A DNA stretch of 64,000 bases, taken from an uncultured archaeon. GTDB taxonomy: Archaea; Thermoproteota; Bathyarchaeia; TCS64. Below, in pieces: positions 1-64,000 of this stretch. The notes under the pieces were generated by a model. It made no database searches, was not told where the DNA came from, and was given only the letters and a program-made list of their open reading frames with translations. Made by a program: the position numbers and the translations under genes. The number at the start of each line of letters is the position of its first letter. Position 1 is the first letter of the stretch. The DNA lies in NCBI GenBank assembly GCA_938048735.1, contig CALIUM010000007.1, forward strand, positions 62,001 to 126,000, read 5' to 3'.

Positions 1-174
1 ATGGCTGGTGAGGATGCAGAGGTTCTGATATATGTCCAAGGGGCGCCGAGGTATAAGGCCGAGGTCAGAGCCGAGGATTATAAGAAGGCCGAGGCAATCC
101 TTGAGAAGATAGTCGATTACGCAACCTCCAACTGGGTCGGAAACGAGAAAAGGATATCCTTCACCAGGGGATAG
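1..174 (+). CDS. eif2a: Translation initiation factor aIF2 alpha subunit, C-terminal part (gene truncated by window edge)
   Basis: Frame +1 open from position 1 to TAG at 172; ...VQGAPRYKAEVRAEDYKKAEAILEKI.. resembles the aIF2-alpha C-terminal domain; directly upstream of Nop10, a common archaeal arrangement. Confidence 0.75.
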   Translation: MAGEDAEVLIYVQGAPRYKAEVRAEDYKKAEAILEKIVDYATSNWVGNEKRISFTRG

Positions 175-189
175 GCGGGAGGGGGTTTC

Positions 190-453
190 CTGGTCTGGCT
201 CCTCAGAAAATGCACACTCTGCAACAGGTATACCCTAAATCAAGAAAGATGTCCGGTATGCGGAGGACCATTGAAGATTCCACATCCAGCAAAGTTCTCG
301 ATGGATGATCGATATCAACACTATAGGATGAAGATGCGCAGGCTGGCTGAATATGAGGCTGGACCTGGGAAAGCCGGAGAGGAGGATAAAAAGTCTCTGA
401 ATGATGGGTCAGATGGGGCATCAATGAATTCGACAAAAAGCTTTATTTCATGA
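190..453 (+). CDS. nop10: H/ACA ribonucleoprotein complex protein Nop10 (putative CTG start)
   Basis: LVWLLRKCTLCNRYTLNQERCPVCGGPLKIPHPAKFSMDDRYQHYRMKMRRL matches the Nop10 zinc ribbon and HPPRFSP-DRY motif; the ORF track only begins at the internal ATG 271. Confidence 0.85.
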   Translation: MVWLLRKCTLCNRYTLNQERCPVCGGPLKIPHPAKFSMDDRYQHYRMKMRRLAEYEAGPGKAGEEDKKSLNDGSDGASMNSTKSFIS

Positions 454-839
454 TAAGCAGCAGTCTAATTAAGATGTCAAGGAGCTATATCAAGATTTAT
501 GGCCCTCCGGTGCTGAGGGCGATAAAGGCCCTGGAGTCCGTGGCTGTGGATATGTCGAAATCCGTAGAGCTCAGATTCAGCAATCGATGCATCCCATACC
601 CCGGGCCCAAGCAAGAGACCTTCGAGTGGCAAAGGTACATTGAAGGGCTGAAGCAGACCTATGTCGAGTGCTACGAGCCGGTGAGGCTTATCAGCGACGC
701 CCATGAATTGCTGGGCGATTACGACTTCTTCTTCGAGTGGAGCGGCAAGCCGAAGATGGATCAGTTAATGGAACTTATAGGGAAGATCGATAACGCTTTA
801 AGAGGTCTAGGATGTCTTTACACCATTACAACAAAATGA
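450..839 (+). CDS. Hypothetical protein encoded immediately downstream of Nop10
   Basis: 129 aa ORF, ATGA overlap with the nop10 stop, no competing ORF of better quality. Confidence 0.6.
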   Translation: MISSSLIKMSRSYIKIYGPPVLRAIKALESVAVDMSKSVELRFSNRCIPYPGPKQETFEWQRYIEGLKQTYVECYEPVRLISDAHELLGDYDFFFEWSGKPKMDQLMELIGKIDNALRGLGCLYTITTK

Positions 840-994
840 ATTTAGTAAAAACCTGCCATCTTTCTTTGAATATATCTTAATTCTAAACAACTAAGAAAAA
901 CTTTCATTTGATTATACCATAATTTTGTCAATTTTCGATGCACAAAGACTTAACTAGTTGAGCTATTCTAATCACTTATTTTGTCTTGTTTTCA

Positions 995-1876
995 TTAATG
1001 AACCATTCCGAATCTGTGCAGCTCCTCCTTGAATACGGATAGAGCTCTCTTCAGAGCCATTTGTCTCTCTACATATTGTTCTCCTGTTAATTCTCCCCTC
1101 CTTAATTCATCTTCTAATTCGACGAGCTGCCTCTCGACCTCATCTATCCTCATCCTCAGTATGTCCGCATATGTGGTGGTCGCCAACTCTGGCCATAGGG
1201 GTTCTAGATCTGCCCTTATGACGCCATCTTGGATCCTTAGGATCCTACCAGCCGCCCTGGCCACGGCCGGGTCGTGGGTAACCATTATCACGGTCTTCCC
1301 GAGTTCTCTATTCGCCCTAGACAGGTAATCCACCACCAATCTGGCCGTTGCTGTGTCGAGCTCCCCGGTGGGTTCGTCGGCTAGGATGAGGGGTGGATCG
1401 TTTGCTAGGGCTGCCGCGATGGCTACCCTCTGCTGTTCACCTCCGCTCAGCTCTCCTGGCTTGTGGTTCCTCCTCTCCCTTAATCCAACTATATCCATGA
1501 GCTCCTCGACCCTCCTCATCCTCTTTGACTTCGGAACCCCAAGGGCGATCATGGGCAGCTCTATGTTCTCCGCGGCGGTCAAGGTCGGGATCAGATTCAT
1601 CGTCTGGAAGATATGGCCTACCATTCTCCTCCGGTACTCCACGAGCTCATCCGGTGCGAGGCTTGTGACCTCGGTGTCGAAGACCTTCACGTATCCCGCG
1701 GTGGCCCTGTCCAGCCCGCCTAGTATGTTGAGGAGGGTGGTCTTGCCTGAGCCCGAGGGGCCTATTATGGCGACCATCTCCCCCTCCTCCACCTTCATAC
1801 TCAACCCCCTGAGGGCTTGTATCTCCAGAGCCCCGATCCTGTATACCTTCACGAGGTCTTTCACTAATATGGTCAT
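995..1876 (-). CDS. ABC transporter ATP-binding protein (LolD/MacB type)
   Basis: Walker A GPSGSGKTT, LSGGEQQRVAIAAAL signature, Walker B LILADEPTGELD; adjacent FtsX-like permease. Confidence 0.92.
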   Translation of the reverse strand: MTILVKDLVKVYRIGALEIQALRGLSMKVEEGEMVAIIGPSGSGKTTLLNILGGLDRATAGYVKVFDTEVTSLAPDELVEYRRRMVGHIFQTMNLIPTLTAAENIELPMIALGVPKSKRMRRVEELMDIVGLRERRNHKPGELSGGEQQRVAIAAALANDPPLILADEPTGELDTATARLVVDYLSRANRELGKTVIMVTHDPAVARAAGRILRIQDGVIRADLEPLWPELATTTYADILRMRIDEVERQLVELEDELRRGELTGEQYVERQMALKRALSVFKEELHRFGMVH

Positions 1877-1897
1877 CTGGTCTACCTCCAGCCTCCA

Positions 1898-4627
1898 TCA
1901 TTCCTCCAGGGTCCAAATGGGATGGAGGGATGCACGCCTCGCCGCGAATATTATGGGTATAACCACCGAGATCAGGATCAACCCTAAGACTGCTGAGAGG
2001 CTGAGCTGAGCTCCCGCCGGAAACACCATACGCCTCCAGATAGAAGCCTGTGATAGGGAGTTGAACATCTCAATCTCTCCTCTGAGTAGTATAATGCCCA
2101 CAGCCGATCCGAGGAGGATAGCTAAAAGGGTGGAGGAGAGATACTCTAAGGCTAGGATGGATGTGAGCTGCCTCATGGAGAATCCTCGAATAGCCATGAC
2201 AACTATCTCCTTCCATCTGCTCCTCAAACCCGTGGAGACCACTAGGGCGACCCCCACCGATGATATGACCGATGCTATGTAAACCCCTATCTCCTCTATC
2301 CTACGGGAGCCTGTGAGGAAGATGTTCGAGGAGGCCTCCCTGAGCTTAAGATCGGCGATGTCAATGCCCTCGATGTTGGGATCCATGGCCATAATAGAGG
2401 AGCTGAACTCCTCCAAGTTGACCCCATCTTTAAGCCTAACTAGGATCCTGACCCGTTTTATATCGGACTCCTCGATTCTGTTTAGGAAGGATAAAGGGAG
2501 GTAGATGGTCGGGTTTTGAACGGTCCATCCCATCGGGGGCCTTTTCCCGAATATGCCTACAATGGTGAGGGAGTGCACCTTTGTCCCAAGCTTTATGAGC
2601 ATCGTGCCATTCTGTCTAACCCGAAGGAGTTCGGCGGCCCCCCTCTCCAGCATCGCGGAGGTCTCAGAGGAGTTTATCCTATCCAGGGCGTCAGCACCCT
2701 CAATCCATCCCTCCTCGATGTAAGCCACATCTCTCCAATTAGGGTCCACAGCCCTTATGGGTATTATACCTATGGCGCTATCCGCCTCGAACCAGGCCTC
2801 GACGGCTGTGCCGAGGGCCCCATCGAGCTTCGCGATCCTCTGTGCAAGTTCCTCAGCCCCCCTCCATGAGAAGAGCCATATGGAGGCATCGGCCCCTACA
2901 GCCATCCTAATCATTCGGGCTATGAAGTCTTCCGAGCTCGCGACGCTCCCCAACATGGATAGATTATAGCTCATTACGATCGCGACTAAGAGGGTTGCGG
3001 AGGCGACCCGCCTTAGATCTCTATGAGCCCTTAGGGTTGATATGGAGGAGATATCACCGAGTATAAGACCCGCTGCCCTTCCGATAAGGTCGTGGAACGT
3101 CTTGGAGAGCTGGATGAGCAGCTTGATTGAGCCGTAGAGGAATAGTATCGGGCCGATGTATGTGAGTATCAGGTCGACCCCCCACCAGGTGGAGTATAGG
3201 AGGAAGATCACAACATTATCCGTTAGAGGGGCGAACATGTCCACATTGAGGCCAAGGATCAGCATGGCTAACTTATATCCCCCCAGAAACAGGGCCGCAA
3301 GGGGCCCCTCCCAAGATATCCTCTCCGAATTCGAGAGGTATGGCCCTCTTAGAGATTCAACGAGGTTCATCTTCATCGCCTTCTGGGCTGGACCGTAGAT
3401 GGATAGGGTGGAGAGGGAGACGCTGAGGAGGAGGGATATGGATACAGTAGCTGGGTATGGTGGGGGAGGTAGACTCAAACCGGGGTTTGGCAACACCGTG
3501 AGGGTTAGGGCCCAGCCCATGAATAGCCCGGATAACCCAGCCATGATGCCCGTCAGGATGGCCTCGAAGACCAGTATCTTGAAGACCTGCCTCCTCCTCA
3601 TCCCCCTTGTGAGGAGGAGGGCCACCTCCCTCCTCCTCATATCCAGGGCTAAATCCGACACGGTCATGCCGAGATACCACGATGCGAAGAAGACCGGCAT
3701 GGCTACGAGGATGGTGCTTATCCTCAGCCCAGAGGAGTTCGCCCTGACGATCTCTAGGAGCTGACCGAGGTAGTTCACCGGTACATACATGTATTGAGCA
3801 CCCGCGCTGTTTACCCCCTCGAATACCCGTTTGACGGAGATCTCAGATGCCTCCATGCTCCATGGATTGATGAGACCCCTTCTGTCAAGGCTTATGATCA
3901 AATCAGCTCTCATCACCCTCGTTGGGAGCCTCCCCTCCGAATAGATGGAGTCTAGGAAAGCTAGCAGGGTCTCCTCGCTTATTATAAGAAGCCTATAGGG
4001 GGGCCTCCTCTCGGGACCCGCCCCCAGCAATACGGAGCGGAGGAGGAGGGGGAATCTCCCCGTGGCCACTGAGAAGAGATCCTCATCTATCCGTACGGCC
4101 CCACCGACGGGCAGGGTGCAGAATCTGGGCTCAAATCCGGCGACTATGCTGTAAGGAAGCCAGGTAGATATCTTGAGGGTGATGTTTTCCCCGATCCTGA
4201 AGTCCGAGGCCTTGACCGAGCCGGCCTCCACATAAGCCTTCCCGGCCTCCAGCCCCTCAACTCCCTTAACCCTCCCCAACAGGCTGGAGTTACTTCTAAC
4301 GGCTATGACGGTGAGAGAAGCCTCAGCATCAGAACCATTGAGCTCTGCCTCAACCCTGATGATGTGATCCACGCTCCTAACCCCCTCTACTCCTCGGATC
4401 CTCATCATGGCCTCGTCGATGGCCAGTTGAGTGAAGTTCCTACCCTCCGCTGTGGAGACTATGTCAAACTCGGAGGCCATGAGAGCCCTATCTAACATCG
4501 CGGCCCCAATCGCATCGGCACCCTGGAGAACCCCTGAGAAAAAAGTGATGGCTAGAACTACGCTCAAGAAGAGGGGGATGAACACGGCCCCGCCCCTAAC
4601 TATCCTCCTCGCGGCGTAGCTGAGCAT
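1898..4627 (-). CDS. FtsX-like ABC transporter permease
   Basis: 909 aa, N-terminal TM plus large extracellular region, repeated FtsX TM blocks (VALLLTRGMRRRQVFKILVFEA; VVMAIRGFSMRQLTSILALEYLSSTLLA); partner ATPase downstream. Confidence 0.88.
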   Translation of the reverse strand: MLSYAARRIVRGGAVFIPLFLSVVLAITFFSGVLQGADAIGAAMLDRALMASEFDIVSTAEGRNFTQLAIDEAMMRIRGVEGVRSVDHIIRVEAELNGSDAEASLTVIAVRSNSSLLGRVKGVEGLEAGKAYVEAGSVKASDFRIGENITLKISTWLPYSIVAGFEPRFCTLPVGGAVRIDEDLFSVATGRFPLLLRSVLLGAGPERRPPYRLLIISEETLLAFLDSIYSEGRLPTRVMRADLIISLDRRGLINPWSMEASEISVKRVFEGVNSAGAQYMYVPVNYLGQLLEIVRANSSGLRISTILVAMPVFFASWYLGMTVSDLALDMRRREVALLLTRGMRRRQVFKILVFEAILTGIMAGLSGLFMGWALTLTVLPNPGLSLPPPPYPATVSISLLLSVSLSTLSIYGPAQKAMKMNLVESLRGPYLSNSERISWEGPLAALFLGGYKLAMLILGLNVDMFAPLTDNVVIFLLYSTWWGVDLILTYIGPILFLYGSIKLLIQLSKTFHDLIGRAAGLILGDISSISTLRAHRDLRRVASATLLVAIVMSYNLSMLGSVASSEDFIARMIRMAVGADASIWLFSWRGAEELAQRIAKLDGALGTAVEAWFEADSAIGIIPIRAVDPNWRDVAYIEEGWIEGADALDRINSSETSAMLERGAAELLRVRQNGTMLIKLGTKVHSLTIVGIFGKRPPMGWTVQNPTIYLPLSFLNRIEESDIKRVRILVRLKDGVNLEEFSSSIMAMDPNIEGIDIADLKLREASSNIFLTGSRRIEEIGVYIASVISSVGVALVVSTGLRSRWKEIVVMAIRGFSMRQLTSILALEYLSSTLLAILLGSAVGIILLRGEIEMFNSLSQASIWRRMVFPAGAQLSLSAVLGLILISVVIPIIFAARRASLHPIWTLEE

Positions 4628-4973
4628 ACAGGGTATTGATGGAAAAACTCAATAAAAACATTTAGATGATTAAAGGTTTTCCCTAAAGATAAAAGAATAA
4701 AATTTACGATTTTAGATAATGTTTTTAGGTTATGCTTTTCATCGATATATTCAAATTTTCCTGTAATTAAATAATAAACGGAGTGCGACACAAAATATGT
4801 TAAATAAAGGATAACGGTATAGTTCAATATTAAATATCCCATTTTATTTAACTTCAACTTCATTAAAAACCAAAAATGGAGTTATTCGATAAAAAATTTG
4901 GGTCATCGATTAAACCCGTTCCTAGAGTCGGCTAATAGCCCCCTTTTAAGATTAAAGGGGAGGGGTGCAACCG

Positions 4974-5630
4974 TTAACTGACCAGCAGTATCGCCACTAT
5001 CAACCCATAGATGGCCAGCCCCTCACCGAGGGCCACGAAGAGCAGGGACCAGATCGACAGCTCAGGCCTCTGGAGGAGCATCTCCGAGCCTGCCTTCACA
5101 GCCGCCACTATACACAGAGCGGCCGCGAAGGCTGCGCCGATCATGGTCAGGGCCCCCATGAGAGGGCGAAGGGCCTCAACCTCCAACAAACCAATCTCAC
5201 CTCCGAAGATTGTTATGAATAGTATACTTAAAGCAAATACGATGAGAGACACCACTCCTACTGACCTTACGTCGTCGAATGCTCCTTTTATGCTCTTTTC
5301 ATCACCTCCACTTGTAGAGAGCGATGTTGAGAGTAGAAAACCGAGGAAGAGGAGAATTCCCAGGAATAGTGTCATCAGGGAGGATAGTTGTCCCATCATC
5401 ATCATTAGGCCCAGTATAAATCCATAAACAAGTATTAATGAGCCGATGATGTTTAGAGACACACCCCATACAGAGGGTCTACCCCTCTCAACAGCTGCCG
5501 AGGCGTTTATTGTAGCAGCGTGGGTTATACACCAGGCGGCCGCTATGATGCTTGTTGCGAGGGTTATTGCAGCTGATATGAGGTTATCTACGGTCGTCAC
5601 CTCCTTGGGATTGAAGCGTCTCGAAAACAT
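4974..5630 (-). CDS. atpK: A-type ATP synthase rotor subunit K (proteolipid), duplicated and extended
   Basis: C-terminal hairpin ALGEGLAIYGLIVAILL is the classic K/c-subunit motif; N-terminal hairpin is a related repeat; adjacent to subunit I. Confidence 0.85.
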   Translation of the reverse strand: MFSRRFNPKEVTTVDNLISAAITLATSIIAAAWCITHAATINASAAVERGRPSVWGVSLNIIGSLILVYGFILGLMMMMGQLSSLMTLFLGILLFLGFLLSTSLSTSGGDEKSIKGAFDDVRSVGVVSLIVFALSILFITIFGGEIGLLEVEALRPLMGALTMIGAAFAAALCIVAAVKAGSEMLLQRPELSIWSLLFVALGEGLAIYGLIVAILLVS

Positions 5631-5685
5631 CTTTAGGCTTCATTTAATGCCTCTCACCTGTTTCCCCTAGAATCGATCTTTAGAC

Positions 5686-7941
5686 CTATATATGTTTTTC
5701 AGATGATTGAACTATCTGGGTCTCGGTCTCCCTCTCGGAGCTTATCTCGAAGGGTCTGAATGGCACCCCCTTCCCTTGGAAGAACTTCCCCATGAACTCG
5801 TAGTAAAGCAGCCTGAGGGATTGAACCGTGCTTGAGACGAACTCGAAGGTCATGGCTATACCATTGGTCATAACCAGACCCCCGGGGCCCATAAAGTGGC
5901 CGAGGGCCTCTGCTGCGATGGCCAGGCTGGCGTGGGCTAGGGCGAAGGCGGCTATTCGTAGGAAGGAGAAGAAGTTGGCGAGGTTCTCCACGAAGGTCAT
6001 GAGGAGGGCGCCGATGCCCTCCCCGACCGCCTCCATACCGAAGTGCTTATGGGTTATCGAGAGGAGTATAGGCTCTATCGCAGAGAGGAGGAGGCCCCCT
6101 ACCATCATGAAGAAGGTCCAGTGAGACAGTAGGGCCATAACATCGCCGATGCGCAGGAACTCTAGCCCTCCCAGGTATAGGCCCACAGTGAAGAGGATTC
6201 CTCCAAGCCCTCTTTCTCCTATGGCTCCCAGGGGCTCACCTTCTTTGATGTGGTTTATGGCTCCTATGGCGAGTCCAAGGCACATCTCCGCTACGGCTAT
6301 TCCAAGAACCATCTTCATCAGCTTGCCTATCTCGTGTATCGGGCTTAGGAGTATAGGCTCTATCTTAATTGGGCCTATCTCAAGATGCTCCATGAGGAAT
6401 ACTGATCCATAGAGGAATCCGAATATCATGGCGGATATCCCCATGGGTATGAATAGGGTTCCTAGCTTCGAGATCATGCCCCTCTTATACTTTCTGGTGA
6501 GGTATAGGCCCATGATCAGGAAGATAGCTCCCTGGCCGATATCTCCGAACATGAGTCCGAACTGGAGGCTGAAGATGAGGATGGTTATGTAGGCTGGATT
6601 GACCTCATGGGGCGATGGCCACCCTCTCAGCGTTGTGAGTGTCCAGGCTGGCTGGAGGAATGATGGCTTTATCTCAGGTGGAGGTGTCGGCACGTTCACG
6701 TCCTCCTCTGGATCTGGGTCTGAGAACTGGACGAATAGTTTCTCCCCTATCTCGGCCTCCACACCGCTTATAACCTTCTCGAACTCCGGTACCTTCTTCT
6801 CCGGAACCCATCCCTGGAGGATAGATATGATCCTCGTCCTGAGCATGGGAACCTTAAACTCTGAAAGTATTTTTAGGAAGTTGTCTAGGGCTGCTATCCT
6901 GCTTAGGGCATGAGCCTGCTCCTCCTTTAGAGCCTCAATCTCTTTAAGGTGTTTGGCCTCGAGCTCCCTCATCCTCTCCTCATACTGCCTCATCAGGCTT
7001 CCGAGCCTCTGTTTGTGTTCGATCTCCAGATTTAGAATCCTCTCGAGATCGGTCTTCGGCTTCTCAGGGGTCTCCTCCTCGGTCTTCCTCTGGCTCTCCT
7101 CTAACTGCCGGAGGGCTTCCCTATATCTCTCTATAACCTCTCTCCTCCTTTCAGGATCCAGGACGAGGAGGACATCACCGGGGCTCATTACCTCGAAGAC
7201 CTCTCTCACATTGAAGACCAAGAAAAGTGCCTCAACCCAGTTTCTGACCTCCTCTGGTCCGAAGATGAAGATTATGCTCTCCTCGGGGGAGATGCTCTCA
7301 GCCCTGTAGTAGACCTCTGGATATCTGCCGATGTACTCCCGAAGCTTTTCGATATCCTCGTTCTTGGCTATTCCGGCTGCGAAGGAGCTCTTGAACTCCT
7401 CGGGCTTCAAAGCCTCTATCAGGCTAAGCCTGCCTCTCAACTCTTGGGATGAGGCGATCATCGATAGCTGGGAGGTCGATAACCTCCTCTCCTCCGCTTC
7501 ATATGTCGACCTTTCCCTCTCCTTCTCAGCCTCGTATCTGGCGTTCTCCTCGCTTATGGCCCTCTGCAGCTCGTTGGCGAGATATTTAACCTCTTCACTC
7601 TGGGAGTCTTTCAACTCCTTGAACTGGGCTATTAGCCTTTCTAGCTCCTTTACAGCATTCTCAACCACCGCACTTGGGGATGTTGCAAACTCCTTTAACT
7701 CCTCTAAAGTGAGCGCGTAGGGTTTTGGGCTGATGCCCACCATCCCTGTGAACTCCTGGTACCGCGAGTGGACCCTCTCATATAGGGTTTTGTAATCATG
7801 TTCGATCTTGACCATCCCTTGAAGGCGATCCATCTCAGCTCCAGCCACCTCCTTGAGCTGTGTAATCCCCGATCTACCGAGCCGCTCCAGAACCAGTATA
7901 TCGTACTCCGGGGGCGTGATTATCGTGACCTTTTTAATCAA
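5686..7941 (-). CDS. atpI: A-type ATP synthase subunit I (stator a-subunit)
   Basis: Long coiled-coil N-terminal half, C-terminal multi-TM region with FGLMFGDIGQGAIFLIMGLYL and FFSFLRIAAFALAHASLAIA. Confidence 0.95.
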   Translation of the reverse strand: MIKKVTIITPPEYDILVLERLGRSGITQLKEVAGAEMDRLQGMVKIEHDYKTLYERVHSRYQEFTGMVGISPKPYALTLEELKEFATSPSAVVENAVKELERLIAQFKELKDSQSEEVKYLANELQRAISEENARYEAEKERERSTYEAEERRLSTSQLSMIASSQELRGRLSLIEALKPEEFKSSFAAGIAKNEDIEKLREYIGRYPEVYYRAESISPEESIIFIFGPEEVRNWVEALFLVFNVREVFEVMSPGDVLLVLDPERRREVIERYREALRQLEESQRKTEEETPEKPKTDLERILNLEIEHKQRLGSLMRQYEERMRELEAKHLKEIEALKEEQAHALSRIAALDNFLKILSEFKVPMLRTRIISILQGWVPEKKVPEFEKVISGVEAEIGEKLFVQFSDPDPEEDVNVPTPPPEIKPSFLQPAWTLTTLRGWPSPHEVNPAYITILIFSLQFGLMFGDIGQGAIFLIMGLYLTRKYKRGMISKLGTLFIPMGISAMIFGFLYGSVFLMEHLEIGPIKIEPILLSPIHEIGKLMKMVLGIAVAEMCLGLAIGAINHIKEGEPLGAIGERGLGGILFTVGLYLGGLEFLRIGDVMALLSHWTFFMMVGGLLLSAIEPILLSITHKHFGMEAVGEGIGALLMTFVENLANFFSFLRIAAFALAHASLAIAAEALGHFMGPGGLVMTNGIAMTFEFVSSTVQSLRLLYYEFMGKFFQGKGVPFRPFEISSERETETQIVQSSEKHI

Positions 7942-8141
7942 CTCGCCTCAACAACACAGAGGATTGTCCCATTAAAAGCTTTCGGAGCCCCACCAACGAC
8001 CGTTAATTTTCAGGGGGAGGAGCAAACATAATGTCTCTATTATAGGATGATGTAAACAATCCTGATCCAGTAGTCTGGAAACTAAACGGTGTCCTCTAAC
8101 TTTATAAGAGTTCAGGAATATATGTTTCCCAGGCGGAGTTC

Positions 8142-8606
8142 TTAGCTAAGATTTCCCTCTCCCGGTAACTCCTCTCTTCTAAGGAGGGTTTTGAAAGATG
8201 TTAAGGAGGCTATGGTGACGCCTCTTATGATGTCTCTCTCCGTCACTATGCCCCGCAGGGTATGGTTCTCCATGACCACTAGGCGGCGGATGTTATGCCT
8301 CCTCATCATCCTCATGGCTTCTAGGATCTCCATTTTCCTATGTACAGTTAGCAAAGGGGTAGACATCACCTCCCTCATCTTTGTTATGTTGACATCCCTA
8401 TTTTGAGCCACAACCCTCTCGAGGATATCCCTCTCCGTTACTATACCCACAGGCTTCCCTTGGATGGTTACTATCAGACATCCTATCCTCCTATCCCTCA
8501 TTAGCTGGGCCCCCTCCCTGATGCTGGACTCCCCATCTATGGTTATCACTGGGCTGCTCATTATATCTTCGACCAGTGATGGAAGCCTCTCCAAGGCCTT
8601 AACCAT
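8142..8606 (-). CDS. CBS-domain pair protein
   Basis: Two CBS repeats: VEDIMSSPVITIDGESSIREGAQLM..IGCLIVTIQGKPVGIVTERDI and MREVMSTPLLTV...NIRRLVVMENHTLRGIVTERDII. Confidence 0.9.
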   Translation of the reverse strand: MVKALERLPSLVEDIMSSPVITIDGESSIREGAQLMRDRRIGCLIVTIQGKPVGIVTERDILERVVAQNRDVNITKMREVMSTPLLTVHRKMEILEAMRMMRRHNIRRLVVMENHTLRGIVTERDIIRGVTIASLTSFKTLLRREELPGEGNLS

Positions 8607-8877
8607 CCCCCACTATCCACTTGGGCTTTGCCTCTATTAGGGTGGTTGTTGCCAGGATACCACTCGTGGTTCTAAGCTTGTTGAATATGAAATTGTCAAG
8701 ATCCTCAAGGGAGTTCACCTCTACCCTCAGGAGGAGGTCGTACTCTCCATAGGTCAAAACAATATCCTTAACCTCAGGATAGGTCTTCACCTTTCTGTAA
8801 ACCTCCTCCTCCTTAGCGGGAAGGACCCGGGCAAGGGTATAACCGATGATCATCATGGCTAAAGACTCCCTTTCCAA
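8599..8877 (-). CDS. Stand-alone Lrp/AsnC ligand-binding (RAM) domain protein
   Basis: YTLARVLPAKEEEVYRKVKTYPEVKDIVLTYGEYDLLLRVEVNSLEDLDNFIFNKLRTTSGILATTTLI; no HTH; overlaps the CBS gene. Confidence 0.85.
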   Translation of the reverse strand: MERESLAMMIIGYTLARVLPAKEEEVYRKVKTYPEVKDIVLTYGEYDLLLRVEVNSLEDLDNFIFNKLRTTSGILATTTLIEAKPKWIVGDG

Positions 8878-8924
8878 TTAAAATCTTGTCATGGCGTAGG
8901 CCTTGAGGATTAAAAAATGGAGGC

Positions 8925-9254
8925 TTAAGGGGCCTTTCTTAAGGCTATCTCCACCTTTTTAAGCCCCAGTTCTGATAGAACCCTAGATGTCTCCTCTGGG
9001 CTTACTATCTCGGCTGCCTTTAGGAGGGCCTCTACTCCCGCCTTCGATTGGAGTTGGTCCTGGCGCCAGAGGAATATGATGGTCTTAACAAGGTCTACAG
9101 GAAGGGCATCTTTATCCTTTGCACTCAAGACTATCGACGAGAGCCTAGAGGAGAGTTCCCCGTAAAGGGAGACCGGCACCTCTTTCATGACTTCCTCCAT
9201 TCCACTATGGAATAGCAGAACGGAAATTAATAAATTTCTCGCTACGAAGCTCAA
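8925..9254 (-). CDS. Hypothetical protein (start may be the internal Met of MEEVMKEVPVS)
   Basis: ORF of 109 aa with codon usage typical of neighbours over the last ~90 codons. Confidence 0.55.
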   Translation of the reverse strand: MSFVARNLLISVLLFHSGMEEVMKEVPVSLYGELSSRLSSIVLSAKDKDALPVDLVKTIIFLWRQDQLQSKAGVEALLKAAEIVSPEETSRVLSELGLKKVEIALRKAP

Positions 9255-9509
9255 AAAAAATAAGTTTTTCTAAATTTTTTAGAATTTCTGTTGCAAAAAA
9301 ATTAACATACCCTTTGAAACAAATCCATTTCCTATAATAAAAAAGTTAAATTAACATAATATTTATCTTAATTTTTTAAATGGATGTTTAAATAATTTGG
9401 CTCTTATTAAATTTTATTTCAATAAAAATATTGATTTTTTCTTAAGTAAAATGGAAAAGTCTTTAAAAAGTGAAAAAGTTTTTATGGGGCTCCTAAAAAT
9501 TCAATAGGG

Positions 9510-9956
9510 ATGTCGATAGACACGCTTGATATGAAGATAATAGGCTGCCTTCTGGAGGATGGACGTCGCTCCTATCGCTCTATAGCCGAGGTTGTCGGGG
9601 TGAGTGAAGCGACGGTGAAGAACCGTATCGACAGCCTTGTGGAGAAGGGTGTCATCCAGAAGTTCACAGTGGTCCTAGATTATCACAAGATTGGTAGGGC
9701 TATAAAATCCTTCATAGGCCTAAAGGTTCAGCCCGCGAAGCTTCAGTCGATAGTTGAGCACATTAAGAAGCATCCCGATGTGCACGTCCTTTACAGGACG
9801 AGCGGGGATGTTGATCTTATGTTTGAGGTGATCTTCGAGAAGATGGAGGACCTGAACTCCTTCCTCGAGAGGGAGCTCGTCTTGGACGGCATACTTGGAA
9901 CTGTAGTTACTGTAGTAATAGGGCCCTATAAAAGGTGTCCATTGACTGGGCTTTAG
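9510..9956 (+). CDS. Lrp/AsnC family transcriptional regulator
   Basis: N-terminal HTH LDMKIIGCLLEDGRRSYRSIAEVVGVSEATVKNRIDSLVEKGVI followed by a RAM domain. Confidence 0.92.
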   Translation: MSIDTLDMKIIGCLLEDGRRSYRSIAEVVGVSEATVKNRIDSLVEKGVIQKFTVVLDYHKIGRAIKSFIGLKVQPAKLQSIVEHIKKHPDVHVLYRTSGDVDLMFEVIFEKMEDLNSFLERELVLDGILGTVVTVVIGPYKRCPLTGL

Positions 9957-9957
9957 C

Positions 9958-10494
9958 TCAGCGCCAATCCTCAGTGATAGGTCTCTTCGCGATTAGGACT
10001 ATTAGCCCCTCCATCTCTGTTCTATGCTCCTCCATCTCCCATTTGAACATGGACTCAAGATAGCCTCTCAGGAACGCAAAGGGGACGGCGCAGCTCTCAA
10101 CCTTTATCTCATTCTCGATCCTCGTGAAGGTTCCCCAGCCGAAGTTCTCCAACTCCTTGAGGATGATCATCCAGTTTGAAGGCTTGGTCAGGTCGATCTC
10201 CCTGAACTCTGGCCTCATAATCCTCCTCTTCAATGCCGTCAGGCTTCCTGCCTTGTACATCTCGAACTCGGTGAGGGATTCGAGGAGGTCTAGGAGCATC
10301 CCCCTTTCCATTAGGATCATCCGGGCTTCCCCCATCCTATACTGACCGGGGGTCCAATCATGCATCGAAAGCCTCTTGAAAAATGTGAGCGCCCTGACCA
10401 CTGCCTCCCCCTTATGATATATCATACCCATCCTCTCCAGGAATTCGAGGTATTCGTAAAGGTCATCGTCGATCTCCACGGTGAGCTTCCTCAA
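9958..10494 (-). CDS. Ribbon-helix-helix-like N-terminus plus uncharacterised C-terminal domain
   Basis: MRKLTVEIDDDLYEYLEFLERMGMIYHKGEAVVRALTFFKRL looks like RHH/CopG; remaining ~130 aa not recognised. Confidence 0.65.
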   Translation of the reverse strand: MRKLTVEIDDDLYEYLEFLERMGMIYHKGEAVVRALTFFKRLSMHDWTPGQYRMGEARMILMERGMLLDLLESLTEFEMYKAGSLTALKRRIMRPEFREIDLTKPSNWMIILKELENFGWGTFTRIENEIKVESCAVPFAFLRGYLESMFKWEMEEHRTEMEGLIVLIAKRPITEDWR

Positions 10495-10569
10495 ATGGCT
10501 TCAGCCCCGTTGAATTGGAGCCCGCCCTCCTAAAATCCTTACTGAGGTCGAATCCTCCGAATCACATCC

Positions 10570-10797
10570 TCAGGATGATAGAAAACTGTCTATTCTCCGT
10601 TTGATGTAGAGGAAGAAGACGACATATTGAACCAGCAATATGGAGATGAGGGAGAGGGAGACGGCGAGGTTCCTTGGAGCCCTCATTATTATCAGAGGTA
10701 TGGAGATGGCCATCCCGAAGACGGGTAATAGGAGGACAGCTAGGAAGGCTTGGCGGTTCCTCCTTAGGGCCTCCTTAAAGGTGAGCTTCTCCTCCAT
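10570..10797 (-). CDS. Small two-TM membrane protein
   Basis: 75 aa, two hydrophobic segments (AFLAVLLLPVFGMAISIPLIIM; LAVSLSLISILLVQYVVFFLYI). Confidence 0.5.
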   Translation of the reverse strand: MEEKLTFKEALRRNRQAFLAVLLLPVFGMAISIPLIIMRAPRNLAVSLSLISILLVQYVVFFLYIKRRIDSFLSS

Positions 10798-11112
10798 GCA
10801 GATTTACACTCAATCTGAGAACTGGAAGCCTCAAAATTTAATACTTCCCCCCTCAGCCCCGGTGGTTCACGCCTATGGGGTTCCACCTCCAAATCACGAG
10901 GCTTACCGGCGTTCCCTCACAGTAGAGGCCTTTTTGACAGGCAGATCCGGTTGCTCAATTTTAGTTTTCAGGATCCGACATGGAATTCATAAGGGCCGAG
11001 ATTTGAGTTTTCTATAGCGCTCTTCATATCTCAAACATGTGTCATCCTTTTGAAAACATTAGAAGCTGTATGTCCGAAAAAATTATCAGCCTCAATTGCT
11101 AATTAAGATGAG

Positions 11113-11298
11113 TTGTCGGAGAAGGTCTGCGCGGTCTGCGGGAAGCCCCTCACCCCAGAGGAGCTTAGGATAATCCAGTTGAGTAGGAGGTCTCCGTTGA
11201 GGAGGTCGAAATATCTCTGCGCCGATTGTAGGAAGAAGGAGTATGAGAGATACCTGAAAGAGGTCAAGGAGCTGGTTGAGAAGGAAGAGAGATCCTAG
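11113..11298 (+). CDS. Small zinc-ribbon protein
   Basis: CAVCGKPLTPEE...CADCRKKE four-Cys motif, TTG start; overlaps the 3' end of the convergent tfb gene by ~35 bp. Confidence 0.6.
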   Translation: MSEKVCAVCGKPLTPEELRIIQLSRRSPLRRSKYLCADCRKKEYERYLKEVKELVEKEERS

Positions 11299-12250
11299 AC
11301 TCCTCCTCACCAATGATTGGGGATACTGGAGGCTCCTCGCGGCCAGAGGTTGAACCCCTTAGAACCATCTCCAACCCCCTAAGCCTGTTTCTGAGGGTGA
11401 CCTCAGTGGTCCCCGCCGCTGCGGCAACCTCCTTCTGAACCCTTTTCTCCTTCATCTCCACACATGCCAGATATAGAGCAGCCGCTGCCAGCCCCCTTGG
11501 ATCCTTGCCTGCGAGCCCCTGCTTCTTCCTAGCCTCCCTTAGGATCTCGACAGCCCTGATCTCGGTCTCTGGCTTAAGGTTTAGCTTTGAGGCTATGTTT
11601 GGGACGAACTTTATCGGGTCGTCGATGGGCATCTTAAGATTCAGCTCCCTGATGAGCAGCCGATAAGACCTGGCGATCTCCGAGTGATCCCTGGTGCTGG
11701 CCTGCACGATCCTCCTCAGGGTTCTAGGAACCTGGTTGAGGCGGCATGCGGCGTAGAGGCTGGCAGCGACGAAGGCATCTATCGACCTACCCCTTATGAG
11801 ATCCTTTTGGAGGGCTCTCCTGTAGATCAATGCAGCGTGCTCCTTGACGCTTTGGGGGATGTGGAGGATCGCTGAAAGCCTATCAAGCTCTGACATAGCT
11901 ATGCTCAGGTTTCTTGTCCACGACTCGTCCATCTTCGACCGGGTGTCATGCCTCTTGAGCTGGCTCATCCTCTCCAGGGTCTGTAGGTCTAGGCGCCTTC
12001 CATGGGCATCCCTGACGCCGCCGAAGCTTGTTGTAAGCCCCTTATCGTACAGGGTGTAGGACTCAGCAAGGCCTGTTCTGGGTCTCTCATCCCTCTCCGA
12101 GGCCGTGAAGGCTCTCCACTCTGGTCCTCTGTCCACTAGGACCTCGGATATAACTAGGCCGCACCTCCCGCAGATCTCCTCTCCAAGATCTGGATCAGTA
12201 ACTATCTCCGTGCTCCCGCATCTGGGACACCTGTTGCCAGAGTTCTCCAA
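11264..12250 (-). CDS. tfb: Transcription initiation factor IIB (TFB), TTG start
   Basis: Zn ribbon CPRCGSTEIVTDPDLGEEICGRCGLVISE, B-finger, two cyclin folds. The ORF track extends to 12508, but the extension is antisense to the PadR-like gene and lacks TFB homology; TTG at 12250 precedes ENSGNRCP. Confidence 0.93.
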   Translation of the reverse strand: MENSGNRCPRCGSTEIVTDPDLGEEICGRCGLVISEVLVDRGPEWRAFTASERDERPRTGLAESYTLYDKGLTTSFGGVRDAHGRRLDLQTLERMSQLKRHDTRSKMDESWTRNLSIAMSELDRLSAILHIPQSVKEHAALIYRRALQKDLIRGRSIDAFVAASLYAACRLNQVPRTLRRIVQASTRDHSEIARSYRLLIRELNLKMPIDDPIKFVPNIASKLNLKPETEIRAVEILREARKKQGLAGKDPRGLAAAALYLACVEMKEKRVQKEVAAAAGTTEVTLRNRLRGLEMVLRGSTSGREEPPVSPIIGEEESRISLPSQPAP

Positions 12251-12276
12251 GCCTCTCCCTCCTCTGAGGGGAGTGG

Positions 12277-12300
12277 ATATTTTACCCCCTGGTAAAATAT
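12277..12300. promoter_or_regulatory. Perfect 10-bp inverted repeat ATATTTTACC-CCCT-GGTAAAATAT, candidate operator in divergent promoter
   Basis: Read directly; lies between tfb (- strand start 12250) and the wHTH gene (+ strand start 12338); overlaps AT-rich TATA-like sequence AAAATATAAATAT. Confidence 0.6.
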
Positions 12301-12337
12301 AAATATTGCCGTGCTTATAAGCATTTCGAGATCTGTG

Positions 12338-12667
12338 ATGCCTAAGCCTAAGGGCACCGCTGGAGCCACCAAGATGAAGATCATGGCGATAGTATGCTAC
12401 AACTGGGAGTGCGGAATTGAATCTTACGGCTACAATATATGGCAAGCCCTGAAGTCGAACTTTCACATATACATTAACGATGGTGAGTGTCGCAACGTCT
12501 ACCACCACCTGAAGGACCTATGTGAAATGGGGATGCTGGAAAGGGAGAGCCTCTCAGTTGAGGGTTCCAACAGATTCATCTACCGGCCAACCCCTAAGGG
12601 GCTGAGCCTTAGGGAGAGATTTGCCCCCTACCTGGAAGTTGTGAGGCAAAATAACTATACTCACTAG
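12338..12667 (+). CDS. PadR-like winged-helix transcriptional regulator
   Basis: KIMAIVCYNWECGIESYGYNIWQALKSNF...CRNVYHHLKDLCEMGMLERES..YRPTPKGLSL resembles PadR wHTH; ATG at 12338 chosen over 12311. Confidence 0.7.
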   Translation: MPKPKGTAGATKMKIMAIVCYNWECGIESYGYNIWQALKSNFHIYINDGECRNVYHHLKDLCEMGMLERESLSVEGSNRFIYRPTPKGLSLRERFAPYLEVVRQNNYTH

Positions 12668-12823
12668 CATTTTTCTAAACAAGCGAATATAGAACATCTT
12701 CATTCGAAATTCAAAATAATCATTTTTGTAATCATTGTCTTAGTTTAGATATGAAAAATGGCTTTTCAATGCATAAATTTTGAGTTTATATTTTATCTCT
12801 TATAAAATAGTGTTGGTTTAAGC

Positions 12824-14677
12824 CTATTTACGGCTATTTTGAGTCATGCCAATTTGGATCTCGGCCTCAAGCTCTTGGGGCTTCTGGTAGATGAACTGCG
12901 TCTCGTATAGGGCCCTGTAGAGCCCACCCCTCTTGAGGAGTTCATCATGGGTTCCCATCTCGACTATTCTGCCTTCATCTATGACCACTATCAGGTCGGC
13001 GTTTCTAACCGTTGAGAGGCGATGGGCGATGACTATGGAGGTCCTGTCTCTCAGTACCTTCTCCAACGCCCTTTTGATAACGAGCTCCGTGTAAGGGTCG
13101 ATGCTCGAGGTTGCCTCATCCATGATCAGGATCCTCGGATCCGCGAGGAGGGCTCTGGCCAGACAGATGAGCTGCCTCTGCCCCACACTCAGTCTTCCAC
13201 CCCTCTCCCTAACATCGGTCTCATAGCCCTCCGGCAGAGCCTCGATGAACTCGTGGGCTCCCACGGCTTTAGCTGCCGCTATAATCTCCTCGTCTGAGGC
13301 CCGAGGCCTTCCATACCTTATGTTCTCCTTGACCGTACCTGTGAAGAGGAAGGGGTCTTGGAGGACGATGGCCATCTGACTCCTTAGGGATCTGAGTTCT
13401 AAATCCCTAAGGTCATATCCGTCTATGGTTATCCTTCCCCCCTGGGGATTGTAGAACCTGTAGATGAGGTTTGCCATGGTGGTCTTGCCCGCACCAGTCG
13501 GCCCCACTAGGGCGACGGTCTTCTTGGGCTCTATGGTGAGGGTTATATTTTTAAGCACAGGCCTATCCGGGTCGTAGCCGAATGTGACATCCTCGAAGGA
13601 GATCCTCCCCTCGATCCTATCTAGTCGGATTGCCCCAGGTTTCTCCTCCACCTCCTCCTCCACGTCGAGGAGGTTGAAGACGCGTTCAGCCGCAGCCATA
13701 GCGGACTGGACGTTGTTCCAGAACATGCTCAGATCCTGGATGGGCATGAAGAACCTTTCGATGTAGGACATGAGCCCGAAGAGGGTTCCTATGGTCACTT
13801 CCCCCCTCATGATGGCCATCCCTCCAAATAGCAGGACTAGGCTCTGCCCTAGGGCGCTGAATATCCCAACGGCTGGCCAGAAGGCCGACATGACCCTGCT
13901 GGCCTCAACATTCGCCTCCATGTTTGATATATTGGCCCTTAAGAACTCGCTCTGGGTGGCCTTCTCCCTCGAGTAGGCCTGGATCTCCTTCATCCCGCTA
14001 ACGCTCTCCTCAATCTTGGCCGAGACGCTGGCTATCGTCCTCCTGGTCCTCCTGTAAACCGAGCGCACCTTCCTGCCCCAGAAGTAGAGGAAGGCGACGA
14101 TCATCGGGATGACGGTGAAGGAGATCAGGGAGAGCCTCACGTTCATCCTGAGCATTATGGTTATGATCCCCACCAAGGTGACGAGGTCGACGATGCTCCC
14201 CACAACTCCAGAGGTGACGAGCTCAGCTATCTTCTCTACATCGTTGGTAACCCTCGAGACTATGCTTCCAATCTCCCTCTCGGCGTAGTATCCCAGGGGG
14301 ATCCTCTGGAGGTGGCGGAACATGTCGACCCTTATCTCGTACTCGAGCCTGTTGCCCATCCATTCGATCAAGTAGTTTTGAGCGTATTGAGCGGTGAAAG
14401 ATAATACGCTTAGTAGGACATAGGCAGCCCCGATTAGGGCTAGGCCCACGGCATCTAGGTAGGTTATATATCGATCCACAGCCATCGCGAATAGAATTGG
14501 GGGAACCAACCCCAGAATGGTTCCTATGAGGGCTGCAGAGAATAGGAGGATCATCCTACGCTTAAACCTGAGAATGTATCTCAGCAACCTTCCAGCGAGA
14601 ACAATATCTGAGGACTCCCTCTTGTAGGTCTCCTCTTCCTCCATCATCATATGCCAGGGTCCACCATGCATACCCAA
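12824..14677 (-). CDS. ABC transporter, fused TMD-NBD (exporter half 2)
   Basis: N-terminal 6-TM ABC exporter fold, Walker A GPTGAGKTT, Walker B ILIMDEATSSID, signature RLSVGQRQL. Confidence 0.93.
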   Translation of the reverse strand: MGMHGGPWHMMMEEEETYKRESSDIVLAGRLLRYILRFKRRMILLFSAALIGTILGLVPPILFAMAVDRYITYLDAVGLALIGAAYVLLSVLSFTAQYAQNYLIEWMGNRLEYEIRVDMFRHLQRIPLGYYAEREIGSIVSRVTNDVEKIAELVTSGVVGSIVDLVTLVGIITIMLRMNVRLSLISFTVIPMIVAFLYFWGRKVRSVYRRTRRTIASVSAKIEESVSGMKEIQAYSREKATQSEFLRANISNMEANVEASRVMSAFWPAVGIFSALGQSLVLLFGGMAIMRGEVTIGTLFGLMSYIERFFMPIQDLSMFWNNVQSAMAAAERVFNLLDVEEEVEEKPGAIRLDRIEGRISFEDVTFGYDPDRPVLKNITLTIEPKKTVALVGPTGAGKTTMANLIYRFYNPQGGRITIDGYDLRDLELRSLRSQMAIVLQDPFLFTGTVKENIRYGRPRASDEEIIAAAKAVGAHEFIEALPEGYETDVRERGGRLSVGQRQLICLARALLADPRILIMDEATSSIDPYTELVIKRALEKVLRDRTSIVIAHRLSTVRNADLIVVIDEGRIVEMGTHDELLKRGGLYRALYETQFIYQKPQELEAEIQIGMTQNSRK

Positions 14678-14679
14678 AT

Positions 14680-16557
14680 TTAATCCTCCTCCATATCCCC
14701 ATGGGAAACCTGGGTTTTATAGAGCCTGTAGTATATCCCCTTCTTGGACATCAGCTGTTCATGGGTTCCTGCCTCCACTATCTTTCCCTTCTCCAGAACA
14801 ACTATGTAATCTGCATCTCTAATTGTGGATATTCTCTGTGTTATAATGAATGTGGTCCTGTTTTCCATCAAGTCTTTAAGGGCTCTCTGTATCTCATACT
14901 CAGTCCACATGTCGATACTCGAGGTCGAGTCGTCCAATATGAGTATCTTAGGGTTTTTGAGTAGGGCCCTTGCTATAGCTATTCTCTGCTTCTGCCCTCC
15001 CGAGAGGGTGACTCCTCTCTCCCCCACCCTAGTATCATAGCCCTCTGGTAGGGAGGAGATGAAGTCATGGATCTGAGCCCTCCTCGCAGCCTCCACTATA
15101 TCCTCAAACCTCGGGTTCTCCACCCCCAGGGCTATGTTCTCCCTAATGGTTGTGGAGAATATGAATGGATCCTGCCTCACTATTCCTATATGCTTCCTCA
15201 GAGACCTTATAGTCACATCCCTGACATCATATCCATCTATGGTTATCCTCCCCTCCGTGACGTCGTAGAATCTTGGTATCAGGTTTATTATGGAGCTCTT
15301 ACCCGAGCCCGTCGCTCCCAGGATGGCCACCTTCATCCCGGGTTTAACGTCCAGGTTTATTCCTTTCAGGACCATGTTCCCCCCGTCATAGCTAAAGCCG
15401 ACATCTTCGAAGACTATGTGTCCCTTAACATCCGTCAGCTCTATGGCCCCCTCCCTCTCAGCAACCGCTGAGGGTTTATCAATTATCTCGAATATCCTCT
15501 CAGCGGCTGCCATTCCTCGCTGGAATGTGGCCACCATGAAGCCGAACATCCTCACAGGCCCGGCTAGGCGGATTAGGTAGAAGTAGAAGGCTATGAGGGT
15601 CCCTAGGCTTAGGGCCCCGCTTATTACCTGGAGCCCCCCATACCAGATTATAAGGGCCACGCCCATGGAGGTGAGCATTGATGCTAAAGGCATATAGAGC
15701 GATCTCAGCCTTGCCCCCTCCATGTTCGTCTCGAAGTACTCGTCACATAGCCTCACGAACTTCTCCTCCTCGTAACCCTCCATGGCGAATCCCCTGACAA
15801 CTCTCACACCCATCAGGTTCTCCTGAACTGCTGAGGAGATATCCCCGAATTGGTTCCTTATCCTAAGCCATATAGGGCCTATCTTCTTGGCGAACCTAAT
15901 GGTTGTGAACATTATCAGGGGTAGGACGATCATTGATACTAGGGTGAGCTGGGGGCTCATGTTGATGATCATGTAGAGAACTAGGGAGAATAGGAGGATG
16001 GTTGAGGCTAGCTGGGTAAGCCCGAAGCTGAAGAACCTCTCGAGCTGGTCCACGTCGCTTGTAGCCCTAGCCATCAACTGCCCAGTCCTCTGCTCATCGT
16101 AGAAGCTGAAGGACTGCTCTAGGAGGGAGCTGTAAAGGTCGCTCCGGATCTCAAAAGCAGCCCTTTGTGATACGTAGGCCAGGATATACCTTTGGAGGTA
16201 CCTCACAGCTCCGACGAGAGCCGAGATCAGTATGAGGGTTAGGGACAGGACGACGAGCGTTGATATGTTCAGGCTCAGCCCGAGCTTCTCGGAGATCCAT
16301 TCAAATGCTGGTGTTAAGGCCCTATTTATCATTCCGCCGAATCCGGTGATCCCCTCTGGGTTCTCTCCAGCCACCACGGCCTTAACGGTGTCGATGATCC
16401 CCCCTATTAGAGCTGGTGTGAAGACTTCAAGCCATGTAGCGGAGATGACGAGGAGAAGGGCCACCTTGAACTGCCAGTATCTGACCAAGTATCCTAGAAC
16501 TCGAGGGAGGTTCTTCAAGCCTCCCTTCCGTCCTCCCGTTTCATGACCCATTTTCAC
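14680..16557 (-). CDS. ABC transporter, fused TMD-NBD (exporter half 1, degenerate catalytic residues)
   Basis: Walker A GATGSGKSS, LSGGQKQRIAIARAL, Walker B ILILDDSTSSID, FIITQRISTIRDAD. Confidence 0.93.
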   Translation of the reverse strand: MKMGHETGGRKGGLKNLPRVLGYLVRYWQFKVALLLVISATWLEVFTPALIGGIIDTVKAVVAGENPEGITGFGGMINRALTPAFEWISEKLGLSLNISTLVVLSLTLILISALVGAVRYLQRYILAYVSQRAAFEIRSDLYSSLLEQSFSFYDEQRTGQLMARATSDVDQLERFFSFGLTQLASTILLFSLVLYMIINMSPQLTLVSMIVLPLIMFTTIRFAKKIGPIWLRIRNQFGDISSAVQENLMGVRVVRGFAMEGYEEEKFVRLCDEYFETNMEGARLRSLYMPLASMLTSMGVALIIWYGGLQVISGALSLGTLIAFYFYLIRLAGPVRMFGFMVATFQRGMAAAERIFEIIDKPSAVAEREGAIELTDVKGHIVFEDVGFSYDGGNMVLKGINLDVKPGMKVAILGATGSGKSSIINLIPRFYDVTEGRITIDGYDVRDVTIRSLRKHIGIVRQDPFIFSTTIRENIALGVENPRFEDIVEAARRAQIHDFISSLPEGYDTRVGERGVTLSGGQKQRIAIARALLKNPKILILDDSTSSIDMWTEYEIQRALKDLMENRTTFIITQRISTIRDADYIVVLEKGKIVEAGTHEQLMSKKGIYYRLYKTQVSHGDMEED

Positions 16558-17152
16558 CCTCCCCGATGGGGCCCCTTAAGAGTTCTCTTAGTTCCCTTAT
16601 CATCCTCATGTACTCCTCGTCGCCCGATAGCTTCAGCATGGTAAGGAGCCTGGTCATCGCAAAGTAGATGTGTCTATCCGCCTTTATTGTGGTGGTCTGC
16701 CTCTCTATGATCTCCTCGAGGGCCTTCTGCTCCTTCATGTAGCAGCCCCCTATTAGTTCTAGGACCCTCTCTCTCCCCCCCTCTGGATAGACATAACCCA
16801 TATCCCTCAATCCATCTAGTATCCTCCTGAGCACCTCCTTGCTCCATGGGAAGCCCTCCATATCCCCTAGGGTCTCTGTTAGGGTGTATGAGATGATGAA
16901 CATCTTCGCGGTGCTCCTGTAATAGCTCTGGACGAGGTTCCTCTTCCTCTCAACCCTTGTCTCCTCGACCAATCCAGCATCCTGGAGGAGCTTCAGGTGA
17001 TGTAATATGCTTGAATGGCTCTTACCCAGTGCTTCGGCTAGATCTGATGCGGATAGCTCCCTATGCCTAAGGCGGTGGAGGATCTGGCGCCTCGTGTCGT
17101 CCGCGAATAGCTTTGCAACCTCTGGGTCCTTTATTATGAGTATGTCTCTCAA
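16541..17152 (-). CDS. ArsR/HTH_20-type winged-helix regulator, upstream gene of ABC exporter operon
   Basis: DPEVAKLFADDTRRQILHRLRHRELSASDLAEALGKSHSSILHHLKLLQDAGLVEETR; overlaps the ABC gene start. Confidence 0.85.
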   Translation of the reverse strand: MRDILIIKDPEVAKLFADDTRRQILHRLRHRELSASDLAEALGKSHSSILHHLKLLQDAGLVEETRVERKRNLVQSYYRSTAKMFIISYTLTETLGDMEGFPWSKEVLRRILDGLRDMGYVYPEGGRERVLELIGGCYMKEQKALEEIIERQTTTIKADRHIYFAMTRLLTMLKLSGDEEYMRMIRELRELLRGPIGEGENGS

Positions 17153-17247
17153 GGTTCTACAGAACTCTGCAGCGTTGCATAAAAATGTTGCGATTCTACT
17201 CTTTGTGATGAGAGAATGTTAAATTTTCTCCGTAAAGCTCGATAGAG

Positions 17248-17877
17248 TTGATGAGCCTCCCGCAGAGCCCTCAGGCCGGAGATAAGTCGGAGATCATGAG
17301 ACAGCTGCTCTTGGAGGTTCAAAGCTGTAGAAGATGTGGCCTCTGGGAGGGAAGGAGGAACCCGGTTCTAGGAGAGGGGAGCCTTGATGCGAAGCTCCTC
17401 CTCCTGGGAGAGGCGCCTGGGAGGAGGGAGGATGAGACCGGGAGGCCCTTCGCCGGGGCAGCCGGCCAACTGTTGAATGATCTCCTACGGGGCATAGGGC
17501 TGAGTAGGGGCGATGTCTATATTGGAAACGTGGTGAAATGCCGCCCCCCTGGGAATAGGCCCCCTAGAGCAGAGGAGGTGGAGGCCTGTTCCCCACACTT
17601 GGAGCGGCAGCTAAGTATCCTGGAGCCCAGGATCATCGCCTCCATGGGCAATACTGCGACCCAGTACCTGATGACCCGCTTCGGGTTGAGTCCAAGGTAT
17701 ATTGGGGAGGTCCATGGAAAATCCTTCAGAGTTGAGGCTCCTTGGGGAGAGGTTATCCTCTTCCCTTCCTATCATCCAGCCTCAGCCCTCTATATGAGGG
17801 GATTGGAGTATGTGTTAAGGAGGGATTTCGAGTCTCTCAGGAGGATTCTAGACGGCCTTACGGCATCTTATGACTGA
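17248..17877 (+). CDS. udg: Uracil-DNA glycosylase, family 4-like (Fe-S)
   Basis: CRRCGLWEGR..., GEAPGRREDETGRPFAGAAGQLL, GNVVKCRPPGNRPP, FPSYHPASALY. Confidence 0.92.
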   Translation: MMSLPQSPQAGDKSEIMRQLLLEVQSCRRCGLWEGRRNPVLGEGSLDAKLLLLGEAPGRREDETGRPFAGAAGQLLNDLLRGIGLSRGDVYIGNVVKCRPPGNRPPRAEEVEACSPHLERQLSILEPRIIASMGNTATQYLMTRFGLSPRYIGEVHGKSFRVEAPWGEVILFPSYHPASALYMRGLEYVLRRDFESLRRILDGLTASYD

Positions 17878-18830
17878 AGGGCCCTAATCCTCTTCACTAT
17901 ATTCGGATGGGTGGAGAAAAGCTCAAGGAGGTTGTCGAGCCATGTGACCCTCCTACTCAGGATGCTCCTCACCAGCTCGCTGTCCGAACCAGCCATTCTA
18001 GCCCCTTGTAGATCCAAGGCGTCCTTGGCTACCCTATCGGGATCCGAGATGAAGAGGGTCTTGAAGCCGCTTATGCCAAGTGAACCTCCTGTAAAAGAAC
18101 GAACCCTGAGGGTTGAGGAGACTATCTTGGCCAGCCCCTCCGATAGCTTCCTTGCCCCATCATCAACGACTGACACGCTGTGCTGATCCGCGTAATACTC
18201 CCTGAGCCTGCTCAGGCTTAGGGTGAGGAGGAGGAGCACGAAGTATATGAGCATCGAGATCCCGCCTATTAAGGCTAGTCCACTAGTGTCCCTTCTATCC
18301 CTCCGGTCATAATAGTAGCTGGAGAATAGCATCGATCTGGCTAATAGGTAGAAGAGGGATGGGAGGAAGGAGGCGAACATCATCACCTGGACGTCGCGGT
18401 GCTTGAGGTGGCCAAGCTCGTGGCCTATGACCGCTTCAACCTCCTCCTCATCAAGGGAGCTGAGGAGACCCCTAGTAACGGCCACCCTGCTCCCTGTGAT
18501 GGGTGAGCCGTATGCAAAGGCGTTGGGGACGGGTAGGTCGGCTATCATCAGCTTAGGAGGTCTGAGTCCAGATCTATGGGAGAGCTCTTGGAGGATCCTG
18601 TGCAGCCTAGGGCTCTCAGCAACCCCTAGGGGCCGAACCCTGTAGAGCACATCAACCATATAAGGGGCTATAAGCCATTGTATTATGTTGAAGGCTGCGA
18701 CTAGGACTACGAGAGATATGAGACTCAGAGAGTTCATAAGCGATAGAACCAATGCAAATCCCAGGGTCGTGATGCCAATTATTACGGCCAGGGTTCCAGC
18801 CATGGATAGCCTCAACTTCCAGAGGTTCAT
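17868..18830 (-). CDS. htpX: M48 family metalloprotease HtpX homolog
   Basis: HELGHLKHRDVQVMM zinc motif, TM segments, DxxS...STHPNIVKRI C-terminus. Confidence 0.92.
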   Translation of the reverse strand: MNLWKLRLSMAGTLAVIIGITTLGFALVLSLMNSLSLISLVVLVAAFNIIQWLIAPYMVDVLYRVRPLGVAESPRLHRILQELSHRSGLRPPKLMIADLPVPNAFAYGSPITGSRVAVTRGLLSSLDEEEVEAVIGHELGHLKHRDVQVMMFASFLPSLFYLLARSMLFSSYYYDRRDRRDTSGLALIGGISMLIYFVLLLLTLSLSRLREYYADQHSVSVVDDGARKLSEGLAKIVSSTLRVRSFTGGSLGISGFKTLFISDPDRVAKDALDLQGARMAGSDSELVRSILSRRVTWLDNLLELFSTHPNIVKRIRALQS

Positions 18831-18890
18831 CTTCCAGACCTCGTTAGATGACCCTTGAAATCGAATATTTAAACCCTTCTCGAGCCCCCG

Positions 18891-20822
18891 TCACATCCGC
18901 TCTGGCGCCTCTATGCCTAGTACCGAGAGGGCGTTTCTGAGGACTATCCTCACGGAGTCGACGAGCATGAGTCTGGCTCCAGCTAGCCCCGGGGGCTCGG
19001 CCTTTATGACCGGAAGGGCTGCATAGAAGGCGTTGAACCTGTCAGCTAGGATATTAGCATATGAGGAGATCTCACTCGGCCTGAGGCTCTCGCAGGCCTC
19101 CAAGAATACTTCGGGGAACTGGGCTATTAGGAGCACTAGCTCTCTCTCCCTAGCATCTTTGAGAAGGGAGTAATCTGGCTCCGGGCGGCTTGGAGCCCTT
19201 TTTAGTATATTGCAGGCCCTAGCGTGGGAGTACTGGATGAATGGGGCGCTGTTCATCTCGAAGTTCAGAGCCTTATTCCAGTCGAAGACCACCACCTTCA
19301 TCGGGTCTAGGCTCAATAAGGTGTACTTCACGGCTCCATGCCCCACCCTCCTAGCAATGTTGCGCATCTCATCCTCGGTGAGGTTTGGGGATCTCTTTGA
19401 GACCTCCTCGTATGCGAGGGATACAGCCCTCTCCAGAAGCTCACGCAGGGTCACATATCTACCTAGGCGGCCGCTCATCTTAACCTCCGGAAGCCTGACG
19501 AACTCGTAGGCGTAGTGGATCTGCCTGTCAGCCAGCTCCAGCCTTCCCATTGCTGCCAAGGCTATCCTGAGCTGGAGCTGGGCCAGGCTCTGGTCGCATC
19601 CGATGACGTTTATGACCCTGTCGACCCTATTGAACTTCTGGATCGAGTATGCTATATCCCTGGGCGTGTAAAGGGTTGTTCCATCCGCCCTCATCAGTAC
19701 AAGCCTAGGTATCTCATATGATGGGTTTATCCCCCACCTCTCCTTCAGCCCTAGAGCCCTTGCAACGGCCTCACAGTCAAGTATCAGGGCCCCATCCTCG
19801 TAGGAGGTGTATGGTGTCCTCCTGAGGGCCTCTATGGCCTCCTCCACGGCCCCGCTCCAAACCAGGTCTCCCTCATAGTCCCAAAAGTCAAATCTTATGT
19901 CCAGCTCTCCCAGGACTTCCTCGAAACCCCTCACGCAGTACTCCACCAGCCTCCTCACATCCCTCTTGGCCTCGGGAACCCCCCTCTCATACTCCGTGTT
20001 TAGCTTCATGATGCCCACCTCGGGGTCTGGCTCTGACTTCATCCTCTCGTTAAGCTCGTCGAATAGGGGGCTTCTCTCCCTGAGTTCGTTGGCGGCAGAG
20101 GCGTACTTGTCCAGCTCCCTATTTATCCTCCAAACCCTCTCGTCATCCCCCCTCTCCTTCGCCTCCTCGAGTTCCCTCTTCAGCCTCTTAACCTCCTTCA
20201 GGACGTTCACTATGGCGTATATCTCACCAAACCATTCGTCTGCCCTTCCTGAGGGCTCAGGCTTCCCCAACAGCCTCCAGCCATAGGTCGCCGTAGCGAC
20301 CTGCCTCCCCATGTCATCTACGTAGAAGTGAACCTCGACGCTGTGACCCCTCTTCCTCTGGATCCTAGCTAGGGCATCTCCAAGGACGGAGTTTCGAGCT
20401 GTTCCGATGTGGAGGGGGCGTATGGGGTTAGCACTGGTATGCTCCACCATAACCCTCTCGGGCGAGTCTGTCTTCAAGAAGCCATACTCCTCATCTCCCG
20501 TGGCAGCCTCGAGGACGAGCTTGGAGAAGTTTCTAATGTCCGCCTGGAAGTTGATATATCCATTCTTCTCCTCCGCCGAGGCCACCAGCCTCTTTGAGGC
20601 GGCGTTTATCTCCTTTGCCACTCTTTTTGCGAGGTCTATGGGATTCAGGCCGATCCTTGGGCCGAGTTGTAGGCATAACGAGGATGAGAGTTCCCCCATC
20701 TCTATGGTTGGTGGCCTCGATAACCTATCTTCAGGAAGCTCAATGTCTGGGTAGAGCCCCTTTAAAGCCTCCTCTAGTAGCCTTCTGCACTCGGCCCTGA
20801 GCTGGGAGAGGGGGTTAGACAT
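18891..20822 (-). CDS. argS: Arginyl-tRNA synthetase
   Basis: VEHTSANPIRPLHIGTARNSVLGDALARI signature and class Ia C-terminal DALR domain; ATG at 20822 likely (ORF track 20831). Confidence 0.95.
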   Translation of the reverse strand: MSNPLSQLRAECRRLLEEALKGLYPDIELPEDRLSRPPTIEMGELSSSLCLQLGPRIGLNPIDLAKRVAKEINAASKRLVASAEEKNGYINFQADIRNFSKLVLEAATGDEEYGFLKTDSPERVMVEHTSANPIRPLHIGTARNSVLGDALARIQRKRGHSVEVHFYVDDMGRQVATATYGWRLLGKPEPSGRADEWFGEIYAIVNVLKEVKRLKRELEEAKERGDDERVWRINRELDKYASAANELRERSPLFDELNERMKSEPDPEVGIMKLNTEYERGVPEAKRDVRRLVEYCVRGFEEVLGELDIRFDFWDYEGDLVWSGAVEEAIEALRRTPYTSYEDGALILDCEAVARALGLKERWGINPSYEIPRLVLMRADGTTLYTPRDIAYSIQKFNRVDRVINVIGCDQSLAQLQLRIALAAMGRLELADRQIHYAYEFVRLPEVKMSGRLGRYVTLRELLERAVSLAYEEVSKRSPNLTEDEMRNIARRVGHGAVKYTLLSLDPMKVVVFDWNKALNFEMNSAPFIQYSHARACNILKRAPSRPEPDYSLLKDARERELVLLIAQFPEVFLEACESLRPSEISSYANILADRFNAFYAALPVIKAEPPGLAGARLMLVDSVRIVLRNALSVLGIEAPERM

Positions 20823-21141
20823 CCACTTCACACATCCTTAAAATCCAGTTTATCGACTGGGATGGACGGGGAGATCATACTACCCTCACTGAAAAATTTT
20901 TTCTTTTGAAGGGGTTCCAACATTCGAAGTTAGGCTTTTATCTTCAAACAAATATATGAAGATTATGGAAAACTTCACGTTGAAGATAAATTTTTATCAA
21001 AAGATAATCTTTCTTTTTCATGGATTTCATCACAACGAGATAGATTAATTTGATTTACAGATATTATCAAGAGATAGGTTAATAAACTCTCTTATAAACC
21101 GACACACCTTTTAGGAGGCACGGATATCATGAAATGGGATT

Positions 21142-22233
21142 ATGGAGATAAGCTTAGGGAGTCTCAAAGGGTATTTATCAAACCTCTACAGAGGTGAAGT
21201 TAACATCATAAGCCTCACCCCCTTAGGGGTGACGGGTATAAAGCCCGAAGAGGCCCTTAAGGGCTATGGCTATGGAACGGCCCTCTCCATAGAATTCTCG
21301 GTTGATGGGGTCCATAGGAGGGTTGTCTTCAACACGGTGAGGCCCGGGGGGTTTGGCCACGAGAGGATGGCGGACAGGGCGGCGATCCTTATCTGGCAGG
21401 GTGAGGCCTTCAACACCCTCCCAAGGCACGTGAAGGCCATAGATGTCGGGGTCATAACGAGGAAGGGCTCATTGAGATCCCTCGAGAACCCCCTTGAGTT
21501 CTTCATCCTCACAGAGATGGCAGAGGGTCTCGAATACTACCGGGATCTTGACAGGATAAAGGAGGCCGGGGATTTATTGGACCTAGACCTAAGGCGTTGC
21601 AAGGCCTTGGCGGGCTATCTTGCCGAGATCCACTCGGTTAAGGGTTGTGAGCCTGGGCTCTATGAGAGGAGGATCAGGGAACTCGTAGGTCATAGCGAGT
21701 GCATCTTCGGCCTCACCGACAGCTACCCAACTGGCCTAGAATACATTGGGCCCAGAGAGCTGTCCGCCATCGAGAAGAGATGTATAGACTGGAGGTGGAG
21801 GTTGAAGCCCCTCACCCACCGCCTCTCAATGGTTCACGGCGACTATCACCCCTGGAACATCATCTTCACGGGTGATACAGAGTTCAAGCTCTTGGACAGG
21901 AGCAGGGGGGAGTGGGGAGAGCCAGCGGATGATGTAACAGCCCTGGCCGTTAACTACCTCTTCTACGCCCTTCAACAGGCCGGCGAGCTGGATGGGCCCT
22001 TCAAGGTTCTCTGGGAGACCTTCTTCGAGGATTATCTCAAGGCCACTGGGGATCGTGAACTCCTCCATGTGGTTCAGCCCTTCTTCTGCTGGAGGGCCCT
22101 GGTCATAGCATCCCCGATCTGGTATCCCAACCTCCCATTAGATGTAAGGAGGAAGCTCCTAAACTTCGCAAGAAATATCTTGGAGGTCTCTAGGTTCGAC
22201 TATCACGAGGTCAACGGCTTACTGGAGGATTAG
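21142..22233 (+). CDS. APH-family phosphotransferase/kinase
   Basis: MVHGDYHPWNIIFTGDTEFKLLDRSRGEWGEPADDVTALA matches the APH Brenner motif and metal-binding D. Confidence 0.85.
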   Translation: MEISLGSLKGYLSNLYRGEVNIISLTPLGVTGIKPEEALKGYGYGTALSIEFSVDGVHRRVVFNTVRPGGFGHERMADRAAILIWQGEAFNTLPRHVKAIDVGVITRKGSLRSLENPLEFFILTEMAEGLEYYRDLDRIKEAGDLLDLDLRRCKALAGYLAEIHSVKGCEPGLYERRIRELVGHSECIFGLTDSYPTGLEYIGPRELSAIEKRCIDWRWRLKPLTHRLSMVHGDYHPWNIIFTGDTEFKLLDRSRGEWGEPADDVTALAVNYLFYALQQAGELDGPFKVLWETFFEDYLKATGDRELLHVVQPFFCWRALVIASPIWYPNLPLDVRRKLLNFARNILEVSRFDYHEVNGLLED

Positions 22234-22235
22234 GA

Positions 22236-22763
22236 TTGAGGAAAGAGGGTTGGGCCATTTGGATTACTGGGCTCCCAGCATCCGGTAAGTCAACCCTAGC
22301 GAGGGCGGTTAAGGAGAGGCTCGAGGGGCTGGGGATCCATGCACAGATCCTGGAATCCGATATTGTTAGAAAGGTCCTAACACCGAACCCCACATACTCC
22401 CCTGAGGAGAGGGAGACCTTCTACAACTCCCTGGTCTATATTGGCGTCCTGCTGACCCAGAATGGGGTGAACGTGATCTTCGATGCTACCGCAAACAGGA
22501 GGAGGTGGAGGAGGGCAGCCAGGGGCCTAATAGAGAGGTTCCTACAGGTCTATATAAGATGCCCCTTGGAGGTCTGCAGGGAGAGGGATAGAAAGGGGAT
22601 ATATAAGAAGGCGGAGGCTGGAGAGGCACAATATGTTCCAGGTCTCCAGGAGGAGTATGAGGAGCCCTGGGATGCGGATCTGGAGATCGACTGCGTAAGA
22701 GAATCTCCCGAGAAGGCAGCTGAGAAGATCATAGAGATCATGAAGGAGAATGGCTTCATATAA
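22236..22763 (+). CDS. Adenylylsulfate kinase-like P-loop kinase (CysC family)
   Basis: WAIWITGLPASGKSTLARAVKERLE..., FDATANRRRWRRAARGLI, YIRCPLEVCRERDRKGIYKKA. Confidence 0.88.
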   Translation: MRKEGWAIWITGLPASGKSTLARAVKERLEGLGIHAQILESDIVRKVLTPNPTYSPEERETFYNSLVYIGVLLTQNGVNVIFDATANRRRWRRAARGLIERFLQVYIRCPLEVCRERDRKGIYKKAEAGEAQYVPGLQEEYEEPWDADLEIDCVRESPEKAAEKIIEIMKENGFI

Positions 22764-22962
22764 AGAATGAAAAAGTTCAAATGGAACTTCTATTGCATGC
22801 TCCAATTCGAGATGGCTATGGGAAGTTGAAAAGATAATTAAACTGAGATCTAAGGAATTGGATCAAAGCAAAAACCTCAGGAAACCAATCGGTCATATTT
22901 TTGGCTAAGCAATCTCACGGGAAACCCATTAATTTCTACCCGGATGATATAATACTACCGAG

Positions 22963-23802
22963 ATGTTCCAATCCGATGTGAAAGGTGAGCAGGCCTCGAT
23001 CCTCTTCGAGGCGGCTGAGAACGTTAGAAGAAGTGTCATTGATGTTTTGAGGGAGAGGCGAGACTTGGAGGTAAAGGAGCTCAAGAGGGTCTTGGACCTA
23101 TCAGCGCACAACGCCATCCGGGAGGCCCTCAGCAACCTAGGAGCATCAGTGAATGTGGCGAGCGAGGAGGGGGAATACACCCTCGGCGGAGGGGAGGCCC
23201 ACCTCATCGTAGACCCCATAGACGGCACGACCAACCTAGCTAGGGGGGTAGGCTATGCAACCACGAGCATCGCCATTTCAGAGACACCATATCTCTCAGG
23301 AACCTTAGCCGCCATCGTCATGGAGCTGAACTCGGGATTAGCATACTGGGCGGAAAGAGGGAAGGGGGCGTGGCTGGGGGGTTCTAGGATCAGACCCTCG
23401 AGGCCTACTGAAGTTAAAGATGCCCTGATCTCCATTGATATAAGCAAAGGATTCTATCTCCGTTCGTTGGAGAGGCTCATATATAAGGCTGGGCATCTCC
23501 GCCAACTCGGATGCGCCTCCATCTCCCTCTGCCATGTGGCATCGGGAAGAATTGACGCCCACATCGACTACAGGGGAGCTTTGAGGGCGACGGACGCAGC
23601 GGCCGGCCTCTTCATCCTAAAGGAGGCGGGGGGAGTATACATCATAGATGGTGCGATGGACAACGACCTAATGCTCTCGAGGGGGTCGAGGCTTAGGCTC
23701 GTAGCGGCCTCAAGCCAGGTGCTGCTTGATGAGATAATGAGCCTTATAGGGGAGCGCCAAGGCTTTGCATTTCGAGAAGCCACTAAAACCCGCGAGCTTT
23801 AG
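22963..23802 (+). CDS. Inositol monophosphatase / archaeal FBPase family protein
   Basis: LIVDPIDGTTNLARGVGYATTSIA and GALRATDAAAGLFILKEAGG motifs. Confidence 0.88.
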   Translation: MFQSDVKGEQASILFEAAENVRRSVIDVLRERRDLEVKELKRVLDLSAHNAIREALSNLGASVNVASEEGEYTLGGGEAHLIVDPIDGTTNLARGVGYATTSIAISETPYLSGTLAAIVMELNSGLAYWAERGKGAWLGGSRIRPSRPTEVKDALISIDISKGFYLRSLERLIYKAGHLRQLGCASISLCHVASGRIDAHIDYRGALRATDAAAGLFILKEAGGVYIIDGAMDNDLMLSRGSRLRLVAASSQVLLDEIMSLIGERQGFAFREATKTREL

Positions 23803-24457
23803 GGCTAGACTCAATCGATTCCTAGGCCTCGTAGAGGTGGAAGGCGAACCTAGAGGTTGCTTCATACCGAACCCCGGAAGGCTTGGCCTGCTGAGGGCCG
23901 GGGTTAAAGTACACCTTTCTGAGAGAGACCGGAGGAGTAGGAAGACTGCATACGATCTGATCCTAGTGGAATTAGGGGGGGTTTTGGTCTCGATCGACTC
24001 AAGGATGCCCAACAAGATCATAGGAGAAGCCGTAGAGTCAAGCCTAATACCCGAGTTTAAGGGCCTGCGCATAAAGGAGAAAGAGCCCCATCTCCAGGGT
24101 TCAAGGCTAGACTTCCTCCTCTACGGGGGAGGGAAGAATCTCTTCTTGGAGGTTAAGTCCTGCACTCTAGTGGAAAATGGGGTCGCCCTATTCCCAGATG
24201 CGCCCACATCGAGGGGTGAGAGGCATATGAAGACCCTCATAAAAGCTTTAGAATTCGGGAGGGCTGCAGTCCTCTTCCTCGTCCAAAGGGGTGATGCCGA
24301 GGTCTTCAGGCCAAACTGGGAGGTTGACCCAAGATTCTCTGAGGCCCTGAAAACAGCCATCGAGAGGGGCGTGGAGGCATATGCATACACCTGCGAGGTT
24401 TCGCTCTCCTCGATCGAGCTTGATAGAAGATTGCCCATGGAGCTAGAAGCCCTGTAA
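23765..24457 (+). CDS. sfsA: SfsA family protein (sugar fermentation stimulation protein homolog)
   Basis: ARLNRFLGLVEVEG..CFIPNPGRL, GSRLDFLL..FLEVKSCTLVENGVALFPDAPTSRGERHMKTL. Confidence 0.93.
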   Translation: MHFEKPLKPASFRARLNRFLGLVEVEGEPRGCFIPNPGRLGLLRAGVKVHLSERDRRSRKTAYDLILVELGGVLVSIDSRMPNKIIGEAVESSLIPEFKGLRIKEKEPHLQGSRLDFLLYGGGKNLFLEVKSCTLVENGVALFPDAPTSRGERHMKTLIKALEFGRAAVLFLVQRGDAEVFRPNWEVDPRFSEALKTAIERGVEAYAYTCEVSLSSIELDRRLPMELEAL

Positions 24458-24590
24458 TAGTTCCCTTATTTCCCATGCTTAAGTGGTGGAGGACTTAACA
24501 CATTTCCGTTAACCTCCCCCTGAGTCAAACCATTTTGAATGGGATGATTTTTAAGGTTCTAAATAATTTTTATCGAGGGAGGGTCGTCGG

Positions 24591-24899
24591 ATGGGAAAGA
24601 AGAAGGTACTGAGCGAGCGAGAGCTGAAGGAGATGGTCTATCCCTCCGAGAACGACGTCCTCTGCATAGCCGTGAAGATGCTTGGATACGATAGGGTGCT
24701 CGTTAAATGCCAGGATGGCCATACAAGGGTATGTAGGATCAGGGGGAAGATGAAGAGGAAGACATGGATAAGGGAGGGGGATGTCGTCCTAGTCTCCCCA
24801 TGGGACTTCCAAGGGGAGGAGAGGGGAGAGATATTCTGGAGGTACACAGCCAACCAGGTTGAGCAGCTGAGGAGAGAGGGGATCCTGAAGATAGAGTAG
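24591..24899 (+). CDS. eif1A: Translation initiation factor aIF-1A
   Basis: VLCIAVKMLGYDRVLVKCQDGHTRVCRIRGKMKRKTWIREGDVVLVSPWDFQ. Confidence 0.95.
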   Translation: MGKKKVLSERELKEMVYPSENDVLCIAVKMLGYDRVLVKCQDGHTRVCRIRGKMKRKTWIREGDVVLVSPWDFQGEERGEIFWRYTANQVEQLRREGILKIE

Positions 24900-24927
24900 A
24901 AGATCCGGATGGAGGGCTGGATAGACC

Positions 24928-25746
24928 TTGGCCGGCCGAAGGAGCCCAGAGAGGGAGGCGGAGAGGAGGCTCAGGAGGTTTGAGGAAGAGAGCCTCATGC
25001 TCGAGAAACGGGAAGAGGAGTTCGAGGTCTTCGAGGAGGTATTCGACAGGCCCACCCTAGAAGGCCTATACAAGCTGATGAGAAAGGGTGTCATAGACAA
25101 GATCTACGGGGTGGTGAAGGCCGGTAAGGAGGGGAGGATATACTGGGGTAAGGATCCAAGGGGATACGAGCTTGCGGTCAAGATCTATTACACCGTCACA
25201 GGCGAGTTCAGGCATGGCATGATGAAGTACATAGAAGGGGATCCGAGGTTTAAGAGGGTGAGGAGAGATCCGAGAGGTCTGGTCTATACCTGGACCCAGA
25301 AGGAGTTCAAGAACCTTAAGTTGGCGGAAGAGGCTGGGGTCAACGTCCCAAGGCCCATAGAGTGCTTTAGAAACATCCTCGTGATGAGCTTCATTGGAGT
25401 GGATGGGGTTCCAGCCCCGCTTCTGAGGGAGGTTGAGCTTCCTAACCCAGAGGATTTCTACAAGAGGTTGATAGAGGATGTTAGACGCCTCTACCTGAAG
25501 GCCGGCCTCATCCACGGGGATCTCAGCGAGTATAACATAATGGTCTGGGAGGAGGCTCCAGTCATCTTCGACGTCTCCCAGGCGGTTCTAACGGCCCACC
25601 CGAACGCGGGGGCTCTGCTGAGGAGAGATATAGAGAGGATTAATGAGTACTTCAGCCGCCTAGGAGTTGACATCCTAAACGCTGACTCTTTGGAGGTGTA
25701 TGTGAGGGGTGGAGAGGAAGAGCTATATCAAGATTCCCCTGGATAG
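24928..25746 (+). CDS. rio1: RIO1-type serine/threonine protein kinase
   Basis: GVVKAGKEGRIYWG, GLIHGDLSEYNIMV, VIFDVSQAVLTAHPNA. Confidence 0.94.
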   Translation: MAGRRSPEREAERRLRRFEEESLMLEKREEEFEVFEEVFDRPTLEGLYKLMRKGVIDKIYGVVKAGKEGRIYWGKDPRGYELAVKIYYTVTGEFRHGMMKYIEGDPRFKRVRRDPRGLVYTWTQKEFKNLKLAEEAGVNVPRPIECFRNILVMSFIGVDGVPAPLLREVELPNPEDFYKRLIEDVRRLYLKAGLIHGDLSEYNIMVWEEAPVIFDVSQAVLTAHPNAGALLRRDIERINEYFSRLGVDILNADSLEVYVRGGEEELYQDSPG

Positions 25747-26284
25747 GGTTGGGGTTCTAATAGGGCCGAAGGGAAGGGTAAAGGCGAGGATAGAGAGGAT
25801 CTTCGGGGTCTCCCTTGATATAGACAGCGACTCGGGCTCCGTGGAGATAGCCCTAGGCCCGGAGGCGAAGGACATATCCCTACTATTCACGGTTCAGAAC
25901 ATCGTTAAGGCAATTGGGAGGGGCTTCAACCCGAGGAAGGCTGAGAGGCTGGCGGAGGAGGACCATGACCTCCTCATCATCGACCTCTCAGAGTACTGCA
26001 GAACCAGGAACTCCATCGCGAGGGTAAAAGGCAGGATCATAGGTAGGAAAGGCCAGGCTAGGGCGTTACTGGAGGAGCTTACGGAGACTATGATAAGCGT
26101 CTACGGAGACACCGTCTCTATAATCGGTAGGGCGGACAGGCTTAACGTGGCGAGGGAGGCCATCCTAATGCTCGTGAAGGGGGCCTTCCATAAGACCGTC
26201 TGGAACTACCTCTACGAGCAGAGGAGGAGGATGAAGAGGGAGGCAACCGAACTCTGGGAGGAGGGTGGCGCCGAATACGGGTGA
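25709..26284 (+). CDS. KH-domain RNA-binding protein (archaeal Dim2/Pno1-like)
   Basis: IKIPLDRVGVLIGPKGRVKARIERIFGVSLDID and RVKGRIIGRKGQARALLEELTETMISV. Confidence 0.9.
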   Translation: MERKSYIKIPLDRVGVLIGPKGRVKARIERIFGVSLDIDSDSGSVEIALGPEAKDISLLFTVQNIVKAIGRGFNPRKAERLAEEDHDLLIIDLSEYCRTRNSIARVKGRIIGRKGQARALLEELTETMISVYGDTVSIIGRADRLNVAREAILMLVKGAFHKTVWNYLYEQRRRMKREATELWEEGGAEYG

Positions 26285-26290
26285 AGCGGC

Positions 26291-27880
26291 TTGGCAGAGG
26301 CATCATACCAATCCATAAGCCCCTCCGACTTCTTCTACAGGAACAGGGAGATAGCTGGTTTCAGCAATCCGAGCAGGGCCCTCTACTCCGCTGTTAGGGA
26401 GCTTCTGGAGAACTCCCTAGATGCCTGCGAGGCTCGAAGGGTTCCCCCAGATATATACCTGAGGATCAGGGAGGTGCTTCCATCGAAGGGCGAAGAGGGG
26501 CCTGAGGTTTATTCCCTGAGGATCGAGGATAACGGGACAGGCATCCCTGATGAGTATATCCCCCTCTGCTTCGGAAAGGTCTTCTACGGCTCGAAGTACA
26601 TTCTCAGGCAGTCTAGGGGGACCTTCGGGCTTGGAGGGACCATCACCATACTTTACGGTCAGATCACCACCCATAAACCCGTGAGGGTGGCCTCAAGTAT
26701 AGGAAAGGAGATACACGAGTACGAGATGATGATCGACATTGAGCACAACGAGCCAATAGTGCTTAGGCATGAGGTCCATGAGAACAAGAAGGGGTGGCGG
26801 GGAACCATAGTGGAGCTTCAGCTCGAGGGAGACTACTCGAGGAGCATGAACAAGATATACGAGTATCTGAAGCAGACGGCGATGGTCTGCCCCTACGCGG
26901 ATATAACCTTCGTTGATCCCAAGGGGCGCCTATACAGGTTTGAGAGGGCTACCGACCAGATGCCCCCGCCACCGAGGGCGGTTAAACCCCATCCCAAAGG
27001 GGTGGATGTGGAGACCCTGAGGAGGATGGTGGCCTCGACGAGGGCGAGGAACATGAAGGCCTTCATGATGGAACACTTTCAAGGAGTTGGGGAGGTCACG
27101 GCTGAGAGGTTCCTTAACACCGCCTCAATCGACCCTAGGACTCCCCCAGGTGAGTTGGGCCCTGAGGATATCGTCAAACTGGTCCGCGCAGCGAACGATT
27201 TCGAGGAGTTCAACAGGCCTGATCCAAGCTGTCTATCACCCATAGGTGAGGAGCTTCTTGGAATGGGGATAAAGAAGGAGCTGAACCTGACAGACGCGGA
27301 CTTCCTGATGGCCGTCCAGAGGAGGCCTTCCACCTACCTGGGCTTCCCCTTCATCGTGGAGGCAGCTATGGCCCATGGAAGGTCCCTCGCGAGGCAGGGC
27401 TTCAGCGGCATTACCCTCTACAGGTTCGCGAACAAGATACCCCTCCTCTTCGACGAGTCTAGCTGCGTCATCTGGAAAGCGGTCAACAGGAACATAAACT
27501 GGAGCACCTACCTCGTCTCACCTGACACCCCGCTTGTGGTGGCCGTCCATGTCTGCTCAACAAAGATACCCTATAAGAGCGTTGGGAAGGAGTTCCTAGC
27601 CGATCAGCCTGAGGTTGAGAGGGAGATAACCAATGCGATCCGCCAGCTTGCTAGACACCTTAGGCTCTATATCTCTAGGAGCATAAGGATGGCGAGGGAG
27701 AGGAGGAGGCTCAGCGTGTTCGAGAGGTTCCTCCCCAAGATCGCGGAGTTCTCCGCGAAGCTCGCGGATAAAGAGGAGATTCCAGATATAACTCCCCTCC
27801 TCAGGGCTGTAGGGGCAGACCTCGAGGAGGTTGAGAGGAGGATTAAAGAGGTGCCTCAGGTTGTCGGGGAAGGCTGTTAG
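26291..27880 (+). CDS. top6B: DNA topoisomerase VI subunit B
   Basis: GHKL ATPase motifs ELLENSLDACE, IEDNGTGIPDEYIPLCFGKVFYGSKY, GTFGLGGTITILYGQ. Confidence 0.96.
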   Translation: MAEASYQSISPSDFFYRNREIAGFSNPSRALYSAVRELLENSLDACEARRVPPDIYLRIREVLPSKGEEGPEVYSLRIEDNGTGIPDEYIPLCFGKVFYGSKYILRQSRGTFGLGGTITILYGQITTHKPVRVASSIGKEIHEYEMMIDIEHNEPIVLRHEVHENKKGWRGTIVELQLEGDYSRSMNKIYEYLKQTAMVCPYADITFVDPKGRLYRFERATDQMPPPPRAVKPHPKGVDVETLRRMVASTRARNMKAFMMEHFQGVGEVTAERFLNTASIDPRTPPGELGPEDIVKLVRAANDFEEFNRPDPSCLSPIGEELLGMGIKKELNLTDADFLMAVQRRPSTYLGFPFIVEAAMAHGRSLARQGFSGITLYRFANKIPLLFDESSCVIWKAVNRNINWSTYLVSPDTPLVVAVHVCSTKIPYKSVGKEFLADQPEVEREITNAIRQLARHLRLYISRSIRMARERRRLSVFERFLPKIAEFSAKLADKEEIPDITPLLRAVGADLEEVERRIKEVPQVVGEGC

Positions 27881-28949
27881 AGAGGCTGATAGGCAGAGGG
27901 AGATGACCGAGCTTGCCCTGAAGCAGCTGGGCAGCCTCGTCTACGAGCAGATAAGGGCTAGGGAGTTCCCTTGGATCATGATACAGAGCAGGTCAACCGA
28001 CAATATAATCTATGATCAAGAACTCAAGCAGTATATACTGGGAGACCGCCTTATCAGGAGGCATTCCAGAAACATAGCCCACATCCGACCCTTCGCCCAG
28101 CTCATATGGACCGCCTGGTTTAGCAGGGAGCTCCTGAGGCATAGGAAGACAAGCACACTGAGGGAGGTCTACTACTCGGCGAGGGGGCAGAGGGATATAG
28201 AGTTCAAGGATCAGGACGAGTCGGACAACATCATAACAGACCTCGAGACGGCCCTGAGCAGGCCCAGGGAGGATTTCAACATCTACCCCGAGGAGAGGAG
28301 CGCGATCTTCGGAGACCTCACCATTGAGTACACCGTCCCTGGGTACGAGGGTAAGAGGATGAACCTGACCGAGCATCCTGATGGGGTTATGATAGGCCCT
28401 GCCCTGACAAGCGCGGAGTTCATAGAGACATCGGCAGACAAGGTTCTAGTGATAGAGAAGGGGGCGATGTTCACTAGGCTAGTCGAGGAGAGGGCTCACG
28501 AGAAGTTCAACGCAATCCTGATCCATACAGCTGGTCAGGCGCCTCGATCCACGAGGAGCATAATCCAGAGGCTAAATCAGCTGGGGAAGATGCCTGTCTA
28601 CATCTTCACGGATGGTGACCCATGGGGCGTCCACATAGCCATGGTGATCATCTCAGGCTCGGCGAACGCAGCCCACCTTAGGGGGCTCGCAACCCCGGAT
28701 GCGAAGTGGATAGGGGTTTGGGCCACCGATATAGTAAAGTACCGTTTGCCCACGGAGAAGCTCACCGACATGGATATCAAGAGGCTCAAGGAGCTTAAGA
28801 AGGATCCGAGATATGGGGGGGAACTCTGGCAGAGGGAGATAGATCTATTCATTAAACTCGGGGTGAAGGCCGAGCTCGAGGCCTTCAGCCGCTATGGCCT
28901 GACATATATAGTGGACAAGTATCTTCCGGACAAACTGGAAGGGGCCTGA
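27831..28949 (+). CDS. top6A: DNA topoisomerase VI subunit A (Spo11-like); start uncertain
   Basis: TSTLREVYYSARGQ catalytic Tyr region and TOPRIM VLVIEKGAMFTRL...FTDGDPWGVHIAMVI. Confidence 0.96.
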   Translation: MRGGLKRCLRLSGKAVREADRQREMTELALKQLGSLVYEQIRAREFPWIMIQSRSTDNIIYDQELKQYILGDRLIRRHSRNIAHIRPFAQLIWTAWFSRELLRHRKTSTLREVYYSARGQRDIEFKDQDESDNIITDLETALSRPREDFNIYPEERSAIFGDLTIEYTVPGYEGKRMNLTEHPDGVMIGPALTSAEFIETSADKVLVIEKGAMFTRLVEERAHEKFNAILIHTAGQAPRSTRSIIQRLNQLGKMPVYIFTDGDPWGVHIAMVIISGSANAAHLRGLATPDAKWIGVWATDIVKYRLPTEKLTDMDIKRLKELKKDPRYGGELWQREIDLFIKLGVKAELEAFSRYGLTYIVDKYLPDKLEGA

Positions 28950-28970
28950 CCACTGGTTTTATAGGGAGAA

Positions 28971-29189
28971 ATGGGCGTTGATGGTGGGATGTCAGAGGCT
29001 GAAGGCATAAACCCCGGATCCATCGCCATAAACCTACTCGGTCTGGTCATCCTGAGCATAGGCCTGTTCCTTGTCTATTCCTCCATGCAGGTAAGGGAGA
29101 TAGGGGTCTCAGGCCCAAGGATCATAACCCTAATAGGCCTAGTCATCGCTCTCATCGGGGGTACAATGATAATAGCTAGGAAATCCTAG
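28971..29189 (+). CDS. Small two-TM membrane protein
   Basis: 72 aa with two hydrophobic helices; directly downstream of top6A. Confidence 0.55.
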   Translation: MGVDGGMSEAEGINPGSIAINLLGLVILSIGLFLVYSSMQVREIGVSGPRIITLIGLVIALIGGTMIIARKS

Positions 29190-29279
29190 CATGGTAAAGA
29201 CTGGCACACCTCTAGCTGGATCATTAATGGTTTAACTTGGCAAAAACTTCTTAAAAAGAGTGGATGTTGAGTATTCGAG

Positions 29280-30380
29280 GTGAATGGGTTGAAGGCCCTC
29301 ATACTGGCTGGGGGCTTCGGCACCCGTCTGAGGCCCCTCAGCTGCACGAGGCCAAAGCTCCTATTCCCAGTCGCCGGAAAACCCGTAATAGACTGGATCC
29401 TCCAGGGCCTCTCTAAGGTCGGGGTTGAGACGGTGATCCTAGCAGTCAACTACATGGCCGAGTCATTTGTAAGATATCTAGGCCCCACAAAGTTCAACGT
29501 CGGGATCCTCTACTCGAGGGAGGCTAGGCCTATGGGGACTGGAGGGCCCATCAAGATGGCGGAGAGCCTCCTCAGGGACAGCGACATGTTTCTGGTTCTA
29601 AACGGTGACGTCCTATCAGACCTGGACTACAGACGCCTAATCCAATTCCACGTGGAGAAGGGTGGTCTAGCGACGATCGCACTTTACAGGGTGGAGGATC
29701 CCAGCCGCTACGGCTCGGTGGAGGTTGACGGGGAGGGGAGGATAATGAGATTCGTGGAGAAGCCTGAGCCAGGTAAGGCCCCAAGCAACCTTGTAAACGC
29801 GGGGATATATGTCTTCAACAGGGAGGTCTTAGAGTACATCCCCCCTGGGAGAAGGGTCTCCACCGAGAGGGAGGTCTTCCCCAACCTGGCGAAGGATGGA
29901 ACCTTATATGGATATGAGGTGAAGGGCCTATGGATCGACATAGGCATACCGGAGGACTATCTGGCCGCGAATCGCCTCCTCCTCTCAAAACCTGAGGTTG
30001 GCCAGATCGCTGAGGGGGCAGATATCGATGAGGGGGCGAAGATCCTCCCCCCGGTCCATGTAGGAAGGGGCGTCGAGATAGGGGAAGACTCCGTCATCGG
30101 CCCTTACACCTCGATAGGGGAGGATGTATATGTGGGGAAGGGGTGCAGGATCGAGGGCTCGATAATCTTCCCAGGGGCGATAATAGGGGATCACACATCC
30201 ATTAGGAATGCTATAGTTGGAGAGAACGCCACAATTGAGAGGTGGGTTAAGATCGAGAGTGGAAGCCTGATAGGAGACTATGCAGAGATAGCAGACGGCG
30301 TGACCATAACCCACGACGTCACCATCTGCCCCTCAAAGAGGGTGGAGGAGAGCATACTAGAGGTTCATCAAGTGATGTAG
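29280..30380 (+). CDS. Sugar-1-phosphate nucleotidyltransferase with left-handed beta-helix
   Basis: LKALILAGGFGTRLRPLSCTRPKLLFPVAGKPVIDWIL plus hexapeptide repeats. Confidence 0.93.
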   Translation: MNGLKALILAGGFGTRLRPLSCTRPKLLFPVAGKPVIDWILQGLSKVGVETVILAVNYMAESFVRYLGPTKFNVGILYSREARPMGTGGPIKMAESLLRDSDMFLVLNGDVLSDLDYRRLIQFHVEKGGLATIALYRVEDPSRYGSVEVDGEGRIMRFVEKPEPGKAPSNLVNAGIYVFNREVLEYIPPGRRVSTEREVFPNLAKDGTLYGYEVKGLWIDIGIPEDYLAANRLLLSKPEVGQIAEGADIDEGAKILPPVHVGRGVEIGEDSVIGPYTSIGEDVYVGKGCRIEGSIIFPGAIIGDHTSIRNAIVGENATIERWVKIESGSLIGDYAEIADGVTITHDVTICPSKRVEESILEVHQVM

Positions 30381-30575
30381 ATAACTCAAATATAATTCAG
30401 CGCCACCAAATTTATCGAATATATCGAAAAGAAACTAAAAGAAGTCAAATAATTTTAAAATTAGCTTAATGGATCATAAGACATCAAAATATTTGGATCT
30501 ATTTTATTGACTCAGTTTTAATCCATTTGAGATAGATTTTTTAAGATAGATATGATTTAGATCAGTGATTGAGCT

Positions 30576-31934
30576 ATGGGAAGGCTCTTCGGCACTAATG
30601 GGGTAAGAGGGGTTGTGAACAGGGAATTGACCGCAGAGATGATCCTGAGACTGGCCTCCGCAGCCAGTTTCCTCCTCGGAAAGAATATAGCCCTGGGGAG
30701 GGATGGAAGGACAAGCAGCCTGATGTTCAGGGAGGCTGCCATTTCAGGCCTACTCTCAGCGGGATGCACGGTATACGATATGGGAATCCTACCAACCCCA
30801 GCCCTGCAGTTCTCCGTGAAACAATACGGCCTAGATGGGGGGCTTATGCTGACAGCCTCCCACAACCCCCCCGAGTTCAACGGATTGAAGGTGATAGCCC
30901 GAGACGGGGTTGAGGTTCCAAGGGAGGTTGAGGAGGAGATAGAAGCCCTATATTTTGGGGGCGGCCCAACCCTATGCTCCTGGGATGAGGTGGGAAGGGT
31001 TCAAAGCGTTAATCCCCTAGAGGCCTATGAAACAGCAGTTCTAAGCCATGTCGACATCGAGCTGATAAGGAGGTCTAGGTTTAGGGTCGCGATAGATCCA
31101 GGAAACGGCGTCTCAGCATTCACAGCCCCTTCGGTGGCGAGGAGGCTCGGCTGCTTCGTCCTTTCAATAAACGCAGAGCTGGATGGAAGGTTCCCCGGGA
31201 GGGGATCTGAGCCAAGGCCTGATAACCTTGAAGGCCTGAAGGCGCTCGTTGAGGCTTCGGGTGCAGATGTAGGGGTTGCCTTTGATGGAGATGGTGACAG
31301 GGCCATATTCGTTGACGAGATGGGGGAGGTGCACTGGGGGGATAGATCCTTCGCCTTGATCGCGAAGAGCTTCATAGCCAGAAACCCGGGAGAGGCCGTG
31401 GCCACGCCCGTAAGCTCATCCAGGGTTGTGGAGGATGTGGTTAAGGGTGGAGGTGGGAAGATCATCTACACAAGGGTTGGCAGCGTGACCGTCTCAAGGA
31501 CAATGGTTGAGTCGGGCATAAAGCTTGGGGGGGAAGAGAACGGGGGGATATTCTACGCACCCCACCTCCCCGTGAGGGATGGAACCATGGCGATGGCCCT
31601 CATCCTCGATATAATGGCCAGGGAGGGAAAACCCCTCTCCCAGCTCTTCGGGGAGCTACCGAGATACCACCAGATGAAGGAGAGGATCCCCTGCCCAAAC
31701 CACCTAAAGGAAAGGGTGATGGAATCCATTAAGGGGATGGTGGAAGCCTCAAAGGTGGAGACGATAGATGGATTAAAGCTCTGGTACGACGACGGGAGCT
31801 GGATCCTCATAAGGCCCAGCGGGACAGAACCCATACTTAGACTCTACGCGGAGGCTGAAGAACCGAGCAAGGTATCCTACCTGATCGAAAGGCATAAAAG
31901 GCTTGTGGGGGAGGCGATAGAATCCCTAAGATGA
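30576..31934 (+). CDS. glmM: Phosphoglucosamine mutase / phosphomannomutase family
   Basis: TASHNPPEFNGLK phosphoserine loop, FDGDGDRAIFVDE, RPSGTEPILRLYAEA. Confidence 0.93.
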   Translation: MGRLFGTNGVRGVVNRELTAEMILRLASAASFLLGKNIALGRDGRTSSLMFREAAISGLLSAGCTVYDMGILPTPALQFSVKQYGLDGGLMLTASHNPPEFNGLKVIARDGVEVPREVEEEIEALYFGGGPTLCSWDEVGRVQSVNPLEAYETAVLSHVDIELIRRSRFRVAIDPGNGVSAFTAPSVARRLGCFVLSINAELDGRFPGRGSEPRPDNLEGLKALVEASGADVGVAFDGDGDRAIFVDEMGEVHWGDRSFALIAKSFIARNPGEAVATPVSSSRVVEDVVKGGGGKIIYTRVGSVTVSRTMVESGIKLGGEENGGIFYAPHLPVRDGTMAMALILDIMAREGKPLSQLFGELPRYHQMKERIPCPNHLKERVMESIKGMVEASKVETIDGLKLWYDDGSWILIRPSGTEPILRLYAEAEEPSKVSYLIERHKRLVGEAIESLR

Positions 31935-32624
31935 CATGACCCTAGCTCCATCAGCAAGCTCCATGAGAACCCCCAGGGGATCCGCAGCCCTGACCACACC
32001 GCTCGCCAGGAGAACCCCCTCAGCCCCCAGCCTCAACGCCGCGGAGACATCCTCGCCCCTGGAGATCCCAGCCCCACATAGAACCCTTATACCCGTTTCC
32101 AGACCCTTTATGGCTTGAACCGCACCAGAGACAACCTCGGGCCTAGCCCTTGAGACGGGTATACCAGTTCCAATAAGCTCAGGAGGCTCGATCGCTATAA
32201 CATCGGGTTTGAAGGAGGCTACGGCCTCCGCCTTTCTCACCGAGTCTGCGCAAACAACTGGCATCAGGCCCACCTCCCTAACCCTTCTAACAGTCGCCTC
32301 TATAGCCTCAAGCCCTAAGGGCCTCTCAGAGTGGCTGATAAGGGTGCCGACGCAGCCAGCATCAACCACGGCCTCAGGGGGAATATGCCCAGTGAACTGG
32401 CCTTGACCTACTGGATCCACATGTTGAGAGAATACTGGTATCTCCACGGACATAGCCACAAACCTGAGATCCGTTGCCTGGGGCGCGACCGCGAAGCAGA
32501 CCCCGGTCCTTCTGGAGGCCTCCTCGGCCAGTAAAGCGATTCTAAGAGCTCCCCTTCCAGTCGCCTCCCTAAAGGTCTTATAATTTATCAATATCAGCGG
32601 GAATCTTATTTTTGATTGAGCCAA
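31926..32624 (-). CDS. tpiA: Triosephosphate isomerase, archaeal type
   Basis: LILINYKTF, SQHVDPVGQGQFTGHIPPE, GTLISHSERPL, AIEPPELIGTG, LCGAGISRGED. Confidence 0.94.
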   Translation of the reverse strand: MAQSKIRFPLILINYKTFREATGRGALRIALLAEEASRRTGVCFAVAPQATDLRFVAMSVEIPVFSQHVDPVGQGQFTGHIPPEAVVDAGCVGTLISHSERPLGLEAIEATVRRVREVGLMPVVCADSVRKAEAVASFKPDVIAIEPPELIGTGIPVSRARPEVVSGAVQAIKGLETGIRVLCGAGISRGEDVSAALRLGAEGVLLASGVVRAADPLGVLMELADGARVMSS

Positions 32625-32731
32625 ATCCTACACCTCTTGTTTATTTACTTCCACTTCCTCATAAGCTCTGTTATTTTTGCATTACTGGGAAGCCTGATCT
32701 GGCAGAGGTGTTTCCGATGTTTAAACCCCAT

Positions 32732-33244
32732 TCACGGGTCGCGATGAACATCTTCCAATCCTTCTAATGGCCTCAAGCTGCACATTATGGTTTTGACTGC
32801 TTCCTCTATGCTGAAGGTGCCTGTATCTATGCGAATGTCAGGGGTTTCAGGTCTCTCAAACTCTCTCCACGATTCTCACCGCCCTCTCCGGTATGGCCCT
32901 CTCCCTCCTCCGGTTCCTCTCGAGGCAGATCTCGAGGGGGCATTCCAGTAAGACTGTTAGGATCCTCTCCCCCTTCAATTCCAGCTCCATTATCCTCTTC
33001 CTGTAGGCTCCTTGTAGAAGGTGGCATCGAGGACGAGATACCTTTGCTTTCCTAGCCTCCTCTCGACCTCTCTGAGCATCCCCTCATAAACCCTCCTCTT
33101 GAACCGTTCAGATGAGATTATCAAGGCATCTTCGAGCCTTTCCGCCAATCTCTCCGCTATCGATGTCTTCTCAGCTCCAACGGGACCGCATAGGAGGATG
33201 ATCAAATCCACTCGACCCTCATCGGGAATTCTTATTTCGAGCAA
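32732..33244 (-). pseudogene. CysC-like P-loop kinase pseudogene (two frameshifts, degraded Walker A)
   Basis: Homology continues over three frames: LLCGPVGAEKTSIAERLAERLED..LVLDATFYKE / YRKRIMELELKGERILTVLLECPLEICLERNRRRERA.. / EFERPETPDIRIDTGTFSIEEAVKTIM. Confidence 0.8.
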
Positions 33245-33270
33245 TATGGCTCAAAGGGTCTTCGGCTTCT

Positions 33271-34458
33271 TTAGCCTAGGATCTCTTCCACCATATTTTC
33301 GACCATCTCAGCTATGGCCGGGGATGCAGTTAGGCCTGGGGACTCTATCCCGATGAGGTTGATGAAGCCTGGGAAGCCCTTATCCTCCTCATGCCTTATG
33401 ACAAAGTCCCTGAAGGGCTGACCTGGCCCCTGGAGCTTCGCCCTTATCCCAGCCATATCTGGGTGTAGGTCCTCCCTCCTTATGGATGGTAGGTATTTTA
33501 TTATATCCCTCCAGAACTCCTCGACCCCTGACTCCACCCTGTAGTTTATCTCCTTTACGTAGTATGCGTTGGGGCCGAACTTTATGCGGCCTGTGAGGTC
33601 CGGTGTCGCATGGATCCCAAGCCCAGCTCCGCCCTTCGGGGGTTCGGGATATATGAGCATCTTGACCGGAGGCCTTCCAGATAGGCTGAAGTAATCCCCC
33701 TTACATGGGTGGATCCTATAACCCTCCCTATCGGCGTCTATCCCCACCATCTCCGCCACCCTATCTGCGTGGAGCCCAGCGGAGTTTATCACCACCCTAG
33801 CCTCTACTGAGGCTCGCCCTTCAACCCCAACTATCTCCACCCTATATCCGTCCCCTTTGGGTTCGATGCCGACTACCTCTGTCCCGAGGATGAGGGGGTC
33901 CACACCGCTGTTTCTCCTGGCTTTCCTGTAGAAGTGGTCCATGAGGGCGTGGGCGTCGAGGATCCCTGTGGATGGGGAGTAGATGGCTCCAATAGCTCTA
34001 ACCTCGGGCTCAAATCTACGGATCATCTCTTCGTCGATCATCTCCAGTCCCTCAGCCCCGTTCTCCCTCCCCTGGCGGTAGAGGCCCTCTATAGTCTTCA
34101 TCTCCTCCTCGTTCGTGGCTACGATCAGCTTCCCAAGCCTCTTGTGGGGTATCCTGTTCTCCCTGCATATGCTGTAGAGCATCCTGTTCCCCTTGACGCA
34201 TAGCTCAGCCTTCAGAGACCCCTTGGGATAGTAGATGCCTGCATGGATGACCTCGCTGTTCCTGCTGCTGGCCCCCATCCCATATCTCTCCTCCCTCTCG
34301 ACTATGAAGAGGTCCCTATCCCTTCTAGCCAGCTCGGAGGCTATGGCCAGCCCAACAACCCCAGCGCCTACCACCAATATGTCGACCTTCTCCATCAGGC
34401 CTTCAGATAGAAACACGCGAGGGATAAGTGTTTCCCGCTGACTAAATCGGGCTTTCAA
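33271..34458 (-). CDS. FAD-dependent oxidoreductase, L-2-hydroxyglutarate dehydrogenase/oxidase (LhgO)-like
   Basis: VDILVVGAGVVGLAIASELARR, SSRNSEVIHAGIYYPKGSLKAELC, GIRAKLQGPGQPFRDFVI. Start may be the internal Met of MEKVDILVVGAG. Confidence 0.87.
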   Translation of the reverse strand: MKARFSQRETLIPRVFLSEGLMEKVDILVVGAGVVGLAIASELARRDRDLFIVEREERYGMGASSRNSEVIHAGIYYPKGSLKAELCVKGNRMLYSICRENRIPHKRLGKLIVATNEEEMKTIEGLYRQGRENGAEGLEMIDEEMIRRFEPEVRAIGAIYSPSTGILDAHALMDHFYRKARRNSGVDPLILGTEVVGIEPKGDGYRVEIVGVEGRASVEARVVINSAGLHADRVAEMVGIDADREGYRIHPCKGDYFSLSGRPPVKMLIYPEPPKGGAGLGIHATPDLTGRIKFGPNAYYVKEINYRVESGVEEFWRDIIKYLPSIRREDLHPDMAGIRAKLQGPGQPFRDFVIRHEEDKGFPGFINLIGIESPGLTASPAIAEMVENMVEEILG

Positions 34459-34537
34459 GTAGAGACATAAAAAACCAGATATTCAAATGACTTTTCTCAT
34501 TTTTCGTTTGAGAAATAAAAATTAGTCATTAGATCCC

Positions 34538-35716
34538 TTAGATTACCCTTTCACTCCTAAGCTCCTCTATCTTTTCCTTCGTGTAGCCTAAGAGGTTTGT
34601 CAGGATCTCCTCAGTATGTTGTCCGAGGGTTGGGGATGGCGTGATGGGGAACTCGCTGATCTCGGAGAATTTCACGGGGAAGCTTGGAACCTTTATCCTT
34701 CCAAGCTTGGGGTGCTCCACCTCTGTGAAGACGCCTCGGGCTAATAGGTGGGGCTCCTTCACCACCTCGTCAATGTTCAGGACCGGTGCCACGGGTACAT
34801 CGGCCTTTACAAGTATATCCACCACCTCCCTGACCGTCCTGTCTTTAACCCACTCCCTGAACATCTCCACATTCACCTCTTCGACCCCCAGGGCTTTAGC
34901 CAGCCTTTCCATTATGGATCCCCTCGTCGCCAGCACCGCGACATACCCATCCATGGCCCTGAAGAAGCCCCCAACACTCACCTGTCCCAGCCCCCTCCTC
35001 TTCCTCCTAGCCTCCAAGGGGGTTAGACCTCCAGCCGTGTATGTGACTATGGCTTGAGACGCGAGGGAGACCATGCAGTCTGCCTGCGCCACATCTATCC
35101 ACTGCCCCTTCCCCGTCTTGTCCCTGTATCTAAGGGCTGAGACTATGCTGAGGGCTGCGAAGAGGGCTGGGCCCAGGTCACCATAGGCCTGAGGCGAACC
35201 CCTAGGCTCACCCTCCTCATCCTCCTCTAGGCCTGCCATGTACGCATGGCCCGTGATCGCCTCCGCTATGGAGAAGTATGAGGGCCTTCTGGCGTATGGA
35301 CCTGTCTGGCCGAAGCCGCTCAGGCTGGCGTATATTATGTCCGGCCTCACACCCCTCAACACATCGTATCCTAGGCCTAGCCTCTCCATGGTGCCAGGGG
35401 TGAAGTTCTCCACCACCACATCCGAGAGCTTGACTAGCTCCAGGAATATCTCCTTCCCCTTGGGATGCTTCAGGTCTAGGGTAAGATCCTTCTTGTTCAG
35501 GTTCATCGATATGAAGGTGGGGCTCTCATTCTCTATTAGGGGAGGGAAGAACCTGGTCATCTCCCCCCAAGGTGGCTCGACCTTGATAACCTCAGCCCCT
35601 AGATGGGCTAGGAGCATGGTGCAATAAGGTCCGAACCAGACATGGCTCAAATCCAGGATCCTAGTGTCTTCCAAAGGCCTCCTCATGGATGTATCTCCAT
35701 TTACCTTTAAAGGCAA
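34538..35716 (-). CDS. CaiB/BaiF (family III) CoA-transferase
   Basis: LEDTRILDLSHVWFGPYCTMLLAHLGAEVIKVEPP, NLNKKDLTLDLKHPKGKEIF, YASLSGFGQTGPYARRPSY. Confidence 0.93.
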   Translation of the reverse strand: MPLKVNGDTSMRRPLEDTRILDLSHVWFGPYCTMLLAHLGAEVIKVEPPWGEMTRFFPPLIENESPTFISMNLNKKDLTLDLKHPKGKEIFLELVKLSDVVVENFTPGTMERLGLGYDVLRGVRPDIIYASLSGFGQTGPYARRPSYFSIAEAITGHAYMAGLEEDEEGEPRGSPQAYGDLGPALFAALSIVSALRYRDKTGKGQWIDVAQADCMVSLASQAIVTYTAGGLTPLEARRKRRGLGQVSVGGFFRAMDGYVAVLATRGSIMERLAKALGVEEVNVEMFREWVKDRTVREVVDILVKADVPVAPVLNIDEVVKEPHLLARGVFTEVEHPKLGRIKVPSFPVKFSEISEFPITPSPTLGQHTEEILTNLLGYTKEKIEELRSERVI

Positions 35717-36018
35717 TATAAAAAGATTAGCTGAAAGAAAAAGTACAGATCATCACATAATATACATAATATATGATTCGAACTCGGCATCTTATATAAC
35801 TCTTTAAATGAGGTTGAAAACGTAAATTTATAGATAGAATGAAAGGGCACATTCATACTTATAAGTCTTCAGAACTTTAATTCTGCCTATTAGCCTTCCT
35901 TCCATGCGATAAATTTATGGATAAGGGGTTATCCATATAGATTCTATCTAGGTTTGATGAGGGAATCCTCGATGCTAGGGGACAGGGAAATATAGGGCTT
36001 CATCGTCTCTAGCTATCG

Positions 36019-36402
36019 ATGGTTGAGACAGGCCGCCAGAGATTTGTGGTTCATGAGCATCATGCCACTCACCTCCACTGGGACTTCAGGTTAGAGTTGG
36101 ACGGGGTCCTTAAGAGCTGGGCGGTTCCCAAGGAGCCTCCTACCCAGCCGGGGGTTAGGAGGCTGGCCGTGGAGGTTGAGGATCACCCCTTGAGCTACAT
36201 AGACTTCCAAGGGGTTATCCCTGAGGGGATGTATGGAGCGGGGACCGTGAAGATCTGGGATAAAGGAGTATACATCTTAGAGAGCAGGAAGCCTGACAAG
36301 CTCGTATTCGAGCTCCAGGGGGAGAGGATGAGGGGGCGCTACACCCTACTAAGATTCACGGATAAGCCTCAGAACTGGCTCCTATTCAAGGCGAAAGGCT
36401 GA
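36019..36402 (+). CDS. Stand-alone DNA ligase D 3'-phosphoesterase (PE) domain protein
   Basis: RFVVHEHHATHLHWDFRLELDGVLKSWAVPKEPPTQPGVRRLAVEVEDHPLSYIDFQGVIPEGMYGAGTVKIWDKG; no ligase or primase domain adjacent. Confidence 0.92.
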   Translation: MVETGRQRFVVHEHHATHLHWDFRLELDGVLKSWAVPKEPPTQPGVRRLAVEVEDHPLSYIDFQGVIPEGMYGAGTVKIWDKGVYILESRKPDKLVFELQGERMRGRYTLLRFTDKPQNWLLFKAKG

Positions 36403-36490
36403 GGGTTTGGAGGCTCAAGGATAGCGTAAGTGCCTATGAAAGCCGATTAATGTTAAATATACTTCTGAAGAGATCTTAGTAACGGTTCTT

Positions 36491-37456
36491 ATGCTGAGGG
36501 AGACGGCTAGGATTCTGGCTGAGGCTGGTCTCCCCCTAGGAGATGCCTACGATCTGCCGACCTCCCCCCTCACCTTCCCCGATGGGGCCAACTATAGGAT
36601 AGAGATATCGGGAATCGAGCGCCTATCGGTTCTCCATGCCCTTGTGGAAGAGATGGATAGGAGGGATGTCCCAGTTCATAGGGTCATATCCACAGTAATG
36701 GGGGCCACCATCCTGAGCGACGGGGAGCTGGAGGAGTTCGCTGAGGTTGCAAGAGAGGCGGGGCTTGAGGTGATCCTCACACCTGGGCCGAGGGCCCTCT
36801 GGGACATCGGGAGGCAGGCCGCGACCCCTGAGGGCTCCCTCAGTGGTGTCAGATACAGGGGGATGAAGGGGCTGATAGAGGTTGTTGAGGAGATCCTCCA
36901 CCTCATCGATCTAGGCTTCAGGGGCTTCCTAATCACCTGCGAGGGAGGCCTATGGGCCCTGAACGAGCTTAGAAGGTCAGGATACATCCCAAGAGATGTC
37001 GTCTTCAAGGCCTCAATATTCATGGGCCACGCGAATCCAGCTGGGGCCAAGGTCCTAGAGATGCTTGGAGCCGACACATTCAACCCGGTCGCCGACCTGA
37101 CCCTACCCCAGCTTGCGGCCTTAAGGAAGGCTGTTAGGATACCCATAGACATCCATGTATCCATATTCGATTCTTGGGGTGGTTTTAACAGGATTTATGA
37201 GACTCCTGAGATGGCTAGGGTGTGCTCCCCCTGCTACTTCAAGATAGAGCCCGGCCCAAGCGTCTCAGCTCTATACAAGCCATGGGGAAGCGGTCTAGAG
37301 AGGCTGGCGAAGGAGAAGGTAACATACGCAGAACGAATTATCCGACTGGTGGAGGAGAACTGGCCGGAAGGGAAGATCTCAAAGGTTGGAGCAACCGACC
37401 TAGCTATACCAAAGATAGGAAGTAGAAAAACAAAAGCCAATAATTTTACTACATAA
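36491..37456 (+). CDS. Putative TIM-barrel protein, U32 peptidase-like
   Basis: 321 aa alternating alpha/beta pattern (GFRGFLITCEGGLWALNELRRSG; KIEPGPSVSALYKPWG); family assignment tentative. Confidence 0.6.
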   Translation: MLRETARILAEAGLPLGDAYDLPTSPLTFPDGANYRIEISGIERLSVLHALVEEMDRRDVPVHRVISTVMGATILSDGELEEFAEVAREAGLEVILTPGPRALWDIGRQAATPEGSLSGVRYRGMKGLIEVVEEILHLIDLGFRGFLITCEGGLWALNELRRSGYIPRDVVFKASIFMGHANPAGAKVLEMLGADTFNPVADLTLPQLAALRKAVRIPIDIHVSIFDSWGGFNRIYETPEMARVCSPCYFKIEPGPSVSALYKPWGSGLERLAKEKVTYAERIIRLVEENWPEGKISKVGATDLAIPKIGSRKTKANNFTT

Positions 37457-37598
37457 AAGTAACATAAAAATTTTACTAGATATAGCTAGATCTAGAGCTT
37501 TCAAAAAGTAAAATAAAACTCTTTCTATTAAATCTCGTAAAATTCTATGGAAGTTTATTAGATAAATTTATATAAACTCAGTTCGAGAAAATGGTTCA

Positions 37599-38270
37599 TT
37601 ATAATTGGAAGAACTCCTCTATTTCACTTCCCAAAATTAGTTTTATGCCATATTCTACAGTCATTCTTGTTAGGATTTCAGATGCTTCTGGAGTGGCTCT
37701 GGCTACAGATAGAACGATGAGAATGGGTTTTCTTCCATATTTCTTCTCAACTATCTCAGCACGTTTGATAAGTTTTTCAACATCTTTTTTAGCCTCTTCT
37801 GCTGTTCTAATACTTACTGTGGCTTCACCAACTACAAGAGGGTCCTCACAGAACATATTTATCTCAACAACCTCCCCATCATGAACCAGATATTTCTTCT
37901 CAACAACAGCTCCTGAGTAACCTGTCTCCTCAAGCATTAACTCCAAGAAGGATGCAGAGTGTTCCTCAAATGTAACTCCAAGTGCCAATCTTAGATCCCT
38001 AAATCCAGAAACCATATATTTCTTCATCTTCTCTTGTTCAATCCTGAGAGATTTGACTTCTTCCCAGAGTTTTTCCTGTCCCTCTCTTAGGCTTTTGACT
38101 TCTTCCCAGAGTTTTTCCTGTCTCTTCTCATGCCCATCCATCCTTTGAAGGATCTCTGAAAGTCCTAGGTAACCTGCCACGGTATATCGAAACTCTGGGT
38201 CCTTCTCTAGGAGCTCTATAAAATCGCGTTTGAGCTTTTCAGTCATATTTCCGTCCTTAAATCGAATCAC
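37599..38270 (-). CDS. DUF3782-type protein: coiled coil plus PD-(D/E)XK-like nuclease-fold domain
   Basis: Tandem KLWEEVKSLR coiled-coil repeat; C-terminal EINMFCEDPLVVGEATVSIRTAEEAKKDVEKLIKRAEIVEKKYGRKPILIVLS. Confidence 0.8.
   Translation of the reverse strand: MIRFKDGNMTEKLKRDFIELLEKDPEFRYTVAGYLGLSEILQRMDGHEKRQEKLWEEVKSLREGQEKLWEEVKSLRIEQEKMKKYMVSGFRDLRLALGVTFEEHSASFLELMLEETGYSGAVVEKKYLVHDGEVVEINMFCEDPLVVGEATVSIRTAEEAKKDVEKLIKRAEIVEKKYGRKPILIVLSVARATPEASEILTRMTVEYGIKLILGSEIEEFFQL
38052..38122. repeat. Two 29-bp direct copies of TTTGACTTCTTCCCAGAGTTTTTCCTGTC (38052-38080, 38094-38122), 42 bp period
   Basis: Read directly; encodes repeated coiled coil QEKLWEEVKS in the DUF3782-type gene. 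Confidence 0.85.
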
Positions 38271-38399
38271 TAATATTTAAAGATTTAGAATAATTTTTAT
38301 TAGAATCCTTTATTCTTTATATTAAGAACATGATAGAGAATAATCATTAATTAAATATTTTCATTCAGCTAACATAAAAAGAGACTTTTCCTTTCTTCT

Positions 38400-38972
38400 T
38401 TATTTATTATCTGGGTCAGATTTGTTATTATTTCTATCCTTATTCCTCTCAATAACTTCTTTTAAGAGTTCCTTGGGGAGGCCTCTCACCTCTATTCTGA
38501 GGAACCTATTCAGCCTCGAGGGGTCGAAGCCTTCTCTCTGGTACTCTAAAGCCTGCATGAACATCTCAAGCTTATCCGCCTGTGCCACCATCTCGGCCTC
38601 AGGTGAGACTACGCATCGGAACTCCCTCCATAATGAGCTGTACCTCACTGAGAGGGGCTCAGGAAGGGGGGATAGGAGCCTATTCATAGCTTCATCCTCT
38701 TCTAGGATATGGGTTTGGCCCTTCCCCCCTTTCTCCTCTGGGGTGAGGTCTCCCACCTCTGCTTCTGCCAGATCGTGGAGGAGGGCCATCCTGACGGCCT
38801 TCTCGGCGTCGAGGCCTTGGAGGTCGGCGAGTATCATCGCTAAAAGGGCTGTTCTGTAGCTGTGTTCCGCCACAGACTCGGGCTCTTGGATCCCCGCCTC
38901 AACCCATCCTGCTCTCCTGATCCTCTTCAGTTTTCCCGCGGCTTTGAGGAGATCCAGAACACCTTTCCACAT
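38400..38972 (-). CDS. HD-domain phosphohydrolase (5'-deoxynucleotidase YfbR-like)
   Basis: ESVAEHSYRTALLAMILAD..ALLHDLAEAEVGDLTPEEK. Confidence 0.9.
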   Translation of the reverse strand: MWKGVLDLLKAAGKLKRIRRAGWVEAGIQEPESVAEHSYRTALLAMILADLQGLDAEKAVRMALLHDLAEAEVGDLTPEEKGGKGQTHILEEDEAMNRLLSPLPEPLSVRYSSLWREFRCVVSPEAEMVAQADKLEMFMQALEYQREGFDPSRLNRFLRIEVRGLPKELLKEVIERNKDRNNNKSDPDNK

Positions 38973-38988
38973 GGGTCTATTCCCAGTT

Positions 38989-40140
38989 TTAGATGTTGCA
39001 TAGCTCCCTTATGGCCTCTATCATCTTGTCATTGTTCGGCGGGCATCCCACCACATAACGCCCCTTTTCCTTAAGCCCCTTGAGGCATGTGCCCATTATC
39101 AGAGGGGTCTGCCTCAGCCCTTCAGGGAGTTCGGCCTTTGGCCCCACAACTATCAACAGGTCTTGAACCTTGTTCAGGAGGCCCATCCTCCCTAGGTCGT
39201 GGAAGACGCTTCTTATCGACCCCCTGCAGGCGCTGCATGCCCCTCCCTCGATGACCGTGACCCCCTCCTGGGGCGCGAGGTCCATCGGTGGCCTCTTGAA
39301 GCTCCTTGCAACGGAGTTGATGCTCTCACCTAGAGTCGTGATCCCCTCTCCTTTGAGGTCTAGGAGCCCCTGCCCCGAGGCCAGCTTGAGATACTCAACC
39401 TCCTCTGGGGAGAATCCCATGATCCTCGCCCCTACCCAGTCTAGGGCGTAGACGTCGTCTCCGGCCATTATCAGGTCCATCTCGAAGATGTCGCCCAGGG
39501 ATGGGCCTAACCCCTCCATGGCGTGGATGGCGTCGACGACCGTCAAGTCCACTGGGACCGCCTTATTGAGGTCCACGATGGCTCTGGCCAGCCCAACCCT
39601 GTGGAATAGGCGTTTCCAGGGTTTTGGGATCACCCCCTTCATGTTCTTCATCCCCAGGGTCATGAGCATCTGATCATGGGTCTTCATAACTGGGACATTC
39701 ACCTTAACATCGGCGTTGTAGAAACTCTTAGAGACCTTTATTCTATCAAGCACGAGGGGGTTTGGAACCTCCACCTCGACCAGCTGGTCCTCATCCACAT
39801 CCACTATTCCAGCTCCGACCCTCTCGGCCATCTCTTCAACTCCGCTCAGCTTGAATGCCTCTGGCGTGGGCGAGCCGTACCCGGCCCCCTCGACTATGAG
39901 GACCTCCCCGGCGCCGGCCTCATATGCCATCTTGACCAAGGCCTCAAGGACCCTTGGATCTGTGGTCACACCCATGCCCGAATGCCTCCCCGTGACTATA
40001 TTGGGCTTAAGAGCGACCCTCTCCCCAGAGCCCACGAAGCGGCTCATCCCACCCAATAACCCTACGGCCTTCTTAACCATCCCTTGGATCTCTTCAAAAC
40101 TCGGCCCCTTCGGCCCCTTGACTATCGACACCTTCGCCAT
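38989..40140 (-). CDS. DUF362 domain protein
   Basis: VALKPNIVTGRHSGMGVTTDPRVLEALVKMAYEAGAGEVLIVEGAG, PVMKTHDQMLMTLGMKNMKGVIP, CSACRGSIRS. Confidence 0.9.
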   Translation of the reverse strand: MAKVSIVKGPKGPSFEEIQGMVKKAVGLLGGMSRFVGSGERVALKPNIVTGRHSGMGVTTDPRVLEALVKMAYEAGAGEVLIVEGAGYGSPTPEAFKLSGVEEMAERVGAGIVDVDEDQLVEVEVPNPLVLDRIKVSKSFYNADVKVNVPVMKTHDQMLMTLGMKNMKGVIPKPWKRLFHRVGLARAIVDLNKAVPVDLTVVDAIHAMEGLGPSLGDIFEMDLIMAGDDVYALDWVGARIMGFSPEEVEYLKLASGQGLLDLKGEGITTLGESINSVARSFKRPPMDLAPQEGVTVIEGGACSACRGSIRSVFHDLGRMGLLNKVQDLLIVVGPKAELPEGLRQTPLIMGTCLKGLKEKGRYVVGCPPNNDKMIEAIRELCNI

Positions 40141-40224
40141 CGCATCTCCGTATTCACCATGGGAATCTAAGGTTTTCTCACGGGGAAGGGTTAAATTCAG
40201 AGGTTTACTAGGACTCAGGGGATT

Positions 40225-40653
40225 ATGGGGGGCAAGGGAGAGGTCATCTTCATCGGAACAGTTAAGTCGGCCGGGGAGGTCTCAACAATCCAGATATTCG
40301 AGGAGTTCTGTAAGGGCCTCCTCGGCATAGAGGAGTACTCGCACCTGATCGTGCTCTACTGGCTCCATCTGAGGGACGACGAGCTGAACAGGAGAACCCT
40401 GAGGGTGGTGCCCCGGAGGCATAAGGGGGCCCCCCTGACCGGCGTATTCGCCTGCCGCAGCCCCTCGAGGCCCAACCCAATAGGTTTGACGGTTGTTAGG
40501 TTAGAATCGGTGGAGGGATGCCTTTTGAGGGTCGTAGGCCTAGACGCAGTGGAGGGAACCCCCATCATAGATATCAAGCCATACTCCCCGAGGGCCGACT
40601 CCGTGCCGGATGCGAAGACCCCTGAGTGGACCTTGAGGGGCCCTCCAACCTAG
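40225..40653 (+). CDS. trmO: tRNA (adenine(37)-N6)-methyltransferase TrmO/TsaA family
   Basis: GIEEYSHLIVLYWLH, GVFACRSPSRPNPIGLTVVRLESVEG, VEGTPIIDIKPYSPRADS. Confidence 0.94.
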   Translation: MGGKGEVIFIGTVKSAGEVSTIQIFEEFCKGLLGIEEYSHLIVLYWLHLRDDELNRRTLRVVPRRHKGAPLTGVFACRSPSRPNPIGLTVVRLESVEGCLLRVVGLDAVEGTPIIDIKPYSPRADSVPDAKTPEWTLRGPPT

Positions 40654-40772
40654 AGGTTAAACTGGCGGTAATGTGTATTGGAAACTGGAATCTGTCATGG
40701 ATCCCTTGGGATATCCCGATAAGTTTAAAATTCTACATAGGATATCATAATTTTAAATGGCGGTGTTGAGAA

Positions 40773-41555
40773 GTGAAATTGGATGCTAGGAAGGTTGCCC
40801 TGATAAGCATCTTCGCGGCCCTCCAGGTTATTCTCTCCCGGCTGCCTGGGATACCCGTCATAGGATTATCATCGGGTAGGATTGAGCCTACGATTCTCCT
40901 TATGCCTGTTATTGGGATGCTCCTAGGTCCCTGGATCGGGGGCCTAGCCGTCTTTTTAGGGAACTTTATAGCCTGGCTCATTCCAAGCACAACCTTCTTC
41001 GGATTGCTCATGCTCCCCACCGGTCCGATAGGGGCAGTGGCCTCAGGGGCCCTTGTGAGCAGGGGTAGAAGATCGGGCTGGAAGATAACCGCCTCCATCC
41101 TCCTACTGCTTACCCTCCTCTGGTACATCTCCATACCAGGTTTCATAGTCCCATATTACCCAGCCCTACACCTTACTGCATTGATCCTGGTCTTGGTCCT
41201 TAGGGGAAGAGTGGCTGAGCTGGTGGAGAGTGATGATAAGAGGAAGATGGCTTCGGGAGCCTTCGTGACAAGCCTCTGCGGGATTATGGCGAACCACATG
41301 GTCGGAAACTTGATATTCATATCCTCAGTCGGCTGGTTCGTCCAGCTGAAGGGTATAAGGGATGCGATCGTGGCCATGGGCTTCTCCTGGCTGAAGTCGG
41401 GTCTACCGAAAGAGGATCCAACAGGTCTTGGAGCCCTATTCGCCCTGACCTTCCCCATCTACATAGTTGAGAGAATCCTGATGACCCTCATAGCCGTCCC
41501 CATCACCGTCGGAATAATCTACACACTTAGGCGAGGGGGCCTCACTAAGATCTAA
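40773..41555 (+). CDS. ECF transporter S-component-like membrane protein
   Basis: KVALISIFAALQVILSRLPG..IEPTILLMPVIGMLLGPWIGGLAVFLGNFI, six-TM pattern. Confidence 0.8.
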   Translation: MKLDARKVALISIFAALQVILSRLPGIPVIGLSSGRIEPTILLMPVIGMLLGPWIGGLAVFLGNFIAWLIPSTTFFGLLMLPTGPIGAVASGALVSRGRRSGWKITASILLLLTLLWYISIPGFIVPYYPALHLTALILVLVLRGRVAELVESDDKRKMASGAFVTSLCGIMANHMVGNLIFISSVGWFVQLKGIRDAIVAMGFSWLKSGLPKEDPTGLGALFALTFPIYIVERILMTLIAVPITVGIIYTLRRGGLTKI

Positions 41556-41761
41556 CTCTAACAATATACCTGAACTCCAGCAAGGCAAACATAGATGAAT
41601 TTCAAAACCCTTTTAAAGGTAAAGATACTCAATATAACTTAAGCTTTACTGGCGTTGTGAAGCGAGCATATAGATCCATGCTTGAAATCAGCTCACTTTG
41701 CAACTTGGTAGAGTTCTGCTCCTAAGCCGGAGCTCGAAAAAAGAATAGGTGGTGAAAGGGA

Positions 41762-42052
41762 GTGAAATTCATAGGGTTTTGGGAGTACGACGCCGAAGAC
41801 GTTATGAAGGTTATCGAGAAGTTCAGACAGATGAACGCCGAGAGGGATGAGGGGGCTGAGAGGTTTGCTAAGACGATCTTCGGGCCATTCCACATCTCAG
41901 GAGAGCATAGGGGCTTCACAGTTTTTGAGACCGATGATCCAGACAAACTTGCAAGCATTTCAATATTCTATACGCCTGAAATGAGGTGGAACTTCCTTCT
42001 AATAAATGACTCTTCCAAACTCACAGAGCTCTACTTAAAGATGAAGAAATAG
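41762..42052 (+). CDS. Small conserved protein, DUF3303-like
   Basis: KFIGFWEYDAEDVMKVIEKFRQM...FGPFHISGEHRGFTVFETDDPDKLA. Confidence 0.65.
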   Translation: MKFIGFWEYDAEDVMKVIEKFRQMNAERDEGAERFAKTIFGPFHISGEHRGFTVFETDDPDKLASISIFYTPEMRWNFLLINDSSKLTELYLKMKK

Positions 42053-42121
42053 CTTAAAACTCTCTCTCAAACAATACTTCCCTTTATTTTTTAAAAATAA
42101 TATTTGATAACTTATTTTATT

Positions 42122-42796
42122 TTAGAGATATTTGCTGAAGATTTTTTCAACCGTCTCAATTAAATTACTTACTATAAAATCAGGCTTAGAAATTCCTTCT
42201 AGGGAACATAATCCTTTTCTATCTAGGAGTATCGCTTTCATTCCGAGTTTTTTAGGCAACTCTATATCCATTTAATTTCATCTCCAACTATTACGGCTTG
42301 TTGAGGCATAATATTTGTGTCTCAAGGGTTTTCAAGTAGATTTTTTGATTTGATTTTTCACAATGAAATGTATATGAATCAACTATAAGATCTATTTTTC
42401 TTCTAACTGGCTTTAGGGCATATATATATTTAAATTTGGCTATGCTTGTTACCACAGCCGTTTTGAGATTTCTCTTTTTGACTCTTGATAATGCTTCTTT
42501 CACATCTGTATAAATTTTCCAACGGGCCTTTTTATAAAGATCCGCGAGCTCCAATAATGTTTTGGTATCTACCTTAACCTCCAATCTTTCTAAAACCCTC
42601 CTCAGGAAGGTTTCCATACTCTATACCCATACCTAGGGTAATCTATGAGGCTAACAAACCTCAATGAGGCCTCTAATGGCTGGATATAAACCTCATAGCC
42701 ACGCCTCAACAAGAACTCGGAGGCCACCCCATGGGGAGTCTCCTCCATGTAAGCTAGGGTCCCATTAAGGTCGAATAGGATGGCCTTAACAGTCAA
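42122..42796 (-). pseudogene. HAD-superfamily hydrolase pseudogene (three frameshifts)
   Basis: HAD motif I KAILFDLNGTL, motif II AVVTS, motif IV AVIVGDEI, and downstream DIELPKKLGMKAILLDRKG, in different frames. Confidence 0.85.
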
Positions 42797-42970
42797 TTAA
42801 CCCCCACCTGGGGCGATCACCTATACTCTGAAGAGCTTAACGCTTATAGAAAAAAAATGGTTCGATGTCTAAGTTTAATGGAATGGTGGGTTTATGAGTT
42901 GGGGATCAAAATTTAACTTTCATGTTGATATAATAGGTATGAATTAGAGCTTAATGGCGGGGCAGGCTCT

Positions 42971-43447
42971 ATGGTTGAACGTCTCTATCCATATGTGATC
43001 TTTCTTCCCAGGGAGAGAAAGAGGAGGGTTCTTAAGGCTGTTTTCGGCTCAGAGGTCCCGGTGGAGATCCTCAGATTCGCGATGAGAAAGGGGATCTTCG
43101 AGAAGATATACCAGAAAGATTTGATATCTACCCTCAACTACTCGAATAAGACGATCATCGATCATCTAAAGGCATTAACTGAACTCACCATCTTGGATGA
43201 GCATATCGAGAAGTCCGAGAGCTCAGGTAGGATCGTCTGGGTCAAGTATTATACCTTAACGGATCTCGGCAGATGGTTCGCCCTCCTCCTCGTCGAGGAG
43301 GAGTCCCTCTCGGATATGGAGAAGAGGGAGATAATCATGAACGCTTTTCGATCCTACACTAGGTGGGTTCTGGAGCTCTCCAAAAGGCTGGGTGTGGGGA
43401 GAGAGGAGCTCTTCAGAATCCTCGACGAGGAGGTTGGAATGGTTTAG
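42971..43447 (+). CDS. Winged-helix transcriptional regulator
   Basis: IFEKIYQKDLISTLNYSNKTIIDHLKALTELTILDEH...YYTLTDLGRWFALLL. Confidence 0.75.
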   Translation: MVERLYPYVIFLPRERKRRVLKAVFGSEVPVEILRFAMRKGIFEKIYQKDLISTLNYSNKTIIDHLKALTELTILDEHIEKSESSGRIVWVKYYTLTDLGRWFALLLVEEESLSDMEKREIIMNAFRSYTRWVLELSKRLGVGREELFRILDEEVGMV

Positions 43448-43580
43448 GGGCCTTTCTGAAGGTTCAATCTCTGCACTATTTCGTCGATTAAGCCTTATGG
43501 AAAGTAGGCTGGAGGCTGCAGCTTTATAGAGATTTTAAAAATGCTTTTATTTTCGGTTCTAGCTAAGTTCTAGGTCTAAT

Positions 43581-44600
43581 GTGTCCTCCCTATCCCTATC
43601 CGAGAGTCTGGTGGAGCCTAGGCGTGTGAGGATCTTGGCCCTCTTCTCAGGGGGGCTTGACAGCACCCTAGCGGTTATGATAGCCCAGAGGCTTGGGTTT
43701 GACGTGGAGGCTGTCCATTTCACGACGCCATTCTGTGTCTGCGACAAGTGCAGGGTGGAGGAGATGGGGAGGAGGCTTGGGTTGAGGATTCACCATGTAT
43801 TCCTGGGGGAGGAGTTCCTGGATCTCCTGATGGATCCCCCTCACGGATATGGGAGCCAGATGAACATCTGCATAGACTGCAGGATCCTCATGTTCAAGAA
43901 GGCTAAGGAGCTCGCGGAGAGGATCGGTGCAGAGTACCTCGTGACCGGCGAGGTTCTCGATGAGCGTCCATTCTCCCAGCGATCCTCAGTGATGGGCCTC
44001 ATAGAGAGGGAGGCCGGCCTAGAGGGGAAGGTGCTTAGGCCCCTCTCAGGCAGGCTTCTATGGGAGACAGAGCTTGAGAGGAGAGGCTTGGTGAGGAGGG
44101 AGGATCTATACGCGATCCGGGGGAGGAGTAGAGCCCTCCAGATCAAGCTCGCGGAGGAGTTCGGCCTTGAGGATTATCCCTCCCCCTCGGGGGGATGCCT
44201 CCTCACCGATCCCCAGTTCTCAAAGAGGCTGAGGGACTATTTATCTCATGAGGGGAGGCTGAAGTTGGAGGACGCTGTGCTTCTTAGGTTTGGTAGGCAC
44301 TTCAGGGTTGGGTCGGCGAGGGTCATAGTGGGGAGGAATGAGGAGGAGAATAGGGTTCTTGAGGCTATCGCTGAGGGGAGGGGTATAACTAGGATGAGGG
44401 CCTTGGGTTATATGGGGCCCATAACCCTGGTCATCGGAGAGGCCGGGGAGGATACATTATCTATGGCTGCGGGCATAACCGCGAGGTACTCTGATGCTCC
44501 CAAGGATGTTCAGGTTGAGGTCCTGATCCTAGAGGGCGTTGAGAGGAGGATGACCGTAAAGGCGGTTGGGGATGAGGAGCTGTCCTCGTTCAGAATTTAG
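43581..44600 (+). CDS. PP-loop ATP pyrophosphatase, tRNA-thiolation (MnmA/ThiI)-like
   Basis: LALFSGGLDSTLAVMIAQRLGFDVEAVHFTTPFC PP-loop; NICIDCRILMFKKAKELAERIGAEYLVTGEVLDERPFSQ. Confidence 0.85.
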   Translation: MSSLSLSESLVEPRRVRILALFSGGLDSTLAVMIAQRLGFDVEAVHFTTPFCVCDKCRVEEMGRRLGLRIHHVFLGEEFLDLLMDPPHGYGSQMNICIDCRILMFKKAKELAERIGAEYLVTGEVLDERPFSQRSSVMGLIEREAGLEGKVLRPLSGRLLWETELERRGLVRREDLYAIRGRSRALQIKLAEEFGLEDYPSPSGGCLLTDPQFSKRLRDYLSHEGRLKLEDAVLLRFGRHFRVGSARVIVGRNEEENRVLEAIAEGRGITRMRALGYMGPITLVIGEAGEDTLSMAAGITARYSDAPKDVQVEVLILEGVERRMTVKAVGDEELSSFRI

Positions 44601-45421
44601 GAAGCCACCCTTAGGATCCTTCCCCCCAAGCCCCTTAGCCTTTCGTCAAGCTCTCTTAGGAGCTCTTCCATCAAGGCCTCTCCAGCCTCCTTGGAGGCCG
44701 CCTCGACCGCTATGTCCATCTTTATCTCCCTTTCCTTCCCCCTCTCATCCATTCCCAGAGGTGGTGTCGCCGCGGGCTTGAAGTAGGCCTCAGGGTGATG
44801 CTCTCTTAGGAGTTCTAGTAGGGGGAAGAAATCCTTCCAGACCATTCTTAGATGGATGCTCCTCGCCACCAGGCTCTTATGGGTTCTGGCACTTATGATT
44901 GGGGCTACGTGGTCCTCGAAGGAGGTCTTCATCTCCTCAGGGACCCCTGGGAGGGCTATTATGGTCGTCTCCCTCTCCTCGACCTTGATGATGGGGGCCA
45001 TTCCAATCCTGTTGGGTAGGGGTATACCGCCCTCCACAATGCGGGCCATCCTCTCCCTCCTGGGGGTGAGTTCCAACCCAAGCTCCTCACACTTCCTTAG
45101 GAGCATCGCCCTGGCCTCCTCGCTTGTCTCTACGCTTCTCCCTAAGGCTCTGGCTAGCCCCTCAACGGTGAGGTCGTCCTCCGAGGGGCCTAGCCCCCCT
45201 GTCAGGAGAAGGAGGTTGTTCCCCCTAGCTAGGGATTCCCTCACAGCCCTAGAGATCTCCTCAACGTCGTCTCCGATGCATGTTATCCTCCTGAGCTGGG
45301 CTCCAAGCTCTGCTATCCTCCTAGCCATCCAGGAGGAGTTGGTGTCCACTATCCTTCCCAGCATGATCTCGTCTCCTGTCGCTATTATCTCCACCCAGTA
45401 ACGGCCTCCTCCTCCCTCCAT
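44597..45421 (-). CDS. cinA: CinA N-terminal (molybdopterin-binding fold) family protein
   Basis: VEIIATGDEIMLGRIVDTNSSWMARRIAELGAQLRRITCIGDD, LLLTGGLGPSEDDLTVEGLARALGR, IIALPGVPEEM. Confidence 0.92.
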   Translation of the reverse strand: MEGGGGRYWVEIIATGDEIMLGRIVDTNSSWMARRIAELGAQLRRITCIGDDVEEISRAVRESLARGNNLLLLTGGLGPSEDDLTVEGLARALGRSVETSEEARAMLLRKCEELGLELTPRRERMARIVEGGIPLPNRIGMAPIIKVEERETTIIALPGVPEEMKTSFEDHVAPIISARTHKSLVARSIHLRMVWKDFFPLLELLREHHPEAYFKPAATPPLGMDERGKEREIKMDIAVEAASKEAGEALMEELLRELDERLRGLGGRILRVAS

Positions 45422-45455
45422 CCCCACCGGGCTTTCCCCCCTACGGTTTGGTAGC

Positions 45456-46631
45456 TCAGCAGTATCCCAGGAGCCTCTCCGCAAGCCTATCCCTGGAGAA
45501 GACTGCGAAGTCCCTGTATCCTAGGGCCTCGGCCTTGGTCTTTCTCCCCGAGGCCACCTCGACGATGAACTTGAAGATCCTCTCCCCCATGGAGTTTATC
45601 GACTCCCTGCCTTCCAGGATGGGGCTCGCATCTATGTCTATGTTATCCTTCATCTTGGCGTAGGTCTCAGGGTTTCCGGTTATCTTTATAACCGGGGCTA
45701 TGGCGTGGCCGACTGTGGAGCCCCTCCCGGTTGTGAATGCGACGACTTGGGCTCCAGCTGCAACCATATGGGTGACCGAGGCGACATCCCACCCGGTTCC
45801 ATCCTGGAGCCAGAGGCCTCCCCTGGTGGGCCTCTCAAGCCTCTCCTCGCTGTTCTCCAGGACCCCCTGGATGGGCCGGGTTCCCCCCTTCCTCACGGCC
45901 CCGAGGCTCTTCTCCTCTATGGTTGTGAGGCCCCCCTCTATGTTCCCCCTAGACATGAAGCGGCTCTCTATCCCCATCATCCTCATCCTCCTCTCCTGAC
46001 GGTCGATCATCACCCTGATCCTCTCGGCCGTTCCCTCGTCGACAGCCCTCCTGGCTAGGAGGTCCTGGGTTCCCGTCATCTCCTGGGTCTCGCTGATTAT
46101 AACGGTTCCCCCCTCGTCTATCAGCATGTCAGCGGCGGATCCTAGGGCTGGGTTTGCAGCGATCCCGGAGGTGGCATCAGAGCCCCCGCACTCTGCGGCT
46201 AGGATGAGCTGGGAGAGTGGAAAGGCCTCCCTTTCCAGCTCGGAGGCTTCCTGGGCCATCCTTTGAAGGATACGGACCCCCTTCTCAATAGTCCTTATCG
46301 TTCCCCCCTCCCCTTGGATGGATAGGGTCTCGATGGGTTTTCCGGAGGGCTCTATCTTCTCAGCCAGGGCCTCTGGGGTTAGAGACTCGCATCCTAGGCC
46401 TACTATGAGGACGCCGGCGACATTCGGGTTAAGGGCTGTGCCCAGGAGGTTGTTGAAGACCATCCCGTTGAATCCGCATCCATGGTACTGGGTGACGGCT
46501 ACGGCCCCATCAACTTGGGATGCAATCCTCTTGGCCGGCTCGAAGCTGCAGTCTATGGGGGCCAGGACTAGGAGGTGGTTGCGAACCCCGACGGAGCCGT
46601 CTGGCCTCTCGAACCCATAGAACTCTGTCAT
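45456..46631 (-). CDS. UxaA family hydro-lyase, large (altronate dehydratase C-terminal-like) subunit
   Basis: GFERPDGSVGVRNHLLVLAPIDCSFEPAKRIA, AAECGGSDATSGIAANPALG, TTGRGSTVGHAIAPVIKITGNPETY. Confidence 0.9.
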   Translation of the reverse strand: MTEFYGFERPDGSVGVRNHLLVLAPIDCSFEPAKRIASQVDGAVAVTQYHGCGFNGMVFNNLLGTALNPNVAGVLIVGLGCESLTPEALAEKIEPSGKPIETLSIQGEGGTIRTIEKGVRILQRMAQEASELEREAFPLSQLILAAECGGSDATSGIAANPALGSAADMLIDEGGTVIISETQEMTGTQDLLARRAVDEGTAERIRVMIDRQERRMRMMGIESRFMSRGNIEGGLTTIEEKSLGAVRKGGTRPIQGVLENSEERLERPTRGGLWLQDGTGWDVASVTHMVAAGAQVVAFTTGRGSTVGHAIAPVIKITGNPETYAKMKDNIDIDASPILEGRESINSMGERIFKFIVEVASGRKTKAEALGYRDFAVFSRDRLAERLLGYC

Positions 46632-46933
46632 GGGGCTCTCCCCTCGATGGGGGCTGGTTGGATCAGGCTCTCTAGGTTGTGGGTGTGGACCCAGGCTCCA
46701 GCTGTGATGGGCCTTGAGGCTACCCCTATCCTCTCCCCATACTTCATAACCTCCTCCCCGGAGCCTATGTCCTTTAGGGCAACCTTATGCCCGAAGGGTA
46801 TGGGCTCCAAAGCCCTTAGCCTCATGGCTATGGCTCCGGATGGGGAGATGATCTCCACCTCATCCCCGGCCTCGATCTCTGAGGTCGCCGTGGCCACGTT
46901 ATCCCCCTCATCAATCATTATCGCCCTCTTCAA
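46628..46933 (-). CDS. UxaA family hydro-lyase, small (SAF-domain) subunit
   Basis: DNVATATSEIEAGDEVEII...PFGHKVALKDIGSGEEVMKYGERIGVAS; 4-bp-scale overlap with large subunit. Confidence 0.9.
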   Translation of the reverse strand: MKRAIMIDEGDNVATATSEIEAGDEVEIISPSGAIAMRLRALEPIPFGHKVALKDIGSGEEVMKYGERIGVASRPITAGAWVHTHNLESLIQPAPIEGRAP

Positions 46934-46936
46934 CCT

Positions 46937-48262
46937 CTACACCCCAATGGCCGTCTCGGGTATCCCCATAGTGGCGTCGGGGAGGACTGCGACCCTGGCC
47001 CTCCCTCCATGGTACGTCCTCAGGAGTTCCACCACCTCTCTCCACTCCCTTATCCAGACTGTCTGCTCCGAAAGCCCGAGCCTCATGTCGTAGCTCCTCT
47101 CCTTATATGGCGAATATATGATCAATCTTTTACCTTTGAGGAGGGGCTTCCTCTCGGGGTTCCAGAGGCGGGCTCCTCTCCTCTTACCATGCTGCCCGAA
47201 GATCCAGTGGGGGATCTCCCCATCAGGGGCGTTAGCTATGAGAACTATGGAGCCCTCCTCCTTAACCGATTGGTAGGCAGGCCAGAGGGCGAGCTGGGCC
47301 TCATTAGCCCTCATATAGGTGTTGGCGACCACTATGTCCATCTCCCCGGGGGCCTCGGTCCTATGCCACCTCAAGGCATCCCTAGAGGCCATTCTATGGG
47401 CCTCTACAAGGTCCCCTGAGTAGACGCTCATGGGCTCTAGGTCTAGGTTTAGAACCGTGTCGACTTTGAAGTCGAGCCCCGCCATCCTAGCAGCCTCCTC
47501 CGCGTCTAGGCGCATGATGTTCCCCTCGTTCTTCAGGTAGCCTGTCGATGGATGCGGCGTCAAACCTGGGCCGAATCCCCCCACGTCGCCATGGTTGTGG
47601 GCGATCGTATCGATCCCCGAGACTCCGGGGAGGATTATCTTCCCTCCCCCAGTGAACCCCATGAGCCTGTGGAAGAGCACAGTCCCTATCCCTATCTTGA
47701 GATCGCAGCTCATCACCTCGGCGTTCACGTATACGGGCGTGCCCCTGCTGGTCTCCCCGAGGTACTCCAGATACTCGTATGGGTTGTGGTTGTAGCACTG
47801 ATACTCTGCTACTATGTCTTCCCCAAGCTTCTTAGCGAAGTCCAGCCTACCGAAGGTTCCGTGGCTCCCCCCGGCCATTATGAACCTTATATTGTCCTTG
47901 GGAACCCCGGCCCTGTGGAGGATCTCAAGGATCGGCTTCACGTACTGGGAGCTTCTCGTAGGTCGGGTCATGTCGTCGATGATTATCGCCACCTCTGGGC
48001 GTCCCTCGACCATTCTGCTTAGGGGCTTGGAGCCGACGGGGTTCTCTATCGCAGCCCTGATCTCCTGTTCCTCCATCGCTCGGTGCCCTTCGCACCCCAC
48101 CTTACACCTCCTCACCTCCCAGCCTTCTGGAAACTCGAGCTTTAGGGGAACATTCCCGAACCATGCGAGGCTGGGAACCGAGACCTCCCTCCCCCTCAAA
48201 TCGAATACCTCAGGTTCTCCCAATTTTGGATATGGAGCTACTTTAATTTTATGTACCATCAT
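46937..48262 (-). CDS. LarA-like nickel-dependent lactate/hydroxyacid racemase family protein
   Basis: VAIIIDDMTRPTRSSQYVKPILEIL, FIMAGGSHGTFGRLDFAKKLGEDIV, GFTGGGKIILPGVSGIDTIAHNH. Confidence 0.87.
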   Translation of the reverse strand: MMVHKIKVAPYPKLGEPEVFDLRGREVSVPSLAWFGNVPLKLEFPEGWEVRRCKVGCEGHRAMEEQEIRAAIENPVGSKPLSRMVEGRPEVAIIIDDMTRPTRSSQYVKPILEILHRAGVPKDNIRFIMAGGSHGTFGRLDFAKKLGEDIVAEYQCYNHNPYEYLEYLGETSRGTPVYVNAEVMSCDLKIGIGTVLFHRLMGFTGGGKIILPGVSGIDTIAHNHGDVGGFGPGLTPHPSTGYLKNEGNIMRLDAEEAARMAGLDFKVDTVLNLDLEPMSVYSGDLVEAHRMASRDALRWHRTEAPGEMDIVVANTYMRANEAQLALWPAYQSVKEEGSIVLIANAPDGEIPHWIFGQHGKRRGARLWNPERKPLLKGKRLIIYSPYKERSYDMRLGLSEQTVWIREWREVVELLRTYHGGRARVAVLPDATMGIPETAIGV

Positions 48263-48372
48263 CTAGATCCATATATACCGTTTTCCAGGACCGTGAGATC
48301 AGAGTTATAAGTTTTTCATCAACAGGCAAAAATCTTTAATCATGTTAAGTTAAACCTACTATATGATGTTGA

Positions 48373-49530
48373 ATGGACTTCGAGCGTGAGTTGCTGATGA
48401 TCCCGGGGCCCACGATGGTCTCGCCCCGGGTGCTTAGGGCCCTCTCAAGGCCGGTGCTCAGCCACTGGTCCAACGAGTTCATCCAGGCTTTCACAGAGGC
48501 CTTACAGCTCCAGAGGAAGGTCTTCTGCACGGAGGGGTACCCCTTCCTGATAGCTGGGAGCGGGACTCTGGGGATGGAGGTTGCTATGGCGAATATTGTG
48601 GAGAAGGGTGACAAGATCCTATGTGCTGAGAATGGCTTCTTCAGCGAGAGGTGGGCTGAGATAGTGGAGGCCCATGGGGGTGTCGTGGACCACCTCAAGT
48701 TTGAGTGGGGTCAGCCAGTGGACCCGAAGAGGCTCAGGGAGAGGCTTGAGGAAGGGGACTATAAGGCCTTCACAGTTGTCCACGTTGAGACCTCCACGGG
48801 TGTGGCGAGCCCCTTGGACAGGATTGGAGAGGCTGTTAGGGGGCTTGACAGCCTCTATGTGGTCGACTCGATAAGCGGTCTCGGAGGCATGCCTGTGAAG
48901 ATGGATGAGTGGAACATAGATGTCTGTGTAACAGGAAGCCAGAAGGCCCTAGGCGCCCCACCCGGGTTGACGCTTCTATGCCTCAATGATAGGGCTTGGA
49001 GGCTTGTGGAGTCCAGGAAGACGGGGGTCTCAGACTACTATGCAGACCTGAGGAGGTGGAAGCCTGTAATGGAGAGGCCCAGCGGGTACTTCGCCACCCC
49101 GGCCACAGGGATGGTCCTGGGGATGCTTGAGGCCATGAGGATAGTCCTCGAGGAGGGTCTAGAGGCGAGGTGGATGAGGCATAAGGCCTATTCTGAGGCT
49201 TTCAGGGCTGGGTTGGAGGCGATAGGGCTTAGGATCTTCCCTGAGAAGGGGTATGAGGCCCACACCCTCTCGGTTCCAGAGGTCCCCCAGGGGATTAACG
49301 ACGGGGAGTTGAGAAGGTTGATGAGGCAGAAGCATAACGTCGTCATAGCGGGGGGTCTTGGCAAGCTGGCGGGTAAGATATTGAGGATAGGCCACATGGG
49401 GAGCGCGACGACCAATGATCTCGTGGCCACCATGGGAGCCCTCGAGATGTCCCTGAAGGAGTCGGGCTACAGCCTCAAGCTGGGGGAGGGAGTAGGAGCC
49501 CTAGAGGAGACCCTCCTATCAAAGGGGTAG
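48373..49530 (+). CDS. Class V aminotransferase (alanine/serine-glyoxylate-type)
   Basis: LLMIPGPTMVSPRVLRALSRPVLSHWSNEF, YVVDSISGLGGMPVKMDEWNIDVCVTGSQKALGAPPGL. Confidence 0.93.
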   Translation: MDFERELLMIPGPTMVSPRVLRALSRPVLSHWSNEFIQAFTEALQLQRKVFCTEGYPFLIAGSGTLGMEVAMANIVEKGDKILCAENGFFSERWAEIVEAHGGVVDHLKFEWGQPVDPKRLRERLEEGDYKAFTVVHVETSTGVASPLDRIGEAVRGLDSLYVVDSISGLGGMPVKMDEWNIDVCVTGSQKALGAPPGLTLLCLNDRAWRLVESRKTGVSDYYADLRRWKPVMERPSGYFATPATGMVLGMLEAMRIVLEEGLEARWMRHKAYSEAFRAGLEAIGLRIFPEKGYEAHTLSVPEVPQGINDGELRRLMRQKHNVVIAGGLGKLAGKILRIGHMGSATTNDLVATMGALEMSLKESGYSLKLGEGVGALEETLLSKG

Positions 49531-49711
49531 GTGCCGGCCACCCCCTCGAGTGAGCCCGGTTAGGTGGATCCTAGGAGCAGAATAGCCCAGCAAATTTCCT
49601 CAATTACCTTTTTATGAATCCTCAACTCACTATCTATCCATTATTTTAGTGATTTTAATAAGTTTATTTTTAAGGAGTTTATCTAAAATAGCATCAAACA
49701 CTTAAATCTAT

Positions 49712-50857
49712 TCAGGGGTAATTGTACTTCCCGTAGCGGCTCTCGATGGTCAACGTGTTCTCTGCTCCCCCATCCTCACAGCGGCCTATCATCTGGGCCT
49801 CCACACCGAATTTCTCGGAGATGCTTATCACATCATCCGCGACTTCGGGATGGACTATCAGCTCGAACCCAACCCCCATGTTGAAGTCCACATACATCTC
49901 CCTCCAGTCTATTCTCCCCTCCCTCTGGATTAGGGTGAATATGGGATCTGGGTCTGGGAGCGAGTCCTTTATGTAGCGGATCCCCCTCCCCAGCCTGAGG
50001 CACTTGGTGAGGCCTCCACCCGTGTTGTGGACCATTCCGTGTATCATGCCCTTGAAGCTTTCCAGCGCCTCCTTGGCAATGGGGGCGAATAGCCTTGTGG
50101 GGGAGAGGAGGGCCTCACCTAGGGTCATCCCAAGCTCGTCTAGGTATTCGCTTACACCGTATCTACCCTTATACCTCCCCTTGGAGTGCGATATCTCAGG
50201 ATATCTCTCTTCGTACTCCGAGGCTAGGAGGATGCATCTCGCCAGGGTTAGCCCATTGCACATTATCCCGCTGTTAACCCTCTCCTCATATCTTGCCCGG
50301 CCCCCGCTCCTCAGCCCCACTATGAGGTCTCCATCCTGGATTCCCACTCCTGTTATGGCCTCCTCGAGCCTCACCCGGCCCAGTATGAAGCCCGAGACAT
50401 CAAGGGTTCTAACCTGATCTGGGAGGTCAGCCGTCTCGCCCCCAGCGAAGCCCATGGGAATGCCCAGGCCTGAGAGCCTCTCGAAGCAGTACTTGAACCC
50501 CTCAGAGAGGGCTTGGAGGAGCATGACTCTATCTATCCTCATCGGGTTAAGAGATATGTTGTCGAGGAAGAGGATGGGCCTCGCACCCACGCATATTATA
50601 TCGTCTAGGTTCATTGCGATCACGTCTTGGGCTAACCCCTTGAACCAACTCGGCTCTCCAGTCTCCCTCCAGTATATATAGCTCAGAATGGGCTTGCTCC
50701 CCGCGCCATCCACATGCCCAACGAGGCCCCAGCCGGGGTTATCGGGGTCAACCTGAATAGTACAGAAGGCATCTGGGTATAAGGTCTCGAGGGAGGATTT
50801 GAAGGCCTCCACTCCACTCTTTTTGACATCTACTCCGAGTTCCCCATACCTCGACAT
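49712..50857 (-). CDS. purM: PurM-like AIR synthase (phosphoribosylformylglycinamidine cyclo-ligase family)
   Basis: GHVDGAGSKPILSYIYW, AQDVIAMNLDDIICVGARPILFLD, GGETADLPDQV, MVHNTGGGLTKCLRL; start set at MSRYGELGVDVKKSGV. Confidence 0.85.
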   Translation of the reverse strand: MSRYGELGVDVKKSGVEAFKSSLETLYPDAFCTIQVDPDNPGWGLVGHVDGAGSKPILSYIYWRETGEPSWFKGLAQDVIAMNLDDIICVGARPILFLDNISLNPMRIDRVMLLQALSEGFKYCFERLSGLGIPMGFAGGETADLPDQVRTLDVSGFILGRVRLEEAITGVGIQDGDLIVGLRSGGRARYEERVNSGIMCNGLTLARCILLASEYEERYPEISHSKGRYKGRYGVSEYLDELGMTLGEALLSPTRLFAPIAKEALESFKGMIHGMVHNTGGGLTKCLRLGRGIRYIKDSLPDPDPIFTLIQREGRIDWREMYVDFNMGVGFELIVHPEVADDVISISEKFGVEAQMIGRCEDGGAENTLTIESRYGKYNYP

Positions 50858-50979
50858 CAGTCCGATGCCCTTAATGAACATGGGGATTCGGAGTAAAAAA
50901 GCGCGATGATCCACCCTGGTTATCTCAGTCCAATATTACTCGGCAGATTTAAAATCTCGGTCTTCCATGTTTAGTTGGG

Positions 50980-53244
50980 ATGCTGAGGTTCTGGGTTCTC
51001 GATGTTGCCACGGAGATGGAGGATGGGCCCGTTGCATGGATATGGTCCATAGGGGAGGATGGCTCTAGGCTCATAGTTAAGGAACCCTTCAGGCCGGTCT
51101 TCTACTTAACAGGCGGGGAGCTTGAAAGGATCTGCACATGCTTGGAGGCCTCAAAGGAACTCTCTATCTCCAGCTTCAGCCTGGTCGAGAGGAGGCTCTC
51201 CGGGAGGTCATTGAGGGCTGTGATGGTCTCCGTATTGACCGACGAGCTTGAGGGGCTGGCTGAGAAGGTGAGGAAGAGGTGTGGGGCTGAGGGGGTCTTC
51301 GAGGCCGACATAAGGGCCTCCAGCCAGTTCCTCCTAAGGAGGGGGCTTAGGCCTTCATCTTGGCACGCCGTGGAGGCCTCCGAGTCCGGGGCTGTGAAGG
51401 GCTACAGGGTCTACAGGGCATCAGGTGACTACCAAAGGCTTGAGAGGGTTGAGACACCAAGGCTTAGGGTCTTGGCCTTCGACTCCTTCTTCCTGGCCGG
51501 GAGGGGAACCCCCAAGCCAGAGTTTGACCCTGTCATGGTCATCACGGCCGTAACTGAGAGAGGGGAGGTGAGGCAGTTCTCTGGAGATGAGAAGGACCTT
51601 CTAAGGGGCTTCATAGACCTTGTCGAGGGCTATGACCCAGATGTGATAGTCGGCTTCAACACGAACAGGAGGATCCTCCCGTACCTTACCGAGAGGTGTA
51701 GGAGGCTTGGGTTCAGCCTCTCCATAGGCAGGCTTGGAGCCGAGCCAAGGACAAGTGTATACGGCCACCAATCCCTTCAGGGGAGGCTGAACATAGACCT
51801 CTATGACCTAGCTGAGGAGACCCCTGAGATCAAGCTTGAAACCCTCGAGGAGTACTCCTCATATCTAGGCCTGAAGGTCGAATACGACACGATCGATGAA
51901 TATGACCTAGCGGAGGCCTGGGATAAGGAGAGATCAAGGGTTCTGGAATACTCTACGCAGAGGGCTAGAGGGATAATGGAGGTCTATAGGGCGGTCTCCG
52001 ACTACATATTCTCGCTCTCAGAGATCACGGGCCTCCCGGCGGACCATGTCCTCACGGCTGCAACCGGTTTCAGGGTTGAGAACTACCTAATGGGCCTGGC
52101 CATGGAGGCAGGTGAACTTGTTCCACCGAGGGGGGAGGCGACCTACATGACCTATGCAGGCGGGGTCGTGATGGAGCCTAGGGCGGGCCTACACGAGGAT
52201 GTGGCGGTCATAGACTTCAAGAGCATGTATCCGAACATCATGATGAAGTATAATATCTCCTTCGACACCCTTAGCGTCGAAGGCGTCCACAGAGCCCCGA
52301 ACCTACCCCACGCCTTCAAGGAGGAGGCTGGATTCATCCCTAGAGCCCTGAAGAGGCTCTTAGAGGAGAGGGAGAGGGCGAGGGGGCTCGCGGAGATGCA
52401 TCCTGAGGGCTCTGTTGAGAGGAGGGTTCTGGAGGCCAGGCAGAGGGCCCTTAAGGTCATAGCCAACGCCACATACGGGTATATGGGTTGGACCGGTGCT
52501 AGGTGGTACTGCAGGGAGGCTGCTGAGGCGACCTCAGCCTGGGGAAGGGAAACGATAAGGTCGGCCATGGAGAGGGCTAAGGAGCTGGGCCTGGAGATAA
52601 TCTACGGAGACACGGACAGCCTCTTCGTGAGGGACGACCCTGAGAAGATAAGGGGCCTCCTTGGATGGATAAACGAGGCCCTAGGCCTAGAGGCCAGGGT
52701 GGATAGGAGGTATAGGAAGATCCTCTTCACAGAGGCCAAGAAGAGGTATGGAGGCCTCACGGATGATGGGAAGATAGAGACCGTGGGCCTCGAGATCGTC
52801 AGGGGAGACTGGAGCGCCATAGCCAAGGAGGCCCAGCTCGCAGCCCTAGAGGCCATCCTGAAGGAGGGAAAGGAGGAGGCGGTGAGGAGGATCAGGGAAA
52901 CCATAAAGGCCTTGAGGGAGGGAAGGGTTCCCATAAAAAAGCTGATAATATGGAAGAAGCTGACTAAGGGTCTGGAAGAGTACGAGGTGGCGTCTCCCCA
53001 TGTAAAGGTGGCCAAGAGGATGATAGAGGCTGGGTGGAGCGTCAAGCCCGGAGACCTTGTGGGCTTCATCATAATGAAGGGGAAGGGGAGGCTATATGAG
53101 AAGGCGATTCCATACTTTGAGGCCGACCCATCAAGGGTTGATGTAGACTACTATATCGAGAAGCAGGTGATACCACCGGTGGCTAGGCTCCTCTCAGCTA
53201 TCGGGATACCCGAGAGGACACTTATGGGCTTAATATCAAACTGA
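50980..53244 (+). CDS. polB: Family B DNA polymerase with disrupted exonuclease motifs
   Basis: Motif A DFKSMYPNIMMKYNIS, motif B KVIANATYGYMG, motif C YGDTDSLFV intact; 754 aa. Confidence 0.95.
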   Translation: MLRFWVLDVATEMEDGPVAWIWSIGEDGSRLIVKEPFRPVFYLTGGELERICTCLEASKELSISSFSLVERRLSGRSLRAVMVSVLTDELEGLAEKVRKRCGAEGVFEADIRASSQFLLRRGLRPSSWHAVEASESGAVKGYRVYRASGDYQRLERVETPRLRVLAFDSFFLAGRGTPKPEFDPVMVITAVTERGEVRQFSGDEKDLLRGFIDLVEGYDPDVIVGFNTNRRILPYLTERCRRLGFSLSIGRLGAEPRTSVYGHQSLQGRLNIDLYDLAEETPEIKLETLEEYSSYLGLKVEYDTIDEYDLAEAWDKERSRVLEYSTQRARGIMEVYRAVSDYIFSLSEITGLPADHVLTAATGFRVENYLMGLAMEAGELVPPRGEATYMTYAGGVVMEPRAGLHEDVAVIDFKSMYPNIMMKYNISFDTLSVEGVHRAPNLPHAFKEEAGFIPRALKRLLEERERARGLAEMHPEGSVERRVLEARQRALKVIANATYGYMGWTGARWYCREAAEATSAWGRETIRSAMERAKELGLEIIYGDTDSLFVRDDPEKIRGLLGWINEALGLEARVDRRYRKILFTEAKKRYGGLTDDGKIETVGLEIVRGDWSAIAKEAQLAALEAILKEGKEEAVRRIRETIKALREGRVPIKKLIIWKKLTKGLEEYEVASPHVKVAKRMIEAGWSVKPGDLVGFIIMKGKGRLYEKAIPYFEADPSRVDVDYYIEKQVIPPVARLLSAIGIPERTLMGLISN

Positions 53245-53373
53245 ACGAGTTTTAATAAAACATTATAGGAGGACCTTAAGGGAGAAGGAGCTTGAAGCCC
53301 TCATTATGCTTCCCAAAATCCTATGAGCTTCGGAAAGCCCCTAACTAAATATATAATGTTCAAGCATTAATCC

Positions 53374-55002
53374 TTGTATCAGGAAGGGTACGAGAACTCG
53401 TTGAATGAGATGGACAGGCAGCTTCTCGATGCCTTGAAGGCCGTCGATCCAAGGGTCTTCGCCGTAGCCCTCATCGACCTAGAGGAGGGTTATCCTGAGG
53501 TCTTAGCGGTCGCTGAGGATTTTAAGGAGGCCTTTCAGAGGCGCACGTTGAACCTCGAAGGGAGGGAGTTCGAGCTCCTTATCATAGATAAGGAGCTTTT
53601 CGAGTTGGATGTCCTGGGCTCGGCCCTATTAGAGGCTGTGGCATGGAGGCTCCTCCTCCCATACAGGGGGATAGTCGGAGGGGAGTACCTAGACGAGCTG
53701 GTTAGGAGGTACAGGTGCAAGAAGATCAGGGAGAGCCTCCAGGGCCTGGTTTTGGAGTATCCGGTTCTCTCAACGGAGTTATTGATAGACCCCAGATACT
53801 TTGTCGCCGATATCCTTCAAAGGATCTCTCATGAGGATCTCCCCCCCTCGACACTTCTCCAGAGGCTTGAGGAGGAGGGGCTCAGCTCCATCACGGGCTA
53901 TGAGGAGGCCATCCAGGACCTTGAGAGGGATGGTGTGATCTTCAGGGTGGACGGCTACTTCAAGGTCGACCCGGGTTTCGCTGGCTCTGTGAAGAGGAGG
54001 CTAGCCCTCCCCGACCATATCACCAGGGCGCATGGGCTATTGAGGAAGGCTTTGAAACGCGGCCCTAGTTGGGCTAGGGGGCTCCTCCGCCTCCTAATCC
54101 AGAGCCCCATAGAACCTCGTATCTTCACGGCTTTGAAGGGTGTGGAGGGCCAGAGGGCCAGTAGGTATGTCTATTATACCACGGCTAGGGGTTTAACACC
54201 CCTATCAAGGGCACTGGATCTCCCCTCAATGCTATCCACCCTTGAGGGATCTGAGGTGGAGGAGCTGAGGATCCGGAGGTATGGCAGCTTCCTCAACGAG
54301 GTTTACCTGCTCACCTACATGGCGGGCGGTGTGGATCGAAGGGTGATAATGAAGCGTTACACCTCCTGGACGGGTATGAAGTGGGCTCCGATAGTCCTCT
54401 GGACAATCGGGACGAGGAACTTCTCCGTCCTGGGCAGGACGAGGATGGAGAGGGAGTGCGCCATGTCAAGCCTCCTGAGGAGGGAGGGAATCCCAGCCCC
54501 AATGATCCTACAGGCGAGCTTCGAAGACCAGCTGATACTCCGAGAGTATATAGAGGGGGAGAACCTGGCGGAGATCGTGAGGATGGTGGTCAAAGGGGTA
54601 GGGGGGGAGAGAGAGCTTGAACTGATACGCAGAGCTGGCGGTCTTGTCGCGGCGGTCCACGGGATAGGCGCCACCCTAGGGGACTGCAAGCCCGAGAACA
54701 TCATCTCAGCGGAGGATGGCCCGACCATAGTAGACCTCGAGCAGGGGGAGAGAAGTAATGAGAGGGCCTGGGACCTCGCAGAGTTCATATACTTCTCAGG
54801 CCACTACGCCGACCCTCTGGACCCGGCTGCGAGAGTGGTCAAGGTCTCCGAATCCTTCATAGATGGATACTTAGAGGGCGGAGGTGAGGCCAGCTATGTG
54901 GCAGAGGCCTCGAGGCTGAGGTATGCGAAGGTCTTCACGCCCATAGTGCTCCCACACATCCTAATAGCAATTTCAAGGGCCTGCCGATCCAAGGCGGGGT
55001 AG
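53374..55002 (+). CDS. Protein with uncharacterised/HTH-like N-terminal half and C-terminal kinase-like domain
   Basis: C-terminal VAAVHGIGATLGDCKPENIISAEDGPTIVDLEQGERSNERAWDLAEFIYF; middle segment PSTLLQRLEEEGLSSITGYEEAIQDLERDGVIFR is wHTH-like. Confidence 0.75.
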   Translation: MYQEGYENSLNEMDRQLLDALKAVDPRVFAVALIDLEEGYPEVLAVAEDFKEAFQRRTLNLEGREFELLIIDKELFELDVLGSALLEAVAWRLLLPYRGIVGGEYLDELVRRYRCKKIRESLQGLVLEYPVLSTELLIDPRYFVADILQRISHEDLPPSTLLQRLEEEGLSSITGYEEAIQDLERDGVIFRVDGYFKVDPGFAGSVKRRLALPDHITRAHGLLRKALKRGPSWARGLLRLLIQSPIEPRIFTALKGVEGQRASRYVYYTTARGLTPLSRALDLPSMLSTLEGSEVEELRIRRYGSFLNEVYLLTYMAGGVDRRVIMKRYTSWTGMKWAPIVLWTIGTRNFSVLGRTRMERECAMSSLLRREGIPAPMILQASFEDQLILREYIEGENLAEIVRMVVKGVGGERELELIRRAGGLVAAVHGIGATLGDCKPENIISAEDGPTIVDLEQGERSNERAWDLAEFIYFSGHYADPLDPAARVVKVSESFIDGYLEGGGEASYVAEASRLRYAKVFTPIVLPHILIAISRACRSKAG

Positions 55003-55398
55003 ACCAATCCAAGCTGAACTGGAAGCTAAGACAGCCTCATATCCCATTCAACTGAAGGGTATGCCCTGTTTCTTGATCTCTGATCTCGATGTTCATATCA
55101 TGCTCCGGTGGCTGAGCCTCCAAGCCTCTATGACCTTCCCCATCTCCTCCACCAGCTTCACAAGCTCCCTATCAGGAGTTCCTTCTCCAGTATCTCATGC
55201 TCTAGGCCTGCCTCACCTGAGAGAGTGGCGAGCCACCCCTCAACCACCACCATGGGGTTGAATCCGCTGCAGCCAGATCCACAACCCCGCTCTGAGGCCG
55301 CCTCTGCCACATTCATGCCTATTGACCTCAGGCCCTAGAAGGTTAGGTCCAGCCTGGCCAGTCCATCCCTAGTGGTATAATATCGCTGGGCTGATCAA

Positions 55399-55914
55399 TT
55401 AATGGGTTTTTCTTCCCCCCTCTTTATAAGCTTCTGCGATCTGGATGTTTGGGGTCTCCTTCAATGTGTCGAAGACCATGCATGTCAGGGTCTTCTCTAT
55501 CCCCTCTATCATCCTAAGCTTGTCTATCACGAACCTTCCTATGGAGGCGACGTCCCGATCCTTCACCTTTATCAGGATGTCCCAGTCCCCGGTTATGATG
55601 TGGACCTCCTGTACCTCCGGGAACCGGGCAACCTCCCTGGCTATCTGGCGCTGGTCTAGGGGTCTCTCTATCCCCGGGGTCCTGTAGGTGAAGGATGCTA
55701 GGATGAAGGCTGTCGTCCCCCTCCCCAGCTTGGAGGCGTCGAGGAGGGCCGTGTAGCCCTTTATGACCCCCAGCTCCTCAAGCCTCTTGATCCTCGAGTA
55801 TACTGTTGTCACGGGGCTCTCCAGCCTCTCCCCGATCTCCTTCACGCTCATCTTCGCATCTCTCTGGAGGAGCCTCAGTATCTCCAGGTCCTTCTCATTG
55901 AGCTCCATGGCCAT
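55399..55914 (-). CDS. Lrp/AsnC family transcriptional regulator
   Basis: LNEKDLEILRLLQRDAKMSVKEIGERLESPVTTVYSRIKRLEELGVIKGYTALLD plus RAM domain. Confidence 0.93.
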   Translation of the reverse strand: MAMELNEKDLEILRLLQRDAKMSVKEIGERLESPVTTVYSRIKRLEELGVIKGYTALLDASKLGRGTTAFILASFTYRTPGIERPLDQRQIAREVARFPEVQEVHIITGDWDILIKVKDRDVASIGRFVIDKLRMIEGIEKTLTCMVFDTLKETPNIQIAEAYKEGGRKTH

Positions 55915-55975
55915 CGAAAAAATTACTAAAATTCTCAGATATTTATGTTTTTATTCGTATTTTTTATGAAGATTT

Positions 55976-57016
55976 ATGGAAAAAATTTATATCCAAGGGG
56001 GGCGTGGTCAACCTCTTGTGGTACTAGAGGAGAGGGAGATCAGGGAACTAGCGTGCGGGGTGGTGGACCGCTACAGGTATATTAGAAGGCCTGAGATGAG
56101 GCTTATCCTTAGGGTTCAGGATGAGGTCCTCTCGGCCCTGAGGGACTTCCTTAGGGGTGAGGGGTTCCTGGAGATCCTGGCCCCCATCATCGGACCCGCC
56201 ACCGACCCGGGGATCAGGGGGGCAAAGCAGGCCTCCATAGACTACTACGGCCACAGGTTCAAGGTGATGAGCAGCATGATACTATACAAGCAGATGGCCC
56301 TGCTCAGCGTTGATAGGGTCTTCGCCCTCTCCCCGAATATACGCCTCGAGCCCGAGGAGTCGGTGAGGACTGGGAGGCACCTAGCGGAGTTCCGCCAGGT
56401 GGATGTGGAGATGGCCCATGCGACCTATCATGACGCCATGAATCTCTGCGAGAGGATGGTCGTCTATGTCTTGGAGAGGGTCTCCAGGGCCTGCTCCTGG
56501 GAGCTGGAGGCCCTGGGAAGGAAGCTTAGGGTTCCAAGTACCCCCTTCGAGAGGATCAGCTATGGGGAGGTCTTGGAGATCTTACGGTCAGAGGGTTTCG
56601 GTGTAGAGTATGGGGGGGAGATACCCTGGGATGCGGAGGAGGCTATCTCAAGCATGTTCGACTCCCCCTTCTGGATATATGATTATCCCATGACGGCCAG
56701 GGGGTTCTACGACAGGGAGGACCCTGAGAGGCCTGGGATCCTGAGGGACTTCGACCTCATATACCCAGAGGGGTTTGGGGAGGGGGTCTCTGGAGGGGAG
56801 AGGGAGTATCAGGCCGACAGGGTCCTGGAGAGGATGAAGATGAGGGGCGAAGACCCGAGGGATTATGGATGGTATATAGAGATGCTTAGGGAGGGGGTTC
56901 CCCCATCGGCTGGCTTCGGGATAGGGGTTGAGAGACTGACACGCTACATGTGCGGCCTGAGATGCATCTGGGACGCAGTCCCATTCCCGAAGGTTCCAGG
57001 GATCCCCTCCCCATAA
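55976..57016 (+). CDS. Class II aaRS-like enzyme without anticodon-binding domain: AsnA/AsnRS-related (archaeal asparagine synthetase type)
   Basis: VQDEVLSALRDFLRGEGFLEILAPIIGPATDPG (motif 1), FALSPNIRLEPEESVRTGRHLAEFRQVDVEM (motif 2), GFGIGVERLTRYMCGL (motif 3). Confidence 0.85.
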   Translation: MEKIYIQGGRGQPLVVLEEREIRELACGVVDRYRYIRRPEMRLILRVQDEVLSALRDFLRGEGFLEILAPIIGPATDPGIRGAKQASIDYYGHRFKVMSSMILYKQMALLSVDRVFALSPNIRLEPEESVRTGRHLAEFRQVDVEMAHATYHDAMNLCERMVVYVLERVSRACSWELEALGRKLRVPSTPFERISYGEVLEILRSEGFGVEYGGEIPWDAEEAISSMFDSPFWIYDYPMTARGFYDREDPERPGILRDFDLIYPEGFGEGVSGGEREYQADRVLERMKMRGEDPRDYGWYIEMLREGVPPSAGFGIGVERLTRYMCGLRCIWDAVPFPKVPGIPSP

Positions 57017-57190
57017 AACCTCTGAGAGGCTCATTGACCTAAGATGATGGTCCCCTCCCCATCGGATTTAACATAAAGAGCCCAACAACCCAGGCCACTT
57101 AATACGACTGGGCGGATGGAGATATCCTCCAGTTTTCTATATGATTCTATCTGAATAGAGGTTGAAGATATCTTGTAATTCTTTTGGCTC

Positions 57191-57445
57191 TCATCTGGTT
57201 TCTATGATTATCTTCACGGGGAAATCCTTCACGAAAATGGATGCGGCTATGAAGAGGGCCACTATTATCACGGCTGTTAGGAGGGCCGGGCTCAGGAGGA
57301 ATGGTGAGGGGTTGACGGGGATTATCTCCCCACCGACGGCGTACTCATCCCTAGGTGAGGGTTGTGCATAGGCCGTGAGGAATATACCAGTGGTGACAAG
57401 AATTGATAGAGTTGAAAACAGTATTAAATACTCTAACCTCTTCAT
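57191..57445 (-). CDS. Small secreted/membrane protein
   Basis: 84 aa, N-terminal signal-like helix and C-terminal TM helix. Confidence 0.5.
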   Translation of the reverse strand: MKRLEYLILFSTLSILVTTGIFLTAYAQPSPRDEYAVGGEIIPVNPSPFLLSPALLTAVIIVALFIAASIFVKDFPVKIIIETR

Positions 57446-57769
57446 CTCAACAGATTGTTAATTCAATAGATATATAAGTTTTACGATATTTCAGGTTCAT
57501 GGGCTGGCCCCAACCTCCATGATTCAGATGCACTGGCATGGGGGAATCTGGGTTATCAGCTCATGGTTTCTGGAGAGTGGGATCTCATCTATGCAAGCTT
57601 CTATGTCATTGCAGTAGAAATTAAACAGGATATTGGGGAGACTATGTGGATGGAAGACAGGTGAAGACGATCTTAACCCTTGAGCAGAAAATGATTTGAG
57701 TTCGAGTGGAGGAGGATCTTGAAATGGGATAGATTATTTGAGTACCTATGACAATTCTTTTGTTGGTGG

Positions 57770-58723
57770 ATGGATCTGGCTTCTTCTAGGGTTCTCGTTA
57801 CCGGAGGGGCTGGCTTCATAGGGAGCCACCTCGTCGATGGGCTTCTGAGGGGTGGGTGGGAGGTAACCATCTTGGATGACTTCTCGACGGGCAGGTTGGA
57901 GAATTTGAAGGGCCAACTTGACGGTGGAGATCTCCGCATTGTAAGGGGCGACATCAGGGAGGCTTCCGCTGTGAGGGAGGCCCTCGACGGGGTTGGGGTT
58001 GTCCTCCACCTAGCAGCGGTGACCAGCGTCCCCTATTCAGTTGAGCATCCAGGTGAGACATATCGCGTGAATGTGGAGGGCACTAGAAGCCTTCTTGAGG
58101 GGTGCCTGAGGGGGACGGCTGAGAGGGTTATCTACATCTCTACATGCGCCGTATATGGGGAGCCCGAATACCTGCCCATAGATGAGGATCACCCAAAGAG
58201 GCCAGCATCCCCATATGCGGAGAGCAAGCTCGAGGCTGAGAGGCTCTGCAGGGAGTTCCAGGAATCCTATGGTCTGAGGACAACAGTTCTGAGGCTCTTC
58301 AATGTCTACGGGCCTAGGATGAGGGCTGACAGGTATGGGGGAGTTATATCAACCTTCCTACGGCGACTAAGGATGGGGGAGCCCCTAATCATATATGGGG
58401 ATGGGGAGCAGACGAGGGACTTCATCCATGTGAGCGACGCCGTATGGGCGATGATGCTCACATTGAACAGAGATGACACCTCAGGAGAGACATTTAACAT
58501 AGCCACGGGGATCCCGACATCCATAAACAGGCTCACAAACATCATGTGCGAGCTGTTCGGGATACAGGAGCCCAGGCTCGTATACCTTGAGGCCAGGGCT
58601 GGAGAGCCCAGACACAGCTACGGCGACATCAGAAGGGCTAGGGAGCGGCTCGGATTCACGCCCAGGGTTAGCCTTAAGGAGGGGCTGCAACTCCTCCTTA
58701 GAGGCGGCGAAGGATCGAGTTAG
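57770..58723 (+). CDS. NAD-dependent nucleotide-sugar epimerase (UDP-glucose 4-epimerase-like)
   Basis: RVLVTGGAGFIGSHLVDGLL, YISTCAVYGEP..YAESKLEAE, NVYGPRMRADRYGGVISTFLRR. Confidence 0.93.
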   Translation: MDLASSRVLVTGGAGFIGSHLVDGLLRGGWEVTILDDFSTGRLENLKGQLDGGDLRIVRGDIREASAVREALDGVGVVLHLAAVTSVPYSVEHPGETYRVNVEGTRSLLEGCLRGTAERVIYISTCAVYGEPEYLPIDEDHPKRPASPYAESKLEAERLCREFQESYGLRTTVLRLFNVYGPRMRADRYGGVISTFLRRLRMGEPLIIYGDGEQTRDFIHVSDAVWAMMLTLNRDDTSGETFNIATGIPTSINRLTNIMCELFGIQEPRLVYLEARAGEPRHSYGDIRRARERLGFTPRVSLKEGLQLLLRGGEGSS

Positions 58724-58963
58724 ATTCCGATGGGGCGAGGCGATATAGGTTGTTATATGGCTGAGGGATGGGCTGGAGATGAGCTAGTAGGAGCTTGCCA
58801 TTCCTTACATAGAGTTAATCATTTAATAAAGGGTGAAGATTAATAAAAAGTTTCAATTTAGATTGAATCTTTGCACAATCCATTCTTCATCGCTTTGATT
58901 ATCAAACATGATGGAGCTTAAACCTAAAAACTTATAAGGACATAATTTAAAAATCATTTTTAA

Positions 58964-59326
58964 ATGACTATGCTTACATCTGGTTTCCTTGTCCGTTGGA
59001 GGCGTAGGGCTATGAGGGCTGGGGTCTGGTTCAAGGCCTTAACCGCGGAGGAGAGGGGGATAATGATGCTCACCCCGATGGTCGTGAAGCGCGTGAAGAG
59101 CCCAGACCTTGCCAAGATTATCGTGGAGATCGTTAAGAAGATTAGGGATGCCCTTGATGGTGGGCTGGCTATGAGCCTAGCCTATGCAATCTCGAGGTCC
59201 GTTAGAATAGCCTATTTCGCCGTGAGTTGGGGTTATAAGGAGGCTATCTCCTGGGCTTTGGATGATGGCTTTATCCGATACCTCACCATCCTAAAACTTA
59301 ACGCTCCTTCGGGGTGGGGGCTCTGA
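58964..59326 (+). CDS. Hypothetical protein
   Basis: 120 aa ORF, TGATG overlap with next gene at 59326. Confidence 0.55.
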   Translation: MTMLTSGFLVRWRRRAMRAGVWFKALTAEERGIMMLTPMVVKRVKSPDLAKIIVEIVKKIRDALDGGLAMSLAYAISRSVRIAYFAVSWGYKEAISWALDDGFIRYLTILKLNAPSGWGL

Positions 59327-59619
59327 TGGACGACAGAGTTATCGGCGCAGGTATACTTGTTGGGAGCATCCTGGGGATCTGCATATACTTCTGGCTAGTA
59401 TTCCTCTCCCCCTGGACTGTACTGGTCATACAGGTGTCAGCCTTCGCCGCTGTGGCTGCCCTCCTGGCCATAGTGGCTTGGATAGGATACACCCTAGCTA
59501 CAACTCCTCCCCCAAAGCCCATAGAGGAGCTGGAGAAGGAGCTCGAGGGGCTTCAGGAGGAGACTGAGGGAGCAGAGGAGGCTAAAGAGGCCGAGGCTGA
59601 GAAAGGGGGAGAGGGCTGA
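59326..59619 (+). CDS. Two-TM membrane protein with Glu-rich cytoplasmic tail
   Basis: Two hydrophobic helices followed by EELEKELEGLQEETEGAEEAKEAEAEK; internal ATG 59326 preferred over 59314. Confidence 0.6.
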   Translation: MDDRVIGAGILVGSILGICIYFWLVFLSPWTVLVIQVSAFAAVAALLAIVAWIGYTLATTPPPKPIEELEKELEGLQEETEGAEEAKEAEAEKGGEG

Positions 59620-59624
59620 AATCT

Positions 59625-60299
59625 TTGGAGCTCTCAGCCCTCAAGTTGACCGTCAAGGGAAGGGTTCAGAGGGTTGGCTACAGAAGGTATGCCTTAGACC
59701 TGGCCCAGGAACTCGGGTTGAAGGGTTATGTTAAAAATCTGCCTGAGGGATCCGTGGAGGTTCTAGTGCAGGGTGTGGAGGAATCCATCAAGGGGTTCAT
59801 AGAGGCCTTGAAGAACCCCCCTCCCCCCGCTGTTATTCGAGAAATTTATGAGGAGAGGGTTGAGCCCAGCCCGGAGATAAAAGAGTTCAGAGTCTTATAC
59901 GGCGAACCTGCCGAGGAGCTGCAGGAAGGCTTTGGAGCCATGCAGTCAATATTTCTAGACTACTGGAAGGAGTTCAAGAACTATAGAGAGGAGTTCAAGG
60001 ATTTTAGGCAGGAATTCAGGGATTTTAGGCAAGAGTTTAGGGATTATAGGCAAGAATTCAGGGATTTTAGGCAGGAGTTCAGAGATTATAGAGAGGAGTT
60101 TAAGGATTTTTCTGGAAGGACTGATGAGAGCTTTAAACTCCTATTTGAGAAGTATGGTGAGATCTCAGAGAAGCTTACGGTTATATTGGAGACCCTTGTG
60201 AAGGAGTCCAAGGAGACACGGGAGCAGCTGGCTAAGGCTGTGGATAGGCTGGCTACGGCCGTTGAGGCCCTTAAGGGGTCCTTAACCGCTGGGAAGTAG
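59625..60299 (+). CDS. Acylphosphatase domain fused to C-terminal heptad-repeat coiled coil
   Basis: LKLTVKGRVQRVGYRRYALDLAQELGLKGYVKNLPEGSVEVLVQG is acylphosphatase; then (F/Y)R(Q/E)EF(R/K)D repeats. TTG start. Confidence 0.85.
   Translation: MELSALKLTVKGRVQRVGYRRYALDLAQELGLKGYVKNLPEGSVEVLVQGVEESIKGFIEALKNPPPPAVIREIYEERVEPSPEIKEFRVLYGEPAEELQEGFGAMQSIFLDYWKEFKNYREEFKDFRQEFRDFRQEFRDYRQEFRDFRQEFRDYREEFKDFSGRTDESFKLLFEKYGEISEKLTVILETLVKESKETREQLAKAVDRLATAVEALKGSLTAGK
59968..60108 (+). repeat. Tandem degenerate 21-bp repeats encoding heptads FRQEFRD
   Basis: KEFKNYREEFKDFRQEFRDFRQEFRDYRQEFRDFRQEFRDYREEFKDF read from the sequence. Confidence 0.9.
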
Positions 60300-60456
60300 A
60301 ATTTTTGGAATATGTTGTATCAAGCTGGAGCCGGCTCCGAATAGTGTTTATAATAATTGGAACTGGGTGATCATCGGAAGAATCGCCCCTTCGATATCCT
60401 GATGGCTTTCTCAGCATCTGTGCTCGCTGTGAAAAGGGTGAAGGAGTCGAGATGAG

Positions 60457-60987
60457 TTGGAGCCTGTCATCCACTTCGCGGTTCCATTATTCGCCTTGAC
60501 GCTGGCCGGGGTTGAGCTTAAGAGGGCTCTACCCATCTCTCTTCTAGCCCTTATGCCTGACCTTGATGCCTTATTCCTGGTCCACAGGTCCATCTCCCAC
60601 TCCCTAATAGTGGTGTTCACCTCTGCGACCCCGTTCCTCCTGCTCGCCCACAGGCTTGGGCGTGGGCATCTCAGCACGGCCCTTCTGGGGCTGCTCTCAG
60701 TCTCCTCCCACCCGATCCTAGACCTCTTCAATGGCTATACACCTATCCTCTGGCCCCTATACGGCTACTCCCTATGGGTTAAGATTGGGTTGACAGCCTA
60801 TATAGGAGGCTCCCTAAACCTCCAATCGAGCATCCAGATACTGACCAAGCCCACCGAGTTCCAGCTCCTCCAAAGCCTGGATGCACCCATCTTCACAGGG
60901 GAGAGCCTAATCGTCTCCGCTATACTGGTTGCATCCCTCCTGACAAGGGGCTTCATGAAGTTTCTGAGGCGCCTGCACAGGGCTTGA
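60457..60987 (+). CDS. Membrane-bound metal-dependent hydrolase family (YdjM/DUF457-like)
   Basis: LPISLLALMPDLDALFLVHRSISHSLIVV...SHPILDLFNGYTPILWPL. Confidence 0.85.
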   Translation: MEPVIHFAVPLFALTLAGVELKRALPISLLALMPDLDALFLVHRSISHSLIVVFTSATPFLLLAHRLGRGHLSTALLGLLSVSSHPILDLFNGYTPILWPLYGYSLWVKIGLTAYIGGSLNLQSSIQILTKPTEFQLLQSLDAPIFTGESLIVSAILVASLLTRGFMKFLRRLHRA

Positions 60988-61086
60988 ACCATCCCCGTTA
61001 AACACGGGAGATAGACTTGACCTCTTCAGGAGCATTACGATGATGATTCCCTGCACCCTAATTAGAGTCTCAGAGGTGAGACAGCC

Positions 61087-61380
61087 CTGCTTGAGATAGA
61101 GGTTGTGGAGGTGAGGGGGTTCTGCCCTGTGCATAGGTTTGGGGATAGGGTGGTTATTGAGGGGCCTAGAATATTGTTGGAGAGGACGGATGCGTTGTGT
61201 ATTCACGCGTTGTCGGTGATATTGCATTATGCTGTCGCGTTGGATGAAGGCGCTGACCCAGTGAAGCTTGGATTGACAAAGCCGGAGGATAGAGATCATG
61301 CTTACCTGCAATGTGTGGATCCATGGAAACCCTATACTGAGGGTGGCACAGTGATATTCAGGGTGAAGAGGATAAAATAA
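61087..61380 (+). CDS. TIGR04076 family protein (start uncertain: CTG 61087 or GTG 61105)
   Basis: LLEIEVVEVRGFCPVHRFGDRVVIEGPRILLERTDALCIHALSVILHYAVALDEG. Confidence 0.75.
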   Translation: MLEIEVVEVRGFCPVHRFGDRVVIEGPRILLERTDALCIHALSVILHYAVALDEGADPVKLGLTKPEDRDHAYLQCVDPWKPYTEGGTVIFRVKRIK

Positions 61381-61381
61381 A

Positions 61382-62470
61382 GTGAAGGTTGCAATAGTTT
61401 TAGGAACTAGACCAGAGATAATAAAGATGGCTCCAATAATAAGAGAGATGGAGAAAAAGAACATGGATTTCTTCATACTGCACACGGGGCAACACTACAC
61501 AAGCAACATGAACAGGGTGTTCTTCGAGCAGCTGAAGCTCCCGGAGCCGAGGTATAATCTAAATGTAGGCTCTGGGACGCACGCCGAGGAGACGGGGAGG
61601 ATGCTGATGGGGGTGGAGGAGGTGCTCTTGGAGGAGAGGCCGGATGTCGTTCTTGTTGAGGGTGACACAAACTCCGTATTGGCAGGGGTGCTCGCAGCTG
61701 TTAAACTCATGATACCCGTTGGGCATGTCGAGGCGGGATTGAGGAGCCATGATAGGAGGATGCCGGAGGAGATAAACAGGATAATAGCAGACCACACCTC
61801 AGACTACCTCTTCGCCCCCACGGAGAAGGCCAAAGAGAACCTTCTCGGGGAGGGAATAGGTTATGAGAGGATCTTTGTGACTGGGAATACGATAGTCGAC
61901 GCTGTTTACCAGAACCTCCTACTCGCGGAGGATTGCGACGATATATTGGATGATCTGGGGTTGAAGGGGGGTGAATACCTCCTCGCCACGATTCATAGGC
62001 AGGAGAATGTGGACAGCAGGGCGAGGTTCAAGGGAATAATAGAGGGTTTGAGGCTAGTCCAAAATCACTTCAATATCCCATTAGTCTATCCGATACATCC
62101 CAGGGCGGAGAAGAGGCTGAAGGAATACGGCTTTGATGCGGAGGGCATAACCCTCATAGAGCCTACGGATTACCTAAGCTTCCTGAGGCTGGAGAGCAGG
62201 GCCAGGCTCATATTCACGGACTCCGGTGGGGTCCAGGAGGAGGCCTGCATACTGAGGGTTCCATGTGTCACCCTGAGATATAACACCGAGAGGCCTGAGA
62301 CTCTAGAGGTTGGGGCCAACATCCTTGCGGGGGCAGAGCCGGAGAGCATACTGGAGAAGGCTAGGTTGATGTTTGATGCTGACAGGTTCTGGCCAAACCC
62401 CTTCGGAGACGGGAGGGCTGCCGAGAGGATAATAGGGGTCATAGAAGAAAGGATGGGTTCAAGGAGGTGA
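61382..62470 (+). CDS. wecB: UDP-N-acetylglucosamine 2-epimerase (non-hydrolysing)
   Basis: VAIVLGTRPEIIKMAPIIREME, LVEGDTNSVLAGVLAAVKLMIPVGHVEAGLRSHDRRMPEEINR, TDSGGVQEEACIL. Confidence 0.95.
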   Translation: MKVAIVLGTRPEIIKMAPIIREMEKKNMDFFILHTGQHYTSNMNRVFFEQLKLPEPRYNLNVGSGTHAEETGRMLMGVEEVLLEERPDVVLVEGDTNSVLAGVLAAVKLMIPVGHVEAGLRSHDRRMPEEINRIIADHTSDYLFAPTEKAKENLLGEGIGYERIFVTGNTIVDAVYQNLLLAEDCDDILDDLGLKGGEYLLATIHRQENVDSRARFKGIIEGLRLVQNHFNIPLVYPIHPRAEKRLKEYGFDAEGITLIEPTDYLSFLRLESRARLIFTDSGGVQEEACILRVPCVTLRYNTERPETLEVGANILAGAEPESILEKARLMFDADRFWPNPFGDGRAAERIIGVIEERMGSRR

Positions 62471-62476
62471 GGCGGC

Positions 62477-63394
62477 TTATCTAGGATCCTGGTTACGGGT
62501 GGGCTTGGATTTATTGGATCGAACCTAGTCAGGGAGCTCAGGGGGAGGGGCCACGATGTCTGGCTCTGCGACCTGAGGCATTCAGAGGACCCCAAATCCT
62601 TGAGGTGTGATGTCAGCGTCTATAGGCAGGTTGAGAGGCTCTTCGAATCCAAAGACTTCGAGTATGTTTATCACGCCGCTGCGGAGTATGGCAGGTGGAA
62701 CGGCGAAGACTACTACGAGAACCTATGGTTGACGAATGCTGTGGGGACGAAGAACATCATCCGCATGCAGGAGAGGAGGCGTTTCAGGATGATCTTCTTC
62801 AGCAGCGCCGAGGTTTACGGAGACTACGATGGCGTGATGAGCGAGGATGTGATGGACCGAGTTCCCATCAGGCAGATGAACGACTACGCCATCTCCAAGT
62901 GGGTTAACGAGCTGCAGATAATGAACTCCTCTAAGATGTTCGGAACCGAGACAGTTAGGGTGAGGCTCTTCAACGTATATGGACCCGGGGAGCATTACAC
63001 TCCATACCGTGGATTCGTGCCAAGGTTCATCTACAAGGCATTGAGGGATGAGCCCTATACCGTATATCTTGGGCATAAGAGATCGCTTGAGTATATAGAC
63101 GACATATGCAGGGCCTTAGCCAACATAATCGGGAACTTCAAGCCTGGGGAGGTATACAACCTGGGAGGAGATGAGCAGTACGAGATAAAGTACATCTCAG
63201 ACCTCATCCTCAGGGCCCTCGGGAAGGGAGATTCCGAAGTAACCTATGAGGAGGCTGAGCCCTTCACAACCAGGGTTAAGACGCCTGACTCGGCTAAAGC
63301 TAAGAGGGACTTAGGCTTCAGGATAACTGTCAAGCCTGAGGATGGAATCCCAAAAACGGTGGATTGGTTCAAGAAGGTCTACGGATTTGAATGA
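62477..63394 (+). CDS. NAD-dependent epimerase/dehydratase; no canonical start codon near N-terminus
   Basis: In-frame LSRILVTGGLGFIGSNLVRELRGRGHDVWLCDLRHSEDPKSL precedes the ORF-track start at 62600; YAISKWVNELQ catalytic YxxxK, NVYGPGEHYTPY. Confidence 0.85.
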   Translation, partial: LSRILVTGGLGFIGSNLVRELRGRGHDVWLCDLRHSEDPKSLRCDVSVYRQVERLFESKDFEYVYHAAAEYGRWNGEDYYENLWLTNAVGTKNIIRMQERRRFRMIFFSSAEVYGDYDGVMSEDVMDRVPIRQMNDYAISKWVNELQIMNSSKMFGTETVRVRLFNVYGPGEHYTPYRGFVPRFIYKALRDEPYTVYLGHKRSLEYIDDICRALANIIGNFKPGEVYNLGGDEQYEIKYISDLILRALGKGDSEVTYEEAEPFTTRVKTPDSAKAKRDLGFRITVKPEDGIPKTVDWFKKVYGFE

Positions 63395-63395
63395 A

Positions 63396-63620
63396 ACAGA
63401 TTCAAGGGATGTTCTGAAACATTACAGCGACAAGAGACTACTGATCACTGGCGGGGCTGGATGCATAGGCAGCAACCTAGCTAAGGCACTGTTGAGCGAT
63501 GAGCCAGAAATCATTGTCATTATAGATTATTTGTCAGCTTCTCAGGAGTGGAAAGAAGGTTTATTTTGAAATGCTTTAAATAATTCTGAGTTTATATGTC
63601 TCGTTGGGGTTGGTTTGATT
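63396..63620 (+). pseudogene. Truncated nucleotide-sugar epimerase N-terminal remnant
   Basis: LKHYSDKRLLITGGAGCIGSNLAKALLSDEPEIIVIIDYLSASQEWKEGLF then stop; no catalytic YxxxK downstream. Confidence 0.65.
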
Positions 63621-63816
63621 GAGAGATGTTAATTATGAGTGGTTTCTAAGGGCGGATTTGGAGAAGTTTAGAGGACTTTACATCGCTATTGTTGATGGTC
63701 GAGTTGTTGAATCTGGAGAGGAACCGGAGAAAATCTACGTAAAAGCTAAGGAGAAGTATCCTAAGAAAGAGGTTGTTTTATGGAAGGTTCCTAGAGAAGA
63801 GACACTCATACTATAA
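63619..63816 (+). CDS. DUF5678-like small protein
   Basis: YEWFLRADLEKFRGLYIAIVDGRVVESGEEPEKIYVKAKEKYPKKEVVLWKVP. Confidence 0.7.
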   Translation: MRDVNYEWFLRADLEKFRGLYIAIVDGRVVESGEEPEKIYVKAKEKYPKKEVVLWKVPREETLIL

Positions 63817-64000
63817 CGTTTAAGTATAGAGCTGAAAAGTCGAAGATATTCGGTGTTATAAAAAGACCTGTCGCGAAAGTTTATCTTAAAACTGAGATGG
63901 GTGAGTGGCTTCCATGTTTTATGTACATTGATTCAGGAGCAGATTTCACGTTGATTCCATATAAATTTGGGTTGATGTTAGGACTTAAAATCGAAGAGAA
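63795..64000 (+). CDS. Retropepsin-like aspartyl protease-fold protein (partial, window edge; start unclear)
   Basis: TITFKYRAEKSKIFGVIKRPVAKVYLKTEMGEWLPCFMYIDSGADFTLIPYKFGLMLGL with DSGA active-site motif. Confidence 0.65.

Follow-up and report, generated by a model that had tools for sequence, protein, structure and literature searches.

The window, 64,000 nucleotides from a Bathyarchaeia genome that is 94.6% complete, carries a gene for a family B DNA polymerase of the PolB3 type. Catalytic positions were set by alignment to 5MDN, KOD/Tgo-type PolBs and 186 PolB3 sequences, which places residues 168, 170, 232 and 328 of the window protein opposite the exonuclease carboxylates D141, E143, D215 and D315 of Tgo.

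50980..53244, forward strand: PolB3-type family B DNA polymerase, 754 aa, ATG start, exonuclease-dead by sequence with polymerase motifs intact
51445..52014, forward strand: degenerate exonuclease domain, about aa 156–345, predicted fold kept (AlphaFold2/Foldseek), dN/dS 0.14–0.18 within the genus
51481..51489, forward strand: Exo I site, D168-S169-F170 replacing D-x-E (alignment)
51658..51675, forward strand: Exo II site, N227-T-N-R-R-I232 replacing N-x3-F-D (alignment)
51949..51963, forward strand: Exo III site, Y324-S-T-Q-R328 replacing Y-x3-D (alignment)
52201..52239, forward strand: motif A, VAVIDFKSMYPNI, catalytic D412 (alignment)
52450..52488, forward strand: motif B, LKVIANATYGYMG, K492, Y499 and G500 (alignment)
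52594..52629, forward strand: motif C, EIIYGDTDSLFV, D544 and D546 (alignment)

At the four exonuclease positions the window protein reads D, F, I and R: three of the four acids are lost, F170, I232 and R328 standing in place of E, D and D, and the Exo I aspartate D168 is the sole surviving carboxylate. The disrupted motifs picked out in an earlier sequence-only reading (DSF, NTNRRI and YSTQR) lie exactly at the positions listed above, D168 nonetheless being retained. Its claim that motifs A, B and C are intact is borne out by the alignment, in which every polymerase catalytic residue is present. In Pfam, the DNA_pol_B domain is matched in full and the exonuclease domain in part. The four carboxylates are typical (if not strictly defining) of PolB3, and the window protein departs from that pattern as it does from the 3'-5' exonuclease active site of a proofreading replicative PolB. 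The view of the enzyme as polymerase-competent and proofreading-deficient holds at the level of these residues, and we infer that the protein would have polymerase activity and lack exonuclease activity.

The best solved relative is Pyrobaculum calidifontis PolB (5MDN, E 2e-175). An AlphaFold2 model of the window protein (pLDDT 91.4) has 5MDN as its best Foldseek match, with a TM score of 0.91, which predicts that the exonuclease domain retains its fold. When the suggested phylogeny against PolB1, PolB2 and PolB3 was run on the polymerase domain, the window protein grouped with PolB3 (support 97) and the PolB2 proteins formed their own clade outside it. By the marks of PolB2 taken together (membership of that clade, absence of Exo III, an operon with iRadA/PPB2), the window protein is not one, and PolB2 identity is ruled out by tree placement and operon context. 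On contig C28 the genome has a separate PolB2 gene, whose operon (L276:519–6476) places it after an orc1/cdc6-like gene, RadA and a degenerate RadA-like gene; this PolB2 keeps both aspartates of motif C (YADTDS) and has a degenerate exonuclease domain. Archaeal PolB2 (Dpo2) is likewise a B-family enzyme with a degenerate exonuclease site, but differs in its separate clade, the lack of Exo III, a motif C that is often altered and an operon with RadA-like genes. The earlier remark that the inactivated PolB2 group is generally thought to have lost polymerase function is outdated, since PolB2/Dpo2 is an active extender polymerase without exonuclease (PMC8764526, PMC11791011), the Sulfolobus enzymes being reported as polymerase-active (PMC8764526).

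Two other species of the window genus carry the same ORF, at 90 and 87% identity and in conserved synteny, with the same pattern of exonuclease loss (DLLR and DFLR at the four positions). Within the genus the dN/dS of the gene is about 0.13, with values of 0.14–0.18 for the exonuclease domain and 0.10–0.11 for the polymerase domain; full-length ORFs in three genus members, the synteny and the low dN/dS together rule out a pseudogene, a frameshift or contamination. Across the clade of exo-lost proteins as a whole, too, the exonuclease domain has diverged more rapidly than the polymerase domain: at equal polymerase-domain identity (50–55%), exonuclease-domain identity is 37% in the lost group versus 52% in the intact group. 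Evolution of this domain is relaxed yet not free, and a structural or DNA-binding role probably remains.

The window neighbours of polB3 (purM-like, aminotransferase and Bud32-like kinase genes) are uninformative on function, while elsewhere the neighbour is dnaG, in an inherited arrangement, or a DHH gene, and gene neighbourhood was set aside as a functional clue. At 53374–55002 of the window, a 542-aa ORF carries a Bud32/Kdo-like kinase domain at its C terminus (NCBIfam arch_bud32, 3.7e-13, short of the cut-off), and its N-terminal part has no Pfam match. The DHH-family phosphoesterase gene lies near polB3 in the f35/f41 group (L055:8278–9486, L228–L231) and is directly convergent with it in L055.

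The loss is not peculiar to one gene, since it is common to every PolB3 of the class that was examined, and the window gene proves to be no lone oddity, as the sequence-only reading had treated it, but a member of a large exo-dead PolB3 clade. All four positions could be read in 109 class sequences, none of which is exo-intact; of 77 PolB3s from outside the class, 45 are intact and the other 32 exo-lost. Counts of retained carboxylates are bimodal across the 186 PolB3s: four in 45, two in one, one in 110, none in 30 and never three. Practically every exo-lost protein has another residue in place of E170 and of D328; the acid that survives varies (D168 in some, including the window protein, and D232 in most Bathyarchaeia), a pattern that fits a single old loss followed by separate decay. 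D412, K492, N496, Y499, G500, D544, T545 and D546 are invariant in 141 diverged exo-lost PolB3s, one masked residue aside. Single in-frame TAG codons occur in otherwise open genes in three genomes (the PolB1 genes of G416 and G371 and the PolB3 gene of G222) and may reflect recoding or assembly error.

A tree built after removal of the motif columns unites 54 exo-lost representatives in a single clade (SH-aLRT 97); support is 99 when the polymerase domain is used by itself and L209 is omitted, and drops to 91 once PolB1 and PolB2 are included, in quick trees built without bootstrap, where the longer exo-lost branches make some long-branch attraction possible. The L209 protein (genome G464), which reads D, E, V and S, has an intact Exo I and has lost Exo II and Exo III; it sits beside exo-intact relatives and is a second, independent loss, apparently caught half-way. 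The best explanation as a whole is that the exonuclease was probably inactivated in an old common ancestor of all sampled Bathyarchaeia PolB3s and of several other lineages of the phylum. The window PolB3 itself groups with families f35 and f41 from outside the class and with L055, not beside L008 and L063, the PolB3s from its own family and order, and a single class clade is rejected by an AU test on 34 rows (p 1e-10), for which the group was chosen after the first tree had been seen. Compared with L055, L166, L167 and L178, the proteins of the window genus group with another lineage of the phylum. The simplest reading of these trees is that the genus acquired polB3 horizontally. Both in the window (48373–49530) and in L055 (1441–2595), a few kb separate polB3 from a class-V aminotransferase gene of similar type, which was possibly co-transferred with it.

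The search for a second PolB and for PolD returned PolB1, PolB2 and PolD in the host genome. PolD is present as DP2 and DP1, the latter with complete phosphoesterase motifs (DLH for DxH, GDLVD for GDxxD, GNHD, and GHVH for GHxH), and the host PolB1 has intact exonuclease motifs (DIE, NGDDFD and YCLQD). The suggestion that the enzyme might rely on a trans-acting exonuclease is consistent with this inventory, in which such activities are available from PolB1 and PolD encoded elsewhere. PolB1 is almost universal (377 of 398 genomes) and exo-intact in all 51 readable sequences; to our knowledge it is absent from Euryarchaeota.

Of the PolB3s sampled from the phylum, 60 of the 67 that are exo-lost come from PolD-positive genomes and 28 of the 31 that are exo-intact come from genomes without PolD. 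Of the seven exo-lost genomes in which PolD was unmatched, six are MAGs of 76–93% completeness and one is 98% complete. Fisher's test gives p 9e-15, which is not a fair probability as only about two exonuclease-loss events underlie the association, and we therefore set it aside as independent evidence. The other three exo-intact genomes encode PolD, and in Thermococcales, too, PolD coexists with a PolB3 that is exo-intact; PolD can therefore be no more than permissive: the link shows the setting in which loss was tolerated, not its cause.

Taken together, the window PolB3 is likely to be an accessory, non-proofreading DNA polymerase working beside a proofreading PolD and an exo-intact PolB1. 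This reading is favoured by two precedents. The PolB of Thermococcus kodakarensis, a euryarchaeal PolB3 that shares its cell with PolD as in the window host, is dispensable and takes part in Okazaki maturation and in strand displacement on the lagging strand, and its exo- allele D141A/E143A was introduced without difficulty (PMC13136892); a repair role was reported earlier (PMC6759347). The second is Sulfolobus islandicus Dpo2, an exo-less archaeal PolB able to act as an extender (PMC8764526). Wild-type T. kodakarensis PolB retains proofreading, unlike the window protein, in which the equivalent of E143 is naturally changed; usually both equivalents are changed in other Bathyarchaeia. Crenarchaeal PolB3 (Dpo3; P. 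calidifontis PolB) shares family, domain layout, polymerase motifs and predicted fold with the window protein, and 5MDN and the Thermoproteia-type PolB3s differ from it in keeping all four exonuclease carboxylates, mostly in PolD-less cells. Eukaryotic Pol zeta and Pol alpha are B-family enzymes that have lost the exonuclease and kept the polymerase, as here, but belong to a different subfamily, and neither a zinc-binding C-terminal domain nor accessory subunits were identified for the window PolB3.

On this accessory reading, the exonuclease site would have been inactivated in an old ancestor while the polymerase site stayed strictly constrained. The enzyme would bind a primer-template as other PolB3s do and extend it, could not remove a misinserted 3' nucleotide and would not idle by exonucleolysis. 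Its likely work would be short-patch synthesis, in which it fills gaps and displaces strands during repair or lagging-strand replication, with extension of mismatched or damaged termini as another likely job. We place translesion extension slightly behind gap filling or strand displacement, to which we give somewhat less than an even chance; a cellular role in translesion extension is possible if doubtful, one in primer extension or some other process is improbable, and it is less probable again that little cellular role remains. The C-terminal PCNA-binding motif of many relatives was not obvious in the window genus, which weakens a processive lagging-strand role.

As a translesion extender, the enzyme would act in the manner of Pol zeta or PolB2 on mismatched or lesion-containing termini and in effect replace a Y-family polymerase. 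B-family extenders typically lack the exonuclease (Dpo2, PMC8764526; Pol zeta), and the host genome, at its 94.6% completeness, gave no Y-family match. Y-family genes are also rarer among PolD-positive genomes with PolB3 (24 of 75) than among those without it (118 of 147), the difference within the class being marginal (21 of 39 carriers versus 25 of 32 non-carriers, p 0.046). However, PolB3 and a Y-family polymerase occur together in those 24 genomes, the anticorrelation tracks lineage and may also track growth temperature, and a PolB2 operon with RadA-like genes is already present for translesion work. No damage-response genes were found near polB3 in the neighbourhoods inspected. We regard translesion extension as a tentative second choice.

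It is unlikely that the enzyme is a primer-extension polymerase like eukaryotic Pol alpha, taking short primers from primase before PolD. Pol alpha is likewise marked by exonuclease loss, and a DnaG-like Toprim gene lies near polB3 in 10 Bathyarchaeia loci, but no primase-binding element was identified in PolB3, and the two genes converge, an arrangement also known from Crenarchaeota with an exo-intact PolB3 (PMC4104785). A convergent dnaG is thus common to crenarchaeal PolB3 and many Bathyarchaeia, and the neighbourhood is inherited.

We give a similarly low probability to a decaying gene, in which PolB3 is redundant in cells with PolD and PolB1 and is heading for loss, exonuclease first. PolB3 was matched in only 122 of 257 class genomes (E<=1e-80), so that the enzyme is dispensable in the roughly half of Bathyarchaeia without a match at this threshold; several PolD-positive families lack it wholly, and the faster evolution of the exonuclease domain points the same way. 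Against this stand the invariant catalytic residues of the 141 exo-lost proteins, full-length ORFs with a polymerase-domain dN/dS of about 0.1, and a loss that is old and persistent across the class. A hidden exonuclease, with displaced acids and a site still working through neighbouring D/E residues, is very improbable: some exo-lost proteins have an acid adjoining Exo III position 328, and positions 307 and 341, E and D in the window protein, carry an acid in 95% and 87% of the exo-lost PolB3s and never in an exo-intact one, but the surviving carboxylate varies by subgroup with at most one left in nearly all, the Exo I glutamate and Exo III aspartate are replaced almost throughout, and alignment of the exo-lost PolB3s gave no conserved new acid within the three motifs.

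Beyond the accessory reading, these proteins might form an ancient exo-free PolB3 subfamily, a prokaryotic counterpart of Pol zeta or Pol alpha dedicated to non-proofreading synthesis (lesion or lagging-strand) in Bathyarchaeia and other PolD archaea and partly replacing the Y-family, although we hold this broader proposal to be speculative. An exo-dead PolB3 subfamily appears undescribed. Passages of Makarova 2014 (PMC4104785) and Kazlauskas 2020 (PMC7544198) describe exonuclease inactivation for PolB2 and make no mention of an exo-dead PolB3. Searches for Bathyarchaeota with PolB3 or with the exonuclease domain gave no match in literature that excluded supplements and subscription journals, where an earlier mention is possible.

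In nearly all archaea, PolB3 is regarded as a polymerase of replication or repair that proofreads. A proofreading-free branch in a widespread uncultured class indicates that work can be reallocated among PolD, PolB1 and PolB3, and if proofreading is dispensable class-wide, PolB3 is probably not the copier of the bulk genome there. The exo-dead PolB3s also constitute a natural set of proofreading-free, possibly thermostable polymerases, with which the question of what PolB3 does in PolD archaea becomes testable.
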